This document shows positions 1 through 64,000 of a stretch of 64,000 nucleotides of DNA, piece by piece (the first letter of the stretch is position 1; each line of letters begins with the position of its first letter). The position numbers and the translations under genes are program-made. The notes below the pieces were generated by a model. That model worked only from the letters and a program-made list of their open reading frames with translations. It was not told where the DNA came from and did not search any database. Source of the DNA: Prescottella defluvii (lineage in GTDB: Bacteria > Actinomycetota > Actinomycetes > Mycobacteriales > Mycobacteriaceae); the NCBI GenBank assembly GCA_029690005.1, contig CP121458.1, forward strand, positions 3,968,001 to 4,032,000, in the 5' to 3' direction.

Positions 1-1163
1 GGCTGTGCGCCCGGTCGCGGTGCCGTGCCCGCAGCGGCGCGCACGCGCGGCTCCGGGCGCTCGGCCACCGGCTTGCCGCCGGACGCGGCCGCCGCACGCT
101 TGGCGTGCACCTTCTTGGTGTGCGCGGCCACCGGTCCCCACCGCTCCTTGATCGACACCAGCAGCGGCGTCGCGTAGAAGATCGACGAGTAGGCGCCGAC
201 GAGGATGCCGACGAGCTGGACCAGCGCGAGGTCCTTGAGGGTGCCGACACCGAGCAGCCAGACCGCGACCACGATCAGACCCAGCACCGGCAGGATCGAG
301 ATGACGGTGGTGTTGATCGACCGCATCAGGGTCTGGTTCACCGCCAGGTTCGCCTGCTCGGCGTACGTGCGCCGGTTCAGGTGCAGGACGCCGCGGGTGT
401 TCTCCTCGACCTTGTCGAACACGACGACGGTGTCGTACAGCGAGAAGCCGAGGATGGTCAACAGGCCGATCACGGTCGCCGGCGTCACCTCGAAGCCGAT
501 CATCGAGTAGACACCGGCCGTCACGATCATGTCGAAGAACAGCGAGATGATCGCCGCGATCGCCATGTCACGTTCGAACCGGATCGCGATGTAGATACTG
601 ACGATGACCAGGAAGACCACCAGCGCGATGAGCGCCTTCTTGGTGATCTGCCCGCCCCACGTCTCACTGACGTCGGCGACGCTGATCGCGTTCTTCGACG
701 GAGTCCCGTCGCTGTCGGTGGGGTGGAACTGGTCGTAGAGCGCGTTCTGCAGCGTGGCCACCTGGGCGGTATCCAGCGCCTCGGAACGAATCTCGATCGA
801 CGAGCTGGAGCCGGAGCCGACGGTCTGCACCGACACCGGTTCCATACCCAGCGCGTCGGAGTACGCCGTCTCGACCTGCTGGGTGGTCACGCCCTCCGGC
901 GTCGGGAACTGGATGCGGGTGCCGCCCTCGAACTCGATGCCGAGCGTGAATCCGCGGAAGATGATGCTCACCAGCGACAGCGCGACGAACGTGCCGGTCA
1001 GCCAGTAGTAGAACTTGCGGCGACCGATGACCTCGAAGCCGCCGGTGCCGGTGTACAGGCGCTGCAGCCAACTGTGGTGCGGCAGCAGGGCCTGGTCGAC
1101 GCCGACGTCGCTCAGGGCCGCGTCCTGCTTGGTCGCGGAGGTGTTCGACTCGGTCATGCTCAT
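1..1163 (-). CDS. secF: SecF, protein translocase subunit (C-terminus beyond window)
   Basis: SecF pairs with SecD as the RND-like accessory complex that uses the proton-motive force to help SecYEG export proteins. The frame is open from 1163 to the window edge (about 387 codons). It encodes an N-terminal cytoplasmic part, a first membrane segment after a GRRKFYYW motif, a periplasmic domain with [10 protein letters not shown], then five helices including [17 protein letters not shown] and [10 protein letters not shown], both SecF signatures. The ATG at 1163 overlaps the secD stop as ATGA; a second ATG lies two codons on. The C-terminus is basic and Ala/Pro-rich and is cut by the edge. No frameshift was seen. 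Confidence 0.95.
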
Positions 1164-2879
1164 GCCTCCATGTCGGACGTTGCCTGCGATGCCGGGGCCG
1201 AAGCCGCCGCCATCTTGCGTTCCCGCGCGACCTGCTGGACGGCGCCGAGACCGTTGACGCTCGGCTTCGACCAGAAGCGGGACTTGGACGCCAGGTACAC
1301 CAGCGGCCACGTCACCAGGAACACCACGACCACGTCGAGGATCGTGGTCAGACCCAGCGTGAACGCGAAGCCGCGGACCTGACCGATCGCCAGCACATAC
1401 AGCACGGCGGCGGCGATGAAGCTGACCGCGTTGCCGGACAGGATCGTGCGGCGGGCACGGGCCCAGCCGCGCGGCACCGCCGAGCGGAAGCTGCGGCCCT
1501 CACGCATCTCGTCCTTGATGCGTTCGAAGAACACGACGAACGAGTCGGCGGTCATGCCGATGCCGATGATCAGACCGGCGATGCCGGCGAGGTCGAGCGT
1601 GAAGCCGATGTAGCGGCCCAGAAGCACCAGGACGGCGTACACCATCACACCGGACAGGATCAGCGACAGCGCGGTCAGCAATCCGAGCATGCGGTAGTAG
1701 ACCAGGCAGTAGAGCAGCACCAGCACGAGGCCGACGGCACCGGCGATCAGGCCGGCCTGCAGCGACGCGAGGCCCAGGGTCGCCGAGACGGTCTCGGCCT
1801 CCGATGCCGAGAACGACAGCGGTAGCGAACCGTACTTGAGCGTGTTCGCCAGCTCCTTAGCCTGAGTCTGGTTGAACTGGCCGGTGATCGAGGTGGAGCT
1901 ACCGACCGGGGTGGCTCCTGCACGACGGGGGCGCTCACGACCTTCGAGTCGAGGGTGAAGGCGGCCTGCTTGCCGATGTTCGACGACGTGAACTGGGCCC
2001 ACGTCGAGCTGCCGTCGGACTTGAAGCTCAGGCTCACCTCGTAGCGCGACTGCTGGGCGTTGAAGCCGGACGACGCGTCGGCGATCTCCTGGCCGTCGAT
2101 GATGCTCGGTGCGAGCACGTAGACGGCGGTGCCGTCGGTCGAGCAGGCGACGAGCGGCAGGTTGGGTCGTCGTTGCCCTGGAGCGGGTCGGGCGCCGAGC
2201 AGTCGAGCGTCGCCATCGCCTTCTGCTGGACGGCCGGGTCCTGGCTCTGTCGGGTCTCCTTGGCCTTCGCGATCTCGGCGGCCGCGGCCTCCGGCGAACC
2301 GGGCGCGGGGGCCTCCGAAGACGGAGCAGCGGGCGCGGCCGGGGCCTGCGAGGTCGGGGCCGGAGCGGGCTCCGTCGGTCCCGGGGGTCTGCGCCGGGAA
2401 CGGGCGCTCCTGCGGCGCCGGAGTCGCCCGGGTGCCTCCGGGGCCGGGTTCTGCGTCGTGGGCGCCTCGACGGGCGCGGGCTGCGTGCCCGGCGCGGCCG
2501 CCGCCTGCGAACCGATGACCGGCCGGATGTACAGGCGAGCCGTCTGGCCGAGCGAACGAGCCTGGGAGCTGTCGTCGCCGGGAACCGTGATCACGAGGTT
2601 GTCACCGTCGATGACGACCTCCGAGCCCGACACACCGAGCCCGTTGACGCGGGTCTCGATGATCTGCTGGGCCTGGCGCAGGCTGTCCTGGCTGGGCGTG
2701 CTGCCGTCCGGCGTGCGCGCGGTGAGGGTGACGCGTGTCCCACCTTGCAGGTCGATCCCCAGTTCGGGGGTCGCGGACTTGTCTCCGGTGAAGAAGACCA
2801 ACGCATACAGCACCGCCACGATCACCGCGAAAGCGGTGAGCGAGCGCACTGGATGCACCGATCCTGTCGAAGGTGCCAC
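1160..2879 (-). CDS. secD: SecD, protein translocase subunit (frameshifted as assembled)
   Basis: SecD acts with SecF in late steps of Sec export. The start region has one membrane helix followed by [14 protein letters not shown], the SecD signature. A long Pro/Ala-rich insertion follows, then a periplasmic domain containing [10 protein letters not shown], and a C-terminal helix bundle with [20 protein letters not shown]. The reading frame changes near 2170 and near 1910, and the low-complexity linker around 2385-2440 probably holds a compensating pair of indels. All pieces are recognisable and in order, so I read it as one intact gene with sequence errors. The stop overlaps secF. Confidence 0.9.
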
Positions 2880-2972
2880 GGTCTGTCTGTCTCCTCGATA
2901 CGTGCGGTTCAGGTGAGTGACGCAATGAGTGGCAGATCGTCACTGCCGCTCGGACGAGCCCGGCGCGCGCAC

Positions 2973-3010
2973 GCCCTCGTCGGCAGGTCTTCGAACCTGC
3001 CGACGAGGGC
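2973..3010 (-). terminator. Perfect 16-bp hairpin after yajC
   Basis: Left arm 2973-2988 and right arm 2995-3010 are perfect reverse complements around a 6-nt loop. It lies 10 nt beyond the yajC stop and before secD, so it probably ends or attenuates ruv-yajC transcription. There is no T-run, which is usual for actinobacterial terminators. Confidence 0.7.
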
Positions 3011-3020
3011 GGCTACCGCA

Positions 3021-3351
3021 CTACTCGCCGTTCAGACGCCGCTGGGTCTCGTCCGGAGTCTCGTCGATGTGGTCGACGGTGTCGTCGGTCGCATCGTCCT
3101 CGACGAGACGCTCACGGACGACCATGCGGGACCACGTCGTGACGACGCCGGGCGCGATCTCGAAGATCGATGGTTCCGTCGTCGAGACCGGCGACGGTGG
3201 CGTGCAGGCCGGCCGTCGTCATCACGCGGTCACCGATCTGCAGGGCGTCCTGGAGATCGGTCGTCTTCTGCATCTCCTTCTTCTGGCGCCGGATGCCGAG
3301 GAACATCGGCACCAGCAGAGCAAGGATCAGAAGCGGAAAGAGCAATTCCAT
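3021..3351 (-). CDS. yajC: YajC, preprotein translocase accessory subunit (one frameshift)
   Basis: YajC is a small single-pass membrane protein that co-purifies with SecDF. The start at 3351 gives MELLFPLLILALLVPMFLGI, a membrane segment, followed by the basic RRQKKEMQ motif. The conserved segment LQIGDRVMTTAGLHATVAGL is typical of the family. The frame shifts near 3163; the correct frame afterwards reads through an acidic tail and stops at 3021. It lies between ruvB and secD, as in mycobacteria. Confidence 0.9.
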
Positions 3352-3557
3352 CGGGAAGTCAGTCCTCGGTTTCGTCACATAGGGTGTTGCACATAGCTGC
3401 GCGCACGGAGCCAGGTCGGTGCCGCGCCCCTCCCAGTGTGCCATCACCAGGTCGATCGAACGGGAATTCGTCACCGATCGCATTCTGCTCATATCGAACA
3501 CGGCGCCTGGGCGACGAGAGTCCGAGTCGAAACACCCGGTCGGTTCGTCGGTCGCCG

Positions 3558-4680
3558 TCAGGGCTCGACGTCCCCGACGCGCCCTCGTCGAAGAGGTCCA
3601 GTTGCGGTTCGCGGGCCCGAACCTCGATCCCGCCGATCGCGGCGTCGGGCGGCGGCGTCAGCCCCAGCTGGGCCCATGCCGCCGCGGTCGCGACTCGACC
3701 GCGCGGCGTGCGCGCGATCATGCCGGCACGGACGAGGAAGGGCTCGCACACCTCCTCGACGGTGCTCGGTTCCTCCCCACCGCGACCGCGAGCGTCGACA
3801 CACCGACCGGTCCACCGCCGAAGCTGCGCACCAGCGCACCGAGTACCGCCCGGTCCAAGCGGTCCAGTCCCAGTGGGTCGACGTCGTAGACCGCGAGAGC
3901 CGCCTTCGCGACGTCGCGGGTGACGACACCGTCCGCACGGACCTCGGCAAAGTCCCGGACGCGCCGCAGCAGTCGATTCGCAATACGCGGCGTGCCCCGC
4001 GATCGGCCGGCGATCTCGGCGCTCGCCTCCTCGCCCAGGTCGACACCGAGGATGTCGGCCGAGCGCAGGAGGATTCGCTGCAGTTCGTGCGGTTCGTAGA
4101 AGTCCATGTGGGCGGTGAACCCGAATCGGTCGCGCAGCGGACCGGTGAGGGAGCCCGACCGCGTCGTGGCGCCCACCAGGGTGAACGGCGCGATCTCGAG
4201 CGGAATCGACGTCGCGCCCGGGCCCTTTCCGACGACGACGTCGACGCGGAAATCCTCCATCGCGAGGTACAGCATCTCCTCGGCCGGTCGGGCCATCCGG
4301 TGGATCTCGTCGATGAACAGCACGTCGCCCTCGACGAGGTTGCTGAGCATCGCAGCGAGATCGCCTGCCCGCTCGAGTGCCGGACCGGACGTGAGCCGCA
4401 GCGACGTCCCCAGTTCGGTAGCGATGATCATCGCCATGCTGGTCTTGCCGAGGCCCGGCGGCCCGGACAGCAGGATGTGGTCGGGGGTGCCGCCGCGCAT
4501 CTTCGCGCCCGCGAGCACCAACTGGAGCTGCTCGAGCACACGCGGCTGACCGATGAAGTCGTCGAGGCTCTTGGGCCGCAGACTCGCCTCGATCTCGCCG
4601 TCCGACGGGACGAAGTCGGCGGTCACCGCGGACTCGTCGTCGGTGACGTCGAGGCCGTCGAATCCGTCCGGGTCGTTCAC
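3558..4680 (-). CDS. ruvB: RuvB, Holliday junction branch-migration ATPase (frameshifted)
   Basis: RuvB is the hexameric AAA+ motor of the RuvABC resolvasome. Visible motifs are the N-terminal [13 protein letters not shown], Walker [10 protein letters not shown], Walker [11 protein letters not shown], sensor TTRSG, and the C-terminal winged helix ending [12 protein letters not shown]. The GTG start at 4680 overlaps the ruvA stop as GTGA. The frame breaks near 3775. A second single-base loss in a G run near 3578 would restore a short tail ending at 3558; without it the frame runs on almost to yajC. Both look like sequence errors. Confidence 0.92.
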
Positions 4681-5277
4681 CGCGTCTTACCCAACAGCGC
4701 GAGCGCTGACCGCAGGACCTTCGACGTCGCGGCGTCCGGCTCGGCGGCGAGGACGGTGTCGGTGGCCTTCTCGGCCTGATCGAGTCGGAAGCCGAGCCCG
4801 GTCAACGCCTCGACGACCTGGTCACGAACGGCGCCGACGTTCCGGCACGACGCCGGGTGCGTCGCCGGTGGCCGGGACGGCCTCCACCTTGTCGCGCAGT
4901 TCGACGACCATGCGTTCCGCACCGCGCTTGCCGATCCCCGGCACCCGGGTCAAGGCGGTGACGTTGCCTTCCGCGAGCGCCTTGCGCAGCGCCTCCGGCT
5001 CGAGGACCGCGAGGATCGCCATCGCCAGGCGTGGGCCGACACCGGACACGGTCTGCAGAAGCCCGAACAGGTCGCGGGATTCGGCGTCGGCGAATCCGTA
5101 CAGCGTCATCGAGTCCTCACGGACGATCATCGCCGTCAGCAGTCGCGACTCTTCGCCGCGGCGGAGCGTCGCCACCGTCGCCGGGGTCACGTTGAGCCGG
5201 TACCCGACGCCGGCGGCCTCGATCACCACGTGGTCGAGCCCGATATCGAGGACCTCACCCCGCACCGAAGCGATCAC
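4677..5277 (-). CDS. ruvA: RuvA, Holliday junction DNA-binding subunit (frameshifted)
   Basis: RuvA binds the four-way junction and recruits RuvB. The N-terminal OB-fold begins [20 protein letters not shown]. Two helix-hairpin-helix motifs are visible ([17 protein letters not shown] and [19 protein letters not shown]). The C-terminal RuvB-contact domain begins [15 protein letters not shown] frameshift near 4850 falls in the linker between the last two regions. The GTG start at 5277 overlaps the ruvC stop (GTGA), and the stop overlaps ruvB, so ruvCAB is one translationally coupled unit. Confidence 0.93.
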
Positions 5278-5848
5278 CGTTTCCCTGCCTTCCCGGCCGC
5301 AATGTCCTTGAGCCGCATCTCGTACCGCCGCTTCTGTTCCGCCGCCGCGGCCTCGGCGGCGGCCATCCGATCGAGCATCGGCGCGCGCCAACAATGGCAG
5401 ATCGCGAGGGCGAGCGCGTCGGCCGCATCGGCAGGCTTGGGTGGGGTGTCGAGTCCGAGGATCCGCGTGACCATCGCGGTGACCTGCTTCTTGTCGGCGG
5501 TGCCGCTGCCGGTGACCGCGGCCTTGACCTGGCTCGGCGTGTGGAAGCGCACAGGGATACCGCGCTTGGCCGCGGCCGACGCCACGACCCCGCCCGCCTG
5601 TGCGGTGCCCATCGCGGTCCGCACGTTGTGCTGCGAAAACACCGCTCGACCGCGACGACGGTCGGCCGATAGCGGTCGAGCCACTCGTCGGCTGCGTCCG
5701 AGATCCCCAGGAGGCGAGACGCCAGTTCCATGTCCGGCGGGGTGCGCACGACGTCGACCGCCACCGGCTTCACCTCGCGTCCGCGTCCGGCGTCGACTAC
5801 GCCGAACCCGCACCGCGTCAGACCGGGGTCGACACCCATAACGCGCAC
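5274..5848 (-). CDS. ruvC: RuvC, Holliday junction resolvase (frameshifted)
   Basis: RuvC is the endonuclease that cuts Holliday junctions. The protein starts [16 protein letters not shown], carrying the first catalytic Asp of the RNase-H-like fold. Next come VVAVER with the catalytic Glu, [14 protein letters not shown], and the C-terminal [12 protein letters not shown] with the last acidic residues. The frame shifts near 5648, where one G is missing from a GGG run. The GTG at 5848 is chosen because an AGGTGG ribosome site precedes it and the family begins here. Product length is about 191 aa, normal for the family. Confidence 0.93.
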
Positions 5849-5945
5849 GCGCCCACCTCTCGCACTACATCCGAACAGCTGTTCGAGCATAGCGGGAGGC
5901 GGGCGCGTGCTCGTGCACCAACGCGCGATCGGTGCACGGTGGCGA

Positions 5946-6696
5946 TCAGGCGTCGAGTTCGGCGAGTACCTCGTCCGACACGTCGACGTTGGTGTAGACG
6001 TTCTGCACGTCGTCGGAGTCCTCGAGCGCGTCGACGAGCTTGAACACCTTGCGGGCGCCGTCGGCGTCGACGGGCACCTCGACGGAGGCCGGAAGTCGGG
6101 ATCGGCCGACTCGTAGTCGACACCGGCGTCGACGAGCGCGGTGCGGACGGGGATCAGGTCGCCTGCCTCACACACGATCTCGAAGGAATCGCCGAGGTCG
6201 TTGATCTCCTCGGCGCCGGCCTCGAGCACGATCTCCAGCAGGTCGTCCTCGGTGCGCCCGTTCTTCTCGAGCACGACGACGCCCTTGCGGGTGAACAGGT
6301 ACGAGACCGAGCCCGGGTCGGCCATGTTGCCGCCGTTGCGGGTCATCGCGGTGCGGACCTCACCGGCAGCACGGTTGCGGTTGTCGGTGAGGCACTCGAT
6401 GAGCACCGCGACCCCGTTGGGCCGTAGCCCTCGTACATGATGGTCTGCCAGTCGGCGCCGCCGGCTTCCTCGCCGCCGCCGCGCTTGCGGGCGCGCTCGA
6501 TGTTGTCGTTGGGGACCGAGCTCTTCTTGGCCTTCTGGATGGCGTCGAAGAGGGTGGGGTTACCCGCCGGATCGCCGCCACCCGTACGAGCTGCCACCTC
6601 GATGTTCTTGATCAGCTTCGCGAACATCTTGCCGCGCTTGGCGTCGATCACGGCCTTCTTGTGCTTGGTGGTGGCCCATTTGGAGTGGCCGCTCAT
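5946..6696 (-). CDS. YebC/PmpR-family protein (two frameshifts)
   Basis: This is a member of the widespread YebC family, linked to transcription regulation and to translation of proline-rich stretches. The N-terminus [20 protein letters not shown] and the motif [14 protein letters not shown] are diagnostic, as is [12 protein letters not shown]. Frames change near 6420, where one base of a CCC run appears lost, and near 6085. The C-terminus ends [10 protein letters not shown] at 5946. It lies just upstream of ruvC in the same direction with a gap of about 100 nt. Confidence 0.9.
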
Positions 6697-6988
6697 TCGT
6701 GGGAGCCCCTTCCTGCAGCATGCCGTGGCAGATACGACAAATCCCACGGCAATCGACTGCACACTTGTCGGAGGTTCGATGCTACCTGCATACCTCGGCA
6801 CCCCGGGCACACCGCCTCCCCGGAAGGTCACGATCCGGTTGAAGTTGCTGCGTTCCCAGGACACTCGGTCCATTCCAATGGACCCTTCCAGTGACATCCA
6901 GGACATGGACATCGAGAACGACGGGACGGGTGTCTCGCGCGGGGGCGCGGACGAAACAGATGCCGACCGTTGGGGGAAGGGCGAACGA

Positions 6989-7969
6989 ATGCGCATTCAC
7001 AGACCGGGTTTCACGAGACGGCTCAAGCAACGTCTGATCGGCATGACGGCAGCGGTACTCGTGCTTCCCGCGCTCGCTGTGGTCGCCGGAACCTCGACCG
7101 CGTCGGCAGCGCCGTCCGGCGGCTACGAGGAAGTCTTCGTCAACTCGACGATGGGTCCGATCAAGGTCCAGATCCAGTGGGCGGCACGCGGCGGCAATGC
7201 CGCGCTGTACCTGCTCGACGGCCTCCGCGCGCGCGACGACCGCAACGCGTGGTCGTTCGAGACGAATGCGCTCGACCAGTTCCGGAACGACAACATCACT
7301 CTCGTGATGCCTGTCGGCGGCCAGTCCAGCTTCTACTCGGACTGGTACGCACCCAGCAACTTCAACGGCCAGAAGGTCACCTACAAGTGGGAGACGTTCC
7401 TGACGAAGGAACTTCCCGCCTACCTCGCGACCCGCGGCGTCTCCCCGTCGAACAACGCGATCACCGGACTGTCGATGGGCGGATCGGCCGCCCTGACCCT
7501 CGCCGCGTACCACCGCGACCAGTTCAAGTACGCCGGTTCGTTTTCCGGCTATCTGAACATCTCGGCACCCGGTATGCGTGAGGGCATCCGGATCGCGATG
7601 CTCGACTCCGGAGGCTACAACGTCGACTCGATGTGGGGTCCCCCGTGGAGCCCGGCGTGGCTGCGGAACGATCCGTTCGTGTTCGCGCCGCTACTCAAGG
7701 GCCTGTCGCTGTACGTCTCCTCGGGCAACGGCCTGATGGGCGAGTTCGACCGGCCGGTCGGCTCGGTCGGCTCGTTCAACACCTCCAACGCGATGGGCCT
7801 CGAGGCACTCGCGCTGGCGAACACGCGGGCGTTCCAGGTGCGGCTGAACTCCCTCGGGATCCCTGCGACATTCGACTTCACGAGCTCGGGAACCCACTCG
7901 TGGGCGTACTGGTCCGAGGAGCTGTGGAAGTCACGCCCGCAGATCCTCGACGCCATGAACGCCTGGTGA
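6989..7969 (+). CDS. Antigen-85-type mycolyltransferase / esterase, secreted
   Basis: This is a secreted alpha/beta-hydrolase of the Ag85 (FbpA/Cmt) family. Members transfer mycolic acids from trehalose monomycolate to arabinogalactan or to another trehalose monomycolate. The product is 326 aa with a signal peptide (residues 1-40, ending ASAAP). Typical features are [10 protein letters not shown], the nucleophile motif [10 protein letters not shown], and the C-terminal [10 protein letters not shown] containing the catalytic His. The ATG at 6989 follows a GGGGGAAGGG ribosome site. No frameshift. It is transcribed divergently from yebC across a gap of about 290 bp. Its presence implies a mycolate-bearing envelope. 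Confidence 0.9.
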
Positions 7970-7994
7970 TCGTCGGACGGTGACGGGTGCGGGG

Positions 7995-8599
7995 TCAGTT
8001 CCCCGCACCATGTCCACGAACAGGCCGTGGACCCGGCGGTCGCCGGTGACCTCGGGGTGGAACGAGCGTGGCCAGGACCGAGCCCTGCCGCACGGCCACG
8101 ATGTGGTCGGCGGCGGGCCCCTCCGGCACTCGTGCGAGCACGTCGACGCCCGGTCCGACACGCTCGACCCACGGCGCGCGGATGAACACCGCGCGCACCG
8201 GGTCCCGGCGATGCCGGCGAAGTCGAGATCCGCCTCGAACGAATCGACCTGACGGCCGAAAGCGTTGCGCCGCACCGTCATGTCGAGCCCGTTGAGATGT
8301 TCGGCGTCGGGCCGCGTATCGAGGATCTCGCTCGCGAGCAGGATCATTCCGGCGCAGGAACCGTAGGCGGGCATACCGGCCTTCAGTCGGGCGCGCAGCG
8401 GCTCGAGCAGTTCGAAGACGGTCAGCAGGCGGCTCATCGTCGTCGACTCACCGCCCGGAATGACCAGTCCGTCCACGGATTCGAGTTCCGAGAGTCTCCG
8501 GACTCCGATGGCGCGGGCCCCGCAGGAGTCGAGTGCCGCGAGGTGTTCGCGAACGTCGCCCTGCAATGCGAGCACGCCGATCGTCGGTTGATTTGCCAC
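7995..8599 (-). CDS. pdxT: PdxT, glutaminase subunit of PLP synthase (frameshifted)
   Basis: PdxT is a class-I glutamine amidotransferase that supplies ammonia to PdxS for pyridoxal 5'-phosphate synthesis. It begins [23 protein letters not shown] and [10 protein letters not shown] carry the oxyanion site and the nucleophilic Cys. The later part [18 protein letters not shown] has the catalytic His-x-Glu. Frames change near 8210 and near 8060, and the last codons are uncertain. Its partner pdxS lies at 11467-12396, separated by a permease and tesB. Confidence 0.9.
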
Positions 8600-8772
8600 G
8601 AGTGAAAGTCCTGCACTATTCGACGTTATTGACTCCAGAAACGCTATCAGTCGCGGGTTCCCGGTCGATCGCGCGGCCGGTCCGGCCGGATGGTGTCAGG
8701 AACCCCACCGGCAGCGTCAAACCCGCGTCAACGGACGCAGCGGCACCGCCCGCGGCTCCGACAATCGGCGGT

Positions 8773-10555
8773 GTGATCGATACACGTGTTTCCTCGGGCG
8801 GTGCAACGGCCCGACAACGGAACAAGCTGACCGTCGCCACCGGGCTCGCCGGTCTGTCGCTCGACGCACTCGCATCGGTCGCGTACGGTCCCGAGGCCGT
8901 GGTCCTGGTCCTGTCCGCGGCGGGCAGCGCCGGGCTGGGGATGACCCTGCCGGTGACCCTGGCGATCGCGGTACTGCTCGCGTTCCTGGTGGCGTCGTAC
9001 CGCCAGGTGATCGCGGCCTTCCCCGACGGCGGCGGCGCGTACGCCGTCGCCAAGACACACCTCGGCCGCCGCGCGGGGCTCACCGCCGCCGCATCACTCG
9101 TGCTCGACTACGTCCTCAACGTCGCCGTCTCGATCGCCGCCGGCGTCGCCGCGCTCACGTCGGCGATCCCGGCCCTCCTCCCCTGGACGCTGTGGATCTG
9201 CCTGCTGGTCCTCGCCGTCGTCACCGGCCTCAATCTGCTCGGAATCGCCTACAGCGCACGCACGTTCATGCTCCCCACGGCCGCATTCATCGTCAGCATC
9301 CTCGTTGTCGTCGTCCTCGGGTTGATCCGGTCCGAACCCGCCACCGTCGCGCAGGGCGAGGCGATCGCCACCGACGTCACGACGGTCGGTGCCCTGCTGC
9401 TGCTCAAGGCGTTCTCGAGCGGCTGCGCCGCGCTGACCGGTGTGGAGGCCATCGCGAACGCCGTGCCGAGCTTCCGCCGACCACGCGTCAGGACGGCGCA
9501 GCGAACCGAGGTCGCACTCGGCGTGCTGCTCGGGACCATGCTCCTGGGACTCGCCGTCCTGATCGAGAAGTTCGAGGTACATCCGATCGAAGGCACCACA
9601 GTGCTGTCCCAGGTCACCGAGGCGGCCCTCGGCGGCGGTGCCGGCTACTACCTGGTCCAGGGCGCGACCGTGGTGCTCCTCGCGCTGGCCGCGAACACGT
9701 CGTTCGGTGGTTTGCCGACGCTGCTGCGACTGCTCGCCGACGACGACTGCCTGCCGCACCGCTTCGCGGCACGATCGGGCCGCGAGGTGTACCGCTTCGG
9801 CGTGCTGTGCCTCGCCGGAGCTGCCGGCGCGCTGCTCGTGGGTTTCGGGCGGCAGCATGAACGCCCTGGTTCCGCTGTTCGCAATCGGCGTGTTCGTGGG
9901 TTTCACCCTCGCGCAGGCCGGCCTCGTCCGGCACTGGCGTGAGGTTCGCTCCCCCGGCTGGAAATGGCGCGCCGTACTCGATGGCTGCGGCGCCACGCTC
10001 ACCGCGATCGCCGCGGTGGTCACCCGCGACGATGAAGTTCACCGAAGGCGCATGGCTGATCGCGCTCGCCCTGCCCACGCTCGTGCTCGCAATGGAGTGG
10101 GTCCACCGCACCTACCGGTGCAGCGCGCCGCTGCGGCGACCGTTGGACGGGCGTGACGAACCCGATCCCGTCGATCCACTCGTGCTCGTTCCGGTCGCCG
10201 AGGTATCCGAAGTGAGCCGCGAAACCCTCTCGATGGCAACAGCACTCGGCCGCGAAGTCGTCGCCGTGCACGTCACCGAACCCGGCCGATCCGTGCGCGC
10301 ATTCACCAAGGCGTGGGAGGCCTGGCATCCCGACGTCCGCCTGGTCCTGCTCGATCATGAGCACGGGTCGGTCGGGCGCCCGATCGCACAATGGCTGCAT
10401 CGCACCGCCCCGCGATGCCGGGTGATCGTCGTCGTCGGAGAGATCGCGCCCGCGTCCCGCTGGCAGAACCTCATCCCCGGTCCCGCGCCGCGGACCTGCG
10501 GCGGGCACTGCGCCGACGCCCGACACCGTCGTGTGCCGGGTGCAGCTGGCACCGC
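8773..10555 (+). CDS. APC-superfamily permease (frameshifted; 3' end uncertain)
   Basis: This is a multi-spanning amino-acid/polyamine/cation permease of the APC superfamily. After a short hydrophilic N-terminus it has the signature LSLDALASVAYGPEAVVLVL, then PDGGGAYAVAKTHLGRRAGL and about twelve membrane helices. A cytoplasmic tail of about 180 residues has a UspA-like pattern (LVPVAEVSEVSRETLSMATAL). Frames change near 9850 and 10025 and probably again near 10490. The true stop is unclear and the gene may overlap the convergent tesB. The GTG at 8773 is the first plausible start before the conserved core. The substrate cannot be told from sequence. Confidence 0.75.
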
Positions 10556-10557
10556 GA

Positions 10558-11380
10558 TCAGTCTGCGCGCAGCAGCCGGGTCAGGCCCTCCTGGACAACG
10601 GCCGCAACGAGATTGCCGCTGCGGTCGAAGATCCGGCCCTGGGTGAGCGCGCGACCGAAGCCGGCCGACGGCGAGGTCTGGTCGTAGAGCAACCAGTCGT
10701 CCGCGCGGAACGGCCGCATGAACCACAGCGCATGGTCGAGTCGAGGCGCTCTGGATCAGCGTGTCCGGGTGGATCGTGCTGGCCGACGCCAGCAGCGTCA
10801 TGTCGCTCATGTAGGCGAGCGTGCAGATGTGGAACACCGGATCGTCCGGCAACGTCTCACGAGACCGGAACCAGACCTGCTGCTGGACAGGGACACCGGA
10901 CCGCCGCTCGATCCGGTCGGCCGGCACGTACCGCAGATCCGAGTCGGCCCACTCGCGGAACTCCCACGACATCTCCTCCGACGTCAGCGTCGAGGCGTCG
11001 GGCAACTCCTCGGGGTCGGGCACTGGCGGCATCACGTCCTCGTGCTCGATCCCCTCGTCGAGAACGTGGAACGACGCCGACATCGTGAAGATCGCCTGAC
11101 CGTCCTGCACCGCCGTCACGCGACGCGTCGTGAACGAGCGGCCGTCCCGGATCCGGTCGACCAGGTACACGATCGGCATCACCGGGTTGCCCGGCCGCAG
11201 GAAGTAGCCGTGCAGCGAGTGGACGTGGAAGTGCTCGTCGACGGTTCGCACAGCGGACACCAGCGCCTGACCGGCGACCTGGCCGCCGAACGTGCGGGGA
11301 AGCATCGTCTCCGTCGCAATGCCCCGGAAGATGTCCCGCTCGAGTCGCTCCAGTTCGAGGATCTGCTCGATCTTCGCCAT
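10558..11380 (-). CDS. tesB: Acyl-CoA thioesterase II, TesB family (one frameshift)
   Basis: TesB hydrolyses medium- and long-chain acyl-CoA to free acid and CoA. It is a double-hotdog protein. The N-terminal hotdog carries FGGQVAGQALVSAVRTV and LHGYFLRPGNP. The second contains ASTIHPDTLIQ, followed after a frameshift near 10745 by ALWFMRPFRADDWLLYDQ, SAGFGRALTQGRIFDRSGNL and the terminal VQEGLTRLLRAD. The length of about 274 aa fits the family. It sits between pdxT and pdxS as in mycobacteria. Confidence 0.9.
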
Positions 11381-11427
11381 CTGGGGCTCCTTCCGCCGCG
11401 TTCGCTCAGGCTAGCAACGCACAGACA

Positions 11428-11466
11428 CGAACGCGGTGAGGGCCGCATCGGCCCTCACCGCGTTCG
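11428..11466 (-). terminator. Perfect 18-bp hairpin directly after pdxS
   Basis: Arms 11428-11445 and 11449-11466 are perfect complements with a 3-nt loop. The hairpin abuts the pdxS stop at 11467. It is one of the strongest hairpins in the window and is a convincing intrinsic terminator separating pdxS from tesB. Confidence 0.85.
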
Positions 11467-12396
11467 TCAGATCTGGATCGACCCGCCGGTCAGATCACCA
11501 GCCGCGCTCGGCGAGGCGATGCGGCTGCGGATCTCGTCGACGTTGATGCCGACCATGGCCTCGCCGAGTCCGCGGGAGACCTTCGCGAGCACGTCCGGGT
11601 CGTCGTGGAAGGTGGTGGCCTTGACGATCGCGGCGGCCCGCTCGGCGGGGTTGCCGGACTTGAAGATGCCGGAGCCGACGAACACGCCCTCGGCGCCGAG
11701 CTGCATCATCATCGCCGCGTCCGCGGGGGTCGCGATGCCACCGGCGGTGAACAGGGTGACGGGGAGCTTGCCCGCCTTGGCGACCTCGACGACCAGGTCG
11801 TAGGGGGCCTGCAGTTCCTTCGCCGCGACGTACAGCTCGTCCTCGGGCAGCGAGGTCAGGCGGCGGATCTCCTGGCGGATCTTGCGCATGTGGGTGGTGG
11901 CGTTGGAGACGTCACCGGTGCCGGCCTCGCCCTTGGAGCGGATCATCGCCGCGCCCTCGTTGATGCGGCGCAGGGCCTCGCCGAGGTTGGTGGCACCGCA
12001 CACGAACGGGACGGTGAACGCGAACTTGTCGATGTGGTTCTCGTAGTCGGCCGGGGTGAGGACCTCGGACTCGTCGATGTAGTCGACACCGAGCGACTGC
12101 AGGATCTGGGCCTCGACGAAGTGGCCGATGCGGGCCTTGGCCATGACCGGCATGGAGACGGCCTCGATGATGCCGTCGATCATGTCCGGATCGGACATGC
12201 GCGAGACACCGCCCTGGGCGCGGATGTCGGCCGGGACGCGCTCGAGGGCCATGACGGCGACGGCGCCGGCGTCCTCGGCGATCTTCGCCTGCTCGGGGGT
12301 GACCACGTCCATGATGACGCCGCCCTTGAGCATCTCGGCCATGCCCCGCTTCACGCGTGCAGTGCCGGTAGTGGGGGTGGTGTCGGGGGTGCTCAC
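11467..12396 (-). CDS. pdxS: PdxS, PLP synthase subunit
   Basis: PdxS condenses ribose 5-phosphate, glyceraldehyde 3-phosphate and PdxT-derived ammonia into pyridoxal 5'-phosphate. The frame is intact at 309 aa. Visible motifs are [41 protein letters not shown], and the phosphate-binding [20 protein letters not shown] followed by [11 protein letters not shown]. The GTG at 12396 is chosen because CAGGAG lies 7 nt upstream and the preceding residues are not conserved. A strong terminator follows the stop. Confidence 0.96.
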
Positions 12397-12546
12397 AGCA
12401 AACTCCTGGGTTCTCGCCGGCTTCGGATGACTATCTGGCACATGCGGACCTGACGGCACCGCAGCGCAGTGGCAATTCTCAGGACGACACCGCACCAGGC
12501 CCGATAGCCAGTGCCCGATAGCTGGCCTGCTGTGGCAACCGTCATA

Positions 12547-13561
12547 TCAACGGATCGCCCGGACCTCGGGCTCGTCGACCCGGACCACCGCCAGGTTCGC
12601 CTCCTCGAGCAGATCGGGCAGATCCTGCGGGTAGACCGCCACCCCGGACTGCTGGATGACGCGGATGTCCGACGCGGTGCACCAGCGGTGCTCGGTGATG
12701 ATGCGCTGTTCGAGTTCGGTGAAACCGCCGCCGTGCGGGACGAACTCGTCGGTCCGCAGCGCGAAGAACAGTTCCTCGGACCGGATCAGCTCCCCGCGAA
12801 CGGGAAGATCGCCACCCGGCGCCACAACGGACCGCGCAGGTCCTCGGGTGGCACGGTCCTACCGGTCTCCTCGCGCACCTCGCGGACCGCCGCGGCCCGG
12901 AGCGTCTCCCCGTTTCCACGGCGCCACCGATCGTGAACCAGAACGTCGTATCGGGTGTCGCCGGGTCGTGGCCCCGCATCAGCAGGACGCGACCACGCTC
13001 GTCGAGCATCACGACCCGCGCGGACGTGCGCACCTCGTCGAGTTGCAGGCCAGACGGCTCGGTCCGCTCCGCGATCTCGAAGTACGTCGGCAGCGGCGCT
13101 GTGCCGCCCAGGTGGAGCCACCGGACCGGACGGCGGGTGCGCAGGGCCAGGGTGTCGCGCACGGCGTCGTTGTGGAAGCGCCGAGCGATCAGGACGCGGG
13201 CCTCGGAGTCGGCCAGTTCCGCCACCAACTGCGGTGGGAGCGCGTGGGTGTCGAGTGTCGTCAACGCACCCGACAGCGCATTCTCGGCCGTCTCCCGATG
13301 CGCGCGGTCGGCGCGCTCGGCCTGGCCCGCGAGGACCGACAGCCGCTTGCTCTCGATCGAGGTGGACGCCATCGCCGCCGCAATCGCCCGGACCACGACC
13401 GCGCGCCGCGCGAGCGCGGCGTCGAGCGCCTGCCACGACAGGTCGGAGCGAACGTGCAGCCGGTCGAGCCGGTTCGCCGTGCCGTACGCCCATGCGCCGA
13501 TCGTCGCGATCACCGCGGCGACCAACGCGACGATCAGGATCGTCATCGCGGAGAAGGTCAC
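12547..13561 (-). CDS. Membrane-anchored Nudix hydrolase (frameshifted)
   Basis: An N-terminal membrane helix (TILIVALVAAVIATIGAWAY) is followed by a helical LemA-like stretch of about 110 residues and then a Nudix domain. The Nudix box is visible as GETLRAAAVREVREETGR with its catalytic REVREE core. Frames change near 12915 and near 12800, both in G/C runs. The GTG start overlaps the pimA stop (GTGA), so it is translationally coupled to the PIM operon. The same neighbour occurs next to pimA in mycobacteria. The substrate is unknown. Confidence 0.8.
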
Positions 13562-14685
13562 GAACGCACCTCGCGCACACCGGTGGCACCGACTGTGACG
13601 GTCTCGTACACGCGCAGGATCTGCTCGGCGACGACCGGCCAGTCGTACTCGGCGACCACGGCACTGGCCATGTCGGTCAGAGCCCGGCGCCGGTCCTCGT
13701 CACCGAGGACCGTGTCGATCGCCTGCGCGAGGGCCGCCGAGTCGCCGATCGGCACGAGCAGACCCGCGGTGCCGTCGCGCAGGACGCGCCGGAAGGCGTC
13801 GAGCTCGCTGGCGACGACGGGCGCACCCGCCGCCATCGCCTCGACCAGCACGATGCCGAAGCTCTCACCGCCCAGGTTGGGCGCGCAGTACACGTCGACG
13901 CTACGGAGGGCAGAGGCCTTCTCCTCGTCGCTCACCTGACCGAGTAGCCGCAGGTGACGAGCGTGACGGCCCGCTTCCTTGAGCAGCTTCTCCTCGTCAC
14001 CGCGGCCCACCACCAGGACCTCGAGATCCGGGTACTTCTCGACCAGCGTCGGCAGGGCGCCCAGCAGCACTGCCATGCCCTTGCGCGGCTCGTCGTAGCG
14101 CCCGAGGAAGAGGACCGTACGTCCGGGCCGCGGGTATCCGGCCAGCGGCTCTGCGGTCGCGAATGCAGACACGTCGACGCCGTTGGGGATCTCGACCGCG
14201 TCCGAGCCGAGCGACTCGACCTGCCAGCGTCGCGCCAGCTCCGACACCGCGATCCGTCCGCTGATCTTCTCCAGGTACGGCTGCAACACACCCTGGAACG
14301 TGCTGAGCACCAACGACTTCGTCGTGGACGTGTGGAACGTCGCCACGATCGGTCCCTCGGCGATCTTCATCGCGAGCATCGACAGGCTCGGCGCGTTGGG
14401 TTCGTGGATGTGCAGGACGTCGAAGTCGTTCTCGGCGATCCACCGCCGAGTCCGCGCGTACGACACCGGCCCGAACGTCAGGCGAGCCACCGAACCGTTG
14501 TAGGGAATGGCGACGGCGCGGCCGGCCGACACCACGAAGTCCGGCAGTTCGGTGCCGTCCGATGCGGGTGCGAGAACACTGACCTTGTGGCCTCGCTCGA
14601 TGAGCACCTCGGCCAACTCCACGACGTGCGCCTGTACACCGCCCGGCACGTCGAAGGAGTACGGGCAGACCATGCCGATCTTCAT
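13558..14685 (-). CDS. pimA: PimA, phosphatidylinositol mannosyltransferase
   Basis: PimA is a GT4 GT-B glycosyltransferase that transfers mannose from GDP-mannose to phosphatidylinositol at the cytoplasmic face, the first PIM step. The frame is intact at 375 aa. It begins MKIGMVCPYSFDVPGGVQAH, with the Gly-Gly donor loop. HIHEPNAPSLSMLA and VATFHTSTTKS match the family. The GT4 signature GGESFGIVLVEAMAAGAPVV carries the EX7E motif. The ATG overlaps the patA stop as ATGA. Confidence 0.95.
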   Translation of the reverse strand: MKIGMVCPYSFDVPGGVQAHVVELAEVLIERGHKVSVLAPASDGTELPDFVVSAGRAVAIPYNGSVARLTFGPVSYARTRRWIAENDFDVLHIHEPNAPSLSMLAMKIAEGPIVATFHTSTTKSLVLSTFQGVLQPYLEKISGRIAVSELARRWQVESLGSDAVEIPNGVDVSAFATAEPLAGYPRPGRTVLFLGRYDEPRKGMAVLLGALPTLVEKYPDLEVLVVGRGDEEKLLKEAGRHARHLRLLGQVSDEEKASALRSVDVYCAPNLGGESFGIVLVEAMAAGAPVVASELDAFRRVLRDGTAGLLVPIGDSAALAQAIDTVLGDEDRRRALTDMASAVVAEYDWPVVAEQILRVYETVTVGATGVREVRS

Positions 14686-15586
14686 CGCGACTCCATGCGT
14701 GCGCGACGCGCCTCGGACAGATCGTCCAGCCACAGCGGCTGGAGCATGTGCCAGTCCGCCGGGTGCGCGGCGATGTTGGCGGCGAAGCGGTCGGCCAGCG
14801 CCTGTGTGGCCCCCTGACGCCGACCGAGACGTCGATCGGCTCGGCGATCGAGAATCCCCATCCACCGTCGGTGAACCAGCAGTGCACCGGAAGCAGCGCC
14901 GCGCCGGTCTCGATCGCGAGCTTGGCCGGGCCGGCCGGCATCCGGGTCGGTTCGCCGAAGAACGTGACCGGCACGCCCCTGGCCGCCAGGTCGCGCTCTC
15001 CGAGCAGGCACACGATCTTGTCGCCGCGCAGTCGCTTCGCCAGCTCCACGAACGGCGGCTGCTCGCCGCCGCTCAGCGGGAAGATCTCGAAACCGAGGCT
15101 CTCGCGGTAGGCGACGAACCGCCGGTACAGCGATTCGGGCTTCAGGCGCTCGGCGACGGTGGACAGTCCGCCCCACGTCTGCGCGCACCACACCCCCGCC
15201 ATGTCCCAGTTCCCGGTGTGCGGCAGCGCCAGGATCGCGCCCTTGCCCTCGGCCATCGCCTTGTCGAGGTGCTCGGTTCCGACGACCGTGCGTGCGACCT
15301 TCGCCTGAGTCTCAGCCAGGTCCATCGACGGCAGCCGGAAGGCCTCGCGCCAGTAGCGGGCGTACGAGCGCAGCGAGTCGCGGACCAGTTCGTCCGGCAC
15401 CTGCTCCGGCGGCACCCCGAGAACACGAGCGAGGTTGCGACGCAACTGCTGCGGGCCGCCACCGCGGCGCGCGGCGAAGTCCGCTCCGGCGTCGAAGATC
15501 GCGGTCGCCACCCGTTCGGGCAGCGCCCGGACGACGCGCCATCCCGTCGCGTACCCGAGATCGGTCGCCCACTCCGAAACGTTCAC
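14682..15586 (-). CDS. PIM acyltransferase, PatA type (one frameshift)
   Basis: This lauroyl-acyltransferase-family membrane enzyme acylates the mannose of PIM in mycobacteria (PatA). The catalytic HX4D motif is visible in LALPHTGNWDMAGVW. Other family blocks are CLLGERDLAARGVPVTFFG and MPAGPAKLAIETGAALLPVH. The frame shifts near 14820 and resumes as ALADRFAANIAAHPADWHML, a usual C-terminal motif. The GTG at 15586 overlaps the pgsA stop. Position between pgsA and pimA supports the assignment. Confidence 0.9.
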
Positions 15587-16266
15587 GAGGCCTCCCCTGC
15601 ACCGTGGTTCTCCGCGGCGTGCGGCGCGACCGGCAGCAGGTCACGAGCACCGGCCGAGTTGCGGACCGCAAGCACCCGCTGGAACACCGTGATGATGCTC
15701 GCGACCGCGAGGATCCACATCGCGACGTACACGGCCCAGTGCAGCCACCCGATGTCGAAATGTCCTGCGATACCGGTCAATCCGGCACCGACCAGAACTA
15801 TGATCAACCGATCCGGGCGCTCGATGAGGCCACCGTCGGCGGACAGGCCGCTGGCCTCCGCCCGAGCCTTGGCATACGAGATCACCTGCGAGGTGACGAG
15901 ACAGATCAACGTCGCGACCAGCAGGCTCTTGCTGTTCGCGTGGTACACGGCCCACCACGCGAGGCCGGCGAAGATCGCGCCGTCGGCGAGCCGGTCGCAC
16001 GTGGCGTCGAGCACCGCGCCGTACCGCGTGCCGCCCCCACGGGCGCGCGCCATGGCGCCGTCGAGCATGTCGAACATGACGAAGAACCAGATCAGCATGG
16101 TTCCCCAGAACAGATGCCCGGACGGGAAGAGCGTCAATGCGCCCGCGATGCTCGCGACGGTGCCGATCACCGTGACCGCGTCCGGGGTCAGCCCCGTCTT
16201 CACCAAGGCGCGGCCCATCGGGGCCGTCACCTTGGACACCGAGGCACGTCCGAAGAAACTCAGCAT
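15583..16266 (-). CDS. pgsA: CDP-alcohol phosphatidyltransferase (PI-phosphate synthase)
   Basis: In mycobacteria this gene makes phosphatidylinositol phosphate from CDP-diacylglycerol and inositol phosphate, the precursor of PIMs. The frame is intact at 227 aa. The diagnostic D-X2-DG-X2-AR-X8-G-X3-D-X3-D motif starts at DMLDGAMARARGGG and ends at LDATCD. About six membrane helices are predictable. The ATG at 16266 follows a strong GGGAGGGGG ribosome site. The stop overlaps patA, giving a coupled pgsA-patA-pimA-Nudix unit. Confidence 0.93.
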   Translation of the reverse strand: MLSFFGRASVSKVTAPMGRALVKTGLTPDAVTVIGTVASIAGALTLFPSGHLFWGTMLIWFFVMFDMLDGAMARARGGGTRYGAVLDATCDRLADGAIFAGLAWWAVYHANSKSLLVATLICLVTSQVISYAKARAEASGLSADGGLIERPDRLIIVLVGAGLTGIAGHFDIGWLHWAVYVAMWILAVASIITVFQRVLAVRNSAGARDLLPVAPHAAENHGAGEAS

Positions 16267-16358
16267 CCTGCTCCCCCTCCCGCATCCGGTCGTGGTGCAG
16301 GGCCCTCGCGGACCCGGTTTCCGATCCTGCCATGCTGCGCCCCGACGATGTCGGCGAA

Positions 16359-16915
16359 TCACTCGTTCCAGGCCCCCGCGAGGAGTGCCCGCGTCTCCCG
16401 GAGCAGCTGCGGCATCACCTTCGCTCCCCCGAGGACGGTGATGAAGTTCGCGTCGCCGCCCCAGCGCGGAACGATGTGCTGATGCAGGTGCTCGGCCAGC
16501 GAACCACCAGCCGCCGCCCCGAGGTTGAGCCCGACGTTGAACCCGTCCGGGCGGGAGACCCGCTTGATGACGCGGATCGCCTGCTGCGTGAACGCCATCA
16601 GCTCGGAGCTCTCCTCCGGCGTCAGATCCTCGAGCGCCGCGACCCGGCGGTACGGCACCACCATCAGATGACCGGGGTTGTACGGGTACAGGTTGAGCAC
16701 CGCGTACACCGATTCGCCGCGCGCGACGATCAGCCCCTCCTCGTCGCTCATCTTCGGGATCTCGCTGAACGGACCCTCGCTCCGAGCTCGACGTCTTGGG
16801 CGCCTCCGCGATGTACGACATCCGATGCGGGGACCACAGCCGCTGCAACCGGTCCGGGTCTCCCGGCCGGTGTCGACGAGCGCGCCGGTCTCGGCGTTGC
16901 CGTTCGTCTGGTCGG

Positions 16916-16919
<4 letters not shown>
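16359..16919 (-). CDS. HIT-family hydrolase/phosphorylase (compensated frameshifts)
   Basis: The histidine-triad motif [11 protein letters not shown] is clear, as are the upstream [18 protein letters not shown] and the C-terminal MPQLLRE. The mycobacterial orthologue in this position is reported as a diadenosine tetraphosphate phosphorylase. Residues 20-45 read as Arg-rich nonsense, but the neighbouring frame there encodes [11 protein letters not shown], the normal family N-terminus. A pair of indels near 16860 and 16785 is therefore likely. The GTG at 16919 overlaps the thrS stop. Confidence 0.88.
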
Positions 16920-18965
<2,046 letters not shown>

Positions 18966-19075
18966 GGCGATGCGCTCCTAGGTATGAGGGTGTGCCCCCG
19001 GATGAGGGGCGATCCGACGTCATCGGCACCGCGTCGCCATCTGTGGAGCCGTCCCGCCGTCGGGTCGGCGCGCAG

Positions 19076-19330
19076 CTACACGGGGCTGTCCAGCCAGGGC
19101 TGCTCGACGCCCACCCACGTCCCGATGAGACTGAAGGTGCCCAGCACCCAGAGGGTCAGCACGACGACGACGGAAGTGAACAACACTCCGGTTCCCTCGA
19201 CGACGTCAGACTGCCGGGCGAACCAGGTCATGAACCGGTCGTACCGCGCGCGGGCCCAGTGCAGCAGTCGGTGCGCCCACGCGAACTCGGATGCCAGGAT
19301 CCCCAGCCCGGCGAAGCGTCGGTCCGACGC
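19076..19330 (-). pseudogene. C-terminal fragment of a two-helix membrane protein (TIGR02611-like)
   Basis: The frame reads FAGLGILASEFAWAHRLLHW, then RYDRFMTWFARQ, a hydrophobic helix around LFTSVVVVLTLWVLG, and stops at 19076. The first block matches my memory of a small actinobacterial membrane family often found beside thrS. The expected upstream helix and Pro-Gly-Pro-Gly motif are absent. A stop lies about 16 codons before the block and no start codon follows it. Either the 5' part was lost or it was damaged by sequence error. The closeness of the divergent SIMPL gene leaves no room for a full gene. Confidence 0.5.
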
Positions 19331-19459
19331 CGACCTTTTCCAGCGTACCGACGCTCACGATCGTGCAACTGGGCTCACGACCTGCCACGATGCCACTTCG
19401 AGACCCAACCGTTCGGACGATTCGGCACCTCGGCGCGCGCCCTGCACGATAGTGATCCG

Positions 19460-20197
19460 ATGCACACGACCAGCAGAGGGAAACGACTGTCCGCCGCGAT
19501 CGCGGTGACAGCGACCTGCGCACTTCTCCTCACCGGATGCGGATCCGACGGCGCGAGCGCGCCCGCACCCGGCGACACGACAGGCATCAACACCCGTGGC
19601 ACCGGCACCGCAACGGGGACGCCGGACACCCTGACCGTCGCCCTGGGCGTCCAGACTCAGGCGCCGGACGCGAAGTCCGCACTCGAATCGAACGCCCAGA
19701 AGACGACGGCGCTGATCGACACGTTGAAGGGCAGAGGGATCGCGGCCGACGACATCCAGACCAGCGGGTTGTCCGTGAATCCGACCTTCGAGGGCGGGTC
19801 CGGCCGCATCAACGGCTACCAGGTGACGAATCGAGTGACCGCCACCCTGCACGACATCGGGTCGGCCGGCACCCTGATCGACGCGGCGGCCGCGGCCGCG
19901 GGCGATGCGATCCGCGTCGAACAGACCACGTTCTCGATCTCCGACGACAGCGATCTGCGCGCGCAGGCGCGGGCCCACGCGGTACGGCAGGCACAGGACC
20001 AGGCAAAACAGATCGCCGACGCGGCCGGCGTCAAGCTCGGGGCAGTGCGGTCGATCGTCGAGGAGCGCGCGAACCAGCCGGCACCGCTGATGCGCTCACC
20101 GATGGCCTTCGACCAGGCAGCGGCCGCGTCGACGCCGATCGAGGCCGGCAGCCAGGAACTGACGGTCAACGTCGCCGTCACGTACGACATCGGCTGA
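19460..20197 (+). CDS. SIMPL-domain (DUF541) lipoprotein
   Basis: Intact 245-aa protein. The N-terminus is a lipoprotein signal with lipobox LLLTGC (modified Cys about residue 27). The SIMPL/DUF541 oxidative-stress-defence-like domain follows: LTVALGVQTQAPDAKSALES, IQTSGLSVNPTF, and the helical ARAHAVRQAQDQAKQIADAAG that marks the family, ending in the beta strand ELTVNVAVTYDI. It is likely anchored on the outer face of the membrane. Specific function is unknown. It is the last chromosomal gene before the integrated element. Confidence 0.88.
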   Translation: MHTTSRGKRLSAAIAVTATCALLLTGCGSDGASAPAPGDTTGINTRGTGTATGTPDTLTVALGVQTQAPDAKSALESNAQKTTALIDTLKGRGIAADDIQTSGLSVNPTFEGGSGRINGYQVTNRVTATLHDIGSAGTLIDAAAAAAGDAIRVEQTTFSISDDSDLRAQARAHAVRQAQDQAKQIADAAGVKLGAVRSIVEERANQPAPLMRSPMAFDQAAAASTPIEAGSQELTVNVAVTYDIG

Positions 20198-20222
20198 CCA
20201 GGCGACCCGCGAAGGAGAAACA

Positions 20223-20259
20223 GAGAAGGCCCGTCCGATTTCTCGGACGGGGCCTTCTC
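20223..20259. terminator. Hairpin between the SIMPL gene and attL
   Basis: Arms 20223-20238 and 20243-20259 pair with one bulged base and a 4-nt loop. It can end the SIMPL gene. Read on the minus strand it would also have been the first hairpin after the tRNA-Val(CAC) gene before the element inserted, so it may be the displaced tRNA terminator. Confidence 0.7.
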
Positions 20260-20263
20260 GTGC

Positions 20264-20288
20264 GTGGTCCCGGCTGGGATCGAACCAG
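20264..20288. repeat. attL core, 25-bp direct repeat
   Basis: Identical to 28177-28201. It begins GTGGTCCCGGCTGGGATCGA and corresponds to the T-arm and acceptor 3' half of tRNA-Val. Sequences outside the 25 bp differ at once on both sides, which fixes the crossover region. Confidence 0.9.
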
Positions 20289-20337
20289 TCGTGAGCGATC
20301 CGAGCGCCAACCTCCGACCTGCTCGGCGAGCGGCCTA

Positions 20338-20358
20338 AATCCCCGGTGACCGGGGATT
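20338..20358. promoter_or_regulatory. 21-bp palindrome between attL and the integrase arm sites
   Basis: The sequence ATCCCCGGT-G-ACCGGGGAT with flanking A/T is an almost perfect palindrome centred on 20348. With only one central base it is better suited to a dimeric DNA-binding protein than to an RNA hairpin. It lies about 100 bp before the integrase start, so it could be an operator or an accessory recombination site. Confidence 0.5.
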
Positions 20359-20404
20359 ATCGAGCATTCAATCGGTTCGATGTGTTCGATGTGTTGGGTA
20401 CTGT

Positions 20405-20434
20405 GTTGCACGTAAGTTGCACGCAGGTTGCACG
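20405..20434 (+). repeat. Left integrase arm-type sites, three GTTGCACG repeats
   Basis: GTTGCACG occurs at 20405-20412, 20416-20423 and 20427-20434, exactly 11 bp apart, so on one face of the helix. Similar motifs recur at the other end of the element (28110-28139), the arrangement expected of arm-binding sites for a lambda-type integrase N-terminal domain. Confidence 0.7.
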
Positions 20435-20461
20435 ACGAGGCTCGACGACAGGACCCGAGAC

Positions 20462-21615
20462 ATGGCACGCAAGCCGCAGCGCACACGACGATCGTTCGGA
20501 CAGCTCCGACAGCTCCCCTCGGGCCGCTGGCAGGCGAAGTACACCGGCCCCGACCTGTCGGTGCATCGTGCGCCGACGACGTTCGACGCCAAGGACTACG
20601 CCGAGGGCTGGCTGGCCGAGCAGCGTAAGCAGATCGACCTCGGGACGTGGACCCCGCCACGGGAGGCCGCGCAGCAGCGGGCCGAACGGGTGCGGACGTT
20701 CGCCGAGTACGCCGAGCCGTGGCTCGAGCACCGACCGATCCGGCCGCGGACCCGCGAGAGCTACCGCTACCTGCTCGACACGCTGATCCTGCCCGTGCTC
20801 GGCGACCGCGTACTGAGTCAGATCACCGCCGCGGACGTCCGCGAGTGGCACCACGGTCTCGGGACGCAGTACGCGACCCGCAACGCACGCGCCTACGGCG
20901 TCCTGACGGCCATTTTCAACAGCGCGGTGGACGACGAGCTGATCGACCGCTCCCCTGCACGGATCAAGGGTGCCGGCCAGGTCAAGCACCGCCGCGACAT
21001 CTACGTCCTGTCCCCGCCGAGCTGGCCGCGCTCGCCGACGCGATGCCCGACGAACTGCGCGTGAGCATCCTGCTCGCCGCGTGGTGCGGGCTGCGCCGCG
21101 GTGAGACGTTCGAGCTGCGCCGCAAGGACCTGAGCGCCGACCGCTCGGTGCTGAGCATCACGCGCGGCGTGACCTACCGGGACCGGCAGTTCATCGTCGG
21201 ACCACCCAAGACCAAGGAGTCGATCCGCAAGGTGACGATTCCACCTCACCTGCACGCCGAGATCGAGCGCCACCTGACCGAGCACGTCGGACCGGGCCGC
21301 GATGCCCTGCTGTTCCCCGACCCTGCCGGCGGTCACATGCGGGAGTGGACCTACCGCAAGCGGTTCGACGCCGCCACGGCCGAGATCGGCCGCGACGATC
21401 TGCACCTACACGACCTGCGTCACTTCGGCGGCGTCATGGCCGCGCACGCCGGAGCGACGACCAAGGAGGTGATGGACCGCCTCGGGCACGTCACGTCCTC
21501 GGCCGCGATGCGCTACCAGCACACCGCCTCGGGCCGCGCCGAGATGGTCGCCGACCGCCTGTCCGCACTCGCCGCCGGGCAGTCCGAGCCGCGACACCTG
21601 CGCGCGGTGCAGTAG
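20462..21615 (+). CDS. int: Tyrosine-recombinase integrase of the element (one frameshift)
   Basis: This site-specific recombinase integrates and excises the element at tRNA-Val. The order is an N-terminal arm-binding part (RRSFGQLRQLPSGRWQAKYT), a core-binding SAM-like domain (TFAEYAEPWLEHRPIRPRTR), and a catalytic domain with AAWCGLRRGE (first Arg), HLHDLRH (His-x-x-Arg), DRLGH and the nucleophile in MRYQHT. The frame breaks near 21010, where one base seems lost from CCCCG(G); with it restored all active-site residues are present over 384 aa. The ATG at 20462 is the start that keeps the family N-terminus. Confidence 0.93.
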
Positions 21616-21631
21616 CACCGGACCCGAGCTC

Positions 21632-21664
21632 GACGGCCGCCGGAACACCAACCTGGCGGCCGTC
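21632..21664 (+). terminator. Hairpin after the integrase gene
   Basis: Arms 21632-21641 and 21655-21664 are perfect 10-bp complements with a 13-nt loop, starting 16 nt after the integrase stop. Confidence 0.6.
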
Positions 21665-21809
21665 GCCGTTCCCGCCACAACCCCCGACGATCGGGCAAAG
21701 TCGTTGTGTTTCAACGTGTTAGCACTTCTGGACAGCTGCACCCCTGCTCTGACAGTCGCGGGCAGAACAGGTCGAACACGACGAACAACGAGCACCGCAG
21801 GAGGTACAG

Positions 21810-22031
21810 ATGGCCGCGAAGGACTCGGCGCTGACCACGGCCCCGACCTATGTCTCGATGGCCGAGGCGGCCCGGAGGATCGGGGTCAGCCGCGTCACGA
21901 TCCACAAGCGCGTCCGGGACGGCGAACTGCCCGCTTTCCGCGTCGGCACCGGCCGCGGCGCTGCGGTGCGGATCAAGGTCTCCGACCTAGAGGCACTGCT
22001 GCACCCGATCGCCGCCGGCACCGCCGACTGA
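21810..22031 (+). CDS. xis: Excisionase-family helix-turn-helix protein
   Basis: 73-aa protein with a MerR/excisionase-type winged HTH: YVSMAEAARRIGVSRVTIHK recognition helices, then VRDGELPAFRVG and AVRIKVSDLEALL. Such proteins act as recombination directionality factors or regulators in integrative elements. The ATG at 21810 is preceded by GGAGG. It follows the integrase by about 200 bp and leads the plus-strand gene set. Whether it is an excisionase or only a regulator cannot be decided from sequence. Confidence 0.75.
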   Translation: MAAKDSALTTAPTYVSMAEAARRIGVSRVTIHKRVRDGELPAFRVGTGRGAAVRIKVSDLEALLHPIAAGTAD

Positions 22032-22129
22032 CACAGCCACCGACGGCAAAGACGACGCGGCACCGAGGCCGCGTCCATCGGGATCGAGCCCGTTGACGAC
22101 GTACCGACAACGAAAAGGCCGATACCCGA

Positions 22130-22276
22130 ATGACCACCGAGAACCGGGCCGCTCCCGGCCCGACCAAGGATTCCGGGAGCGACCACCGAGGATGGGACGA
22201 CGACAAGTCCCGCGACGACGAGCCTAGCGCCGTCGCAGCTGCTGTGGCAGCCTCCACCGTGGCGGTGACCGCGTGA
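22130..22276 (+). CDS. Small hypothetical protein of the element
   Basis: 48-codon ORF, MTTENRAAPGPTKDSG at the start, hydrophilic and acidic in the middle (RGWDDDKSRDDEPS), Ala-rich at the end. Its TGA overlaps the GTG of the next gene (GTGA), a sign of translational coupling that supports it being real. I do not recognise a family. Confidence 0.5.
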   Translation: MTTENRAAPGPTKDSGSDHRGWDDDKSRDDEPSAVAAAVAASTVAVTA

Positions 22277-24100
22277 CCGCCGACCCGTTCGACGTCCCGG
22301 ACGACGAGCTGGCGGCCGACGGCATTCCGAGCCGCGCCGCTACGCCCCAGGACGACGTGCCCGCGGATTACGTCAGGGGCGACTACGTCGCAGCCATGTC
22401 CGGGCGGGACCCGACGCCGAGCTGGGCGAGGTGCCCGACCCCGACACGATCAAGGCGGTCCGCAGATTCTGCCGTCAGTACGACCTCGACCCGCCGGAGA
22501 CGCTGCGCGACTGCCCGACGCTCCCGGTCGGCATCGTCGAGCATGTCCTCGGCTACGTCCCAACCCGGCAGGAGGTCGCCGAGGACGCCGCCAACCACGG
22601 CGAGGACGACCCGCACGACGTCGCGGCCCGGCTGATCGCCGAGCACGCGGCTCGGCGTCGGGAGCGTGCCCGCGAGCGGGACGCCGGCAAGGCGGCCGAG
22701 AAGCAGCTGCGCCAGCACTCCACGTCGATCGACCCGGCGCGCTGTTCACCGCCGCGATCATCGAGCAGTACGCACGGGACGAGCCGGCCGCGGCCGAGTG
22801 GGCGCAGCTGGCCGTCGAGCAGATGCGCCACGAGAACAACATGGCTCGGCTACCGGGACCGAGCCGTGACCGCAGGGCGCCGAGGCTCGGGTACACCGCG
22901 ATCGAGTTGGTGCAGCGGTTCGGGGTGCCGCCGGAGCAGGTCGCCGCGCTACCGCCCGCGACGCAATCGGACCTGGCCGAGGCGGTCCGCCGCTACGGCA
23001 CCGAACGCCGCGCCGAGCAGAACGCCGAGCAGCGCGGCGCCAAGCTGATCGAGGCCGAGCAGGCCGCCGGCGAGATCGAGCTGCCCGAACGGATCAACCT
23101 GGCCGAGTTCGTCCCGCCGGACGACCCGTGGCTGATCGACGAGCTGATGCGCCGCGAGTCCACCCTCGGGTTGTTCGCGCAGTTCAAGGCGGGCAAGACG
23201 ACCGCCGTCCGCGAGATCGTCCGGTCGCTGCTCGACGGCGACAAGGTGTTCGGCCGGTTCCCTGTCAACGTGCCACCGGGCACCGAGGTCGCGCTGATCG
23301 ACTCCGAGATGCCGCTGGAAAACCTCAAGGAGGAGTACGACAAGTCAGGCACGCTCGAACTGGGCCGGCTGAACCTGCGTTCGATCAGGGGCGTCGAACG
23401 CAGCTTCGACGTCCGGGTGCGCGCGGTGCGGGAGCGGTGGGCGCAGCAGATCGCACCGGGGTCGGTGATCGTGTTCGACTGCCTGTACTCGGTCCTCGCC
23501 GCGCTCGGAATCAGCGAGAACGACGACACGGTGGCCGCGGTGCTGCTCGGGCTGCGCGCACTGGCGACCGAGTGCCAGGCGCTCGGGACGATCGTGGTGC
23601 ATCACCTCGGCAAGGACGACGAGCGCGGCGCACGCGGACACAGCTCGATCGAAGGCTTCGCCGACGTGCTGTGCCGTATCCGCCTCGACGGCCCGCTCGG
23701 CTCGGACGCCGAACGCACCTTCACCGCATACGGACGCGGCGTGGACGTCGAGCAGGGAGTGCTCGTGCTCGGTGAGGATCACCACCTGACGCTCGAGAGC
23801 CGGGCCGACAAGAAGGCCGCGGCTAAGTCGCACGCACACGACGCCGACGACGCGGCGGTGCTCGCCGCGCTGCGGGCACAGCCCGGACTCAGCGGTTCGG
23901 CATTGAGGGACGCCGCCGGGTTGCCGCCGAAGCGCGCCTACGCCGCGTGCAAGCGACTGGAGGAGCGCGGCGTCGTCGAGAACCGAGGGTCGGGCACCCG
24001 CCCGGAGTGGCACGCAGCAGCGTCCGAAACGCGGCCCGGAGACCCCTTTGCGTCGGTCGCCGACCTCGTCTCGGACACCGCTCGAACGGACCTCCGATGA
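22273..24100 (+). CDS. RepA-like AAA ATPase/helicase of the element (frameshifted)
   Basis: The C-terminal half (from about 23040) is a RecA-fold ATPase of the RepA/AAA_25 kind. It has a Walker A in GLFAQFKAGKTTAVREIV, a Walker B in SVIVFDCLYSV, the conserved VVHHLGKDDERGARGHSSI loop, and a C-terminal winged helix (LSGSALRDAAGLPPKRAYAA). Such proteins are replicative hexameric helicases in plasmids and satellites. The N-terminal half (PDPDTIKAVRRFCRQYDLDP) I do not recognise. Frames change near 22410 and 22735, with a possible compensating pair near 22850-22885; two separate genes cannot be excluded. The stop overlaps an ATG (ATGA). Confidence 0.75.
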
Positions 24101-24106
24101 CCACGA

Positions 24107-24354
24107 CCTCGGCCGAACTCGGTGGCCGAAGTGAAACCGCAGCTCAGACCATGTTTGTCCACTTTGCCCATTTCTTCGATCCGGCTATCTCGGCCACCTC
24201 GGCCAACCTCGGACGGCTAGACGCGGCCGAAGTGACGACGCAGGTCACAGCCTGTTTCTCGATCACCTCGGCCCACCTCGGCCACTTTTCCAGCGATCCG
24301 CGGCGAGAGACCTCGGCACCTCGGCCTCGTCCCTATAAGGACGAGGCCGAGGTG
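24107..24354. repeat. Cluster of CACCTCGGCC-type repeats, possible replication origin
   Basis: Within 250 bp the decamer CACCTCGGCC occurs at 24195, 24264, 24274 and 24317, with an inverted copy at 24345. The variant CACTTCGGCC occurs inverted at 24124 and 24225. Partial copies lie at 24107, 24189, 24207 and 24311. Spacing inside sub-groups is 9-10 bp. The last two copies form a perfect 16-bp inverted repeat (24317-24332 / 24339-24354) around CTATAA. The cluster directly follows the RepA-like gene, the classical position of iterons. Confidence 0.65.
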
Positions 24355-24409
24355 ACAGGACTCGGTCACGGTCCTACGAGCCCCTTCGACGGAGGAGGAA
24401 TTACACCGA

Positions 24410-24597
24410 TGGAATCCGTTTCTGCGACCGCCCGGCCGAGCATCTTCGGACCGCTCACCGACCGGCGTCTGCCCGGCAGCTGCGACGACTGCGACAGCTT
24501 CGACGCGGTGTCCGAGACCGAGCCGCGCCAGTACGTCCTGACCACTCACCACGACCCGACGTGCCCGTGGCTGCGTGCCCGGCTGCGCCCGAAGTAG
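24410..24597 (+). CDS. Small Cys-containing protein of the element
   Basis: 62-aa protein starting MESVSATARPSIFGPLTDRR, with SCDDCDSFDAV and a later HHDPTCPW. The Cys-x-x-Cys plus His/Cys set suggests a small zinc-binding fold. The start is set by an excellent GGAGGAGGAA ribosome site. The same frame is open back to an ATG at 24097, but that stretch is the repeat cluster, so the short form is preferred. No family recognised. Confidence 0.6.
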
Positions 24598-24610
24598 GAC
24601 CAGCTCGGCC

Positions 24611-24642
24611 CGTCTCCCGCTCCGACGGCCTCACGGGAGACG
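24611..24642 (+). terminator. Hairpin between two small element genes
   Basis: Arms 24611-24619 and 24634-24642 are perfect 9-bp complements with a 14-nt loop. It could attenuate transcription between 24597 and 24694. Confidence 0.4.
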
Positions 24643-24693
24643 AGCCGTGCCCCACCGACCGAGATCGACGACGACGAATCGAGAGGCCCCACG

Positions 24694-25002
24694 ATGACCA
24701 GTCCCACGACCGCCGACCCGTTCACCGCTCCCGGCCCGCTCGTGAAGCGGTACCGGTGGTGCGGCTGCGGCGGCAACCACCCGACCTACCGCTCGTGGGC
24801 GGTGTGCGCGTGGCCGAGCGCCGCGTGGATCACCGGAGACGGCCGCTACGCCGTCGTGGCGCGGTGTCGCCGCGGTGCGCTGACGGTCACCCTGCACGCC
24901 GCCCTGACGGCCGCACAGGCCGCGTTCGACCGTGTCGGGCGTACCGGCTGCGGCGGCGTCTGCTGCGGCCGGCACGACCTGATCCAGATCGTCCACCCGT
25001 AA
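24694..25002 (+). CDS. Cys-rich hypothetical protein of the element
   Basis: 102-aa protein with RYRWCGCGGNHPTYRSWAVC near the N-terminus and GRTGCGGVCCGRHDLIQIVH at the C-terminus, giving about eight Cys plus several His. This looks like a compact metal-binding or structural-zinc protein. A GAGAGG lies 8 nt before the ATG. I do not recognise the family; the position between the origin-like repeats and the terminase-like gene suggests a role in replication, regulation or phage interaction. Confidence 0.6.
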   Translation: MTSPTTADPFTAPGPLVKRYRWCGCGGNHPTYRSWAVCAWPSAAWITGDGRYAVVARCRRGALTVTLHAALTAAQAAFDRVGRTGCGGVCCGRHDLIQIVHP

Positions 25003-25047
25003 CTCAACACACGAGCACTCAACGATCACCGACCCGAGGAGGTCACC

Positions 25048-25557
25048 ATGTCCCGACCCGGACCCGCCGCCACGGCACAGCTCGACGAACGGCTGCGACA
25101 GCAGCGATGCCTCGAGCTGCGATTGCAGGGCAAGACGTTGCAGGAGATCGCCGACGCCGAGGGATACGCCGACCGGAGCGGTCCGCACCGTGCGATCCAG
25201 AGCCTGCTCGGCCGCGTCGAGACCGAAAAGGTTTCCGACTACCGCGAACTCGAATCCGCCCGTCTGGACGCACTCCAGTCCGCGCACTGGCCCGCCGCGA
25301 TCAGCGGCGACGTCAAGTCCGCCGACTTCGTCCTGCGTGTCTCGGCGCGGCGGTCGAAGCTGCTCGGCCTCGACGTGCCCGAGAAGGTGATCGTCGCCGA
25401 GGCAACCGCGATGCCCGACGAGGAGTACGCCGCCACCCTGGTCGGTCTCATGCGTGAGATCGGGGTGCAGCCGCCGGCCGAGTTGGACCGCTCCCACGAC
25501 ATCGACACCGACGACTGGTGCAACATCGGCACCGAGACCGAGAGGACCAGGCAGTGA
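25048..25557 (+). CDS. Terminase-small-subunit-like / HTH DNA-binding protein
   Basis: 169-aa protein. Residues 12-60 form an HTH of the kind LRLQGKTLQEIADAEGYADR. Residues 75-110 (ARLDALQSAHWPAAISGDVK, then VLRVSARRSKLLGLD) resemble a block common in actinobacteriophage small terminase subunits. That subunit recognises the packaging site for the large-subunit motor. No large subunit, portal or capsid gene is present, so if correct this would redirect a helper phage's packaging. The ATG has GAGGAGGT upstream. It could also be a generic HTH regulator. Confidence 0.55.
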   Translation: MSRPGPAATAQLDERLRQQRCLELRLQGKTLQEIADAEGYADRSGPHRAIQSLLGRVETEKVSDYRELESARLDALQSAHWPAAISGDVKSADFVLRVSARRSKLLGLDVPEKVIVAEATAMPDEEYAATLVGLMREIGVQPPAELDRSHDIDTDDWCNIGTETERTRQ

Positions 25558-26222
25558 CCACGACCGAACCGCAGCTGCGCCCGCACGACGTCCGCGGATT
25601 GAGCCTGCCCGACCTCGACACGTTCTCGGTCGTCGAGCGGCTGGCCGCGATCCTCGGCGACGCCGACGAGAGCACGCGCGCGATCCTGTCCGACCTCGGC
25701 CGCATGGCGGTCCACGACGACCGCGACGGTGATGCCGCCGCGGCCGTCTACCGGTCACTGCTCGACGCGCTGCACGAACTGGAGGCGGCCGCCCGCCGGG
25801 TGCGCCGCGAGATCACCAAGGCAGAGAACGGCCGGCAGGCACTCCACGCGCTGATCGCGCGCCGTGACGCCGAGGCCGAGCAGGCCGCCGCCGACGCCGA
25901 GCAGCGCCGCCGGGAGGAGGCCGCGCAGCGGCAGCGGCTCGACGACCGGATCGCGCGGGCGAAGCTGTGCGCGCAGCAGCACGGTCTGACGCTCGAGGAG
26001 GTGCGCAACTACGACACGGTCGATAGCCCGAGCATGTGGCGTCTGACGACCGACAACAACGGCAACCGGTTCCTGCCCGGACCGTTCGACGAAGCCGCGT
26101 GGAGGCAGGTCGAGACCATCCTTCGTAGCGCACAGACGATGTACTACGTGCCGGGCGGTAGCGGCACCATCGGCCGGATCGAGAAGTGGCTCGAACACCA
26201 TTGCCCGCCGTTCAAGCCCTGA
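25554..26222 (+). CDS. Coiled-coil hypothetical protein of the element
   Basis: 222-aa protein whose GTG overlaps the preceding stop (GTGA), so it is translationally coupled to the terminase-like gene. Residues about 60-150 are a long Ala/Arg/Glu-rich coiled coil (e.g. AEQAAADAEQRRREEAAQRQ). The C-terminal 70 residues are globular and aromatic (SPSMWRLTTDNNGNRFLPGP). No family recognised. It ends the plus-strand gene set. Confidence 0.65.
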   Translation: MTTTEPQLRPHDVRGLSLPDLDTFSVVERLAAILGDADESTRAILSDLGRMAVHDDRDGDAAAAVYRSLLDALHELEAAARRVRREITKAENGRQALHALIARRDAEAEQAAADAEQRRREEAAQRQRLDDRIARAKLCAQQHGLTLEEVRNYDTVDSPSMWRLTTDNNGNRFLPGPFDEAAWRQVETILRSAQTMYYVPGGSGTIGRIEKWLEHHCPPFKP

Positions 26223-26238
26223 CCACCGACCACACGAA

Positions 26239-26271
26239 GACGACGGCCGAGCATCCCGCTCGGCCGTCGTC
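26239..26271. terminator. Perfect 13-bp hairpin between convergent element modules
   Basis: Arms 26239-26251 and 26259-26271 with a 7-nt loop. It lies between the end of the plus-strand gene set (26222) and the end of the minus-strand cargo (26287) and can stop both. Confidence 0.75.
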
Positions 26272-26286
26272 ATTGCTTCGCCTCCC

Positions 26287-27287
26287 CTAGCCCTTGCCCG
26301 GTCCGGGCGCCCATTGACTGGGGTCGATCCCACCCAATTCTTCGAGCACACGAGGCATTGCAAGGCAGGTATAGGCATCACCGTTGGGCAGTCGGCCCCA
26401 GCCGTGGTCGAGTTCCCCACGACCGTGTGCCAAGACCAGATCGTTCACATCGGACGCGAGATGCGCGTGGTTGCAGCGAGCACGCAGGTCTACGTAGAGC
26501 TGCGCCGGACCACCACTCGGGCAAACGAGCACTGCACAAGAGATGTCTCGATCGACTTGCGGCCGCTCGTCCCAAGGACGAAGCACGCCAGTGAATCCCG
26601 GGATCACAAACTCCCGTTCGGTACGCCGTCGGAGCCCATTGAACTCCGTCGACATCCGGGTGCCGTCAGAAGCGGCATTCACCATCCAGCCGAAGGGCTC
26701 AGATTCCGCCTGACTCCCCGAGATGGCCCACGGGGACATACCACTCGGAGGTACCTCAAGCGACGCCAACGCACCGTCGTCGAATGGCATCGGTACCGCG
26801 ATGACCGCGACCTTTCCCCGTTCTTACGGTCAAGGAGCGCAACTACTCCGTCATCTAGCCCCGAGGGCAACTCAACGTCAGCGTCGGCGCTCGCAAGGAT
26901 CATCACTCCGATCGCGTTGCCTGAGCTTGGGGCCGGGATCACTATTGGTGCCTCATCCGACGGTGCAACTGTGTCAAGCTCGCTCTCGGGAAACACGATC
27001 GTGTACATGGGAAGCCACCCGGGGAACATCTCCGTTTGGCTGAGTTCCCACCTCAACGGGGCATGACGATCACCCGGACGGAGGGCATCACGTACCGCCT
27101 GCGATAGCCCGTACTGCCCCCAGCCGTCCTTGTGCAGGCTGATCTTGAAATCCACGATCTGAGTCCGTGGCGCAAGATACACGTCGTCCGTCGGCTTCTT
27201 TCCTTCCTGGCCCGTCCACACTCGCCATTCACTCGAACGCCGTCCATCGGTCGAAACGACGACAAACCGGCACACCGTTGTAGCCAC
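26287..27287 (-). CDS. Cargo protein of unknown function (one frameshift)
   Basis: About 333 aa after joining frames at about 26800. The N-terminus reads TTVCRFVVVSTDGRRSSEWR, then DDVYLAPRTQIVDFKISLHK, a beta-rich look with many Trp, followed by WGQYGLSQAVRDAL. The C-terminal part contains SCAVLVCPSGGPAQLYVDLR and ends DPSQWAPGPGKG. No signal peptide, membrane segment or nucleotide-binding motif is visible. Base composition looks lower in GC than its neighbours, suggesting separate origin. The GTG at 27287 has GGAGGGGAT upstream. It follows the gene at 27321-28055 by 33 nt in the same direction, so the two are probably co-transcribed. Confidence 0.6.
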
Positions 27288-27320
27288 CCTCGATCCCCTC
27301 CATCTCGATCTAACGAATTG

Positions 27321-28055
27321 TCAATCTCCGTACCGCGCCAACCGCTGCCGGAACTTCCTCGGGTAGTAGCGCCACCACGGCAGTTCCGCCTCGATCGTGG
27401 AGACATACCCGGTTCCCTCCCGCACCGCGCGCTTGCGGAACCTGCGGACCGTCCGCCGACTGAGGTCGTGATCGGGCTGCACCGGGTTGTCGAGTCCGTG
27501 CCGTGCGGTGAGCAGCTGTGTCTGCCCGGACAGGTATTTCAGGGCGTCCACCATCTGGTCGGCATAGTGCGAGAACGGGTCGTCGATCTGCTGGGGACCT
27601 TGGCCCGACGGTCGACCTTCGTCCGTGGCGCACCGCCACGCGACTTTCCCAACTCGTCAATCCGCCCAAGGGCGGTGTGGATCTTCACCTGCCGCGTGAG
27701 TCAGACGCACGCGCTCGACCCGCCGGGCGAGTTCCACGGACTCACGGTCGAAGTCGTCGAGTGCCACCTCGTAGTCCGCCCTGAACGCCGTGTTGCCCTC
27801 AGCCGTCGATCGGTCCGCCGCGGCGATCACGGACGCGAGCGCGTCCAAGCTGTTCGGCCAGGTCCACCGACTCGCCAGGACGTCGGCGACCGCTTCGCGG
27901 AGCTGGTCCTCTTGCCGTTCGATGGATGCCTCGCGGTGGTTGCTGCGCTGGACGCGGGCCGTCAGCAACGCGCCCGAGAGCGCGGCGCACGCACTGACTG
28001 CCGCCGCACCGCCCGGCGTCTTCAACACCTCGACGATCCACGACCCAAGACTCAC
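27321..28055 (-). CDS. Membrane-anchored cargo protein of unknown function (frameshifted)
   Basis: The N-terminus has one hydrophobic segment (AAAVSACAALSGALLTARV) preceded by SLGSWIVEVLKTPGG. A charged helical region follows (REASIERQEDQLREAVADVL), then, after frameshifts near 27690 and 27610, a soluble part with HYADQMVDALKYLSGQTQLL and a basic C-terminus ending YYPRKFRQRLARYGD. Total length is about 245 aa. The GTG at 28055 is the best start, preceded by GGTGGGGG. No family recognised. With the next gene it forms a two-gene cargo at the attR end. Confidence 0.55.
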
Positions 28056-28109
28056 GCTGCCCCCACCGCCGTCCGAAACGCAGAAATCGCCCCTCAACGA
28101 GGGGCGACT

Positions 28110-28139
28110 TTGCACGCTATTTGCACGAACCCGTGCAAC
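28110..28139. repeat. Right integrase arm-type sites
   Basis: TTGCACG occurs at 28110-28116 and 28121-28127, again 11 bp apart, and inverted with one more matching base (CGTGCAAC) at 28132-28139. These match the three GTTGCACG sites at the left end. Confidence 0.65.
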
Positions 28140-28165
28140 AGGCCAGGGAAGCACTCCCTGGCCTG
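28139..28165 (-). terminator. Perfect 11-bp hairpin just inside attR
   Basis: Arms 28139-28149 and 28155-28165 with a 5-nt loop. It lies 13 nt beyond the tRNA-Val 3' end and can replace the terminator displaced to 20223-20259 by integration. Confidence 0.65.
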
Positions 28166-28176
28166 CATTTTCTTCT

Positions 28177-28201
28177 GTGGTCCCGGCTGGGATCGAACCA
28201 G
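28177..28201. repeat. attR core, 25-bp direct repeat in tRNA-Val
   Basis: Identical to the left copy at 20264-20288. It covers the T-loop, T-stem 3' side and acceptor 3' strand of the tRNA, the usual crossover site for tyrosine integrases. Confidence 0.9.
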
Positions 28202-28249
28202 CGACCTCCCCGGTGTGAACGGGACGCTCTTCCACTGAGCCACGGGACC
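28178..28249 (-). tRNA. tRNA-Val(CAC)
   Basis: 72 nt on the minus strand. Acceptor strands GGTCCCG and CGGGACC pair fully. The anticodon loop reads TTCACAC with anticodon CAC. The T-arm GGTTCGATCCC is standard. CCA is not encoded. The gene stays intact because the element brings the same 3' end. Confidence 0.95.
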
Positions 28250-28680
28250 GAACCGCGCTGAATGCTCGCGGTCGAACGAGACGAAACACTAACACGCACT
28301 CGCGCCGAACACGAATCCCCTGGTTGTCATTCGTTTCGACGTCGCCGGCGGCGCCTCGATCCGACTCGGAACAGCGCCCGGGACCCCAGCCTCGCGCATC
28401 CCCGGCCGCCTGTTCGCGCGTACGCGCTCGTACGTGCGCGCTTGCGCGGACAATCTCCAGGCACCCCCTGCGCGAGCACTCGGTCCACACTCACCGCCCC
28501 GCGCCCGCTTCTCGGCGGCCCGTCCCGCACAGACTCCCCAGAACCCTCGACCGCGAACCCCTCCGATGGGCCACGGACGAAGGAGTTCGACGCGACAGGT
28601 CGGTTATCGCCGGGATTCGCCACGGAAACACCCTCGTAGGGGACCCCGAAGAACCCCGTTTTCGGCCCTGACCTGCCGAT
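28250..28680. other. Intergenic region with no supported gene
   Basis: Open frames here on both strands have no ribosome sites, no recognisable domains and Arg/Pro-rich translations typical of GC-rich noise. A patch of alternating purine-pyrimidine (CGCGCGTACGCGCTCGTACG, about 28414-28433, followed by TGCGCGC) could adopt left-handed DNA but has no evident role. Confidence 0.6.
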
Positions 28681-28710
28681 TTGTGCCTTTCTCAAATGGT
28701 CCGCTAATGT
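28681..28710 (+). promoter_or_regulatory. Probable promoter of the tRNA cluster
   Basis: TTGTGC at 28681-28686 and TAATGT at 28705-28710 are separated by 18 bp, a good match to a primary-sigma promoter. The region is AT-rich relative to its surroundings and lies 77 nt before the first tRNA. Confidence 0.55.
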
Positions 28711-28787
28711 TCTCACCGCACCGGGAAAGCGGAAACGCCGAAACGGAGCGGCACCGGAGAGGCCGAAACGCCCCGCCGGAGCGAAAT

Positions 28788-28860
28788 GCGGATGTAGCGC
28801 AGCTGGTAGCGCATCACCTTGCCAAGGTGAGGGTCGCGGGTTCGAATCCCGTCATCCGCT
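28788..28860 (+). tRNA. tRNA-Gly(GCC), copy 1
   Basis: 73 nt; acceptor GCGGATG pairs with CATCCGC; anticodon loop TTGCCAA with GCC; T-arm GGGTTCGAATCCC. Identical in sequence to the copy at 29077-29149. CCA is not encoded in this copy. Confidence 0.96.
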
Positions 28861-28885
28861 CGAGAGGTTGGACTCGACCTTTTAT

Positions 28886-28956
28886 GGTGGAGTGGCCGAG
28901 TGGTGAGGCAACGGCCTGCAAAGCCGTGCACACGGGTTCGATTCCCGTCTCCACCT
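28886..28956 (+). tRNA. tRNA-Cys(GCA)
   Basis: 71 nt; acceptor GGTGGAG pairs with CTCCACC; anticodon loop CTGCAAA with GCA; T-arm GGGTTCGATTCCC. It is the only tRNA of the cluster not duplicated downstream. Confidence 0.95.
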
Positions 28957-28957
28957 C

Positions 28958-29032
28958 GCGCGATTAGCTCAGCGGGAGAGCGCTTCCCTGACACGGAAGA
29001 GGTCACTGGTTCAATCCCAGTATCGCGCACCA
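28958..29032 (+). tRNA. tRNA-Val(GAC), copy 1, CCA encoded
   Basis: 75 nt including CCA. Acceptor GCGCGAT pairs with ATCGCGC; anticodon loop CTGACAC with GAC; T-arm TGGTTCAATCCCA. Identical to 29217-29291. Only one nucleotide separates it from tRNA-Cys. Confidence 0.95.
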
Positions 29033-29076
29033 AGTTTCGAGGCAGTATGCTGCTGAGGAGCTTGAGTGTTACACAT

Positions 29077-29149
29077 GCGGATGTAGCGCAGCTGGTAGCG
29101 CATCACCTTGCCAAGGTGAGGGTCGCGGGTTCGAATCCCGTCATCCGCT
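29077..29149 (+). tRNA. tRNA-Gly(GCC), copy 2
   Basis: Identical over 73 nt to the copy at 28788-28860, but followed directly by CCA at 29150-29152. Confidence 0.96.
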
Positions 29150-29177
29150 CCACGATCGGCCCCTGTGGTCGATCAGG

Positions 29178-29201
29178 AAACCCCGAGGTATCTCGGGGTT
29201 T
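29178..29201 (+). terminator. Perfect 10-bp hairpin between tRNA-Gly and tRNA-Val
   Basis: Arms AAACCCCGAG (29178-29187) and CTCGGGGTTT (29192-29201) around a GTAT loop. It may reduce read-through into the last tRNA or mark a former cluster end. Confidence 0.55.
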
Positions 29202-29216
29202 CCGACTCGAAGGCCC

Positions 29217-29291
29217 GCGCGATTAGCTCAGCGGGAGAGCGCTTCCCTGACACGGAAGAGGTCACTGGTTCAATCCCAGTATCGCGCACCA
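29217..29291 (+). tRNA. tRNA-Val(GAC), copy 2, CCA encoded
   Basis: Identical over 75 nt to 28958-29032, including the encoded CCA. Last gene of the cluster. Confidence 0.95.
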
Positions 29292-29294
29292 CCG

Positions 29295-29328
29295 AGAAGA
29301 GGCACCTCCACACGGAGGTGCCTCTTCT
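29295..29328 (+). terminator. Perfect 15-bp hairpin ending the tRNA cluster
   Basis: Arms 29295-29309 and 29314-29328 with a 4-nt loop, 3 nt after the last tRNA, followed by TGCGTTTGCG. Confidence 0.85.
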
Positions 29329-29418
29329 TGCGTTTGCGGTCGGAGTCGTCCCGCCCGCCCAACTCGAACATGAGGGAATCCTCAGGTATCGTCGTCCTTG
29401 CCATCCCCCGATGGTGTT

Positions 29419-29456
29419 GAGCCCCAGCCATGACCCCCCATCCACGGCTGGGGCTC
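29419..29456 (-). terminator. Hairpin after the GH1 gene
   Basis: Perfect 11-bp arms 29419-29429 and 29446-29456 with a 16-nt loop, about 37 nt beyond the stop of the minus-strand beta-glucosidase. Confidence 0.55.
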
Positions 29457-29492
29457 ATTCAATTCCCCGGTTCGCGCGTCTTAGAACCCGCT

Positions 29493-30878
<1,386 letters not shown>

Positions 30879-30918
30879 GATGAGCAGTGAAGCAGAGAAC
30901 GCCACGAAACGGAGCTGA

Positions 30919-32205
30919 ATGTTGGACACTCGTTCAGTGATTCGAAACACCAAAACCCTTAGTGGGGCGCGAGTCTCGACGGCTGTCGCGTTTGGCTTAC
31001 AGGGGTTCCTGCTCGCAGTGCTGCTCACCCAGTTGCCGCAGTTCAAGGACAGTCTCGGCTTCAGCGACACTCTGGTCGCCGCTACCGTCGTCGGAATCTC
31101 GATCGTCGCCGGCGTGGGCAGCGTCCTGGCCGAACAACTCGCGAAGGCCACCTCGAGCCGGACCACGTTGCGCACAGGACTGTTCGTCATCGCGGTGGGC
31201 GCCGCGGTCATCGCGCTCGCGACGTCGACACCGGCCTTCCTCGCGGCGTTCGCGCTGTACGGCATCGGACTCGGCATCGTCGACGCCGCAGCGAACATGC
31301 AGGCGGTGTCCATCCAGCACGCCTACGGCCGGGTCATCCTGTCCTCGTTCCACGCGTCGTGGAGTGTCGGAGCGATCATCGGTGCCGGCTACGTCGCGGT
31401 CTGCTCCGCAGCCGATTTGTCGGTCAAGCTCTCCGTCCTGATCGGGGCCGCACTGGTCGCGGGAATCTGCGCGTGGATCGGGCCGCGGCTGCTGCGCACC
31501 GGGCATGAGCGCGCCGAGACGTCGGCGACCGTCCCGCTGACCGTGCCGCTGCGGCCGTTCCTGGCACTCGGCATCGCGATGATGCTCTTCTACGCGATCG
31601 ACTTCGGCATCGGCACCTACTCACCGCTGTACCTCAAGGAGGTCCTGCTGTCCGACGCAGGAACCGCCGCACTCGCGATGGGCGCGTACCAGGTGACCGC
31701 GCTGATCTCGCGGTTGACCGGCGACTACTGGGTGCGCCGGTTCGGTGAGATCGCGGTCGTGCGGGTCGGCGCGGCGATCAGCGTGCTCGGTCTGCTGATC
31801 GCGGTCCTGGCACCTTCGCCCGCGGTCGCCATCGCCGGGTTCTTCATCGTCGGCCTCGGTGCCCCCGTCATCGCGCCGCTCAGCTTCAGCGCTGCCGGAC
31901 GGTTGGCGCCACCGGATCAGACCGACGCAGTGGTCGCTCGGATCAACCTCTTCAACTACGCGGGAACGGTCATCGCCGGTGGCGTCGTCGGCGGGATCGC
32001 AGCGCTGTCCGACCTCCGGGTCGGGTTTGTCGCACCTCTGTTGTTTGCGGTCGTGTTGTTCCTGCTCGCGCCCGCTTTCGCCCGACCCGGGTCCGGTCCG
32101 GCGAAGCCGAGACCGAATCTGCACCCGCCGGCGCGTGACCGGGGCCGTCCCGGGAGGTGGTGTACTTACCGGGACGGACCCGACGTACTCGAGGTGAAGC
32201 TGTGA
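30919..32205 (+). CDS. MFS transporter
   Basis: 428 aa with about 12 membrane segments and no frameshift in the core. Family features include [20 protein letters not shown] at the first loop, [20 protein letters not shown] in helix 4 and a central loop near residue 200. The profile is of an FucP/sugar-like or drug-type MFS; the substrate is not evident, but divergence from a beta-glucosidase suggests sugar uptake. An ACGGAG ribosome site precedes the ATG. The last 40 residues are polar and the stop overlaps the GNAT start (GTGA). Confidence 0.85.
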
Positions 32206-32732
32206 CCATTTCCGTGGACCGCGCCGGACTGTGGGACGCCGAGGCGCTCGCCGACGTCGCGGCGGTGACCTTCCCGCTCGCGCGCCCGCCGCACGCGACG
32301 AAGGAAGACATCGCGGCGTTCATCGACGATGTCCTCTCGGCGGAGAAGTTCAGCGAGTACCTCACGGATCCGACGCGGACGGTCCTCAAGGCGACCACGG
32401 GCGGCGAGATCGTCGGCTACGTGATGCTCGTCGATGGCACGCCCGAGGACCTGGACATCCAGACCGTGGTGTCGCTGCGGCCGACGACGGAGATCAGCAA
32501 GCTGTACGTGCTGCCCGACCGGCACGGCTCGGGCGTCTCGGCGGCGCTCATGAACGCGGCGGTGGACCACGCGCGGAACGCGAACTGCGCGGGCGTGTGG
32601 TTGGGCGTCAACCAGGAGAACGAGCGGGCGCAACGGTTCTACGTCAAGAACGGCTTCGAGAAGGTCGGTACCAAGACCTTCCGGGTGGGCGCCCAGACCC
32701 ACCACGACTTCGTGATGCAACGCAGCATCTGA
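32202..32732 (+). CDS. GNAT-family N-acetyltransferase
   Basis: 176-aa acetyl-CoA-dependent acetyltransferase. Motif A is ISKLYVLPDRHGSGVSAALM with the R-x-x-G-x-G/A pyrophosphate loop; motif B is NQENERAQRFYVKNGFEKVG. The GTG start overlaps the MFS stop and has GAGGTGAAG upstream. The substrate is unknown. In M. tuberculosis a GNAT gene also precedes the ZapE homologue. Confidence 0.85.
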   Translation: MTISVDRAGLWDAEALADVAAVTFPLARPPHATKEDIAAFIDDVLSAEKFSEYLTDPTRTVLKATTGGEIVGYVMLVDGTPEDLDIQTVVSLRPTTEISKLYVLPDRHGSGVSAALMNAAVDHARNANCAGVWLGVNQENERAQRFYVKNGFEKVGTKTFRVGAQTHHDFVMQRSI

Positions 32733-32748
32733 CCTGCTGCGTTGCATC
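32714..32748. terminator. Perfect 14-bp hairpin between convergent GNAT and zapE
   Basis: Arms 32714-32727 and 32735-32748 with a 7-nt loop. It includes the last codons of the GNAT gene and ends 11 nt before the zapE stop, so it can serve both strands. Confidence 0.8.
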
Positions 32749-32759
32749 ACGGACGTGCC

Positions 32760-33773
32760 TCAGGCAGCGACCTCGAAACGCGACAGCGCGAGCAGACGCG
32801 AGGTGGCACGCAGGTACTTCTTGCGGTAGCCGCCGGCGAGCATCTCCGGGGTGAAGATCTCGTCGAGCTTCGCACCTGACACGGTCGCCGGGATGCTGGC
32901 GTCGTACAGACGGTCGGCGAGCACCACCAGGCGCAGGGCCACCGACTGATCCTGGGCAGGATGCACACCCTTGATGAACACCGCAGGGATGCCCTCGATG
33001 AGCTTGCCGTACCGAGACGGGTGCAGCGTGCTCAGGTGCGTGCACAGCTCGTCGAAGTCGTCGAGCGTGGCGCCTTCGATCGCGTCGGCGCGCTCGAGCA
33101 GGTCGGCGTCGTCGGTCGGCTCCGGCGCGGGCGGCAGGTCGCGGTGGCGGTAGTCGGGGCCGTCGACGCGGATGGTCTCGAAGATCGAGCCGAGCTTCTT
33201 GATCTCGCGCAGGAAGTCCTGCGCGGCGAAGCGGCCCTCACCGAGCTGTCCGGGCAGCGCGTTCGACGTCGCGACGATCGACACACCGCGCGCCGACAGC
33301 TCGGTCAGCAGACGGGAGACCAGCGTCGGTGTCGCCCGGATCGTCGAGCTCGAACTCGTCGATGCACAGCACGCTGTGCGACGACAGCTCGTCGACGGCC
33401 TTGTTGAAGCCGAGAGCACCGACGACGTGCGTCAGCTCGACGAACGTGCCGAACGCCTTGGGCGACGGGGAGCTGTGGAAGATCGACGCGAGCAGGTGGG
33501 TCTTGCCGACACCGAATCCGCCGTCGAGGTACAGGCCGGCGCCCGTGGACGGCGCCTTCTTGCCGAACAGGCCACGGCGTCCGCCGCCACGGATCTTGGC
33601 GACCTTCTGGGAGAACTCCTCGGCCTTGCGCACCGCGGCGGCCTGGCTGGGCTCCTTGGGGTCGGGAATGTAGGACGCGAAGCTGACCTCGTCGAACATC
33701 GCCGGGGCACCATTTGAGCAACCAATTGATCGGCCGGCACCACCGGATTGCGATCGACAAGACGTGCATGCAT
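32760..33773 (-). CDS. zapE: ZapE/AFG1-family ATPase (frameshifted)
   Basis: P-loop ATPase of the AFG1/ZapE family, linked to Z-ring constriction in E. coli. Walker A is GGFGVGKTHLLAS and Walker B is SVLCIDEFELDDPGDT. The C-terminal part reads SRLLTELSARGVSIVATSNA, LPGQLGEGRFAAQDFLREI and a final RLLALSRFEVAA. Frames change near 33710 and 33335. The start at 33773 gives HARLVDRNPVVPADQLVAQM, a usual family N-terminus. It is divergent from the RibD-like gene with about 20 bp between starts. Confidence 0.9.
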
Positions 33774-33795
33774 GCACAGAGCGTATCGACGTGCT

Positions 33796-34592
33796 GTGAT
33801 CGAACACGTGCACCGTCTGGATATTGCGACCTACCTCACACGCGACGATGGCGGCACCGGTCGGCCGCCGGAGCTGAGCGACGACGACCTGCGTTCACTG
33901 TACGGCTATCCGGCCCCGCTCGACCGGCCGTGGGTCCGCGTCAACTTCGTCTCCAGCGTCGACGGCGCGGTGACCGTCGACGGCGTCAGTGGGGGCCTCG
34001 GCACGCCCGCTGACAAGCGGGTGTTCGCGGTGCTCCGCGAGCTCGCCGACGTGATCGTCGTGGGCGCCGGCACGGCCCGCACCGAGAACTACGGCGGCGC
34101 CCGAACCGACCCGGCCCTCGCCGAACGCCGGCTCGAATCCGGACTGTCCGAGGTCCCGCCGATCGCGGTGGTCACCGCGAGCGGCCGCGTCGACCCGACG
34201 TCGCGACTGCTCACCGACACCGTCGTGCCGCCGCTGGTGCTGACCTCCACCCGAGCCGACGCCGACAACCTCGCCCGCCTGCGCGACGCGGGCGCCCGCG
34301 TCGAGATCGTCTCCGAAGGGAACGTCACCGGAACCGCCGTCGTCGCGGCCCTGCAACGGCGGGGGCTGCGCCGCGTGCTGTGCGAGGGCGGACCGGGCCT
34401 GTTCGGCACCCTGACCGCGGACGGCGTCGTCGACGAACTGTGCCTGACGACGTCCCCGCAACTGGTGGCCGGACGGGCCGGACGGATCGCGGTCTCCCCG
34501 ACGCGAATCCGACGCCGATGACCCGCGCGCACGTCCTCGGCGACGACGACGGGACCCTGCTGACGCGATGGGTGCGCACGCGTGATCGGTGA
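33796..34592 (+). CDS. RibD C-terminal-type (dihydrofolate-reductase-like) reductase, frameshifted end
   Basis: Single-domain NADPH-dependent reductase of the RibD_C/DHFR-like fold. Evidence: VRVNFVSSVDGAVTVDGVSG, GTPADKRVFAVLRELADVIV, VGAGTARTENYGG and the late VLCEGGPGLFGTLTADGVVDE. The mycobacterial homologue in this neighbourhood (Rv2671) has been reported to stand in for dihydrofolate reductase. A frameshift near 34497 separates the core from the last 30 residues (DANPTPMTRAHVLGDDDGTL), which end at 34592. The GTG at 33796 is preferred over upstream codons with atypical sequence. Confidence 0.82.
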
Positions 34593-34614
34593 CCGACCTG
34601 GCAGGCTGTCCGGC

Positions 34615-36176
34615 ATGCAGTCGCTGATGAGCAGGGTCGGTGTCGCAGCGATGGCCGGCGCGGTGCTCGCCGCCTGCACCGCGTGCGGCGCGGGACCGTC
34701 CAACCGACCCGACATCGCGGTCGTCGAGCACGGTGGCGGCTCCGCACCGACGTCGGACACGGCCGACCGGATCCCGCAGCTGCAGACCCCGGTCCGGGAC
34801 CTCGACTGGACGGACTGCAAGGACGCCACCCTCCGGGCACTCGGGCTGGACTCGGGCCCGGACGGTCTGACATTCGAGTGCGCGAGTCTTGTCGCGCCGC
34901 TCGACAGCGGCAGCGGGACAGGCCCGCTCCAGGTCGGCGCCGCGCGCGCCCGCCTGCCGCAGACCCCGCCGACGCCGCGCCGCTGGTCCTCACGTCGGGT
35001 TCCGACGTCACGTCGACGAGCACGCTGGCCGCGCTGGCGACCGGGCCCAGTTCGGGGCTGCTCGAGCGGCAACCGATCGTCGCGGTCGACCGGCGGGGTA
35101 TCGGCGCGTCGACGCCGATCGACTGTGGTCGGTCCATCGACCGCCGCGGCCTCGCCGATCTCGGCCAGTTCACACCCGGCGACATGTCCGGCGTCGACGA
35201 GGTTGCCGCGATGAGCCGCGACGCGACCGTGGCGTGCACCGATGCGCTGCAGCCGCAGGAGCTGGCGTTCGACACCGCGCACGCCGCCGACGACCTCGAG
35301 CAGCTCCGGAAGCTGTGGCAGGTGGACGCTCTCGGCCTGCTGGGCACCGGCAACGGCACCGCGGTCGCGTTGGCCTACGCCGCGAAGTACCCGAGCCGTG
35401 TGGGCCGGCTGGTGCTGGACTCGCCCGCCGCGACCACCGCCGACGCGACGACCGCCGCCGAGCAGCGTGTCCAGGGTCAGGAGGCGGCCCTCGCCGATTT
35501 CAGCCGCCGCTGCGCCGCGTTGAACTGCTCGCTGGGCCCGGACCCGTCCGCCGCGATCGTGGCACTGCGGGACCGCGCGGCCGCGGGCGACCTCGGGACG
35601 GTGTCGTCGAGCGCCCTGCTCACTGCTGTCTCGTCGTTCCTCGGGTCGCCGCGCGGCGATCAGGTGGGCCGGGTGCGCGAGCTGTCGGACGTGCTGGCGG
35701 CGGCCGGACGCGGCGACCTCGCGCCGCTGCAGGGGCTGATCGGCGCGACCGAGGCCGCCGTCGGCACCGACGGTCAGTTCGTGGCGCGCTGCAGCGACGG
35801 CCAGCAGTGGCCGGGACCCGGACGCGCGAAGGAACTCCAACGGACATGGGCCGAGCGGTATCCGGTGTTCGGCGCGGACGCCGCCGCCGGGCTCATGCGG
35901 TGCTCCGCGTGGCCGACGATGTCGCCGCCGCCGCTGCCGAGCGCGATCCCGGTGCCGGTCCTCGTGTTCGACGGCGCCGCCGATCCGGTCGTCGGCAACG
36001 GCGGGGTCGCCACGGTCACCGGAACCCTCACGAGCGCGAACACCACGTGGTCGAACGTGTCGTGGGCGGGTTACGGGCATCCGGTCACGACGCATTCGGA
36101 CTGTGCGCGAAAATCGCTTGTCCGCTACCTGGATTCAGCTGCACTGCCGGCGAACGGGAGCGCCTGCCCGGCGTGA
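34615..36176 (+). CDS. Alpha/beta-hydrolase-like lipoprotein lacking the nucleophile (one frameshift)
   Basis: Position and content match the mycobacterial gene between ribD-like and aftC (Rv2672 type, annotated as a possible secreted protease). The signal peptide ends in lipobox VLAAC (Cys at about residue 21). The region after a frameshift near 34968 has the alpha/beta-hydrolase core: PIVAVDRRGIGAS, the elbow LGLLGTGNGTAVALAYAAKY, VLVFDGAADPVV (acid region) and GYGHPVTTHSDC (His region). The elbow reads Gly-Thr-Gly-Asn-Gly, so the usual Ser is Gly. It may be inactive, or it may bind rather than cut. Confidence 0.75.
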
Positions 36177-36212
36177 CCCGCGGGGTGGCCGACCCGCCCC
36201 GACCGCCGCGCG

Positions 36213-37478
36213 GTGTACCGTGCCGTAGTGTTCCTTCGACGATTCGAGCCGCGTACCGGCCGCACCACCGCCGAGGTCATCAACTTCGCGCTCTGGCCCC
36301 TCGCCGTGATGACGGTGATCCACCGGGTAGTCATCAAGGCGGTCAACGGATCCGTCACCGACGACTTCTCCCCCGTGTACCAGGCCGCGTTGGCGTTCCT
36401 CAATCGTCGTGAGGTCTACACCGCCAACTTCAATTCGGTGGACCCGCACTACCTCTACCAGCCGAGTGGCACGCTGCTGCTGTCGCCGATCGCGCTCATC
36501 GACCCCGAGAAGTCGCGCTGGCTGTTCATCCTGGCCAACGCGATCGCCGTCATCATCGCGCTGTATCTGCTGCTGAAGATGTTCAACCTGACGCTGAACT
36601 CGGTGGCGGCGCCCATCCTGTTGTTCGCGGCGTTCTCGACCGAGACGGTGTCGAACACCCTCGTGTTCTCGAACGTCAACGGCCTGGTCCTGCTCGGCGA
36701 GGTCGCGTTCCTGCTCCTGCTGCTGCGCCGGAAGGACCTGTGGTCGGGTGCCGCGATCGGACTGACATTGGCGGTCAAACCGATTCTCGCGCCTTTACTT
36801 TTGCTGCCGTTGGTGCGCGGCCAGTGGAAGGTGTTCGTCACCGCGATCGGCATCCCGGTCGTCCTCATGGCGGTGGCGTGGCCGCTGTCGGTCGATCCGA
36901 TGGATTTCGTCACCCACACGCTGCCGTACCTGTCGGAGTCGCGCGACTACTTCAACAGCTCGATCGTCGGCAACGGCACCTACTACGGCCTGCCGGTCGC
37001 ACTGATCTGGGCGCTGCGAATTACGTTCGCCGCCATGGTCGCGGTGTCGCTGTGGCTGCTGTACCGGTACTACCGACAGGACGAGCTGTTCTTCGTCGCG
37101 ACCACGACGGGTGTGCTGATGGCGGCGTCGTTCCTGCTGCTGTCGCTCGGGCAGATGTACTACTCGATGCTGCTCTTCCCGCTCGTCATGACCGTGGTGC
37201 TACGCAACTCGGTGATGCGGAACTGGCCGGCATGGCTCGCGCTCTACGGCTGTCTCAGCGCGGACGAGTGGATCTCGCACCGATTCCTGGAGGCCGGCCG
37301 GGCCGCCGAATACCTCAAGCCCACGATGGGCTGGAGCCTGCTGCTCATCGTCATCTTCGCGGTTCTGGTCAACCGTTACCTCACCGCGAAGCGCGAGGGT
37401 CGCCTCGACAAGGGCATCGACCCGGACTTCCTCGTCACCGAGCCCACTGCGGCCGCCCCGGCACCCGCCAAGGTGTGA
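36213..37478 (+). CDS. aftC: AftC-like alpha-(1->3)-arabinofuranosyltransferase
   Basis: Intact 421-aa integral membrane GT-C glycosyltransferase (DUF2029/GT87) with about 10-12 helices. The early loop SVTDDFSPVYQAALAF carries the acidic pair expected of the catalytic site; SVDPHYLYQPSGTLLLSPIA follows. In mycobacteria AftC introduces alpha-1,3 branches in arabinogalactan and lipoarabinomannan arabinan. Location between the Rv2672-like gene and msrB matches. A second GTG at 36228 could be the true start, possibly leaderless, given TACCGT about 10 nt upstream. Confidence 0.88.
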   Translation: MYRAVVFLRRFEPRTGRTTAEVINFALWPLAVMTVIHRVVIKAVNGSVTDDFSPVYQAALAFLNRREVYTANFNSVDPHYLYQPSGTLLLSPIALIDPEKSRWLFILANAIAVIIALYLLLKMFNLTLNSVAAPILLFAAFSTETVSNTLVFSNVNGLVLLGEVAFLLLLLRRKDLWSGAAIGLTLAVKPILAPLLLLPLVRGQWKVFVTAIGIPVVLMAVAWPLSVDPMDFVTHTLPYLSESRDYFNSSIVGNGTYYGLPVALIWALRITFAAMVAVSLWLLYRYYRQDELFFVATTTGVLMAASFLLLSLGQMYYSMLLFPLVMTVVLRNSVMRNWPAWLALYGCLSADEWISHRFLEAGRAAEYLKPTMGWSLLLIVIFAVLVNRYLTAKREGRLDKGIDPDFLVTEPTAAAPAPAKV

Positions 37479-37512
37479 CGCGGCTCGCGGTGCGTCGTAT
37501 TAGCGTGGAGGC

Positions 37513-37950
37513 ATGAGTTCCACACAGGATTCCGGCCTCCCCGAACCGCGGTTCCGCCGCAACGACGGCGAGTGGCGCGCGCACCTGACACCCGAGGAGT
37601 ACCACGTGCTCCGTCAGGCCGGCACCGAGCCGCCGCATGTCGGTGAGTACACCAACACCAAGACGGAAGGCGTGTACTCGTGCCGCGCCTGCGGCGCCGA
37701 GCTGTTCCGCAGCGCCGAGAAGTTCGAATCGCACTGCGGGTGGCCGTCGTTCTTCGACCCGGCCGACTCCGACGCGGTGATCCTGCGCGCCGACGACTCG
37801 CTGGGGATGCACCGCGTCGAGGTTCTGTGCAGCAACTGCCACAGCCACCTCGGCCACGTCTTCGAGGGTGAGGGCTACCCCACCCCGACGGACAAGCGGT
37901 ACTGCATCAACAGCATCTCGCTGAAGCTCCAGCCGGCCGACGGGTCCTGG
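37513..37950 (+). CDS. msrB: MsrB, peptide-methionine (R)-S-oxide reductase
   Basis: MsrB repairs methionine-R-sulfoxide. Conserved blocks: RNDGEWRAHLTPEEYHVLRQ, zinc pairs CRACG and CSNCH, HCGWPSFFDP, SLGMHRVEV, and the catalytic Cys in RYCINSISLKLQP. The frame has no stop where the family ends and runs into a terminator hairpin. One surplus G at 37949-37950 would give TGA right after LKLQPADGS. I therefore place the end here and treat the read-through as a sequence error. Confidence 0.93.
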
Positions 37951-37960
37951 AACCGAAACT

Positions 37961-37991
37961 GCCCCCGGCGACGTAGTCCGTCGCCGGGGGC
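37961..37991 (+). terminator. Perfect 12-bp hairpin after msrB
   Basis: Arms 37961-37972 and 37980-37991 with a 7-nt loop, about 10 nt after the inferred msrB stop and before the convergent DUF1648 gene. Confidence 0.8.
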
Positions 37992-38037
37992 GCTTCCCGA
38001 ATCGCAGTCGTGCTTGCCGACTCGACCCGGTTGCCGG

Positions 38038-39039
38038 CTACCCGGCAACGCGTCCGCGTGCGGCGAGCGAGTTCAGCACGGCGGCGGCCTGATCCGCACC
38101 GTCGACGGTGACGGTGAACTTGGATCCGTCGCCGCGGGTGATCCGCAGCGCCGCGCCCGGCCGGGTCAGCAGCCCGACACCGTCGGGCCCGACCCGGTAG
38201 CCGATCCCGCCGTAGCGGTTGATCAGCCCGATCTCCACGACGTCGGCGCGGGCGATCTCGTCGAGCGGGATCCGGCGCCGGCCGCCGGTGAGGACGTATC
38301 GGGTCTCGAGGCCGCGCCCGTCGACCACCACGTGCACCGGCGCGAGCGCGAATCCCATCAGCAGCGCCCGACGACCGCCGCACCGAGCAGCATCGGCACC
38401 GCCTCCCCACTCGCGGCCCAGGCGGCCGCCACGACGATCACCACCGGCACCAGCGCGAGCACGACGGCGAGCCACCGCGGCATCGCCGCAGTCCCGGTCC
38501 ATATGACGGTCTCGGTGTCGCCCAGGTTCATTCGAGGTGCGTCCGACGGCGGAGCGGCAGCTGCCGCAACGGCGTCGGGTCGGCGGATCATCGCGGAACC
38601 GGCGATCGCCGCGGCGATTCCCACCAGCGCGACGGGCACGAGCCACCATCCATTGAACGTGGCCCCCGCCGCATCGGTCAGGCCGCGCTGCGACGCCAGC
38701 ATCCCCACCGGCAGGATCGCGACCGCGGTTCCGGTCCCCGACGCGATCGCCGCACCCATGCGGGCGGCCCGCACGTCACGCCGCGTGAGCAGCAACAGAA
38801 TTCCTCCGAGGAGCAGCGCGAACGCGAGACCCAGGAGAGGCGACCACTGCGCCGCCGCACGGGACGCGAAGCCGTCCGCTGCACCGCCGGGCCCGAAGTG
38901 GACGGCGACCGGATCGGGCAAATCGCCGACCACACCGTCAGTCCGACGATCGCGGCCACCGCCGCAACGGCCGGTACGACCAATGCGCCGGCGAGCCCCG
39001 GAACCACGAAACACTCTGCACCCGAATCGAGTCGGTCAC
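38038..39039 (-). CDS. DUF1648-type membrane protein paired with GntR (frameshifted)
   Basis: Multi-helix membrane protein. The order is a helix GLAGALVVPAVAAVAAIVGL; PDPVAVHFGPGGAADGFASR, a DUF1648 hallmark; further helices; and a C-terminal soluble domain with LETRYVLTGGRRRIPLDEIA and RYGGIGYRVGPDGVGLLTRP. Frames change near 39010, 38930 and 38360. The GTG at 39039 overlaps the gntR stop (GTGA), the usual pairing of YtrA-type GntR regulators with DUF1648 membrane proteins. Probably involved in envelope-stress or antimicrobial response; not proven here. Confidence 0.75.
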
Positions 39040-39386
39040 GCCATCTCCCCTTTCACGAGGTCGAGCAGGTCGGCCGTACTCATACCGTGTCGCTTGGCCT
39101 CGGTGACGAGTCCGCGGACCGCGTCCAACAACCGACTCCGGGCCGACGCGTCCGCGGCCACCACCGCACCGCGTCCGCGGCGCAGTTCGATCAGCCCCTC
39201 GTCGCGCAGCAGCTGGTATCCGCGCAGGACGGTGTGGATGTTGACGTCCAGCGACGCCGCGAGGTCACGGGCGGAGGGCAACCGCTCCCCGGTCGCGACC
39301 GAACCGTCGGCGATCGCGCCGCGCACGGACGCGGCGAACTGCTCGTAGAGCGGCACGGTGGACGACTGATCGATACGGATGAGCAC
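39036..39386 (-). CDS. GntR-family regulator, YtrA subfamily
   Basis: 116-aa regulator. The winged HTH reads STVPLYEQFAASVRGAIADG, RLPSARDLAASLDVNIHTVL, RGYQLLRDEGLIELRRGRGA, which matches GntR. The C-terminal tail is short (about 45 residues) as in YtrA regulators, with no large ligand domain. The GTG at 39386 is chosen because the protein then begins at the domain edge and an operator lies just upstream. Coupled to the membrane gene downstream and probably autoregulated. Confidence 0.88.
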   Translation of the reverse strand: MLIRIDQSSTVPLYEQFAASVRGAIADGSVATGERLPSARDLAASLDVNIHTVLRGYQLLRDEGLIELRRGRGAVVAADASARSRLLDAVRGLVTEAKRHGMSTADLLDLVKGEMA

Positions 39387-39398
39387 GCATCCACCATA

Positions 39399-39421
39399 TT
39401 GTTCTAGTTTAAATAGAACAA
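39399..39421. promoter_or_regulatory. Inverted-repeat operator of the GntR gene
   Basis: TTGTTCTA (39399-39406) and TAGAACAA (39414-39421) are perfect 8-bp arms with a 7-bp AT-rich spacer. The site lies 12 nt before the GntR start in an otherwise GC-rich region, and probably overlaps the promoter. Confidence 0.75.
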
Positions 39422-39430
39422 GTTGGATCG

Positions 39431-39520
39431 GCGGGTCGAACCCGGATCGGCGCCAGCGGTCCGTTGAACCGCTCGATCTGCACCAGGACGTGCCATCCCG
39501 TGCTGCCATGCAGAGACGGG
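39431..39520 (-). pseudogene. Remnant of a second molybdopterin-oxidoreductase 3' end
   Basis: About 90 bp here align closely with the 3' end of the molybdopterin oxidoreductase gene around 40666-40757. On the minus strand it can encode STGWHVLVQIERFNGPLAPI, against CTGQHVLVQIERFDGPLPP in the intact gene. No start, no upstream domain and no complete frame remain. It is a decayed paralogue tail rather than a functional gene. Confidence 0.75.
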
Positions 39521-39614
39521 AACGGCCGACCTCCTCGATCAGCGGAGCATCCGCAGTGTGGTCTGCTACCGAGCGACCCGTCCGCACGCAGCGAGCAAGT
39601 TGAGCACCGCCGTT

Positions 39615-40478
39615 TCAGAGGGCGAGCATGGCCGCAGCGACTTGGTCGGCCGCGGCGTGCCGTAGGGCGGTACCCATGTCGTCGAGGACGAGCAGTCGCG
39701 CCCCGGGGATCTCGGCGGCGAGGACCTCGCCGTTGCCCACGGGGAAGAACGGGTCGGCGCGACCGTGCACCACGAGCGTGGGCGCGTCGAGCTCACCGAA
39801 CCGCTCCCGCCATCGCGGGGCGCAGTCGATCCGGGAGAACACCATCCCGAGCTGGTTCGCCTGGTGCACCGCGGGATCGCTCGACGCCGTCCGGTCCCAG
39901 ATTCGGGCCGCCGTCGCCCGCGACTCCTCGGGATCGTCGCCCATCAGCTCGGCACCCTCGACGGCGAACGCCGCGACGGCATCCCGGTCGGTCCAGTCCG
40001 GGAACGGGCGGGAGAACAGCGCGGCCATGACCGCGGGGTCGTGGTCCGGCAGGTCCTCGTCGACCGGGCCCGGCGCCACCGGCCGGGTGCCGACGAGGGT
40101 CAGTGCGGAGAATTCGTCCGGGTGGTCCAGCGCGGCGACCTGAGCGACCATCCCACCGACGCCGACCCCACCGAGATGGGCGGTCCCGGCGCCGAGCACC
40201 CCGACCAGCGCGGCTGCGTCGGCGACGAGATCCCGCAGGTCGTACGCCGGATTCTCCGGGTCGAGGGTCGTCGACGCGCCGGAGTCGCGCAGGTCGTAGC
40301 GGACCACGCGCCGCCCGCCCGACGCCAGCCGCTCGCACAGCGCGTCGGGCCAGGACAACATCGTTGTGCCGCCGACCAGCAGGACCAGCGGATCGTACTC
40401 ACGGCCGAAGCTCTCGATGCCGAGTTCGACACCGTTCACCCGTACCGAGGTCATGCCACATCGAAACGGTCTCGTCAT
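39615..40478 (-). CDS. Alpha/beta-hydrolase-fold protein with degenerate active site
   Basis: 287 aa, intact frame. The fold is clear: SFGREYDPLVLLVGGTTMLS, VVRYDLRDSGAST, the elbow HLGGVGVGGMVAQVAALDHP, TLVVHGRADPFFPVGNG (acid) and LLVLDDMGTALRHAAAD. The elbow normally reads G-x-S-x-G-G; here the Ser position is Gly, and the Met-Gly-His near the end is Met-Gly-Thr. Both catalytic residues therefore appear lost. AGGAG precedes the ATG at 40478. It sits between the oxidoreductase gene and the remnant of that gene's paralogue. Confidence 0.8.
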   Translation of the reverse strand: MTRPFRCGMTSVRVNGVELGIESFGREYDPLVLLVGGTTMLSWPDALCERLASGGRRVVRYDLRDSGASTTLDPENPAYDLRDLVADAAALVGVLGAGTAHLGGVGVGGMVAQVAALDHPDEFSALTLVGTRPVAPGPVDEDLPDHDPAVMAALFSRPFPDWTDRDAVAAFAVEGAELMGDDPEESRATAARIWDRTASSDPAVHQANQLGMVFSRIDCAPRWRERFGELDAPTLVVHGRADPFFPVGNGEVLAAEIPGARLLVLDDMGTALRHAAADQVAAAMLAL

Positions 40479-40571
40479 GCCTGGACTCCTGTCTGTCGGT
40501 ACATCCAGAGATATAGACGATGGATTCGCCCGAAAGTCATCGGTGTAGCCGAAATCGTGTACACACTCGGC

Positions 40572-40601
40572 ATCGCCCGCGGCGCTGATGGGCGTCGCGG
40601 G
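40572..40601 (-). terminator. Hairpin after the molybdopterin oxidoreductase gene
   Basis: Arms 40572-40579 and 40594-40601 are 8-bp complements with a 14-nt loop, about 35 nt after the stop at 40637. A modest terminator candidate. Confidence 0.4.
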
Positions 40602-40636
40602 CGGCGGATCGAGCGCGAAATCGACTCGTCACTGCG

Positions 40637-42970
40637 CTATTCGGAGCGATAGAACGCGTCGACAGGCGGGTCGAACGCCGGATCGGCGGCAGCGGTCCGT
40701 CGAACCGCTCGATCTGCACCAGGACGTGCTGCCCGGTGCAGCCGTGCGACAGGCGCGAACTGCCCACATCGGCGGTGAGCACGTTCGGGTTGCCGTGTAC
40801 GCACATCGAGTCGGGGTCCGTCGGGTCCAACGGGTCGTACCAGGCGCCGGTCGACAGTTGCACCACCCCGGGCCGGACGTCGTCGTCCAGCACGACCCCG
40901 GCGAGGCAGGATCCGCGGTCGTTGAACACCCGGACCACCTCGCCTGCCCCGACGCCCCGTTCGGCGGCGTCGGCCGGATGCATCCGGATCGGTTCGCGCC
41001 CTTGGATCTTCGACGCCTGGCTGGTCGCGCCGTGGTCGAGCTGTCCGTGCAGGCGGGTCCTGGGCTGGTTCGCGATCAGGTGCAGCGGGAAGCGCTGCGC
41101 GCGTTCGCCGCCGAGCCACTCGTCGGGCTCGTACCAGCGCGGGTGGCCGGCGCAGTCGTCGTAGCCGAAGCCGTCGATGTCGGCGGAAAAGATCTCGATG
41201 CGTCCGCTCGGGGTCGTGAGCGGGTTCCTCCGCGGGTCGTCGCGGAACTCGGAGAACAGGGACAGCCCGTCCTCGGTGCGCATCCGGACGTGTCCGCGCC
41301 GCCAGAACTCGTCGAACTCGGGCGCCTCGCTGGGTGATTTGTCGGCACCGCCGACGTCGTCCGCCAGCACGAACCCACGCCACTGCTCGTACAGGTGCTC
41401 GATCCACTGCTGGGCCGTGCGCCCCTCCGTGAACCGCTCCCCGAAGCCCAACCGGTGCGCAAGCGCGGAGAACGTGTCGTAGTCGTCGCGGGCGTCGGCG
41501 TACCGGGGCACCGCCTGCTGCATCGCGACCAGCAGCGGATCGTTGCGGGTGCAGGCCAGATCGTTGCGTTCGAGCGATGTAGTCGACGGGATCACGATGT
41601 CGGCGTGCCGGGCCATCGGCGTCCAGTACGGCTCGTGAACCACGATGGTGTCCGGCCGGGCCAGGGCCCGCCGCAGCCGGGCGAGGTCCTGGTGGTGGTG
41701 GAACGGGTTGCCGCCGGCCCAGTAGACCAGCCGGATGTCCGGGTAGGTGAGCCGTCGACCGTCGTAGTCGAACTCCTCGCCGGGGTGCAGCAGCAGATCC
41801 GCGATCGCAGCCACGGGTATGAAGTCGGGTACCGGATTGGTGCCCTGGAACAGCGTCGGCAGCGGATACGGGACCGGCGCCAGACCAGGCTCGTTCATGG
41901 ACCCGTAGCCGTGACCGAATCCGCCTCCCGGAACGCCGATCTGGCCGAGCATCGCGGCCAGCGTCACGCCCATCCACGGCGCCTGCTCACCGTGGCGGAC
42001 ACGCTGAAGCGACCACGTGACCGTCACCATGGTCCGGCCCGCGGCCATGCGCCGGGCGAGCGCGACGATGTCACCGGCGGGGATCCCCGACAGCGCCGAC
42101 GCCCACTCCGGCGTCTTGGGGACGCCGTCGTCGACCCCGAGCAGGTAGCGCTCGAAACGGTCGTAGCCGACGCGGTACCGCTGAAGGAAGTCCGCGTCGT
42201 GCAGCCCCTCCGACGCCAGCACGTGCGCGAGTCCGAGCATGATCGCGACATCGGTTCCGGGGACGGGCGACATCCACTCGCAGCGGCCGTGCAGATCGTC
42301 GCGGAGCGGGCTGATCGAGACCACCTCGCCGCCGCGATCGCGCAGCCGGTCGAGGGCGCCGCGGGTGGGGTGCTCGCTTGTGCCGCCGCTGTTGACGGCG
42401 GTGTTCTTGAGCGGCACGCCGCCGAAGCAGACCATGAGATCGGTGTGGTCGGCGATGACGTCCCAGTTGGTGGAGCGCGCGAACAGCTTCCAGTGCGTGC
42501 CGACGACGCGCGGCATGATGACTCCGGTCGCGCCGAGCGAATAGCTGTGCACCGAGCGGGTGTAGCCGCCGAGCATGTTGAGGAACCGGTGGACTTGGCT
42601 CTGCGCGTGATGGAACCGACCGGCGCTCGCCCAGCCGTAGGAGCCGCCGAAGATCGCGCGATTGCCGTGCTGGTCGACGACGCGCCGCAGCTCGCGGGCC
42701 AGCAGGTCCAGCAGCTCGTCCCACGACACCGACACGAACTCGTCGGCGCCGCGGACGTCGGACGGGCCGGGGCCACGCTCGAGCCACCCGCGCCGGACCG
42801 CCGGACCGGTGATGCGGGACCGGTGCCGCACCGACCGGGCAGGTTCCCCAGGATCGGCGACGGATCGGCGTCGCCCGCGTACGGGCGCACCGCGCTGACG
42901 TCGCCGTCGGCGGACTCGACGTCGAACATGCCCAGTGCGCCATGTGCTGGTACCGCGTCGACGAATTCAC
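40637..42970 (-). CDS. Molybdopterin oxidoreductase, BisC/TorA/DMSO-reductase type (frameshifted)
   Basis: About 770-aa molybdenum cofactor enzyme of the DMSO-reductase family, likely reducing an S- or N-oxide. Early blocks: THWKLFARSTNWDVIADHTD, YSLGATGVIMPRVVG (the Ser that could ligate Mo), and SISPLRDDLHGRCEW. IPSTTSLERNDLACTRNDPL is characteristic of BisC/TorA enzymes. The C-terminal cofactor domain has ANQPRTRLHGQLDHGATSQA. No twin-Arg signal or N-terminal Fe-S cysteines are visible, so it is probably cytoplasmic. Frames change near 42925, 42835 and 40690. The GTG at 42970 is a tentative start. Confidence 0.85.
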
Positions 42971-43036
42971 GGCTGTCAGTCTGCCAGCGGGATTCAGAGC
43001 ACGACGAAGACACCCGTTCCGGAGGGACGCACGAAA

Positions 43037-43063
43037 CACCCCGCACCTGTCCGGTGCGGGGTG
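43037..43063 (-). terminator. Perfect 11-bp hairpin after hemQ
   Basis: Arms 43037-43047 and 43053-43063 around a 5-nt loop, 14 nt beyond the hemQ stop. Confidence 0.75.
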
Positions 43064-43076
43064 CGGTGGAGTCGGG

Positions 43077-43770
43077 TCAAGGCAGCGAGTTGACGAGCTG
43101 CTCGACGTTCACGCGGGGACCGGTGAAGACGGGGTCTCCTCGCGCACGTGCATGCGAGCCTCGGTGGCGCGCAGGTCGCGCATCAGATCGACGATGCGGT
43201 CCAGCTCGGGAGCCTCGAACGCGAGGATCCACTCGTAGTCACCGAGCGCGAACGCGGGGATGGTGTTGGCGCGCACGTCCGGGTAGCCGCGACCGGCCTT
43301 GCCGTGGTCGGCGAGCATCTTGCGGCGGTCGGCGTCGGGCAGCAGGTACCACTCGTAGGAGCGCGCGAACGGGTACACGCAGAGGTAGTTGCCCGGCTCC
43401 TCGCCGGCGATGAACGCCGGGACGTGGCTCTTGTTGAACTCGGCGGACGGTGCAGCGCGACGTTGGACCACACCGGGTCGCTGGCCTGACCGAGGTCGGT
43501 GGTCCGCCGGAAGTCCGCGTAGAGCTTCTGCAGGTCCTCGAGGCGCTCGGCGTGCGTCCAGATCATGTAGTCCGCGTCGGCGCGGACACCGGCGACGTCG
43601 TAGATGCCGCGCACCACGACGTCGGTGTCCTCGTAGGAGTCGAAGAAGTCCTGGGCGTTCTTCACCGCGGCGGCGCGGTCGTCACCGAGGACGCCCGGCT
43701 GAGCCTGGAAGACCGAGAACATCGCGTAGCGAAGGGTGGAGTTGAGCTTGTCGAAATCGAGGCGTGCCAT
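43077..43770 (-). CDS. hemQ: HemQ, coproheme decarboxylase (chlorite-dismutase family), frameshifted
   Basis: HemQ performs the last step of the coproporphyrin-dependent haem pathway of Gram-positive bacteria. Blocks: [28 protein letters not shown]-like [48 protein letters not shown]-like [20 protein letters not shown], and [20 protein letters not shown] with the proximal His. Frames change near 43460 and 43130; the corrected end reads [11 protein letters not shown] and stops at 43077. Grouped with hemY and hemE, all reading the same way. Confidence 0.92.
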
Positions 43771-43774
43771 GGCC

Positions 43775-45152
43775 TCATCCTGCCACTCGTGCCGCGAGCC
43801 GTGTCGCCGCCGTCGTGGCCGCCGCGACGCAGGCCGGGACCCCCACCCCGTGCAGGTAGGCGCCCGCGACCTCGAGCCCGTCCACCTCGGCGACCGCGTC
43901 CTCGATCGCGGCGACCCGATCGAGGTGACCGGGCGCGTACTGCGGCAAGCCGCCGTGCCAGCGCTGGACGAACACGTCCGCCGGTTCGGCCGACACCCCG
44001 GTGACGGTCTCGAGGTCGGCGCGCGCCATCTCGATCAGCTCGGCGTCGGGTGCGTCGACCACAGCGGCGTCACCGAAGCGGCCGTACGAGGCGCGCACCA
44101 GCGTGACCTCCCGCTCGGCCAGGTGCGGCCACTTGCGGCTGGACAGCGTGAAGGCCTTGGCGCCCAACGACTCCCCCGTCGCGACGAGGATCCCGGAGTT
44201 CTCCGGGACGCCGGTGTCAGTGGCCTTGTCGCGGGGCAGCGCGAGCGCCACGACTGCCGACGACGCGAGTTCGATGCCGCGGGCGGCGGCGGCCAGTCGC
44301 GGCGCCGCATCGGCGACCAGACGGGCCATCTCCGGGGCGGGGGCCGCGACGACGACGCCGTCTACGTGTCCGACCGGGTCGACCCACCAGCCGTCACCCT
44401 CGCGGCGCAGGCCGGTCGCCGGCGCCTCGAAGGATCGTGCGCGGGCGGGCCGCGTCGTGCAGCGCCTCGAGCAGCGCGCCGTAGCCGTCGCGCAGGGTGC
44501 CGAAGACCGGGCCGGGCGACGGCGTCGGGAGGGCGGCCGTTACCGCGGATGTGAGACTCGTCGCACCCGCGTCCAGCGCGGCGGCCAGCGTCGGGAGCGC
44601 GGCCCGCACACCGATCGAGTCGGACAGGCCCGAGTAGACGCCGCCGAGTAGCGGGTCGACGCTCCGGCGCACCACCTGCTCGCCGAAGCGGCTGCTCACC
44701 AGTGTCGCGACGTCGATGTCCGACGCCGGATCCCATTCGAACGGCACCGACGGTTCGGCGACGATGCGGGCGAGGGTATCGGCGTCGACAAGGCCGGCGA
44801 CCGACTCCGGGTTCGACGGGATGCCCATCAGGGTGCGCGTGGGCAGCGGGTGCAGTGACCCCTGCGACCAGATGAGGGGCTGGCGTCCGGCGGGATGGAC
44901 CAGCTGGTCCTCGAGGCCCAGTTCGACGATCAGCTCCGCGACCTCGGGCCGCCGCGCGATGAACGCCTCGGCGCCGACGTCGACCGGACCGTCGCCCAGG
45001 GGCACCGTCCGCAGCTTGCCGCCGAACCGGGACGCCGCCTCGATGACGGTGATCTCGGCGTCGGCACCGAACTGCTGGCGCAGGCGGTACGCCGCGACCA
45101 GGCCGGTGACGCCGCCACCGACGACCGCTACCGAGACGCGCCGAGATGTCAC
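43775..45152 (-). CDS. hemY: HemY, coproporphyrinogen/protoporphyrinogen oxidase (one frameshift)
   Basis: FAD-dependent oxidase of haem synthesis. The dinucleotide motif [20 protein letters not shown] is followed by the FAD-ribose Glu in [35 protein letters not shown] is also typical. A frameshift near 44430 separates this from the C-terminal FAD part ending [20 protein letters not shown] and [17 protein letters not shown]. The GTG at 45152 overlaps the hemE stop (GTGA). The stop is 4 nt before hemQ, so hemEYQ is one operon. Confidence 0.92.
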
Positions 45153-46243
45153 AACGAATGCACCAGCTCCACGACGTCGGTCAGGACGGCCGGATCGGTC
45201 TCCGGGAGCACGCCGTGTCCGAGGTTGAAGATGTGTCCGGTCGCTCCGGCCGCGATCGCGGCGTCCGCCTCGCGGCAGATGCGACGGACCTGCTTCTCGA
45301 CCGCGTCCCAGCCGGCGAACAGCACCGCGGGGTCCAGGTTGCCCTGCAGGGCCTTGCCGGGTCCGACGCGCCGCGCGGCCACGTCGAGCGGGATGCGCCA
45401 GTCCACGCCGACGACGTCGGCGCCTGCCTCGCCCATCGCGCCGAGCAGCTCGCCGGTGCCGACGCCGAAGTGAATGCGCGGCACGCGCGCGGATTCGACC
45501 TCGACGAAGACGCGCTCGGAGTGCGGCAGCACGAACTCGCGGTACTCGGCCAGCGACAGCGCGCCGGCCCACGAGTCGAACAGCTGCACCGCGTCGACAC
45601 CCGCGTGCAGCTGCGCCTGCAGGAACGCGATGGTGATGTCGGTGATGCGGCCGAGGAGCGCGTGCCACGTCTTGGGGTCGGCGTGCATGAGCGCCTTGGT
45701 GCGCTCGTGATTGCGGCTCGGGCCACCCTCGACGAGGTACGACGCGAGCGTGAACGGCGCACCAGCGAAACCGATCAGCGCCGTCTCGCCGAGCTCGGCG
45801 GTGAGCAGGCGCACGGCCTGTGCGACGGCGCCGACCTCGTCGGGCACGAGCCGCGGCAGGGCTTCGACATCGGCCACCGACCGCACCGGGTTCGCCACGA
45901 CGGGGCCCACCCCGCCACGATGTCGAGATCGATGCCGGCCGCCTTGAGCGGAACGACGATGTCGGAGAACAGGATCGCCGCGTCGACCTTGTGCCGTCGG
46001 ACCGGCTGCATCGTGATCTCGCAGACGAGTTCCGGGTCGAAGCAGGATTCGAGCATCCCGATGCCCGCCCGGATCTCTCGGTACTCCGGCAACGAGCGTC
46101 CGGCCTGACGCATGAACCACACGGGCCGATGCTTCACCGGACGGCCGGTGGCCGCCGCCAACAGCGGTGCGTCGTCGAGCACCCGCCGAGCGGGGTATTC
46201 CGCGCGCCCGCTCATGCCTGCATTCGTATCTTCCAAGCCGCTC
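45149..46243 (-). CDS. hemE: HemE, uroporphyrinogen decarboxylase (one frameshift)
   Basis: Converts uroporphyrinogen III to coproporphyrinogen III. Signatures: [20 protein letters not shown] (the conserved Arg motif), [60 protein letters not shown], and [16 protein letters not shown] near the end. The frame changes near 45910. ATGs at 46243 and 46213 are both possible; the former has GGAG upstream. First gene of the hemE-hemY-hemQ run. Confidence 0.94.
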
Positions 46244-46333
46244 ATCGGGCTCCATGCTGCCACGACTTGGACGCCCGGCAGAATCGGCGCGCCTCCGACG
46301 CCCTACCAGGTGCGGCGTCTAACGTCCGCAGGT

Positions 46334-46924
46334 GTGACGACCCCGGGATTACCGAAGAACCCGCCCAGTTCCGCGCCGCAGTCGACGCGATGAACTCGGC
46401 CCTGGTTCACCCGGATATCGAGCTCGGGCCCATCCGCCCGCCGCAACGACTCGCACCCTTCAGCTACGCGATCGGCGCCGAGGTGCGCCACGCCGAGACC
46501 GGCACCGTCGCGGAGCACGCCGAGGGGGACGCGTTCGGGCGGCTGATCCTGCTGTACGACCCGGACGGGACGAGGCGTGGAACGGCACGATGCGACTGGT
46601 CGCGTACATCCAGGCCGACCTCGAACCCGCCCTCGCCGCCGATCCCCTGCTGCCTGAGGTCGCGTGGAGCTGGCTCGTCGACGCGCTCGCCGAGAAGGCC
46701 GACGAGATCGTCGCGCTGGGAGGCACCGTCACCGCCACCAGCTCGGTCCGGTACGGCGACATCGCGGGCCCGCCGCACGCGCACCAACTCGAGCTGCGGG
46801 CGTCGTGGACCGCGACGTCCACGGCACTGGCCTCCCACGTCGAGGCGTTCTGCGACGTGCTCGCGTACGCCGCGGGGCTTCCGCCCGCCGGGTCACCAAG
46901 CTCGGTCGTCGACCGAGGCCCTGA
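46334..46924 (+). CDS. DUF3000-family protein (frameshifted)
   Basis: Conserved actinobacterial protein of unknown function, equivalent in position to Rv2680 beside hemE. Blocks: QFRAAVDAMNSALVHPDIEL, RPPQRLAPFSYAIGAEV, GRLILLYDPDG, then after a frameshift near 46570 MRLVAYIQADLEPALAADPL, EVAWSWLVDALAEKADEIVA and LELRASWTATSTALASHVEA. Further single-base errors are likely near 46346 (start) and 46885 (end). The GTG at 46334 is inferred. Confidence 0.75.
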
Positions 46925-46928
46925 ACCG

Positions 46929-48188
46929 CTAGCCTGCCGCCTCGGTGGCCGTCACTTCACCCGAGAGCTGCCGGGCCCGCGTCCAATCCAGGAAGTCGGC
47001 AACGCCCTGCGCCACGGCGGCGCTGCGGATCGACGGGAAGATGTCGAAGGCGTGCTGCGCCCCACGCAGTTCCGTGAAGGCGACCGGATTCTCCGACACC
47101 TCCCGCAGCCTCCGGACGAACTCGCGCGCCTCGGCGACCGGGATGAACGAATCGCTGATTCCGTGGACGACGAAGAACGGTGGCGCGTCGGGGCGCAGGT
47201 GGTTCAGCGGCGACGCGGCCTCGTAGTCCTCGGGGAAGTGTGCGTTCTTGCCGAGGACCATCGGCATCAGGCCGGACTCGACACGCTGGCGGGTCGCCTT
47301 GATCCCCGTCTCTCCCGCGAAGTCGTAGACGCCGTAGTGCGGCGCGCAGGCCTGAACCGAGGTGTCGGCGTCCTCGAATCCCGGTTGCAGAGCCGGGTCC
47401 CCCTCGGTGAGCGCGAGCATCGCGGCCAGGTGACCGCCCGCGGATCCGCCGGTCACCGCGACGAAATCGGGGTCGCCGCCGTAGGTCGTCGCGTTAGCGC
47501 GCAGCCACGCCACCGCCCGCTTGATCGCGATCAGGTGCGCCGGCCACACCGCCTTCGGCGACAGCGGGTAGTTGATCGCGGCACACACCCACCCGCGGGA
47601 GGCCATCTCCAGCATCAGCGGGATCCCCTGGTGGTCCTTGCTGCCGATGACCCAGCCACCGCCGTGGATCTGCAGGAGGATCGGCGCGTCGACCGGGACG
47701 TCGCGGCGGTGATAGATGTCGACCCGGAACCGTGTCCCGCCGGGCGCGTAGGCCAGATTCGGAACCCGCACGACGTCCGCGCGCCGCATCCGGAACGGCA
47801 ACGCCAGCTGGCGCCACGACACATCGGCAACGGCCCCCGAACGCCCCGCGACGGATCGGTAGTCGGGGCCCAGCGCCGACGCCAGCGCCGACTCGACCTC
47901 CGACCGCGCCCCGCGACCGGTGGCGATCACCGCGGCCAGTCCGGCGGTCGACAGCCCCGCGGCAGCCAAGGCGGCAACGTCGCCGCGCGTACGAATTCCC
48001 CGGCGCGCCACGTGGATCGCGGCGTCGGCCACGGTGGTCGCGAGCAACTGAGGAGCAAGCTCCGCGGTGAGCCAGCCGGAGAGGAACGTCGGCACCGACA
48101 ACGGCATGCCCGGGACGGGCCGCAGCGCATTTGCCGTCAATGCCGCATTTGCCAATTGCCGTAACAGGAACCGGTTTCTGTACGTCAT
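46929..48188 (-). CDS. HSL-family esterase/lipase (LipN/LipI-like)
   Basis: Intact frame of 419 aa. The hormone-sensitive-lipase motifs are ILLQIHGGGWVIGSKDHQGI (oxyanion HGGGW), AVTGGSAGGHLAAMLALTEG (nucleophile Ser in GGSAGG), HGISDSFIPVAEAREF (acid) and GAQHAFDIF (His). The N-terminal 110 residues are an extra helical region with hydrophobic stretches. The ATG at 48188 starts a hydrophobic/basic N-terminus. Divergent from the WS/DGAT gene, with a KstR-like box in the 69-bp gap. Confidence 0.9.
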   Translation of the reverse strand: MTYRNRFLLRQLANAALTANALRPVPGMPLSVPTFLSGWLTAELAPQLLATTVADAAIHVARRGIRTRGDVAALAAAGLSTAGLAAVIATGRGARSEVESALASALGPDYRSVAGRSGAVADVSWRQLALPFRMRRADVVRVPNLAYAPGGTRFRVDIYHRRDVPVDAPILLQIHGGGWVIGSKDHQGIPLMLEMASRGWVCAAINYPLSPKAVWPAHLIAIKRAVAWLRANATTYGGDPDFVAVTGGSAGGHLAAMLALTEGDPALQPGFEDADTSVQACAPHYGVYDFAGETGIKATRQRVESGLMPMVLGKNAHFPEDYEAASPLNHLRPDAPPFFVVHGISDSFIPVAEAREFVRRLREVSENPVAFTELRGAQHAFDIFPSIRSAAVAQGVADFLDWTRARQLSGEVTATEAAG

Positions 48189-48232
48189 TAACCTATTCAA
48201 CCATGACCTTTGTCACAACGCCCACGACAATC

Positions 48233-48246
48233 TAGAACAGGTTCTA
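48233..48246. promoter_or_regulatory. KstR-type operator (TAGAACAGGTTCTA)
   Basis: Perfect 6-bp inverted repeat with a 2-bp centre that fits the published KstR consensus TnnAACnnGTTnnA at every fixed position. KstR is the TetR-family repressor of cholesterol/steroid catabolism in mycobacteria and rhodococci. The site lies between the divergent esterase and WS/DGAT genes, 12 nt before the latter's start. Confidence 0.7.
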
Positions 48247-48257
48247 CCGTTAGCTGC

Positions 48258-49681
48258 ATGGAGAGATTAAGTGGAATGGATGCCAGCTTCCTCTACCTCG
48301 AGACCCCCACCCAGATGCTCCACGTGTGCGGCCTGATCATCCTCGACGGGTCCACAATTCCCGGTGGCTATTCTTTCGCGAAACTGCGCGACGAACTCGC
48401 GATTCGCGTGAAAGCCATGCCAAGCTTCAAGCGACGACTGAAGGACACCCGCTTCAACCTCGACCACCCCGTGTGGTCGACGACACCGACTTCGACATCG
48501 ATCGCCACTTCCACCGGATCGCCGTCCCGCCCCCGGCGGCCGCGCCGAGCTGTCCGAGCTGTGCAGCTCGATCGCCAGCCAGCCGATGGACCGTTCCCGC
48601 CCGTTGTGGGAGATGTTCGTCATCGAGGGCCTCGACGACGGCTCCGTCGCCGTGATGTCGAAGATGCACCACGCGAACGTCGACGGCGTCACCGGCTCGA
48701 ACCTGATGTCTCAGCTGTGCGGCCTCGAACCCGACGCTCCCCGACCCGAATTCGACCAGCTGCCCGAGGGCGCCGGCCGTGCCAGCTCGCTCGACATCGC
48801 GGTCAACGGCCTGATGTCGTTCGCGTCGCGACCGCTCAAGATGGCGAAGCTGCTCCCCGACAGCATCACGTTGCTCCCCCGGTGGATCGGCCGGGCCCGC
48901 AAGGGCGAGGCGATGCCGACGCCGTTCACCGCGCCGCGGACGTCGTTCAACGGCGCGATCACCGGTCGCCGGACCATCGCGTACACCGAACTGAGCCTCG
49001 ACGACGTCAAGTTCGTGAAGAACACCTTCGGCGTCAAGGTCAACGACGTCGTGCTCACGCTGTGCGCCGGTGCGCTCCGCAGGTATCTCGAGGACCGCGA
49101 GGAGCTCCCCGACACCTCACTGGTCGCGACCGTGCCGGTCTCCGTCCACGACAAGTCCGATCGTCCCGGCACCAACCAGATCTCGGTCATGTTCACCCAG
49201 CTCGGCACGGACATCGCCGACCCGGTCGAGCGGCTGCACACCGTCGCCGAACGCAACGCCATCAACAAGGACCACCACAACGAGGCGCTGGGCGCGACGT
49301 TGCTGCAGGACTGGGCGCAGTTCGCGGCGCCGGCCACGTTCGGCAGCGCGATGCGCGTGTACTCCAAGCTGAAGCTGGCCGAGCGTCACCCGTGGTGCAC
49401 AACCTCGTGGTCTCGAACGTGCCCGGCCCGCCGATGCCGCTGTACTTCCTGGGCGCGCGCATCAAGCAGATGTACCCGCTCGGACCCGTCTTCCACGGCG
49501 CCGGCCTCAACGTGACGGTGATGTCGCTCGAAGGGCGAGTCGACGTGGGCCTCGTCTCGTGCAAGGAACTGGCACCGCACCTGTGGGATCTGGCGGACGC
49601 GTTCCCCGAGGCCCTCGCCGAACTGGTCAAGGCCGCACGCGCGCAAGCACGGAAGAGAAGCAGCCAGCAACCCCTCGGTGA
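48258..49681 (+). CDS. Wax ester synthase / diacylglycerol acyltransferase (frameshifted)
   Basis: WS/DGAT enzymes make wax esters and triacylglycerol storage lipid. The N-terminus RLSGMDASFLYLETPTQMLH and the catalytic HHxxxDG in MSKMHHANVDGVTGSNLMSQ are diagnostic. VKVNDVVLTLCAGALRRYLE, ATVPVSVHDKSD and NLVVSNVPGPPMPLYFLGAR are the usual later blocks. Frames change near 48475, 48535, 49395 and 49640. The last correction gives a stop at 49679-49681, avoiding read-through into the convergent hydrolase. The ATG at 48258 follows the KstR-like site. Confidence 0.9.
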
Positions 49682-50489
49682 ACGGACCCGCGTTCATCAC
49701 GCACGACGAGTGACCGCAGTCCACCTCGTACGTCGCGGCGCCGGCGATCTGGCGGGCGAGCCAGCGCTGGCGCCGCGGCGGGATGATCATGTCCCTGGTG
49801 GGCACCACGACCGCGGTCGGGACGTCGATGTCGCCCACCCAGGCGGTCGAGTCGAACTTGCCGATCTCGGCGGTCGCCCGACCGATCGCGCCGTAGCTGG
49901 TCTCCCGGAACTGCGAGTACGCCCACACCCGGTCGCCACCGAGAATGGGACCGCCGGCGGGCACGGGACCAGGCCGCGGCCTCAGCGCGCCCAGGCTGTA
50001 ACTCAGCGACTCGAGCGCGACCCGCTCACGCGAGTTCCGCTTGAAATGCGCCGCGCCCGCGCACAGCACGAGACCGGCAACTCGTTCGTGGTGCCGCTTC
50101 CACACGAGCTGTGAGACGAGCGAACCCATCGAGTACCCGACCGGGACGACGTGGTCGATGCCCAGCACGTCGGCGAGTGCGACGACGTCGTCGGCGCAGT
50201 CCTCGAGGGTGAATCGGCGGGACCGGATCCCGCGACCGTGCCAGCGCTGGTCGAGGATCACCACCCGCGCCTTCCGGGCGAGCTTGTCGATCGCCGGGTA
50301 CCACGTCAGCGATCCGGTGCAGGCCAGCGCGTGCAGGAGCACGAGCGTCGGCTTGCCGTCGTGCTCCGCAGAGTCGCCGGTATCGATGACGTACGTGGAA
50401 CCACGGCCAGGCAGTTCCACCATCGATCCGACCGGGACTGCGCCGACGGGAGCCACGGCGGCCGCGAGATTGAGCATCGACTTCCCCAT
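49650..50489 (-). CDS. Alpha/beta-fold hydrolase (3' end uncertain)
   Basis: Hydrolase with a complete catalytic set: LVLLHALACTGSLTWYPAID, VVILDQRWHGRGIRS, nucleophile in VVPVGYSMGSLVSQLVWKRH, acid in VVVPTRDMIIPPRRQ and His in VDCGHSSCVMNAGPFTEGLL. Length is about 280 aa. The frame stays open past the expected end and runs under the WS/DGAT gene, so a small sequence error near 49650 is likely. The ATG at 50489 is preferred; a GTG at 50546 is possible. Convergent with WS/DGAT, suggesting a shared lipid-ester module. Confidence 0.78.
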
Positions 50490-50638
50490 TCCGATCCGAT
50501 CGTCGAGACGAGTGCCACAGACGCCGCGTTGCGTGTCCTTGGTCACTTGTCCAACATTTGACACAATTACCGGAAATCGCCCGAATGTCAACGCAAGATC
50601 GCATCCACGCCTCCGCGCCACCAGTAGAGTTGCCCCCT

Positions 50639-51881
50639 ATGCCAGATACCCCCGAGCCCGCTTCCGCCCCCGTCCCGCTCCTCGTCCCGGCCGACGGCGT
50701 TCCGCCGGTGATCGAGACCGCCGAGGGCGTGCGCGACGCGGCGGAGCGACTCGCTGCCGGCAGCGGTCCCTGGCCGTGGACGCCGAGCGCGCGTCGGGGT
50801 TCCGCTACTCCTCCCGCGCCTACCTCGTACAGTTGCGCCGCGCCGGGTCCGGCTCGTTCCTGCTCGACCCCATCCCCACCGCCGGCGACCTCGCGCCCCT
50901 CCGGGACGCGATCGACGATCTCGAATGGGTGCTGCACTCCGCCGACCAGGACCTGCCGTGCCTGGCCGAACTCGAACTCGCACCCGCGAAGCTGTTCGAC
51001 ACCGAACTGGCCGGGCGCCTGGCGGGTTTCGAGCGTGTCGGGCTGGCGGCGATAGTCGAGCGCACGCTCGGGCTGGAACTGCGCAAGGGGCACGGCGCGG
51101 CCGACTGGTCCAGCCGGCCGCTTCCGGACGCGTGGCTCAACTACGCGGCCCTGGACGTCGAGGTCCTCCTCGAGCTGCGCGAGGCGATGACGAAAGAGCT
51201 TGCCGCGCAGGGCAAGACCGAGTGGGCGGAGCAGGAGTTCGAACACGTCCGGCTGGCCGGGCCGCCCCAGCCCAAGCCCGACCGGTGGCGCCGCACGTCA
51301 CAGATCCACAGCCTCAAGAGCCCCCGCCAGCTCGCGGCGGTCCGCGAGCTGTGGACCGCGCGCGACGAGGTCGCCCGCAAGCGCGACATCTCCCCAGCCG
51401 GATCTTGCCGGATTCCGCGATCGTCGCGGCCGCGAGCGCCGACCCCAAGAGCATCGACACGCTGCGGGCGCTGCCCGTGTTCGGGGGCCCGCGCCAGCGC
51501 CGGTCGTCGCGGCTGTGGCTCTCCGCGCTCGAACGCGCCCGCACCCTGCCGCAGACCGAACTCCCGCCGGTCGACCAGCCGTTCACCGGCCCTCCGCCGC
51601 CGAGCCGCTGGGCCAAGCGCGACCCCGAGGCCGCTGCCCGCCTGGCCGCGGCGAAGGCGGGTATCGCCGACCTGAGCGAGCGGGTCCACGTGCCCGTCGA
51701 GAACCTGCTCAGCCCGGATCTGGTGCGCCGCGTGTGCTGGGAGCCGCCGGCCGCCGGTCCGGACGCGGACTCGGAGACGGCGGCGGCGATCGACGGCGTC
51801 CTCGCGGCGGCTGGCGCGCGCCCGTGGCAGCGCGAACTGACCGTGCCGATCCTCGCGGAGGCCGCCCACGCGGAGCCGTGA
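50639..51881 (+). CDS. Ribonuclease D-like 3'-5' exonuclease with HRDC domain (frameshifted)
   Basis: DEDD-family exoribonuclease matching the Rv2681 position. The DxE of motif 1 lies in LAVDAERASGFRYSSRAYLV; motif 2 is in KLFDTELAGRLAGFERVGLA; motif 3 is LNYAALDVEVLLELREAM (Tyr-x3-Asp). The HRDC domain follows: RDEVARKRDISPSRILPDSA and ALPVFGGPRQRR. Frames change near 50765 and 51400, both in short G/C runs. The ATG at 50639 precedes a Pro-rich leader of about 45 residues. Confidence 0.88.
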
Positions 51882-51912
51882 CCAGTGGAAACCCCCAGCC
51901 GCCGCCCCACAT

Positions 51913-51939
51913 GTTACTGACGGGTAATTAGCGCTACAG
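51913..51939 (+). promoter_or_regulatory. Possible promoter of the fadAB operon
   Basis: TACAGT at 51934-51939 fits the actinobacterial -10 pattern TAnnnT and lies 62 bp before fadA. The best -35-like element, TTACTG at 51913-51918, is 15 bp away, which is short. The stretch is AT-rich compared with its surroundings. Confidence 0.35.
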
Positions 51940-52001
51940 TGGTGCCTGTCGGGTCTTCGGACCCGCCGTGACCGCATCGTTCCCGCCAGGAGGAATCCAG
52001 C

Positions 52002-53218
52002 GTGGCTGCTTCCGCTAACCAGAGAAACGTCGTCTTCGTCGACGGCATCCGCACGCCGTTCGGCAAGGCCGGCCCGAAGGGCATCTACGCCGAGACGCGC
52101 GCCGACGACCTGGTCGTCAAGGCCATCCGCGAGCTGCTGCGCCGCAATCCTCAGCTCGATCCCGCCCGGGTCGACGAGGTCGCGATCGCCGCGACCACGC
52201 AGACCGGCGACCAGGGGCTGACCATCGGCCGCACGTCCGCGATCCTCGCAGGCCTGCCCGAGACGGTGCCCGGCTTCGCGATCGACCGCATGTGTGCCGG
52301 CGCGATGACCGCCGTCACCACCACGGCATCGGGCATCGGCTTCGGCCAGTACGACGTCGTCATCGCCGGCGGCGTCGAGCACATGGGCCGTCACCCGATG
52401 GGCCAGGGCGCCGACCCGAACCCGCGCTTCCTCGCCGACCGTCTGGTCGACCCGAGCGCACTGGTGATGGGCAACACCGCCGAGAACCTGCACGACCGGT
52501 TCCCGACGATCACCAAGGAGCGCGCCGACGCCTACGCCGTCGCGTCGCAGAACAAATACGAGGCCGCCAAGAAGGCCGGCTACATCGCCGACACCCTGGT
52601 GCCGGTGGCGACCCGCTCGGAGGCGGGTTGGGGCCTGGCCACCGAGGACGAGCCGCCGCGCCCGGGCACGACGCTCGAGGACCTCGCCAAGCTCAAGACC
52701 CCGTTCCGGCCCGCCGGCCGCATCACCGCCGGTAACGCCGCGGGCCTCGACGACGGTGCCACCGCTGCGATCCTCGCGGGCGAGGACACCGCCACCGAAC
52801 TCGGCATGCCGATCGGCATGCGCATGGTCGGCTTCGCCTTCCAGGGCGTCGATCCGCGGTCATGGGCATCGGCCCGGTTCCCGCCACCGAGAAGCTGCTC
52901 GCCCGCACCGGCCTGTCGATCGACGACATCGGACTGTTCGAGATCAACGAGGCGTTCGCCGTGCAGGTGCTCGCGTTCCTCGAGCACTTCGGCATCGCCG
53001 ACGACGACCCGCGGGTCAACCAGTGGGGCGGCGCGATCGCGTGCGGCCACCCGCTCGCCTCGTCCGGTGTGCGCCTCATGACGCAGCTGTCGCGTCAGTT
53101 CGCACAGAACCCGGGCGTTCGCTACGGCCTGACCACGATGTGCATCGGTCTCGGCATGGGCGGCACCGTCATCTGGGAGAACCCCAACCATGCTGACTAC
53201 GAGGCGGGAGTCAAGTAA
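52002..53218 (+). CDS. fadA: FadA, acetyl-CoA C-acyltransferase (one frameshift)
   Basis: 3-ketoacyl-CoA thiolase, last step of beta-oxidation. Blocks: FVDGIRTPFGKAGPKG, the nucleophilic Cys in FAIDRMCAGAMTAVTTTASG, VIAGGVEHMGRHPMG, RITAGNAAGLDDGATAAILA, FEINEAFAVQVLAF, ACGHPLASSGVRLMTQL and the second Cys in TTMCIGLGMGGTVIWE. A frameshift near 52860 interrupts the end of the third region. The GTG at 52002 has an excellent GGAGGAAT site. It is directly followed by fadB, with TAA abutting ATG. Confidence 0.95.
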
Positions 53219-55322
53219 ATGACCGAAATCGCAAACGCTTTCGCCGACGAGGTCGTCACGAACGCCTTCACCAAGCTGGTCTCGGTTCCGGGCATCGACG
53301 GGCCGGTCGCGCTGATCACCCTCGACAACGGCTTCGACCACACCAAGCCGAACTCGTTCGGCCCGCGCGGGCTGCTGGCTCTCGACAAGGCGATCGACGA
53401 GGCCTTCGCCGCCAAGCCTGCCGCGATCGCCGTCACCGGCAAGCCGTTCATCTTCGCCGCCGGTGCCGACCTCAAGGGCGTCCCGTCGATCACCTCCCGT
53501 GAGCAGGGCCTCGAACTCGGACGCCTGGGACACAAGGTGTTCCGCCGCCTGCGCGAGTCCGAGGTCCCGACGTTCGCCTTCGTGAACGGCGTCGCCCTGG
53601 GCGGCGGCCTCGAGGTGGGTCTGCACTGCCACTACCGGACGTACGCAGACAACGTCGGCGCCCTCGGGCTGCCCGAGGCGATGCTGGGCCTGGTCCCCGG
53701 CTGGGGCGGAACCCAGTTGCTGCCCAACCTGATCGGGCCGTCGAACGCCGTCACCGTCGCGATCGAGAACCCGCTCAACAACGGCAAGATGATCAACGCG
53801 AAGAAGGCGCTCGAGCTCGGCATCGCCGACGTCGTGCTCGGTTCGGCCGACTTCATCGAGCAGTCCCTCGCCTGGGCCGCGCGGGTGCTCGCAGGTGACA
53901 TCACCCCGGCCCGCCCGGAGATCGACCGCGGCGCCGGCTGGGACGAGGCCATTGCACGGGCGAAGGCCATCGTCGAGGGCAAGACCAAGAACAACGCGCC
54001 CGGCGCGGTGCGTACGGTCGAGCTGCTCGAGCTGGCCCGCACCACCGACCTCACCGACTCGAAGTCCCTCGATGCAGGGTTCGCGGCCGAGGACGACGCG
54101 CTCGCCGACCTGCTGATGACCGATGAGCTCCGCGCGGGCCTGTACGCGTTCGACCTGGTGAACCGGCGGGCCAAGCGCCCGGCCGGCGCACCGGACAAGT
54201 CGTTGGCGCGCAAGATCACCGGCGTCGGCATCGTCGGCGCGGGCCTGATGGCGAGCCAGCTGGCGATGCTGTTCGTCAAGCAGCTCAAGGTGCCGGTGAT
54301 CCTCACCGACATCGACCAGGAGCGCATCGACAAGGGCGTCGGCTACGTCCACGGCGAGATCGACAAGCTGCAGGCGAAGGGCCGGCTGTCGCAGGACGGC
54401 GCGAACCGCCTCAAGGCGCTCGTGTCCGGCTCGCTCGACAAGGCCGCGTTCGCGAAGACCGACTTCGTTATCGAGGCCGTTTTCGAGAACATGGACGTCA
54501 GAAGAACGTGTTCGCCGAGCTCGAGGAGCACATCTCCCCGAGACCGTGCTCGCGACCAACACGTCGTCGCTGTCGATCGCCGAGATGGCCGCGGACCTGA
54601 AGCACCCCGAGAGGGTTGTGGGCTTCCACTTCTTCAACCCGGTCGCCGTGCTCCCGCTGCTCGAGGTCATCGAGGGTGCGCAGACCGACGACGCCACGCT
54701 CGCAACGGCGTTCGCCACCGCGAAGGCGCTGAAGAAGTCGGCTGTCGGCTCCGCGGACCTGCCCGGCTTCGTGTTCAACCGCCTGCTCATCCGCGCCCTC
54801 GGCGAGGTAATGAACGCGGTCGACGAGGGCACCCCGTTCGACGTCGCGGACAACGCGATCGCCGAACTCGGCATGCCGATGACGCCGTTCACGCTGCTCG
54901 CGCTGGTCGGTCCGGCCATCGCGCTGCACACCGGCGAGACCCTCAACGCCGCCTACCCCGAGCGGTTCAAGCCGTCGCCGGAACTCGAGGCGATCGTCGA
55001 GGCGCGCAAGCCCGGCGTGTGGAGTTGGACCGACAAGGGCCAGATCGTCGACCCCGAGGTCGCGGCGCTGTGGCAGCAGGGCGACAAGCCGTCGACCGCC
55101 GAAGAGGTGCTCGACCGCACCCGCCGCGCGTTCGCCGAGGAGATCCGGATCATGCTCGAGGAAGGCGTCGTCGCCGCTCCCGAAGACATCGATCTGTGCC
55201 TGATCCTGGGTGGCGGTTTCGGCTTCTGGAACGGCGGCATCACGCCGTACTTGGACCGCACCGGCACCTCGGAGGCCGTGAACGGAAAGCCGTTCCTGGC
55301 CAAGGGCGTCGCGAGCGTCTGA
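53219..55322 (+). CDS. fadB: FadB, multifunctional enoyl-CoA hydratase/3-hydroxyacyl-CoA dehydrogenase
   Basis: About 700-aa fatty-acid oxidation enzyme. N-terminal crotonase domain: FIFAAGADLKGVPSI (oxyanion hole), FAFVNGVALGGGLEVGLHCH and LGLPEAMLGLVPGWGGTQLL. The NAD-binding domain starts ITGVGIVGAGLMASQLAMLF; LATNTSSLSIAEMAADLKHP and RVVGFHFFNPVAVLPLLEVI carry the dehydrogenase His-Glu dyad region. Two single-base losses near 54500 and 54540 break the frame between FENMDV and LATNTSS and compensate poorly. Forms the fadAB beta-oxidation complex with the upstream gene. Confidence 0.95.
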
Positions 55323-55342
55323 CGTCGCAGCTCCATCCACGA

Positions 55343-55381
55343 AGGGAGCGTGTCCCGGAAGTCCGGGGACACGCTCCCTTC
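55343..55381. terminator. Hairpin between fadB and the convergent mmpL
   Basis: Arms 55343-55359 and 55364-55381 pair with one bulge and a 3-4-nt loop, flanked by AA and TT. It lies 20 nt after the fadB stop and can serve both converging genes. Confidence 0.8.
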
Positions 55382-55399
55382 GGCTTCGGCGGGTACCGG

Positions 55400-57639
55400 T
55401 TAGGAGATCGCATCCTCGGAAAGAGGCTCCTGCTCACGGACCACTTCGGGCTCCGGGAATTCTTCGCGACAGCGGGGCGACTGCCACCGGTTCGTACTCG
55501 AGGATCGGCTCGCCGAGCCCGATCTTCCGCTGAATCCGCTTCATCCAGGCCGGCGCCCACCAGCAGTCGTCGCCCAGGAGTGTCATCACCGCCGGCACCA
55601 GGAACATGCGGATCAGCGTCGCGTCGATGATCAGCGCCGCGATCATGCCGTACGCGATGTACTTCATCATCACCAGATCGGAGAACCCGAACGCTCCCGT
55701 GACCACGATCAGGATCAACGCGGCCGCGGTGATGATGCGCCCCGTGTGCGCGGTGCCGATCCGGATGGCCTCCGGCGTGCTCGCGCCCTGCGAACGGGCC
55801 TCGACCATGCGGGAGAGCAGAAACACCTCGTAGTCGATGGACAGTCCGTAGATGATCGCGACGATGAGGACGAGCATGGGCGATGTGATCGGCCCCGGAG
55901 TGAAGTTCAACATGCCGGCGCCAAGACCGTCGATGAAGATCCACGTCAGGATGCCGAGCGTCGCCCGAGACCGAGCGCGCTCATCAGCACCGCTTTGATC
56001 GGCAGCACGAGCGACCCGAATGCCAGGAACATCAGCAGGGTCGTCAGAGCAACCACCGTGAAAACCATCAGCGGCAGATCGTCGAGCAGGGCGCTGATGC
56101 TGTCCTGCTCGATCGCCGGCGTGCCGCCGACGAGGACCTGCACGCCGTCCGGGACGTTCATCGAACGCAGGTAATCGATGGTCGGGGCGGAGTCGTTGCC
56201 ATCCACCAGCCCGGCCTTGAGGACCTGCACGCCGTCCTTCGCCGGACCGGTGATCGAGAACTTCTCGACCAGCCCGGGCGCCCCGTTCGCGCTCTTGATG
56301 ATCTGGCCCACCTCGGCGCCCTGCGCGCCCGTGACCACCAGCTTGACCGGCGAGGTGCGGTTGCCCGGGAACAGTTCGTCGAACTGTTCCTGCGCGACGC
56401 GGGTCGGGTTGTCGGTCGGCAGATACTCCTCGTTGATGCCACCGAACTTGATACCCGTCATCGGGATCATCAGCAGCAGCAAGCCGAGCACGATGGGGAT
56501 GGTCACCTTCAGCGGGTTCCGCATCACCCAGCGCGTCAGCCGCCCCCAGACGCCGGCCTCGATCTCCTCGGTCGACCTGATCTGACCGAAGCGCTCGAAG
56601 CCCGAACATGTCGATGCGCCGACCCAGAATGCTGAGGATCGCCGGCAACACCGTCACGGAGGTGAACGCCGCCAACAGCACCGTCGCGATCGATCCGTAC
56701 GCCATCGACTTCAGGAAGCCCTGCGGGAACAACAAGAGCCCACCGAGACTCGCGGTGATCATCGTGGCCGAGAACAGGACAGTCCGGCCCGCCGTCATCA
56801 CGGTCCGACGAATGGCCGCACGGGTGTCGTAGCCGTCGCCGAGTTCTTCACGGAACCGGCTGACGACGAACAGGCCGTAGTCGATCGCCAGACCCAGACC
56901 GATCAGCGACACCACAGACTCGACGAACGAGTTGACCTCGGTGAAATGCGTGAGCACCCGCACGATGCCGGTGGCGCCGACGATCGTCAGACCACCGACG
57001 ATCAGCGGCAGCGCCGCGGCGACGACACCGCCGAAGACGAAGAACAGCAGCACCGCGACCGCCGGGATCGCGAGCAGCTCCATCCGGTGGATGTCACTCG
57101 CGATCGTGTCGTTGATGGCGCTCGCGACGGGCTGCATGCCTGCGAGCTGCACCTCGACACCGTCGATCGCGAACGCGTCCCGAACGGCGCGGAAGTTGTC
57201 GGTGATCGCGGTGTCGTTGTCGCCCTTCAGCGCGATACTGGCGATCGCGTGCGTCTTGTCCTTGGTCGCCAGCGACGCCACGCGCGGGGTGTTCGGCACC
57301 GCGAAATAGCTGACATTGACCTTCGCGACCTGGTCGGGGTGGTCCTGGACCAGACGATGCAGGCTGTCGGAGACCTTCGCGTCGAACGCCGGGTCATCGA
57401 CGGTCTTGCCCTCTGGAGCCGAGTACATCGCCACGACGTCACCCGTGGTGTCACGCCCGAACGTGCCGTCCGCGAGTCTCGCGGCGGCCACGGACTCCGA
57501 ACCGGGATCATCCAAACCGCTCTGGCTGAGGTGAGCACCCAGGCCGGAACCGTAGGCGCCCAACGCCAACAGCGCGGCCACTATCACGGCGAGAACGGTG
57601 AAGCGGGCCCGATAGACGAGATCCCCAGCGAGCGAACAC
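55400..57639 (-). CDS. MmpL-family RND lipid transporter (frameshifted)
   Basis: About 745-aa RND transporter of the MmpL family, which exports envelope lipids or related compounds. Two repeats of six helices are visible: one with SLIGLGLAIDYGLFVVSRFR and one with IYGLSIDYEVFLLSRMVEAR, the paired Asp-Tyr proton-relay motifs, with periplasmic loops between. Frames change near 57615, 56600, 55965 and 55480; the corrected C-terminus reads PEPEVVREQEPLSEDAIS and stops at 55400. The GTG at 57639 follows GAGGAG. Downstream of the secreted-protein/lipase pair in the same direction. Confidence 0.88.
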
Positions 57640-57770
57640 GTATCAACTCCTCAGCGCCCGACGGGCAGCGCGAACGATCGACGAAAGCGGCTGCCCGATC
57701 ACCCTTTGGAGCGCAGACCCTCACGTCGCGCTCCACCGTGAGCGCATCGGCGGCAACCGACGACACTCGG

Positions 57771-57863
57771 TCAGGAACCGAAGATGCGTCCGAAGGCTTC
57801 CAGAAATGCGACAGGTCCCAGGGAGAACATGTAGCCGCTCCCGGTGAACATGGCATCGATCAC
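57771..57863 (-). CDS. Putative micro-protein after the lipase gene
   Basis: 30 codons, MIDAMFTGSGYMFSLGPVAF then LEAFGRIFGS, hydrophobic and probably membrane-associated. The GTG at 57863 has GGGGAGG about 7 nt upstream; an alternative GTG three codons earlier overlaps that site. It begins 37 nt after the lipase stop and precedes mmpL, so it may be part of the same transcript. No family recognised; coding status rests on the ribosome site and composition only. Confidence 0.4.
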   Translation of the reverse strand: MIDAMFTGSGYMFSLGPVAFLEAFGRIFGS

Positions 57864-57900
57864 GTCGGTCACCTCCCCTCGTTCGCGGGTCGTGTGTGGC

Positions 57901-59335
57901 TCATTCGTCGAAGTTCCGGTCGATCCAGTCGATGGTCTGCATCCCGAACAGGTCGGTGCCCCACCCGTAGAGGTCGGTGAGCATCCGCACCATGCTGCAG
58001 TCGCTCGGCGCATACGTCACGTCGGCGCCGCCGGCCCGGTACTTCTCCGCGAGTTCGCGTGAATCCTCGGCCGGCACTAGAGACATCGGCGAGTCGTCCT
58101 TCGCGCACGACGTGATCAGGACCTTCGACTTCGGCGCCTTGGTTCCGAGAAGGTTGTCGTCGTAGACCGGCTGGAACGCGGGGATGTCGGCCGGGCTCTG
58201 TCCACCGACGAACAGTGTCTCGAGGGGCACGAACGGAGCCGTGAAGTACGCGGGCGTCTGGCACTGCGTGCGATACGCGGCCGCCAGCGCCTTCCCGACC
58301 GGGTTGAGCTTCTCGTCGATGCGCATCTGTGGGTATTTCGGCTCGAAGACCGAGCAGCGTGGCGAAGGCGAACCCGGACCCGATCGACCCGTCGGCCGTA
58401 CGCATGAAGTTGCGCTGGTTGACCACCATGCCCTCAAGGACGGTGGAGCGAATGTTCAGCTCCGGGGCATGCTGCGCCTGCGACTCGGCCGCGAAGCCGG
58501 CACCGACTCCACCGCCCGCGACACCGAACAGCGAGACCGGGGCGCCCGCGCTCAACCCCGCGCTCGGGGCCGACAGGGCGGCACGCACCGCGTCGAGTTG
58601 GGCGTGGCCGGCGTACTTTCCGGCGAAGACGCCGTGCGGGTCGGGATCGGCGTCGTTGCCGACGTCGGAGATCACCACCGCGTAGCCCTTGCCGAACATC
58701 AGGGCCAGCGGTCCGAGTGCGGACCAGGCGGAGCCGTCGAGCGGGTTCCGGCCCGTCCACTGGCTGCTCGGGTGGCAGTAGGCGCCGACGCTGTCGTTGG
58801 CCTCCTGGTAGCTGATCACCTTCTTCGCCGACGCCGGTGTGCCGTCGACCGGGATCATCACGATGCCAGTGCTGATCTCCGGTGTGGTCCCGTCGAGGCC
58901 GGTCGTCACGTACATCAGCTTGTAGGCGTCGATCCTGCCCGGTTGGTAGCCGAGGAACATCACGTCGACCGGCTTGACCTTCAGCACGGTGCCGGGCCGC
59001 TCCGTCCCGGTCAGCCGGGGTTCGTCGTAGAAGGGGTCGCGTGCGGTCAGCGCCTTGAACGCCTCGGCGCGCGACACGGCCGTCCCGGAATCGAGTGCGC
59101 CGACCACGAATCCGTTGAACACCTCGTTCGGCCGCGGTGTCCGCACCGTCGGCTGGCCCTGCGCCGACGATGACCCGTCCGACGATTCCGACGACGACCC
59201 CGCCGACGACCCGGCCGACGATTCGGCGGACGCTGCTACGGGAACGACCGTCATCGCTGCGGTGGCCACCGCTACGCAGGACAGGACTCGTACTGTCGCG
59301 GAAAGCCGGCGACGACGCGTCACACTGGATGCCAT
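57901..59335 (-). CDS. Secretory-lipase-family protein, nucleophile Ser replaced (one frameshift)
   Basis: About 478 aa. The signal peptide ends near ASAES, followed by a Ser/Gly-rich linker. The secretory-lipase (LIP, PF03583-like) fold follows: FNGFVVGALDSGTAVSRAEA, RDPFYDEPRL, YQEANDSVGAYCHPSSQW, GYAVVISDVGNDADP, APVSLFGVAGGGVGAGFAAE. Usually the last block reads G-x-S-x-G-G; here Ala replaces Ser. After a frameshift near 58340 the C-terminal part has VLITSCAKDDSPMSLVPAED and the stop at 57901. The ATG at 59335 overlaps the stop of the upstream secreted-protein gene. Confidence 0.78.
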
Positions 59336-60614
59336 CAGGACACCGTCACTCTCGTGTTGTTCAGAGCGGACTGCATGATCTGGAAAACGTTGAGCAGGGG
59401 GCGATGCGACTCGAGCTGCGTGTCGTAGGGCACACGAAGCTCGGATTCTAGTTGCGGCCAATCGTTCTCGACCATGTTCTTGTACTTCGGCAGCAACTGA
59501 GTGGTGATGTAGTCCCATCGCTCGTCATACACGGACCAGTTCCATGCCGGTAGCGGAGTGGTCAGGGTGGCGGTGCGCCCATCGGGCAGGCGCGTGCTGA
59601 TGTCGATCGGACGGAACGAGCGTGGCGGCAGCACACCGGCCACCGACGGCGACCCGGCGACGGTGGACAGGTATGTAATGGCCTGGCCGACAGTGTTCTT
59701 GTAGTTGCGGACGGTGTCCCACTGTTCCCGGATGATCACTCCCTGCTCACGCTGCAACAGCGCACCGTTGCCGCGCGCGATCCGATCCGGGTCCCCGAGG
59801 CGATGTCGCGCCACGCAGCCATGATGTCGTCGCCGAAGAGTCCCGCGCGCCGCATCTCCTCGAGGGCGGGAAGCCCACCAGTGACGTAGGCGCGGTGCAT
59901 CGGCATCAGGTCGGAGAAGATGTTCTTCTGCATCACCATGATCATTCCGAGGATGAAATGCAGGTCCTCGCTGGTGATTTCGCTACCGGCATCGGCCAGT
60001 GCGCGCAGCCCGTCCGGAAGCAAGTCGACGATCCCCGGTCCCGCGAGGTCGGTGGCGGCCGCGACGACGGCCCGAGCGGACTGCTGGAGCTGCGGAAGGT
60101 CGTACGCGGTCGTCATGAGATCGAAGTCGATGAGCCCGCCACCGAAGTCGGCACCGACCATGCCGCCCATTCCCGCCCACTGCAGTTCCCGGCGCGCCAG
60201 TTGCAGGTCCTCGTAGAGGCGATACGACTTGACCAGGTTCTCCCGGTTCACCGCCACCCCGGCGCGCGGATCCCATGCCGCCAGATCGATTCCGGCGACG
60301 TCGGTGGCCTCCACCAGCCAGTACTGGAAGAGCAGTGCCTGGTACTCCCGTGGCGCGGCGCCGCTCGCGCGGGCCTCCTCCAGGATTCGGGCGAGCGTCG
60401 CGCGGTCGGTGGGCAGCGCCGGATTGACCCCGCCCGGGCCGTGCGCCGCGTCTCGGTTGATCATCGGCAGATTCAGGTAGCGGTCGACGTTCGGTTCAGC
60501 GGCGGTCACCGGCGCCGCCGTGCTTCCGATCGTCACCGCCGTCGCAGCAAGCACCCCCACCACACCGGCCACGGATGCACGCGTGGACCAGCGCTTCTTC
60601 AAGCCAGCATTCAT
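59335..60614 (-). CDS. Secreted protein of unknown function (one frameshift)
   Basis: About 426 aa with a signal peptide (GVVGVLAATAVTIGSTAAPV, cleaved near VTAAEP). The mature protein is mostly helical: LPTDRATLARILEEARASGA, YQALLFQYWLVEATDVAGID, LHFILGMIMVMQKNIFSDLM, and after a frameshift near 59800 EQGVIIREQWDTVRNYKNTV and WDYITTQLLPKYKNMVEND. I do not recognise the family. Its stop overlaps the lipase-like start (TGATG), so the two are translationally coupled and probably act together outside the cell. Confidence 0.7.
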
Positions 60615-60811
60615 GTCGCTCCCCTGGGCTAACTTCGAATGGCCACCCCGACATGCTCGATCTGGAGAGACAATACTTACCGGCCGGTTCGAATCGTCGG
60701 GAATCGTCGATACCTCCCGCTGGACTTCCCCGGGTTCACGACAAAGGGGACGAGTGCCCCACCCTCAGCACCCGAACACCCGCGTCGACCTCTCTCACCA
60801 ACGAGGCGTAA

Positions 60812-60830
60812 GTAGGTTAGGCTCACCTAC
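60812..60830. promoter_or_regulatory. IdeR/DtxR-type iron box
   Basis: GTAGGTTAGGCTCACCTAC is a 19-bp near-palindrome matching the iron-box consensus TTAGGTTAGGCTAACCTAA at 16 of 19 positions. It lies 25 bp before a siderophore-binding lipoprotein, so iron-dependent repression is likely. Confidence 0.85.
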
Positions 60831-60854
60831 TATTCGACCTCGAAGGAGTTCTCC

Positions 60855-61871
60855 GTGTTCGCTCTCACCACCCGCCGCAAGGTTGCGTCGGCCGTCGCCG
60901 CCCTCAGTGCGACGGCACTGCTGGCGTCGTGCTCGTCGTCGGCCTCGGACTCGACACCGGCGTCCGCGACGGACGGCGTCTTCCCTGTCACGATCGCGAA
61001 CACGTTCGGCTCCACCACGATCGAGGCGATTCCCGAACGCCTCGTCACCCTCGGCTGGAATGCACAGGACGTCGTGTACGCGCTCGGCGCGACGCCGGTC
61101 GGGATGCCGAAGTACACCTACGGCGCGGAGGCGAACGGAGTGATGCCGTGGCTCCAGGAGAAGTTCGATCCGAGCAGGACGACCCTCCTCGACGCCGCGG
61201 CATCCACGCCGGTCGAGGCGATCGCAACGCTCTCGCCGGACGCGATCCTCGCGCCCTACGAGGGTTTCGACAAGGCCACCTACGACCAACTGTCCTCGCT
61301 CGCACCGACCGTCGCGTACCCAGGCAAGGCGTGGCAGACCACCTGGCAGGACCAGACGAAGCTGATCGGCCAGGCGTTGGGCAAGTCCGACGAGGCCACC
61401 GACTTGATCGACGGCATGAACACGATGCTCGCCGACACCGCCGCCGCCCACCCCGAGTACGCCGGGAAGACACTCTCGGTGATCAACCTCGACACCACGA
61501 ACGGCCAGGTCAACGTCTACAAGCCGACCGACCCGCGCGTCCAGATCCTCACCCAGCTGGGCTTCGTGAACTCCCCCGGCGTCGAGAAGCTGGCCGCGTC
61601 CAGCGACCCCGACAACTTCTTCGTCGACATCTCGGCCGAACGCATCTCCGAGGTGGACGCCGACGTGGTCGTGGTGTTCGTGTCCGACACGGCCGAGGCC
61701 GAGAAGAATCCCGCCTACGCGTCGCTCGGCGCGGTGAAGCGCGGCGGCGCCGTGGCACTGTCCGACACCAAGATCATCGCCGGCCTGAGCCAGACCAGCG
61801 TCCTCGCGACGCCGTGGGTGATCGACCAGCTCACCCCGCAGCTGACCGAGGCGGCGAAGCGGGCGGCGTGA
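60855..61871 (+). CDS. Iron-siderophore ABC transporter substrate-binding lipoprotein
   Basis: 338-aa class-III (FhuD/FecB-like) binding protein. The signal has lipobox LLASC (Cys about residue 26). Core motifs are VTIANTFGSTTIEAIPERLV, TLGWNAQDVVYALGATPVGM, VEAIATLSPDAILAPYEGFD and LSSLAPTVAYPGKAWQTTWQ. The frame is intact. The GTG at 60855 follows AAGGAG. No permease or ATPase gene is adjacent, so it must work with components encoded elsewhere. Expression is probably controlled through the iron box just upstream. Confidence 0.92.
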   Translation: MFALTTRRKVASAVAALSATALLASCSSSASDSTPASATDGVFPVTIANTFGSTTIEAIPERLVTLGWNAQDVVYALGATPVGMPKYTYGAEANGVMPWLQEKFDPSRTTLLDAAASTPVEAIATLSPDAILAPYEGFDKATYDQLSSLAPTVAYPGKAWQTTWQDQTKLIGQALGKSDEATDLIDGMNTMLADTAAAHPEYAGKTLSVINLDTTNGQVNVYKPTDPRVQILTQLGFVNSPGVEKLAASSDPDNFFVDISAERISEVDADVVVVFVSDTAEAEKNPAYASLGAVKRGGAVALSDTKIIAGLSQTSVLATPWVIDQLTPQLTEAAKRAA

Positions 61872-61965
61872 CGCCGGTGCGTCGCTTGTATGAGTACCGG
61901 TCCGAACCGGTGAATTCGGCGTAGCGTCCCGACTGCAGACGTCGTTCCGACAGGAGGTCGGACCG

Positions 61966-63402
61966 ATGACCGACACCGACTCCGGCGACCGGCCCGCGAC
62001 GGCGCACGCGTCGGTCGTTCTGGCCGTGATGTTCTCGGCCGCAGCGGCGTTGGGCGGCTTCTTGTTCGGCTACGACACCGCCGTCATCAACGGCGCCGTG
62101 AACGCGATCCGCGACCGCTACGACATCGGCGCCGGAGCGACCGGACTGTCGGTGTCGCTGACGCTCCTCGGGGCCGCGCTCGGCGCGTGGGTCGCGGGCA
62201 CCATCGCCGACCGACTCGGCCGCATCCGGGTCATGCGGATCGCGGCGGTGCTCTTCGTCATCGGCGCTCTGGGCTCGGCGTTCCCGTTCGGCATCGTGGA
62301 TCTCACCTTGTGGCGCGTATTGGGCGGCGTGGCAGTCGGTTTCGCGTCCGTCATCGCGCCGGCGTACATCGCGGAGATCGCGCCCGCGGCCATCCGCGGC
62401 CGCCTGGGGTCGATGTACCAACTGGCGATCGTCCTCGGGATCGCCGTCTCCCAGTTGGTGAACTACGCGATCTCCGCGGCCGCCGGCGGCGGGCGCGGCG
62501 ACCTGCTCGGTGTCGAGGCCTGGCAGTGGATGCTCGCGATCGAGTCGATTCCCGCCGTGATCTACCTGGTCATGACGTTCACGATCCCGGAGTCACCCCG
62601 GCACCTCGTGCGGTGCGGCCGCGAGGACGACGCCCGCGCGATCATCGGCGAACTCGAGGGCGGCGACCCGCAGGCCATCTCGCACCGGATCGAGGAGATC
62701 CGTACCTCGCTCGGTGCCGAACGCGCCCGGGTGGGCGTGCGGGCCCTGTTCGCCAAGTCCACCGGAGTCGCCGGGCTCGTGTCGCTCGGCATCACGCTGG
62801 CCGCGCTCCAGCAGTTCGTCGGCATCAACGTGATCTTCTACTACTCGAGCACGCTGTGGCAGGCCGTCGGCTTCGGTGAGGACCGCTCGCTGCTCATCAG
62901 TGTCGTCAGCGCCCTGGTCAACATCGTCGGCACGTTCGTCGCGATCGCCGTGATCGACCGCATCGGCCGCCGCCCACTGCTGCTGATCGGCTCGGTCGGC
63001 ATGGCCGCCTCGCTCGCCACCGCCGCCGTCTGTTTCCATTCGGCAACGATCACGCGCAACGCGGAAGGCGAGTCGGTCGCGACCCTCACCGGCGCGGGCG
63101 GCACCATCGCGCTGATCGCCGCGAACGCCTTCGTCTTCTTCTTCGCGCTGTCGTGGGGCCCGGTCGTCTGGGTGCTGATCAGCGAAATGTTCCCCAACCG
63201 GGTCCGAGCCGCCGCCGTCGGCATCGCGACCGCGTCCAACTGGGTCGCGAACTTCCTCGTCTCGGCCACGTTCCCGTCGCTGGCCGACTGGAACCTCTCG
63301 CTCACCTACGGCGGCTACGCCCTGATGGCGCTGCTGTCGATCGCCGTGGTGTCCCGGTTCGTCACCGAAACCCGTGGCCGGACGCTCGAACAGGCCGGCT
63401 GA
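61966..63402 (+). CDS. Sugar-porter family MFS transporter
   Basis: Intact 478-aa transporter of the MFS sugar-porter family, likely importing a monosaccharide or polyol with protons. Signatures: GGFLFGYDTAVINGAVNAIR, GTIADRLGRIRVMR (loop 2-3), RVLGGVAVGFASVIAPAYIA, IPESPRHLV after helix 6, QQFVGINVIFYYSSTLWQ in helix 7, IDRIGRRPLLL, and a C-terminal VTETRGRTLE. The ATG at 61966 follows GGAGGT. The substrate cannot be assigned. Confidence 0.92.
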   Translation: MTDTDSGDRPATAHASVVLAVMFSAAAALGGFLFGYDTAVINGAVNAIRDRYDIGAGATGLSVSLTLLGAALGAWVAGTIADRLGRIRVMRIAAVLFVIGALGSAFPFGIVDLTLWRVLGGVAVGFASVIAPAYIAEIAPAAIRGRLGSMYQLAIVLGIAVSQLVNYAISAAAGGGRGDLLGVEAWQWMLAIESIPAVIYLVMTFTIPESPRHLVRCGREDDARAIIGELEGGDPQAISHRIEEIRTSLGAERARVGVRALFAKSTGVAGLVSLGITLAALQQFVGINVIFYYSSTLWQAVGFGEDRSLLISVVSALVNIVGTFVAIAVIDRIGRRPLLLIGSVGMAASLATAAVCFHSATITRNAEGESVATLTGAGGTIALIAANAFVFFFALSWGPVVWVLISEMFPNRVRAAAVGIATASNWVANFLVSATFPSLADWNLSLTYGGYALMALLSIAVVSRFVTETRGRTLEQAG

Positions 63403-63404
63403 GA

Positions 63405-64000
63405 CTAGGCCCAGTGCGGCGGCCGCGACAACACCGACGGCAGCCGCGTCCCGCCGTCGCCGCGCGCCGCGTTCACCTGGAACTGTGTGAGGAACAGCGC
63501 GTCCGACAGATCCGCGCCCCGCACGTCGGCGCCGCGCAGATCGGCGCCGATGAGGTCCGCGCTCCGCAGATCCGCCCGCCGCAGATCCGCGCCGATCAAC
63601 CACGCCCCACGCAGGTTCGCCCCACGCAGGTCCTTGCCGGCGAGCTTCGCACCCATCAGGTCCGCGCCGCGATGATTGCGGCGACGCCCGGCACCGCCGC
63701 ACGTGCCAGCTCGCTGACCTCGAGCAGCACCACGTTCACCCGCTCCCGGTGCCCGGAGACGTCGAGGCCGGCGAGCAGAGTCGCGTCGGACGCCGTGAGC
63801 GAGGCTGTCTCCCCACGCAACCGGGTGAGATCGTCGTGCAGGCGCGACGCGGCGCCGATCCGCAGCGACTCGTCGATGTACCACAGCAATTCGTGCAGCT
63901 GACGCATCACCGGGAAGACGTCGAACATCGGGCGGGCGACGTCCGGGGCACCGCGCCAGTCTCGGCCCGCGAACGTCTCCTGCGACACCTTCTGGCCGGC
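63405..64000 (-). CDS. Pentapeptide-repeat protein (N-terminus beyond window; one frameshift)
   Basis: The C-terminal third is a run of A(D/N)LxG-type pentapeptides ([20 protein letters not shown], then [20 protein letters not shown]), which fold as a right-handed beta-helix. The upstream part ([20 protein letters not shown]) is helical. A frameshift near 63675 joins the two. A GTG at 63988 is possible, but the frame stays open to the window edge, so the true start is probably outside. Function unknown; some relatives mimic DNA and protect gyrase, but this cannot be assumed. Confidence 0.75.

Follow-up and report, generated by a model that had tools for sequence, protein, structure and literature searches.

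The palindrome TAGAACAGGTTCTA, located at positions 48233-48246 of a 64,000-nt stretch of DNA (hereafter the window) from Prescottella defluvii, a member of the Rhodococcus equi group, is predicted to be an operator of the steroid-catabolism repressor KstR. This prediction is strongly supported, because the 14-mer is identical to a known KstR site, the same genome encodes a true KstR with a nearly identical DNA-reading domain, and the sequence is conserved over several genera. The chief target of the operator is, in our estimation with high probability, the gene of a wax ester synthase/diacylglycerol acyltransferase (WS/DGAT), which would be repressed without steroids and induced during sterol breakdown.

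The site lies in the 69 bp that separate the ATG of an esterase gene (48188, minus strand) from the ATG of the WS/DGAT gene (48258, plus strand), and its perfect inverted arms, TAGAAC/GTTCTA, enclose the centre AG. An earlier note on this DNA had placed it in a 69-bp divergent promoter and had stated that it fits the KstR consensus at every fixed base. Both statements are borne out: all eight fixed bases of TnnAACnnGTTnnA are present in the sequence, and this palindrome is found in an intergenic promoter region, as a KstR operator should be. Two matches to the loose KstR consensus are present in the window, where dinucleotide shuffles give an expectation of 0.07. We also built a weight matrix from all the 47 sites given in Table 3 of Kendall et al. 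(2007; PMC1995591). The score of 48233-48246 was 23.4 bits, the training median being 23.0, and the runner-up position reached 12.1 bits, which leaves 48233-48246 as the sole strong KstR-type site in the window. When 40 windows were simulated with a Markov model, a score of at least 20 bits was obtained once (0.025 per window; best 21.9). A chance palindrome is ruled out by the shuffles and the simulated windows. The second loose match, TAGAACAAGTTGGA at 39414-39427, is weak (11.1 bits) and its arms are not symmetrical, and it was rejected as an equal partner of the operator; it lies 27 bp from the start of an open frame named by eye as GntR-like. Elsewhere in the window, 39615-40478 (minus strand) encodes an alpha/beta hydrolase like macrolide esterases of the EstT/EstX kind, with scores below all the curated cut-offs shown.

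A KstR2 operator was considered as well. Its consensus is a palindrome of the CAAG/CTTG type; on inspection the site reads GAAC/GTTC, and this assignment was rejected. The reverse complement of the site, TAGAACCTGTTCTA, is an exact 14-mer of the Mycobacterium tuberculosis Rv3520c/Rv3521 site, which was positive with KstR in gel-shift assays (EMSA; PMC1995591), so the AG/CT centre is tolerated. An identical 14-mer is located between MSMEG_5920 and MSMEG_5921, where it was listed without a binding test (PMC1995591). Twelve of the 13 sites assayed by Kendall et al. (2007) bound KstR, Rv0223c being the exception, and the motif was not formally separated from its flanks in that work (PMC1995591). 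From these data we infer that KstR of P. defluvii would bind the palindrome.

A single protein of the genome scores above the cut-off of the KstR model NF033703 (335.3 bits; NCBIfam cut-off, 280), and its helix-turn-helix is nearly identical to that of the solved M. tuberculosis KstR (alignment to 3mnl). The genome that carries the site thus encodes a KstR with the known DNA-reading domain. The sequence TAGAACGTGTTCTA is found 43 bp before the kstR start, an arrangement that reads as autoregulatory. Genome-wide, 66 places match the loose pattern and 11 a reversed control pattern; for a tighter pattern, the counts on the two strands are 32 and 27, compared with 4 and 1 for the control. Perfect arms are present at five places, namely the kstR promoter, 48233-48246 and three others. 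A selection of 30 open frames adjoining sites was scanned for families; 22 of them matched a family at the set thresholds and eight did not. KstR, HsaA and a 3-ketosteroid dehydrogenase were found beside sites with scores above their own cut-offs. Best matches below the cut-off were obtained for a second KstD, a steroid 3-ketoacyl-CoA thiolase, an HsaD-like hydrolase and a FadD8-like ligase, these low scores being partly due to frames that are broken or truncated by the chosen stretches. Some sites adjoin unrelated genes, such as those of DusB and CysD. All other WS/DGAT matches of the genome are more than 5 kb away from any listed site.

The palindrome might instead be read by a KstR paralogue or by a different TetR repressor that recognizes the same sequence, and the inducer could then be something other than a steroid. 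The genome is rich in TetR proteins, the next matches to the KstR model reaching 118, 72.5 and 62.1 bits, and two to three KstR paralogues are reported in organisms less closely related to M. tuberculosis (PMC3388012). However, each of the 14 genomes of the genus has one, and only one, protein above the KstR cut-off, and the same kind of site accompanies kstR, kstD and hsaA in the genome of P. defluvii itself, which makes a reader other than KstR quite improbable.

The WS/DGAT gene (48258-49681, plus strand) matches PF03007 and PF06974 and, on a piece, TIGR02946, and it was also matched in the genome-wide search. Its frame is broken in the assembly by apparent one-base indels; an intact orthologue of 475 aa (P0001) is encoded by the closest genome, and the end coordinate 49681 was derived by comparing the sequence with this orthologue. 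WS_DGAT_cat and WS_DGAT_C domains and the HHxxxDG motif, in the form HHANVDG, are present both in the window and in the orthologue, which places the gene in the WS/DGAT family. Several other WS/DGAT copies of this genome also have their reading frame interrupted, apparently by small indels, and the completeness of the genome is given as 79%.

The position of the operator relative to this gene suggests how it could act. The last TA of the palindrome is shared with a putative -10 box, TACCGT (48245-48250, plus strand), which ends 7 nt before the WS/DGAT ATG. If TACCGT is the -10 box, the WS/DGAT transcript would be leaderless. Among 38 promoters with the site near the ATG (25 from outside the genus and 13 from the genus), the last TA of the operator begins a TANNNT sequence 5-7 nt before the ATG in 36. 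As the TA of the operator falls within a -10-like box, KstR should block this leaderless promoter. The operator of kstR also overlaps the -10 partly (PMC1995591), which fits the promoter geometry that we infer for WS/DGAT.

We then compared the locus among genomes of the genus. All of the 13 other genus genomes searched, which are not independent of one another, have a WS/DGAT orthologue, and in every one of them 11 bp separate the end of the site from the ATG of this gene. The operator is thus conserved at orthologous promoters throughout the genus and, outside it, in part. In all 12 esterase-bearing genomes among the 14 (P. defluvii included), the site lies between the esterase gene and the divergent WS/DGAT gene. 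G004 and G011 (loci L162 and L161), the smallest two of the genomes searched in the genus, yielded no esterase orthologue, and they keep the operator as TAGAACCAGTTCTA, with a changed centre. Their upstream DNA contains short esterase-like stretches (blastn E values of 4e-6 and 3e-7; reversed controls, 0.03). At the protein level the same DNA gave nothing convincing, the best tblastn E values being 0.7 and 0.1 and those of the reversed controls 0.18 and 0.002. Since nucleotide similarity remains in the absence of a convincing protein match, decay of the esterase gene in place is likely, though not proven. Within the genus, 11 of the 14 operator columns are invariant, compared with 14 of 30 in the stretch to the left of the site, so that the neighbouring DNA is also well conserved. 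That the WS/DGAT gene is the main owner of the site is well supported, because the site is fixed just before its ATG, also in the two genomes without an esterase orthologue.

Outside the genus, we analyzed 86 promoters, which correspond to 85 of 96 matching genomes (one promoter each) plus genome G021; the other 11 matching genomes, including G031 (locus L167, no site), and second copies within a genome were left out. In 25 of the 86 promoters, distributed over nine genera, 9-13 bp lie between the end of the site and the WS/DGAT ATG; a further 12 have a site elsewhere within 250 bp. The remaining 49 have no site within 250 bp, and the genera g4, g50, g10 and g13 were siteless in all the promoters examined (10, 9, 6 and 5, respectively). 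In genomes of the R. oryzae type, such as G033, KstR is present yet the site is absent. Control stretches taken 400-900 bp upstream never reached 14 bits (0/86). The arms TAGAAC/GTTCTA are kept in 21 of the 25 near-ATG sites, and the two central bases occur in six forms; constant arms around a varying centre are the pattern that selection on the arms would give. One of the 25, that of G164, is degenerate (14.6 bits, one arm broken). Four of the low-identity loci L174-L179 were scanned; two of them had no site and in the other two no start was found. Of 58 loci tried, 50 were carried forward.

The palindrome might also be a relic or a fortuitous sequence without present function, a reading favoured by the 49 siteless promoters among the 86. 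Nevertheless, several genera share its arms and its place before the start codon in spite of differing centres and spacers, and the control stretches have no comparable site; we regard a functionless palindrome as very improbable. In the nine genomes of genus g51 (L236-L244), which belong to the 12 with a site elsewhere, the palindrome TGGAACAGGTTCCA is found 31-56 bp before the ATG of the WS/DGAT relative in all cases, shifted in place yet constant. At L163 (G035, R. wratislaviensis), L187 (G213) and L180 (G223), the DNA upstream of WS/DGAT has a pair of strong KstR-type sites, spaced by about 120-130 bp. In R. wratislaviensis, the far site adjoins the esterase gene and the other one is near WS/DGAT.

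The divergent gene (46929-48188, minus strand) encodes an alpha/beta-hydrolase esterase of 419 aa (BD-FAE, Abhydrolase_3), 96% identical to its counterpart in the closest genome, G002. The motifs HGGGW and GGSAGG and residues D346 and H379 are invariant over 16 esterase orthologues, and D346 and H379 are likely catalytic. The protein is similar to the LipQ family (NF052354) over residues 79-413; with 311.6 bits it is far under the equivalog cut-off of 700, and a LipQ identity was rejected. The LipQ model was also applied to recognize Mycobacterium among the genera compared, and none of 18 scored above its cut-off.

The earlier note had proposed that the operator controls both divergent genes. 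This proposal is supported in part: the case for a KstR operator is strong, given the 14-mer identity, the KstR of the same genome and the conservation of the site, and that for control of WS/DGAT is good, given the fixed place of the site, whereas control of the esterase is no more than plausible. A candidate esterase -10 box, TTGAAT (48195-48200, minus strand), was chosen by eye together with the other genus loci and lies 6 nt before the esterase ATG. In the genus the operator is situated 45-58 bp upstream of that ATG, beyond the putative -10, which makes control of this gene less sure. KstR might then control only WS/DGAT, the esterase having its own KstR-independent promoter and merely sharing the intergenic space. 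This arrangement has somewhat less than an even chance of being the true one. It would account for an operator that overlaps the putative WS/DGAT -10 box at such a distance from the esterase ATG, and that persists both in G004 and G011 and in G027, in which an unrelated open frame lies upstream. The second strong site by the esterase gene of R. wratislaviensis also agrees with it, as if one site could not serve both genes. On the other hand, a 17-bp spacer would put the end of the esterase -35 about 10 bp away from the operator, and all 12 genus loci have a weak AACNNGTT core where the esterase begins. Both features leave room for some control of the esterase by KstR.

This core belongs to a possible weak second KstR half-match at 48166-48179, inside the first esterase codons. 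The 14-mer scores 3.7 bits (locus L150 has the same letters), and its counterparts in the 11 other esterase-bearing genus genomes score 3.7-10.7 bits; the AACNNGTT core is kept in all the 12 orthologues. In six of them the core contains the rare Arg codon AGG, which yields the same AACAGGTTC as in the operator; AGG accounts for 13 of the 411 Arg codons counted in the 12 esterase genes. The core may be a weak auxiliary operator, a start-of-gene codon effect or a coding constraint only.

We also scanned the 300 bp upstream of 78 of the 80 named esterase loci, L054 and L110 being dropped as their starts are too near the contig end. A site of at least 14 bits was found in 36 loci (at least 17 bits in 29) and was missing from this interval in 42; a control stretch inside the gene gave one in 78. 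With respect to the presence of KstR in 50 genomes, the esterase has an operator in 23 of the 42 with a KstR above the cut-off and in two of the eight without it, a difference that is not significant (Fisher p = 0.25).

In the mechanism that we propose, a KstR dimer bound at 48233-48246 would, without steroids, cover the -10 and the start of the leaderless WS/DGAT transcript and thereby block RNA polymerase. Release of KstR by 3-oxo-cholestenoic acid or by CoA thioesters of cholesterol metabolites has been described (PMC5348764, PMC9782250), so the WS/DGAT should be made during sterol breakdown: ligands of the 3-oxo-cholestenoyl-CoA type arising from side-chain breakdown would take KstR off the DNA, and the enzyme would be produced together with the steroid catabolic enzymes. 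It could then turn the acyl-CoA pool, swollen by propionyl- and acetyl-CoA from the sterol, into triacylglycerol or wax esters, neutral lipid presumably acting as a sink for both sterol-derived thioesters. Weaker induction of the esterase alongside the WS/DGAT is probable, and lipid esters, either taken up or stored, may be its substrates. A more specific version, in which the pair is a dedicated module buffering sterol esters or propionyl-CoA, with the WS/DGAT esterifying sterols or transferring sterol-derived odd-chain/methyl-branched acyl-CoA to neutral lipid, the esterase releasing them and KstR timing the turnover across genera, seems unlikely. An operator placed in this way before the WS/DGAT gene is found also in several related genera, R. 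wratislaviensis belonging to one of them, which suggests a regulatory coupling of steroid feeding to lipid storage. If this holds true, neutral-lipid synthesis would be tied directly to the steroid-catabolism repressor, which would provide a testable route for disposing of surplus acyl-CoA during growth on sterols. The locus also illustrates how a single operator can keep its place in front of a given start codon from genus to genus as the neighbouring gene comes and goes.

The arrangement is like that of the mycobacterial KstR regulon (Rv3574/MSMEG_6042) in its operator sequence, in the partial overlap with the -10, in the many divergent promoters and in having lipid genes as targets (PMC1995591). 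Among the genes mentioned by Kendall et al. (2007) are fad genes and lipO, a gene of the esterase type (PMC1995591). Here, in contrast, the chief target would be a WS/DGAT gene, and the words acyltransferase, triacylglycerol and wax are absent from the main text of that paper, the body of Table 4 aside (PMC1995591). KstR-type palindromes between opposite genes (kstD/kshA/cyp) are known also from Rhodococcus ruber Chol-4, where the targets are enzymes acting on the steroid ring and side chain, unlike the storage-lipid synthesis proposed here (PMC5348764). Rhodococcus jostii RHA1 resembles P. defluvii in having multiple WS/DGAT (atf) genes, some of them by esterases (atf6, atf11), and 11 of its 14 atf products have the HHxxxDG active site; the passages of Hernandez et al. 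(2008; PMC2667194) that describe them make, unlike the present case, no KstR or steroid link. In Mycobacterium sp. VKM Ac-1817D, the acyltransferase G155_01310 is induced by phytosterol, its type being unstated in the portion of the source consulted (PMC6593523). The use of propionyl-CoA in Rhodococcus lipid synthesis has been discussed (PMC3169528). The general idea that KstR acts on lipid genes is not new, since action on such genes beyond the steroid ones was predicted from conserved motifs (PMC3388012). A statement of a KstR-controlled WS/DGAT gene was not found among the PMC matches listed (titles, abstract starts and passages; supplements and subscription papers lie outside this scope), and we therefore propose the WS/DGAT gene as an addition to the KstR regulon, and the placement of the predicted operator before its start codon over several genera as a new fact.

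The space between the two genes contains another conserved element, CATGACCTTTGTCACA (48202-48217), which we take to resemble a CRP site. A similar sequence, TGTGACCTCTTTCACC, was sought outside the genus and was present in only two of the 86 promoters. Within the genus, CATGANNTTTNTCACA is found in all 14 sequences, including the two without an esterase orthologue.
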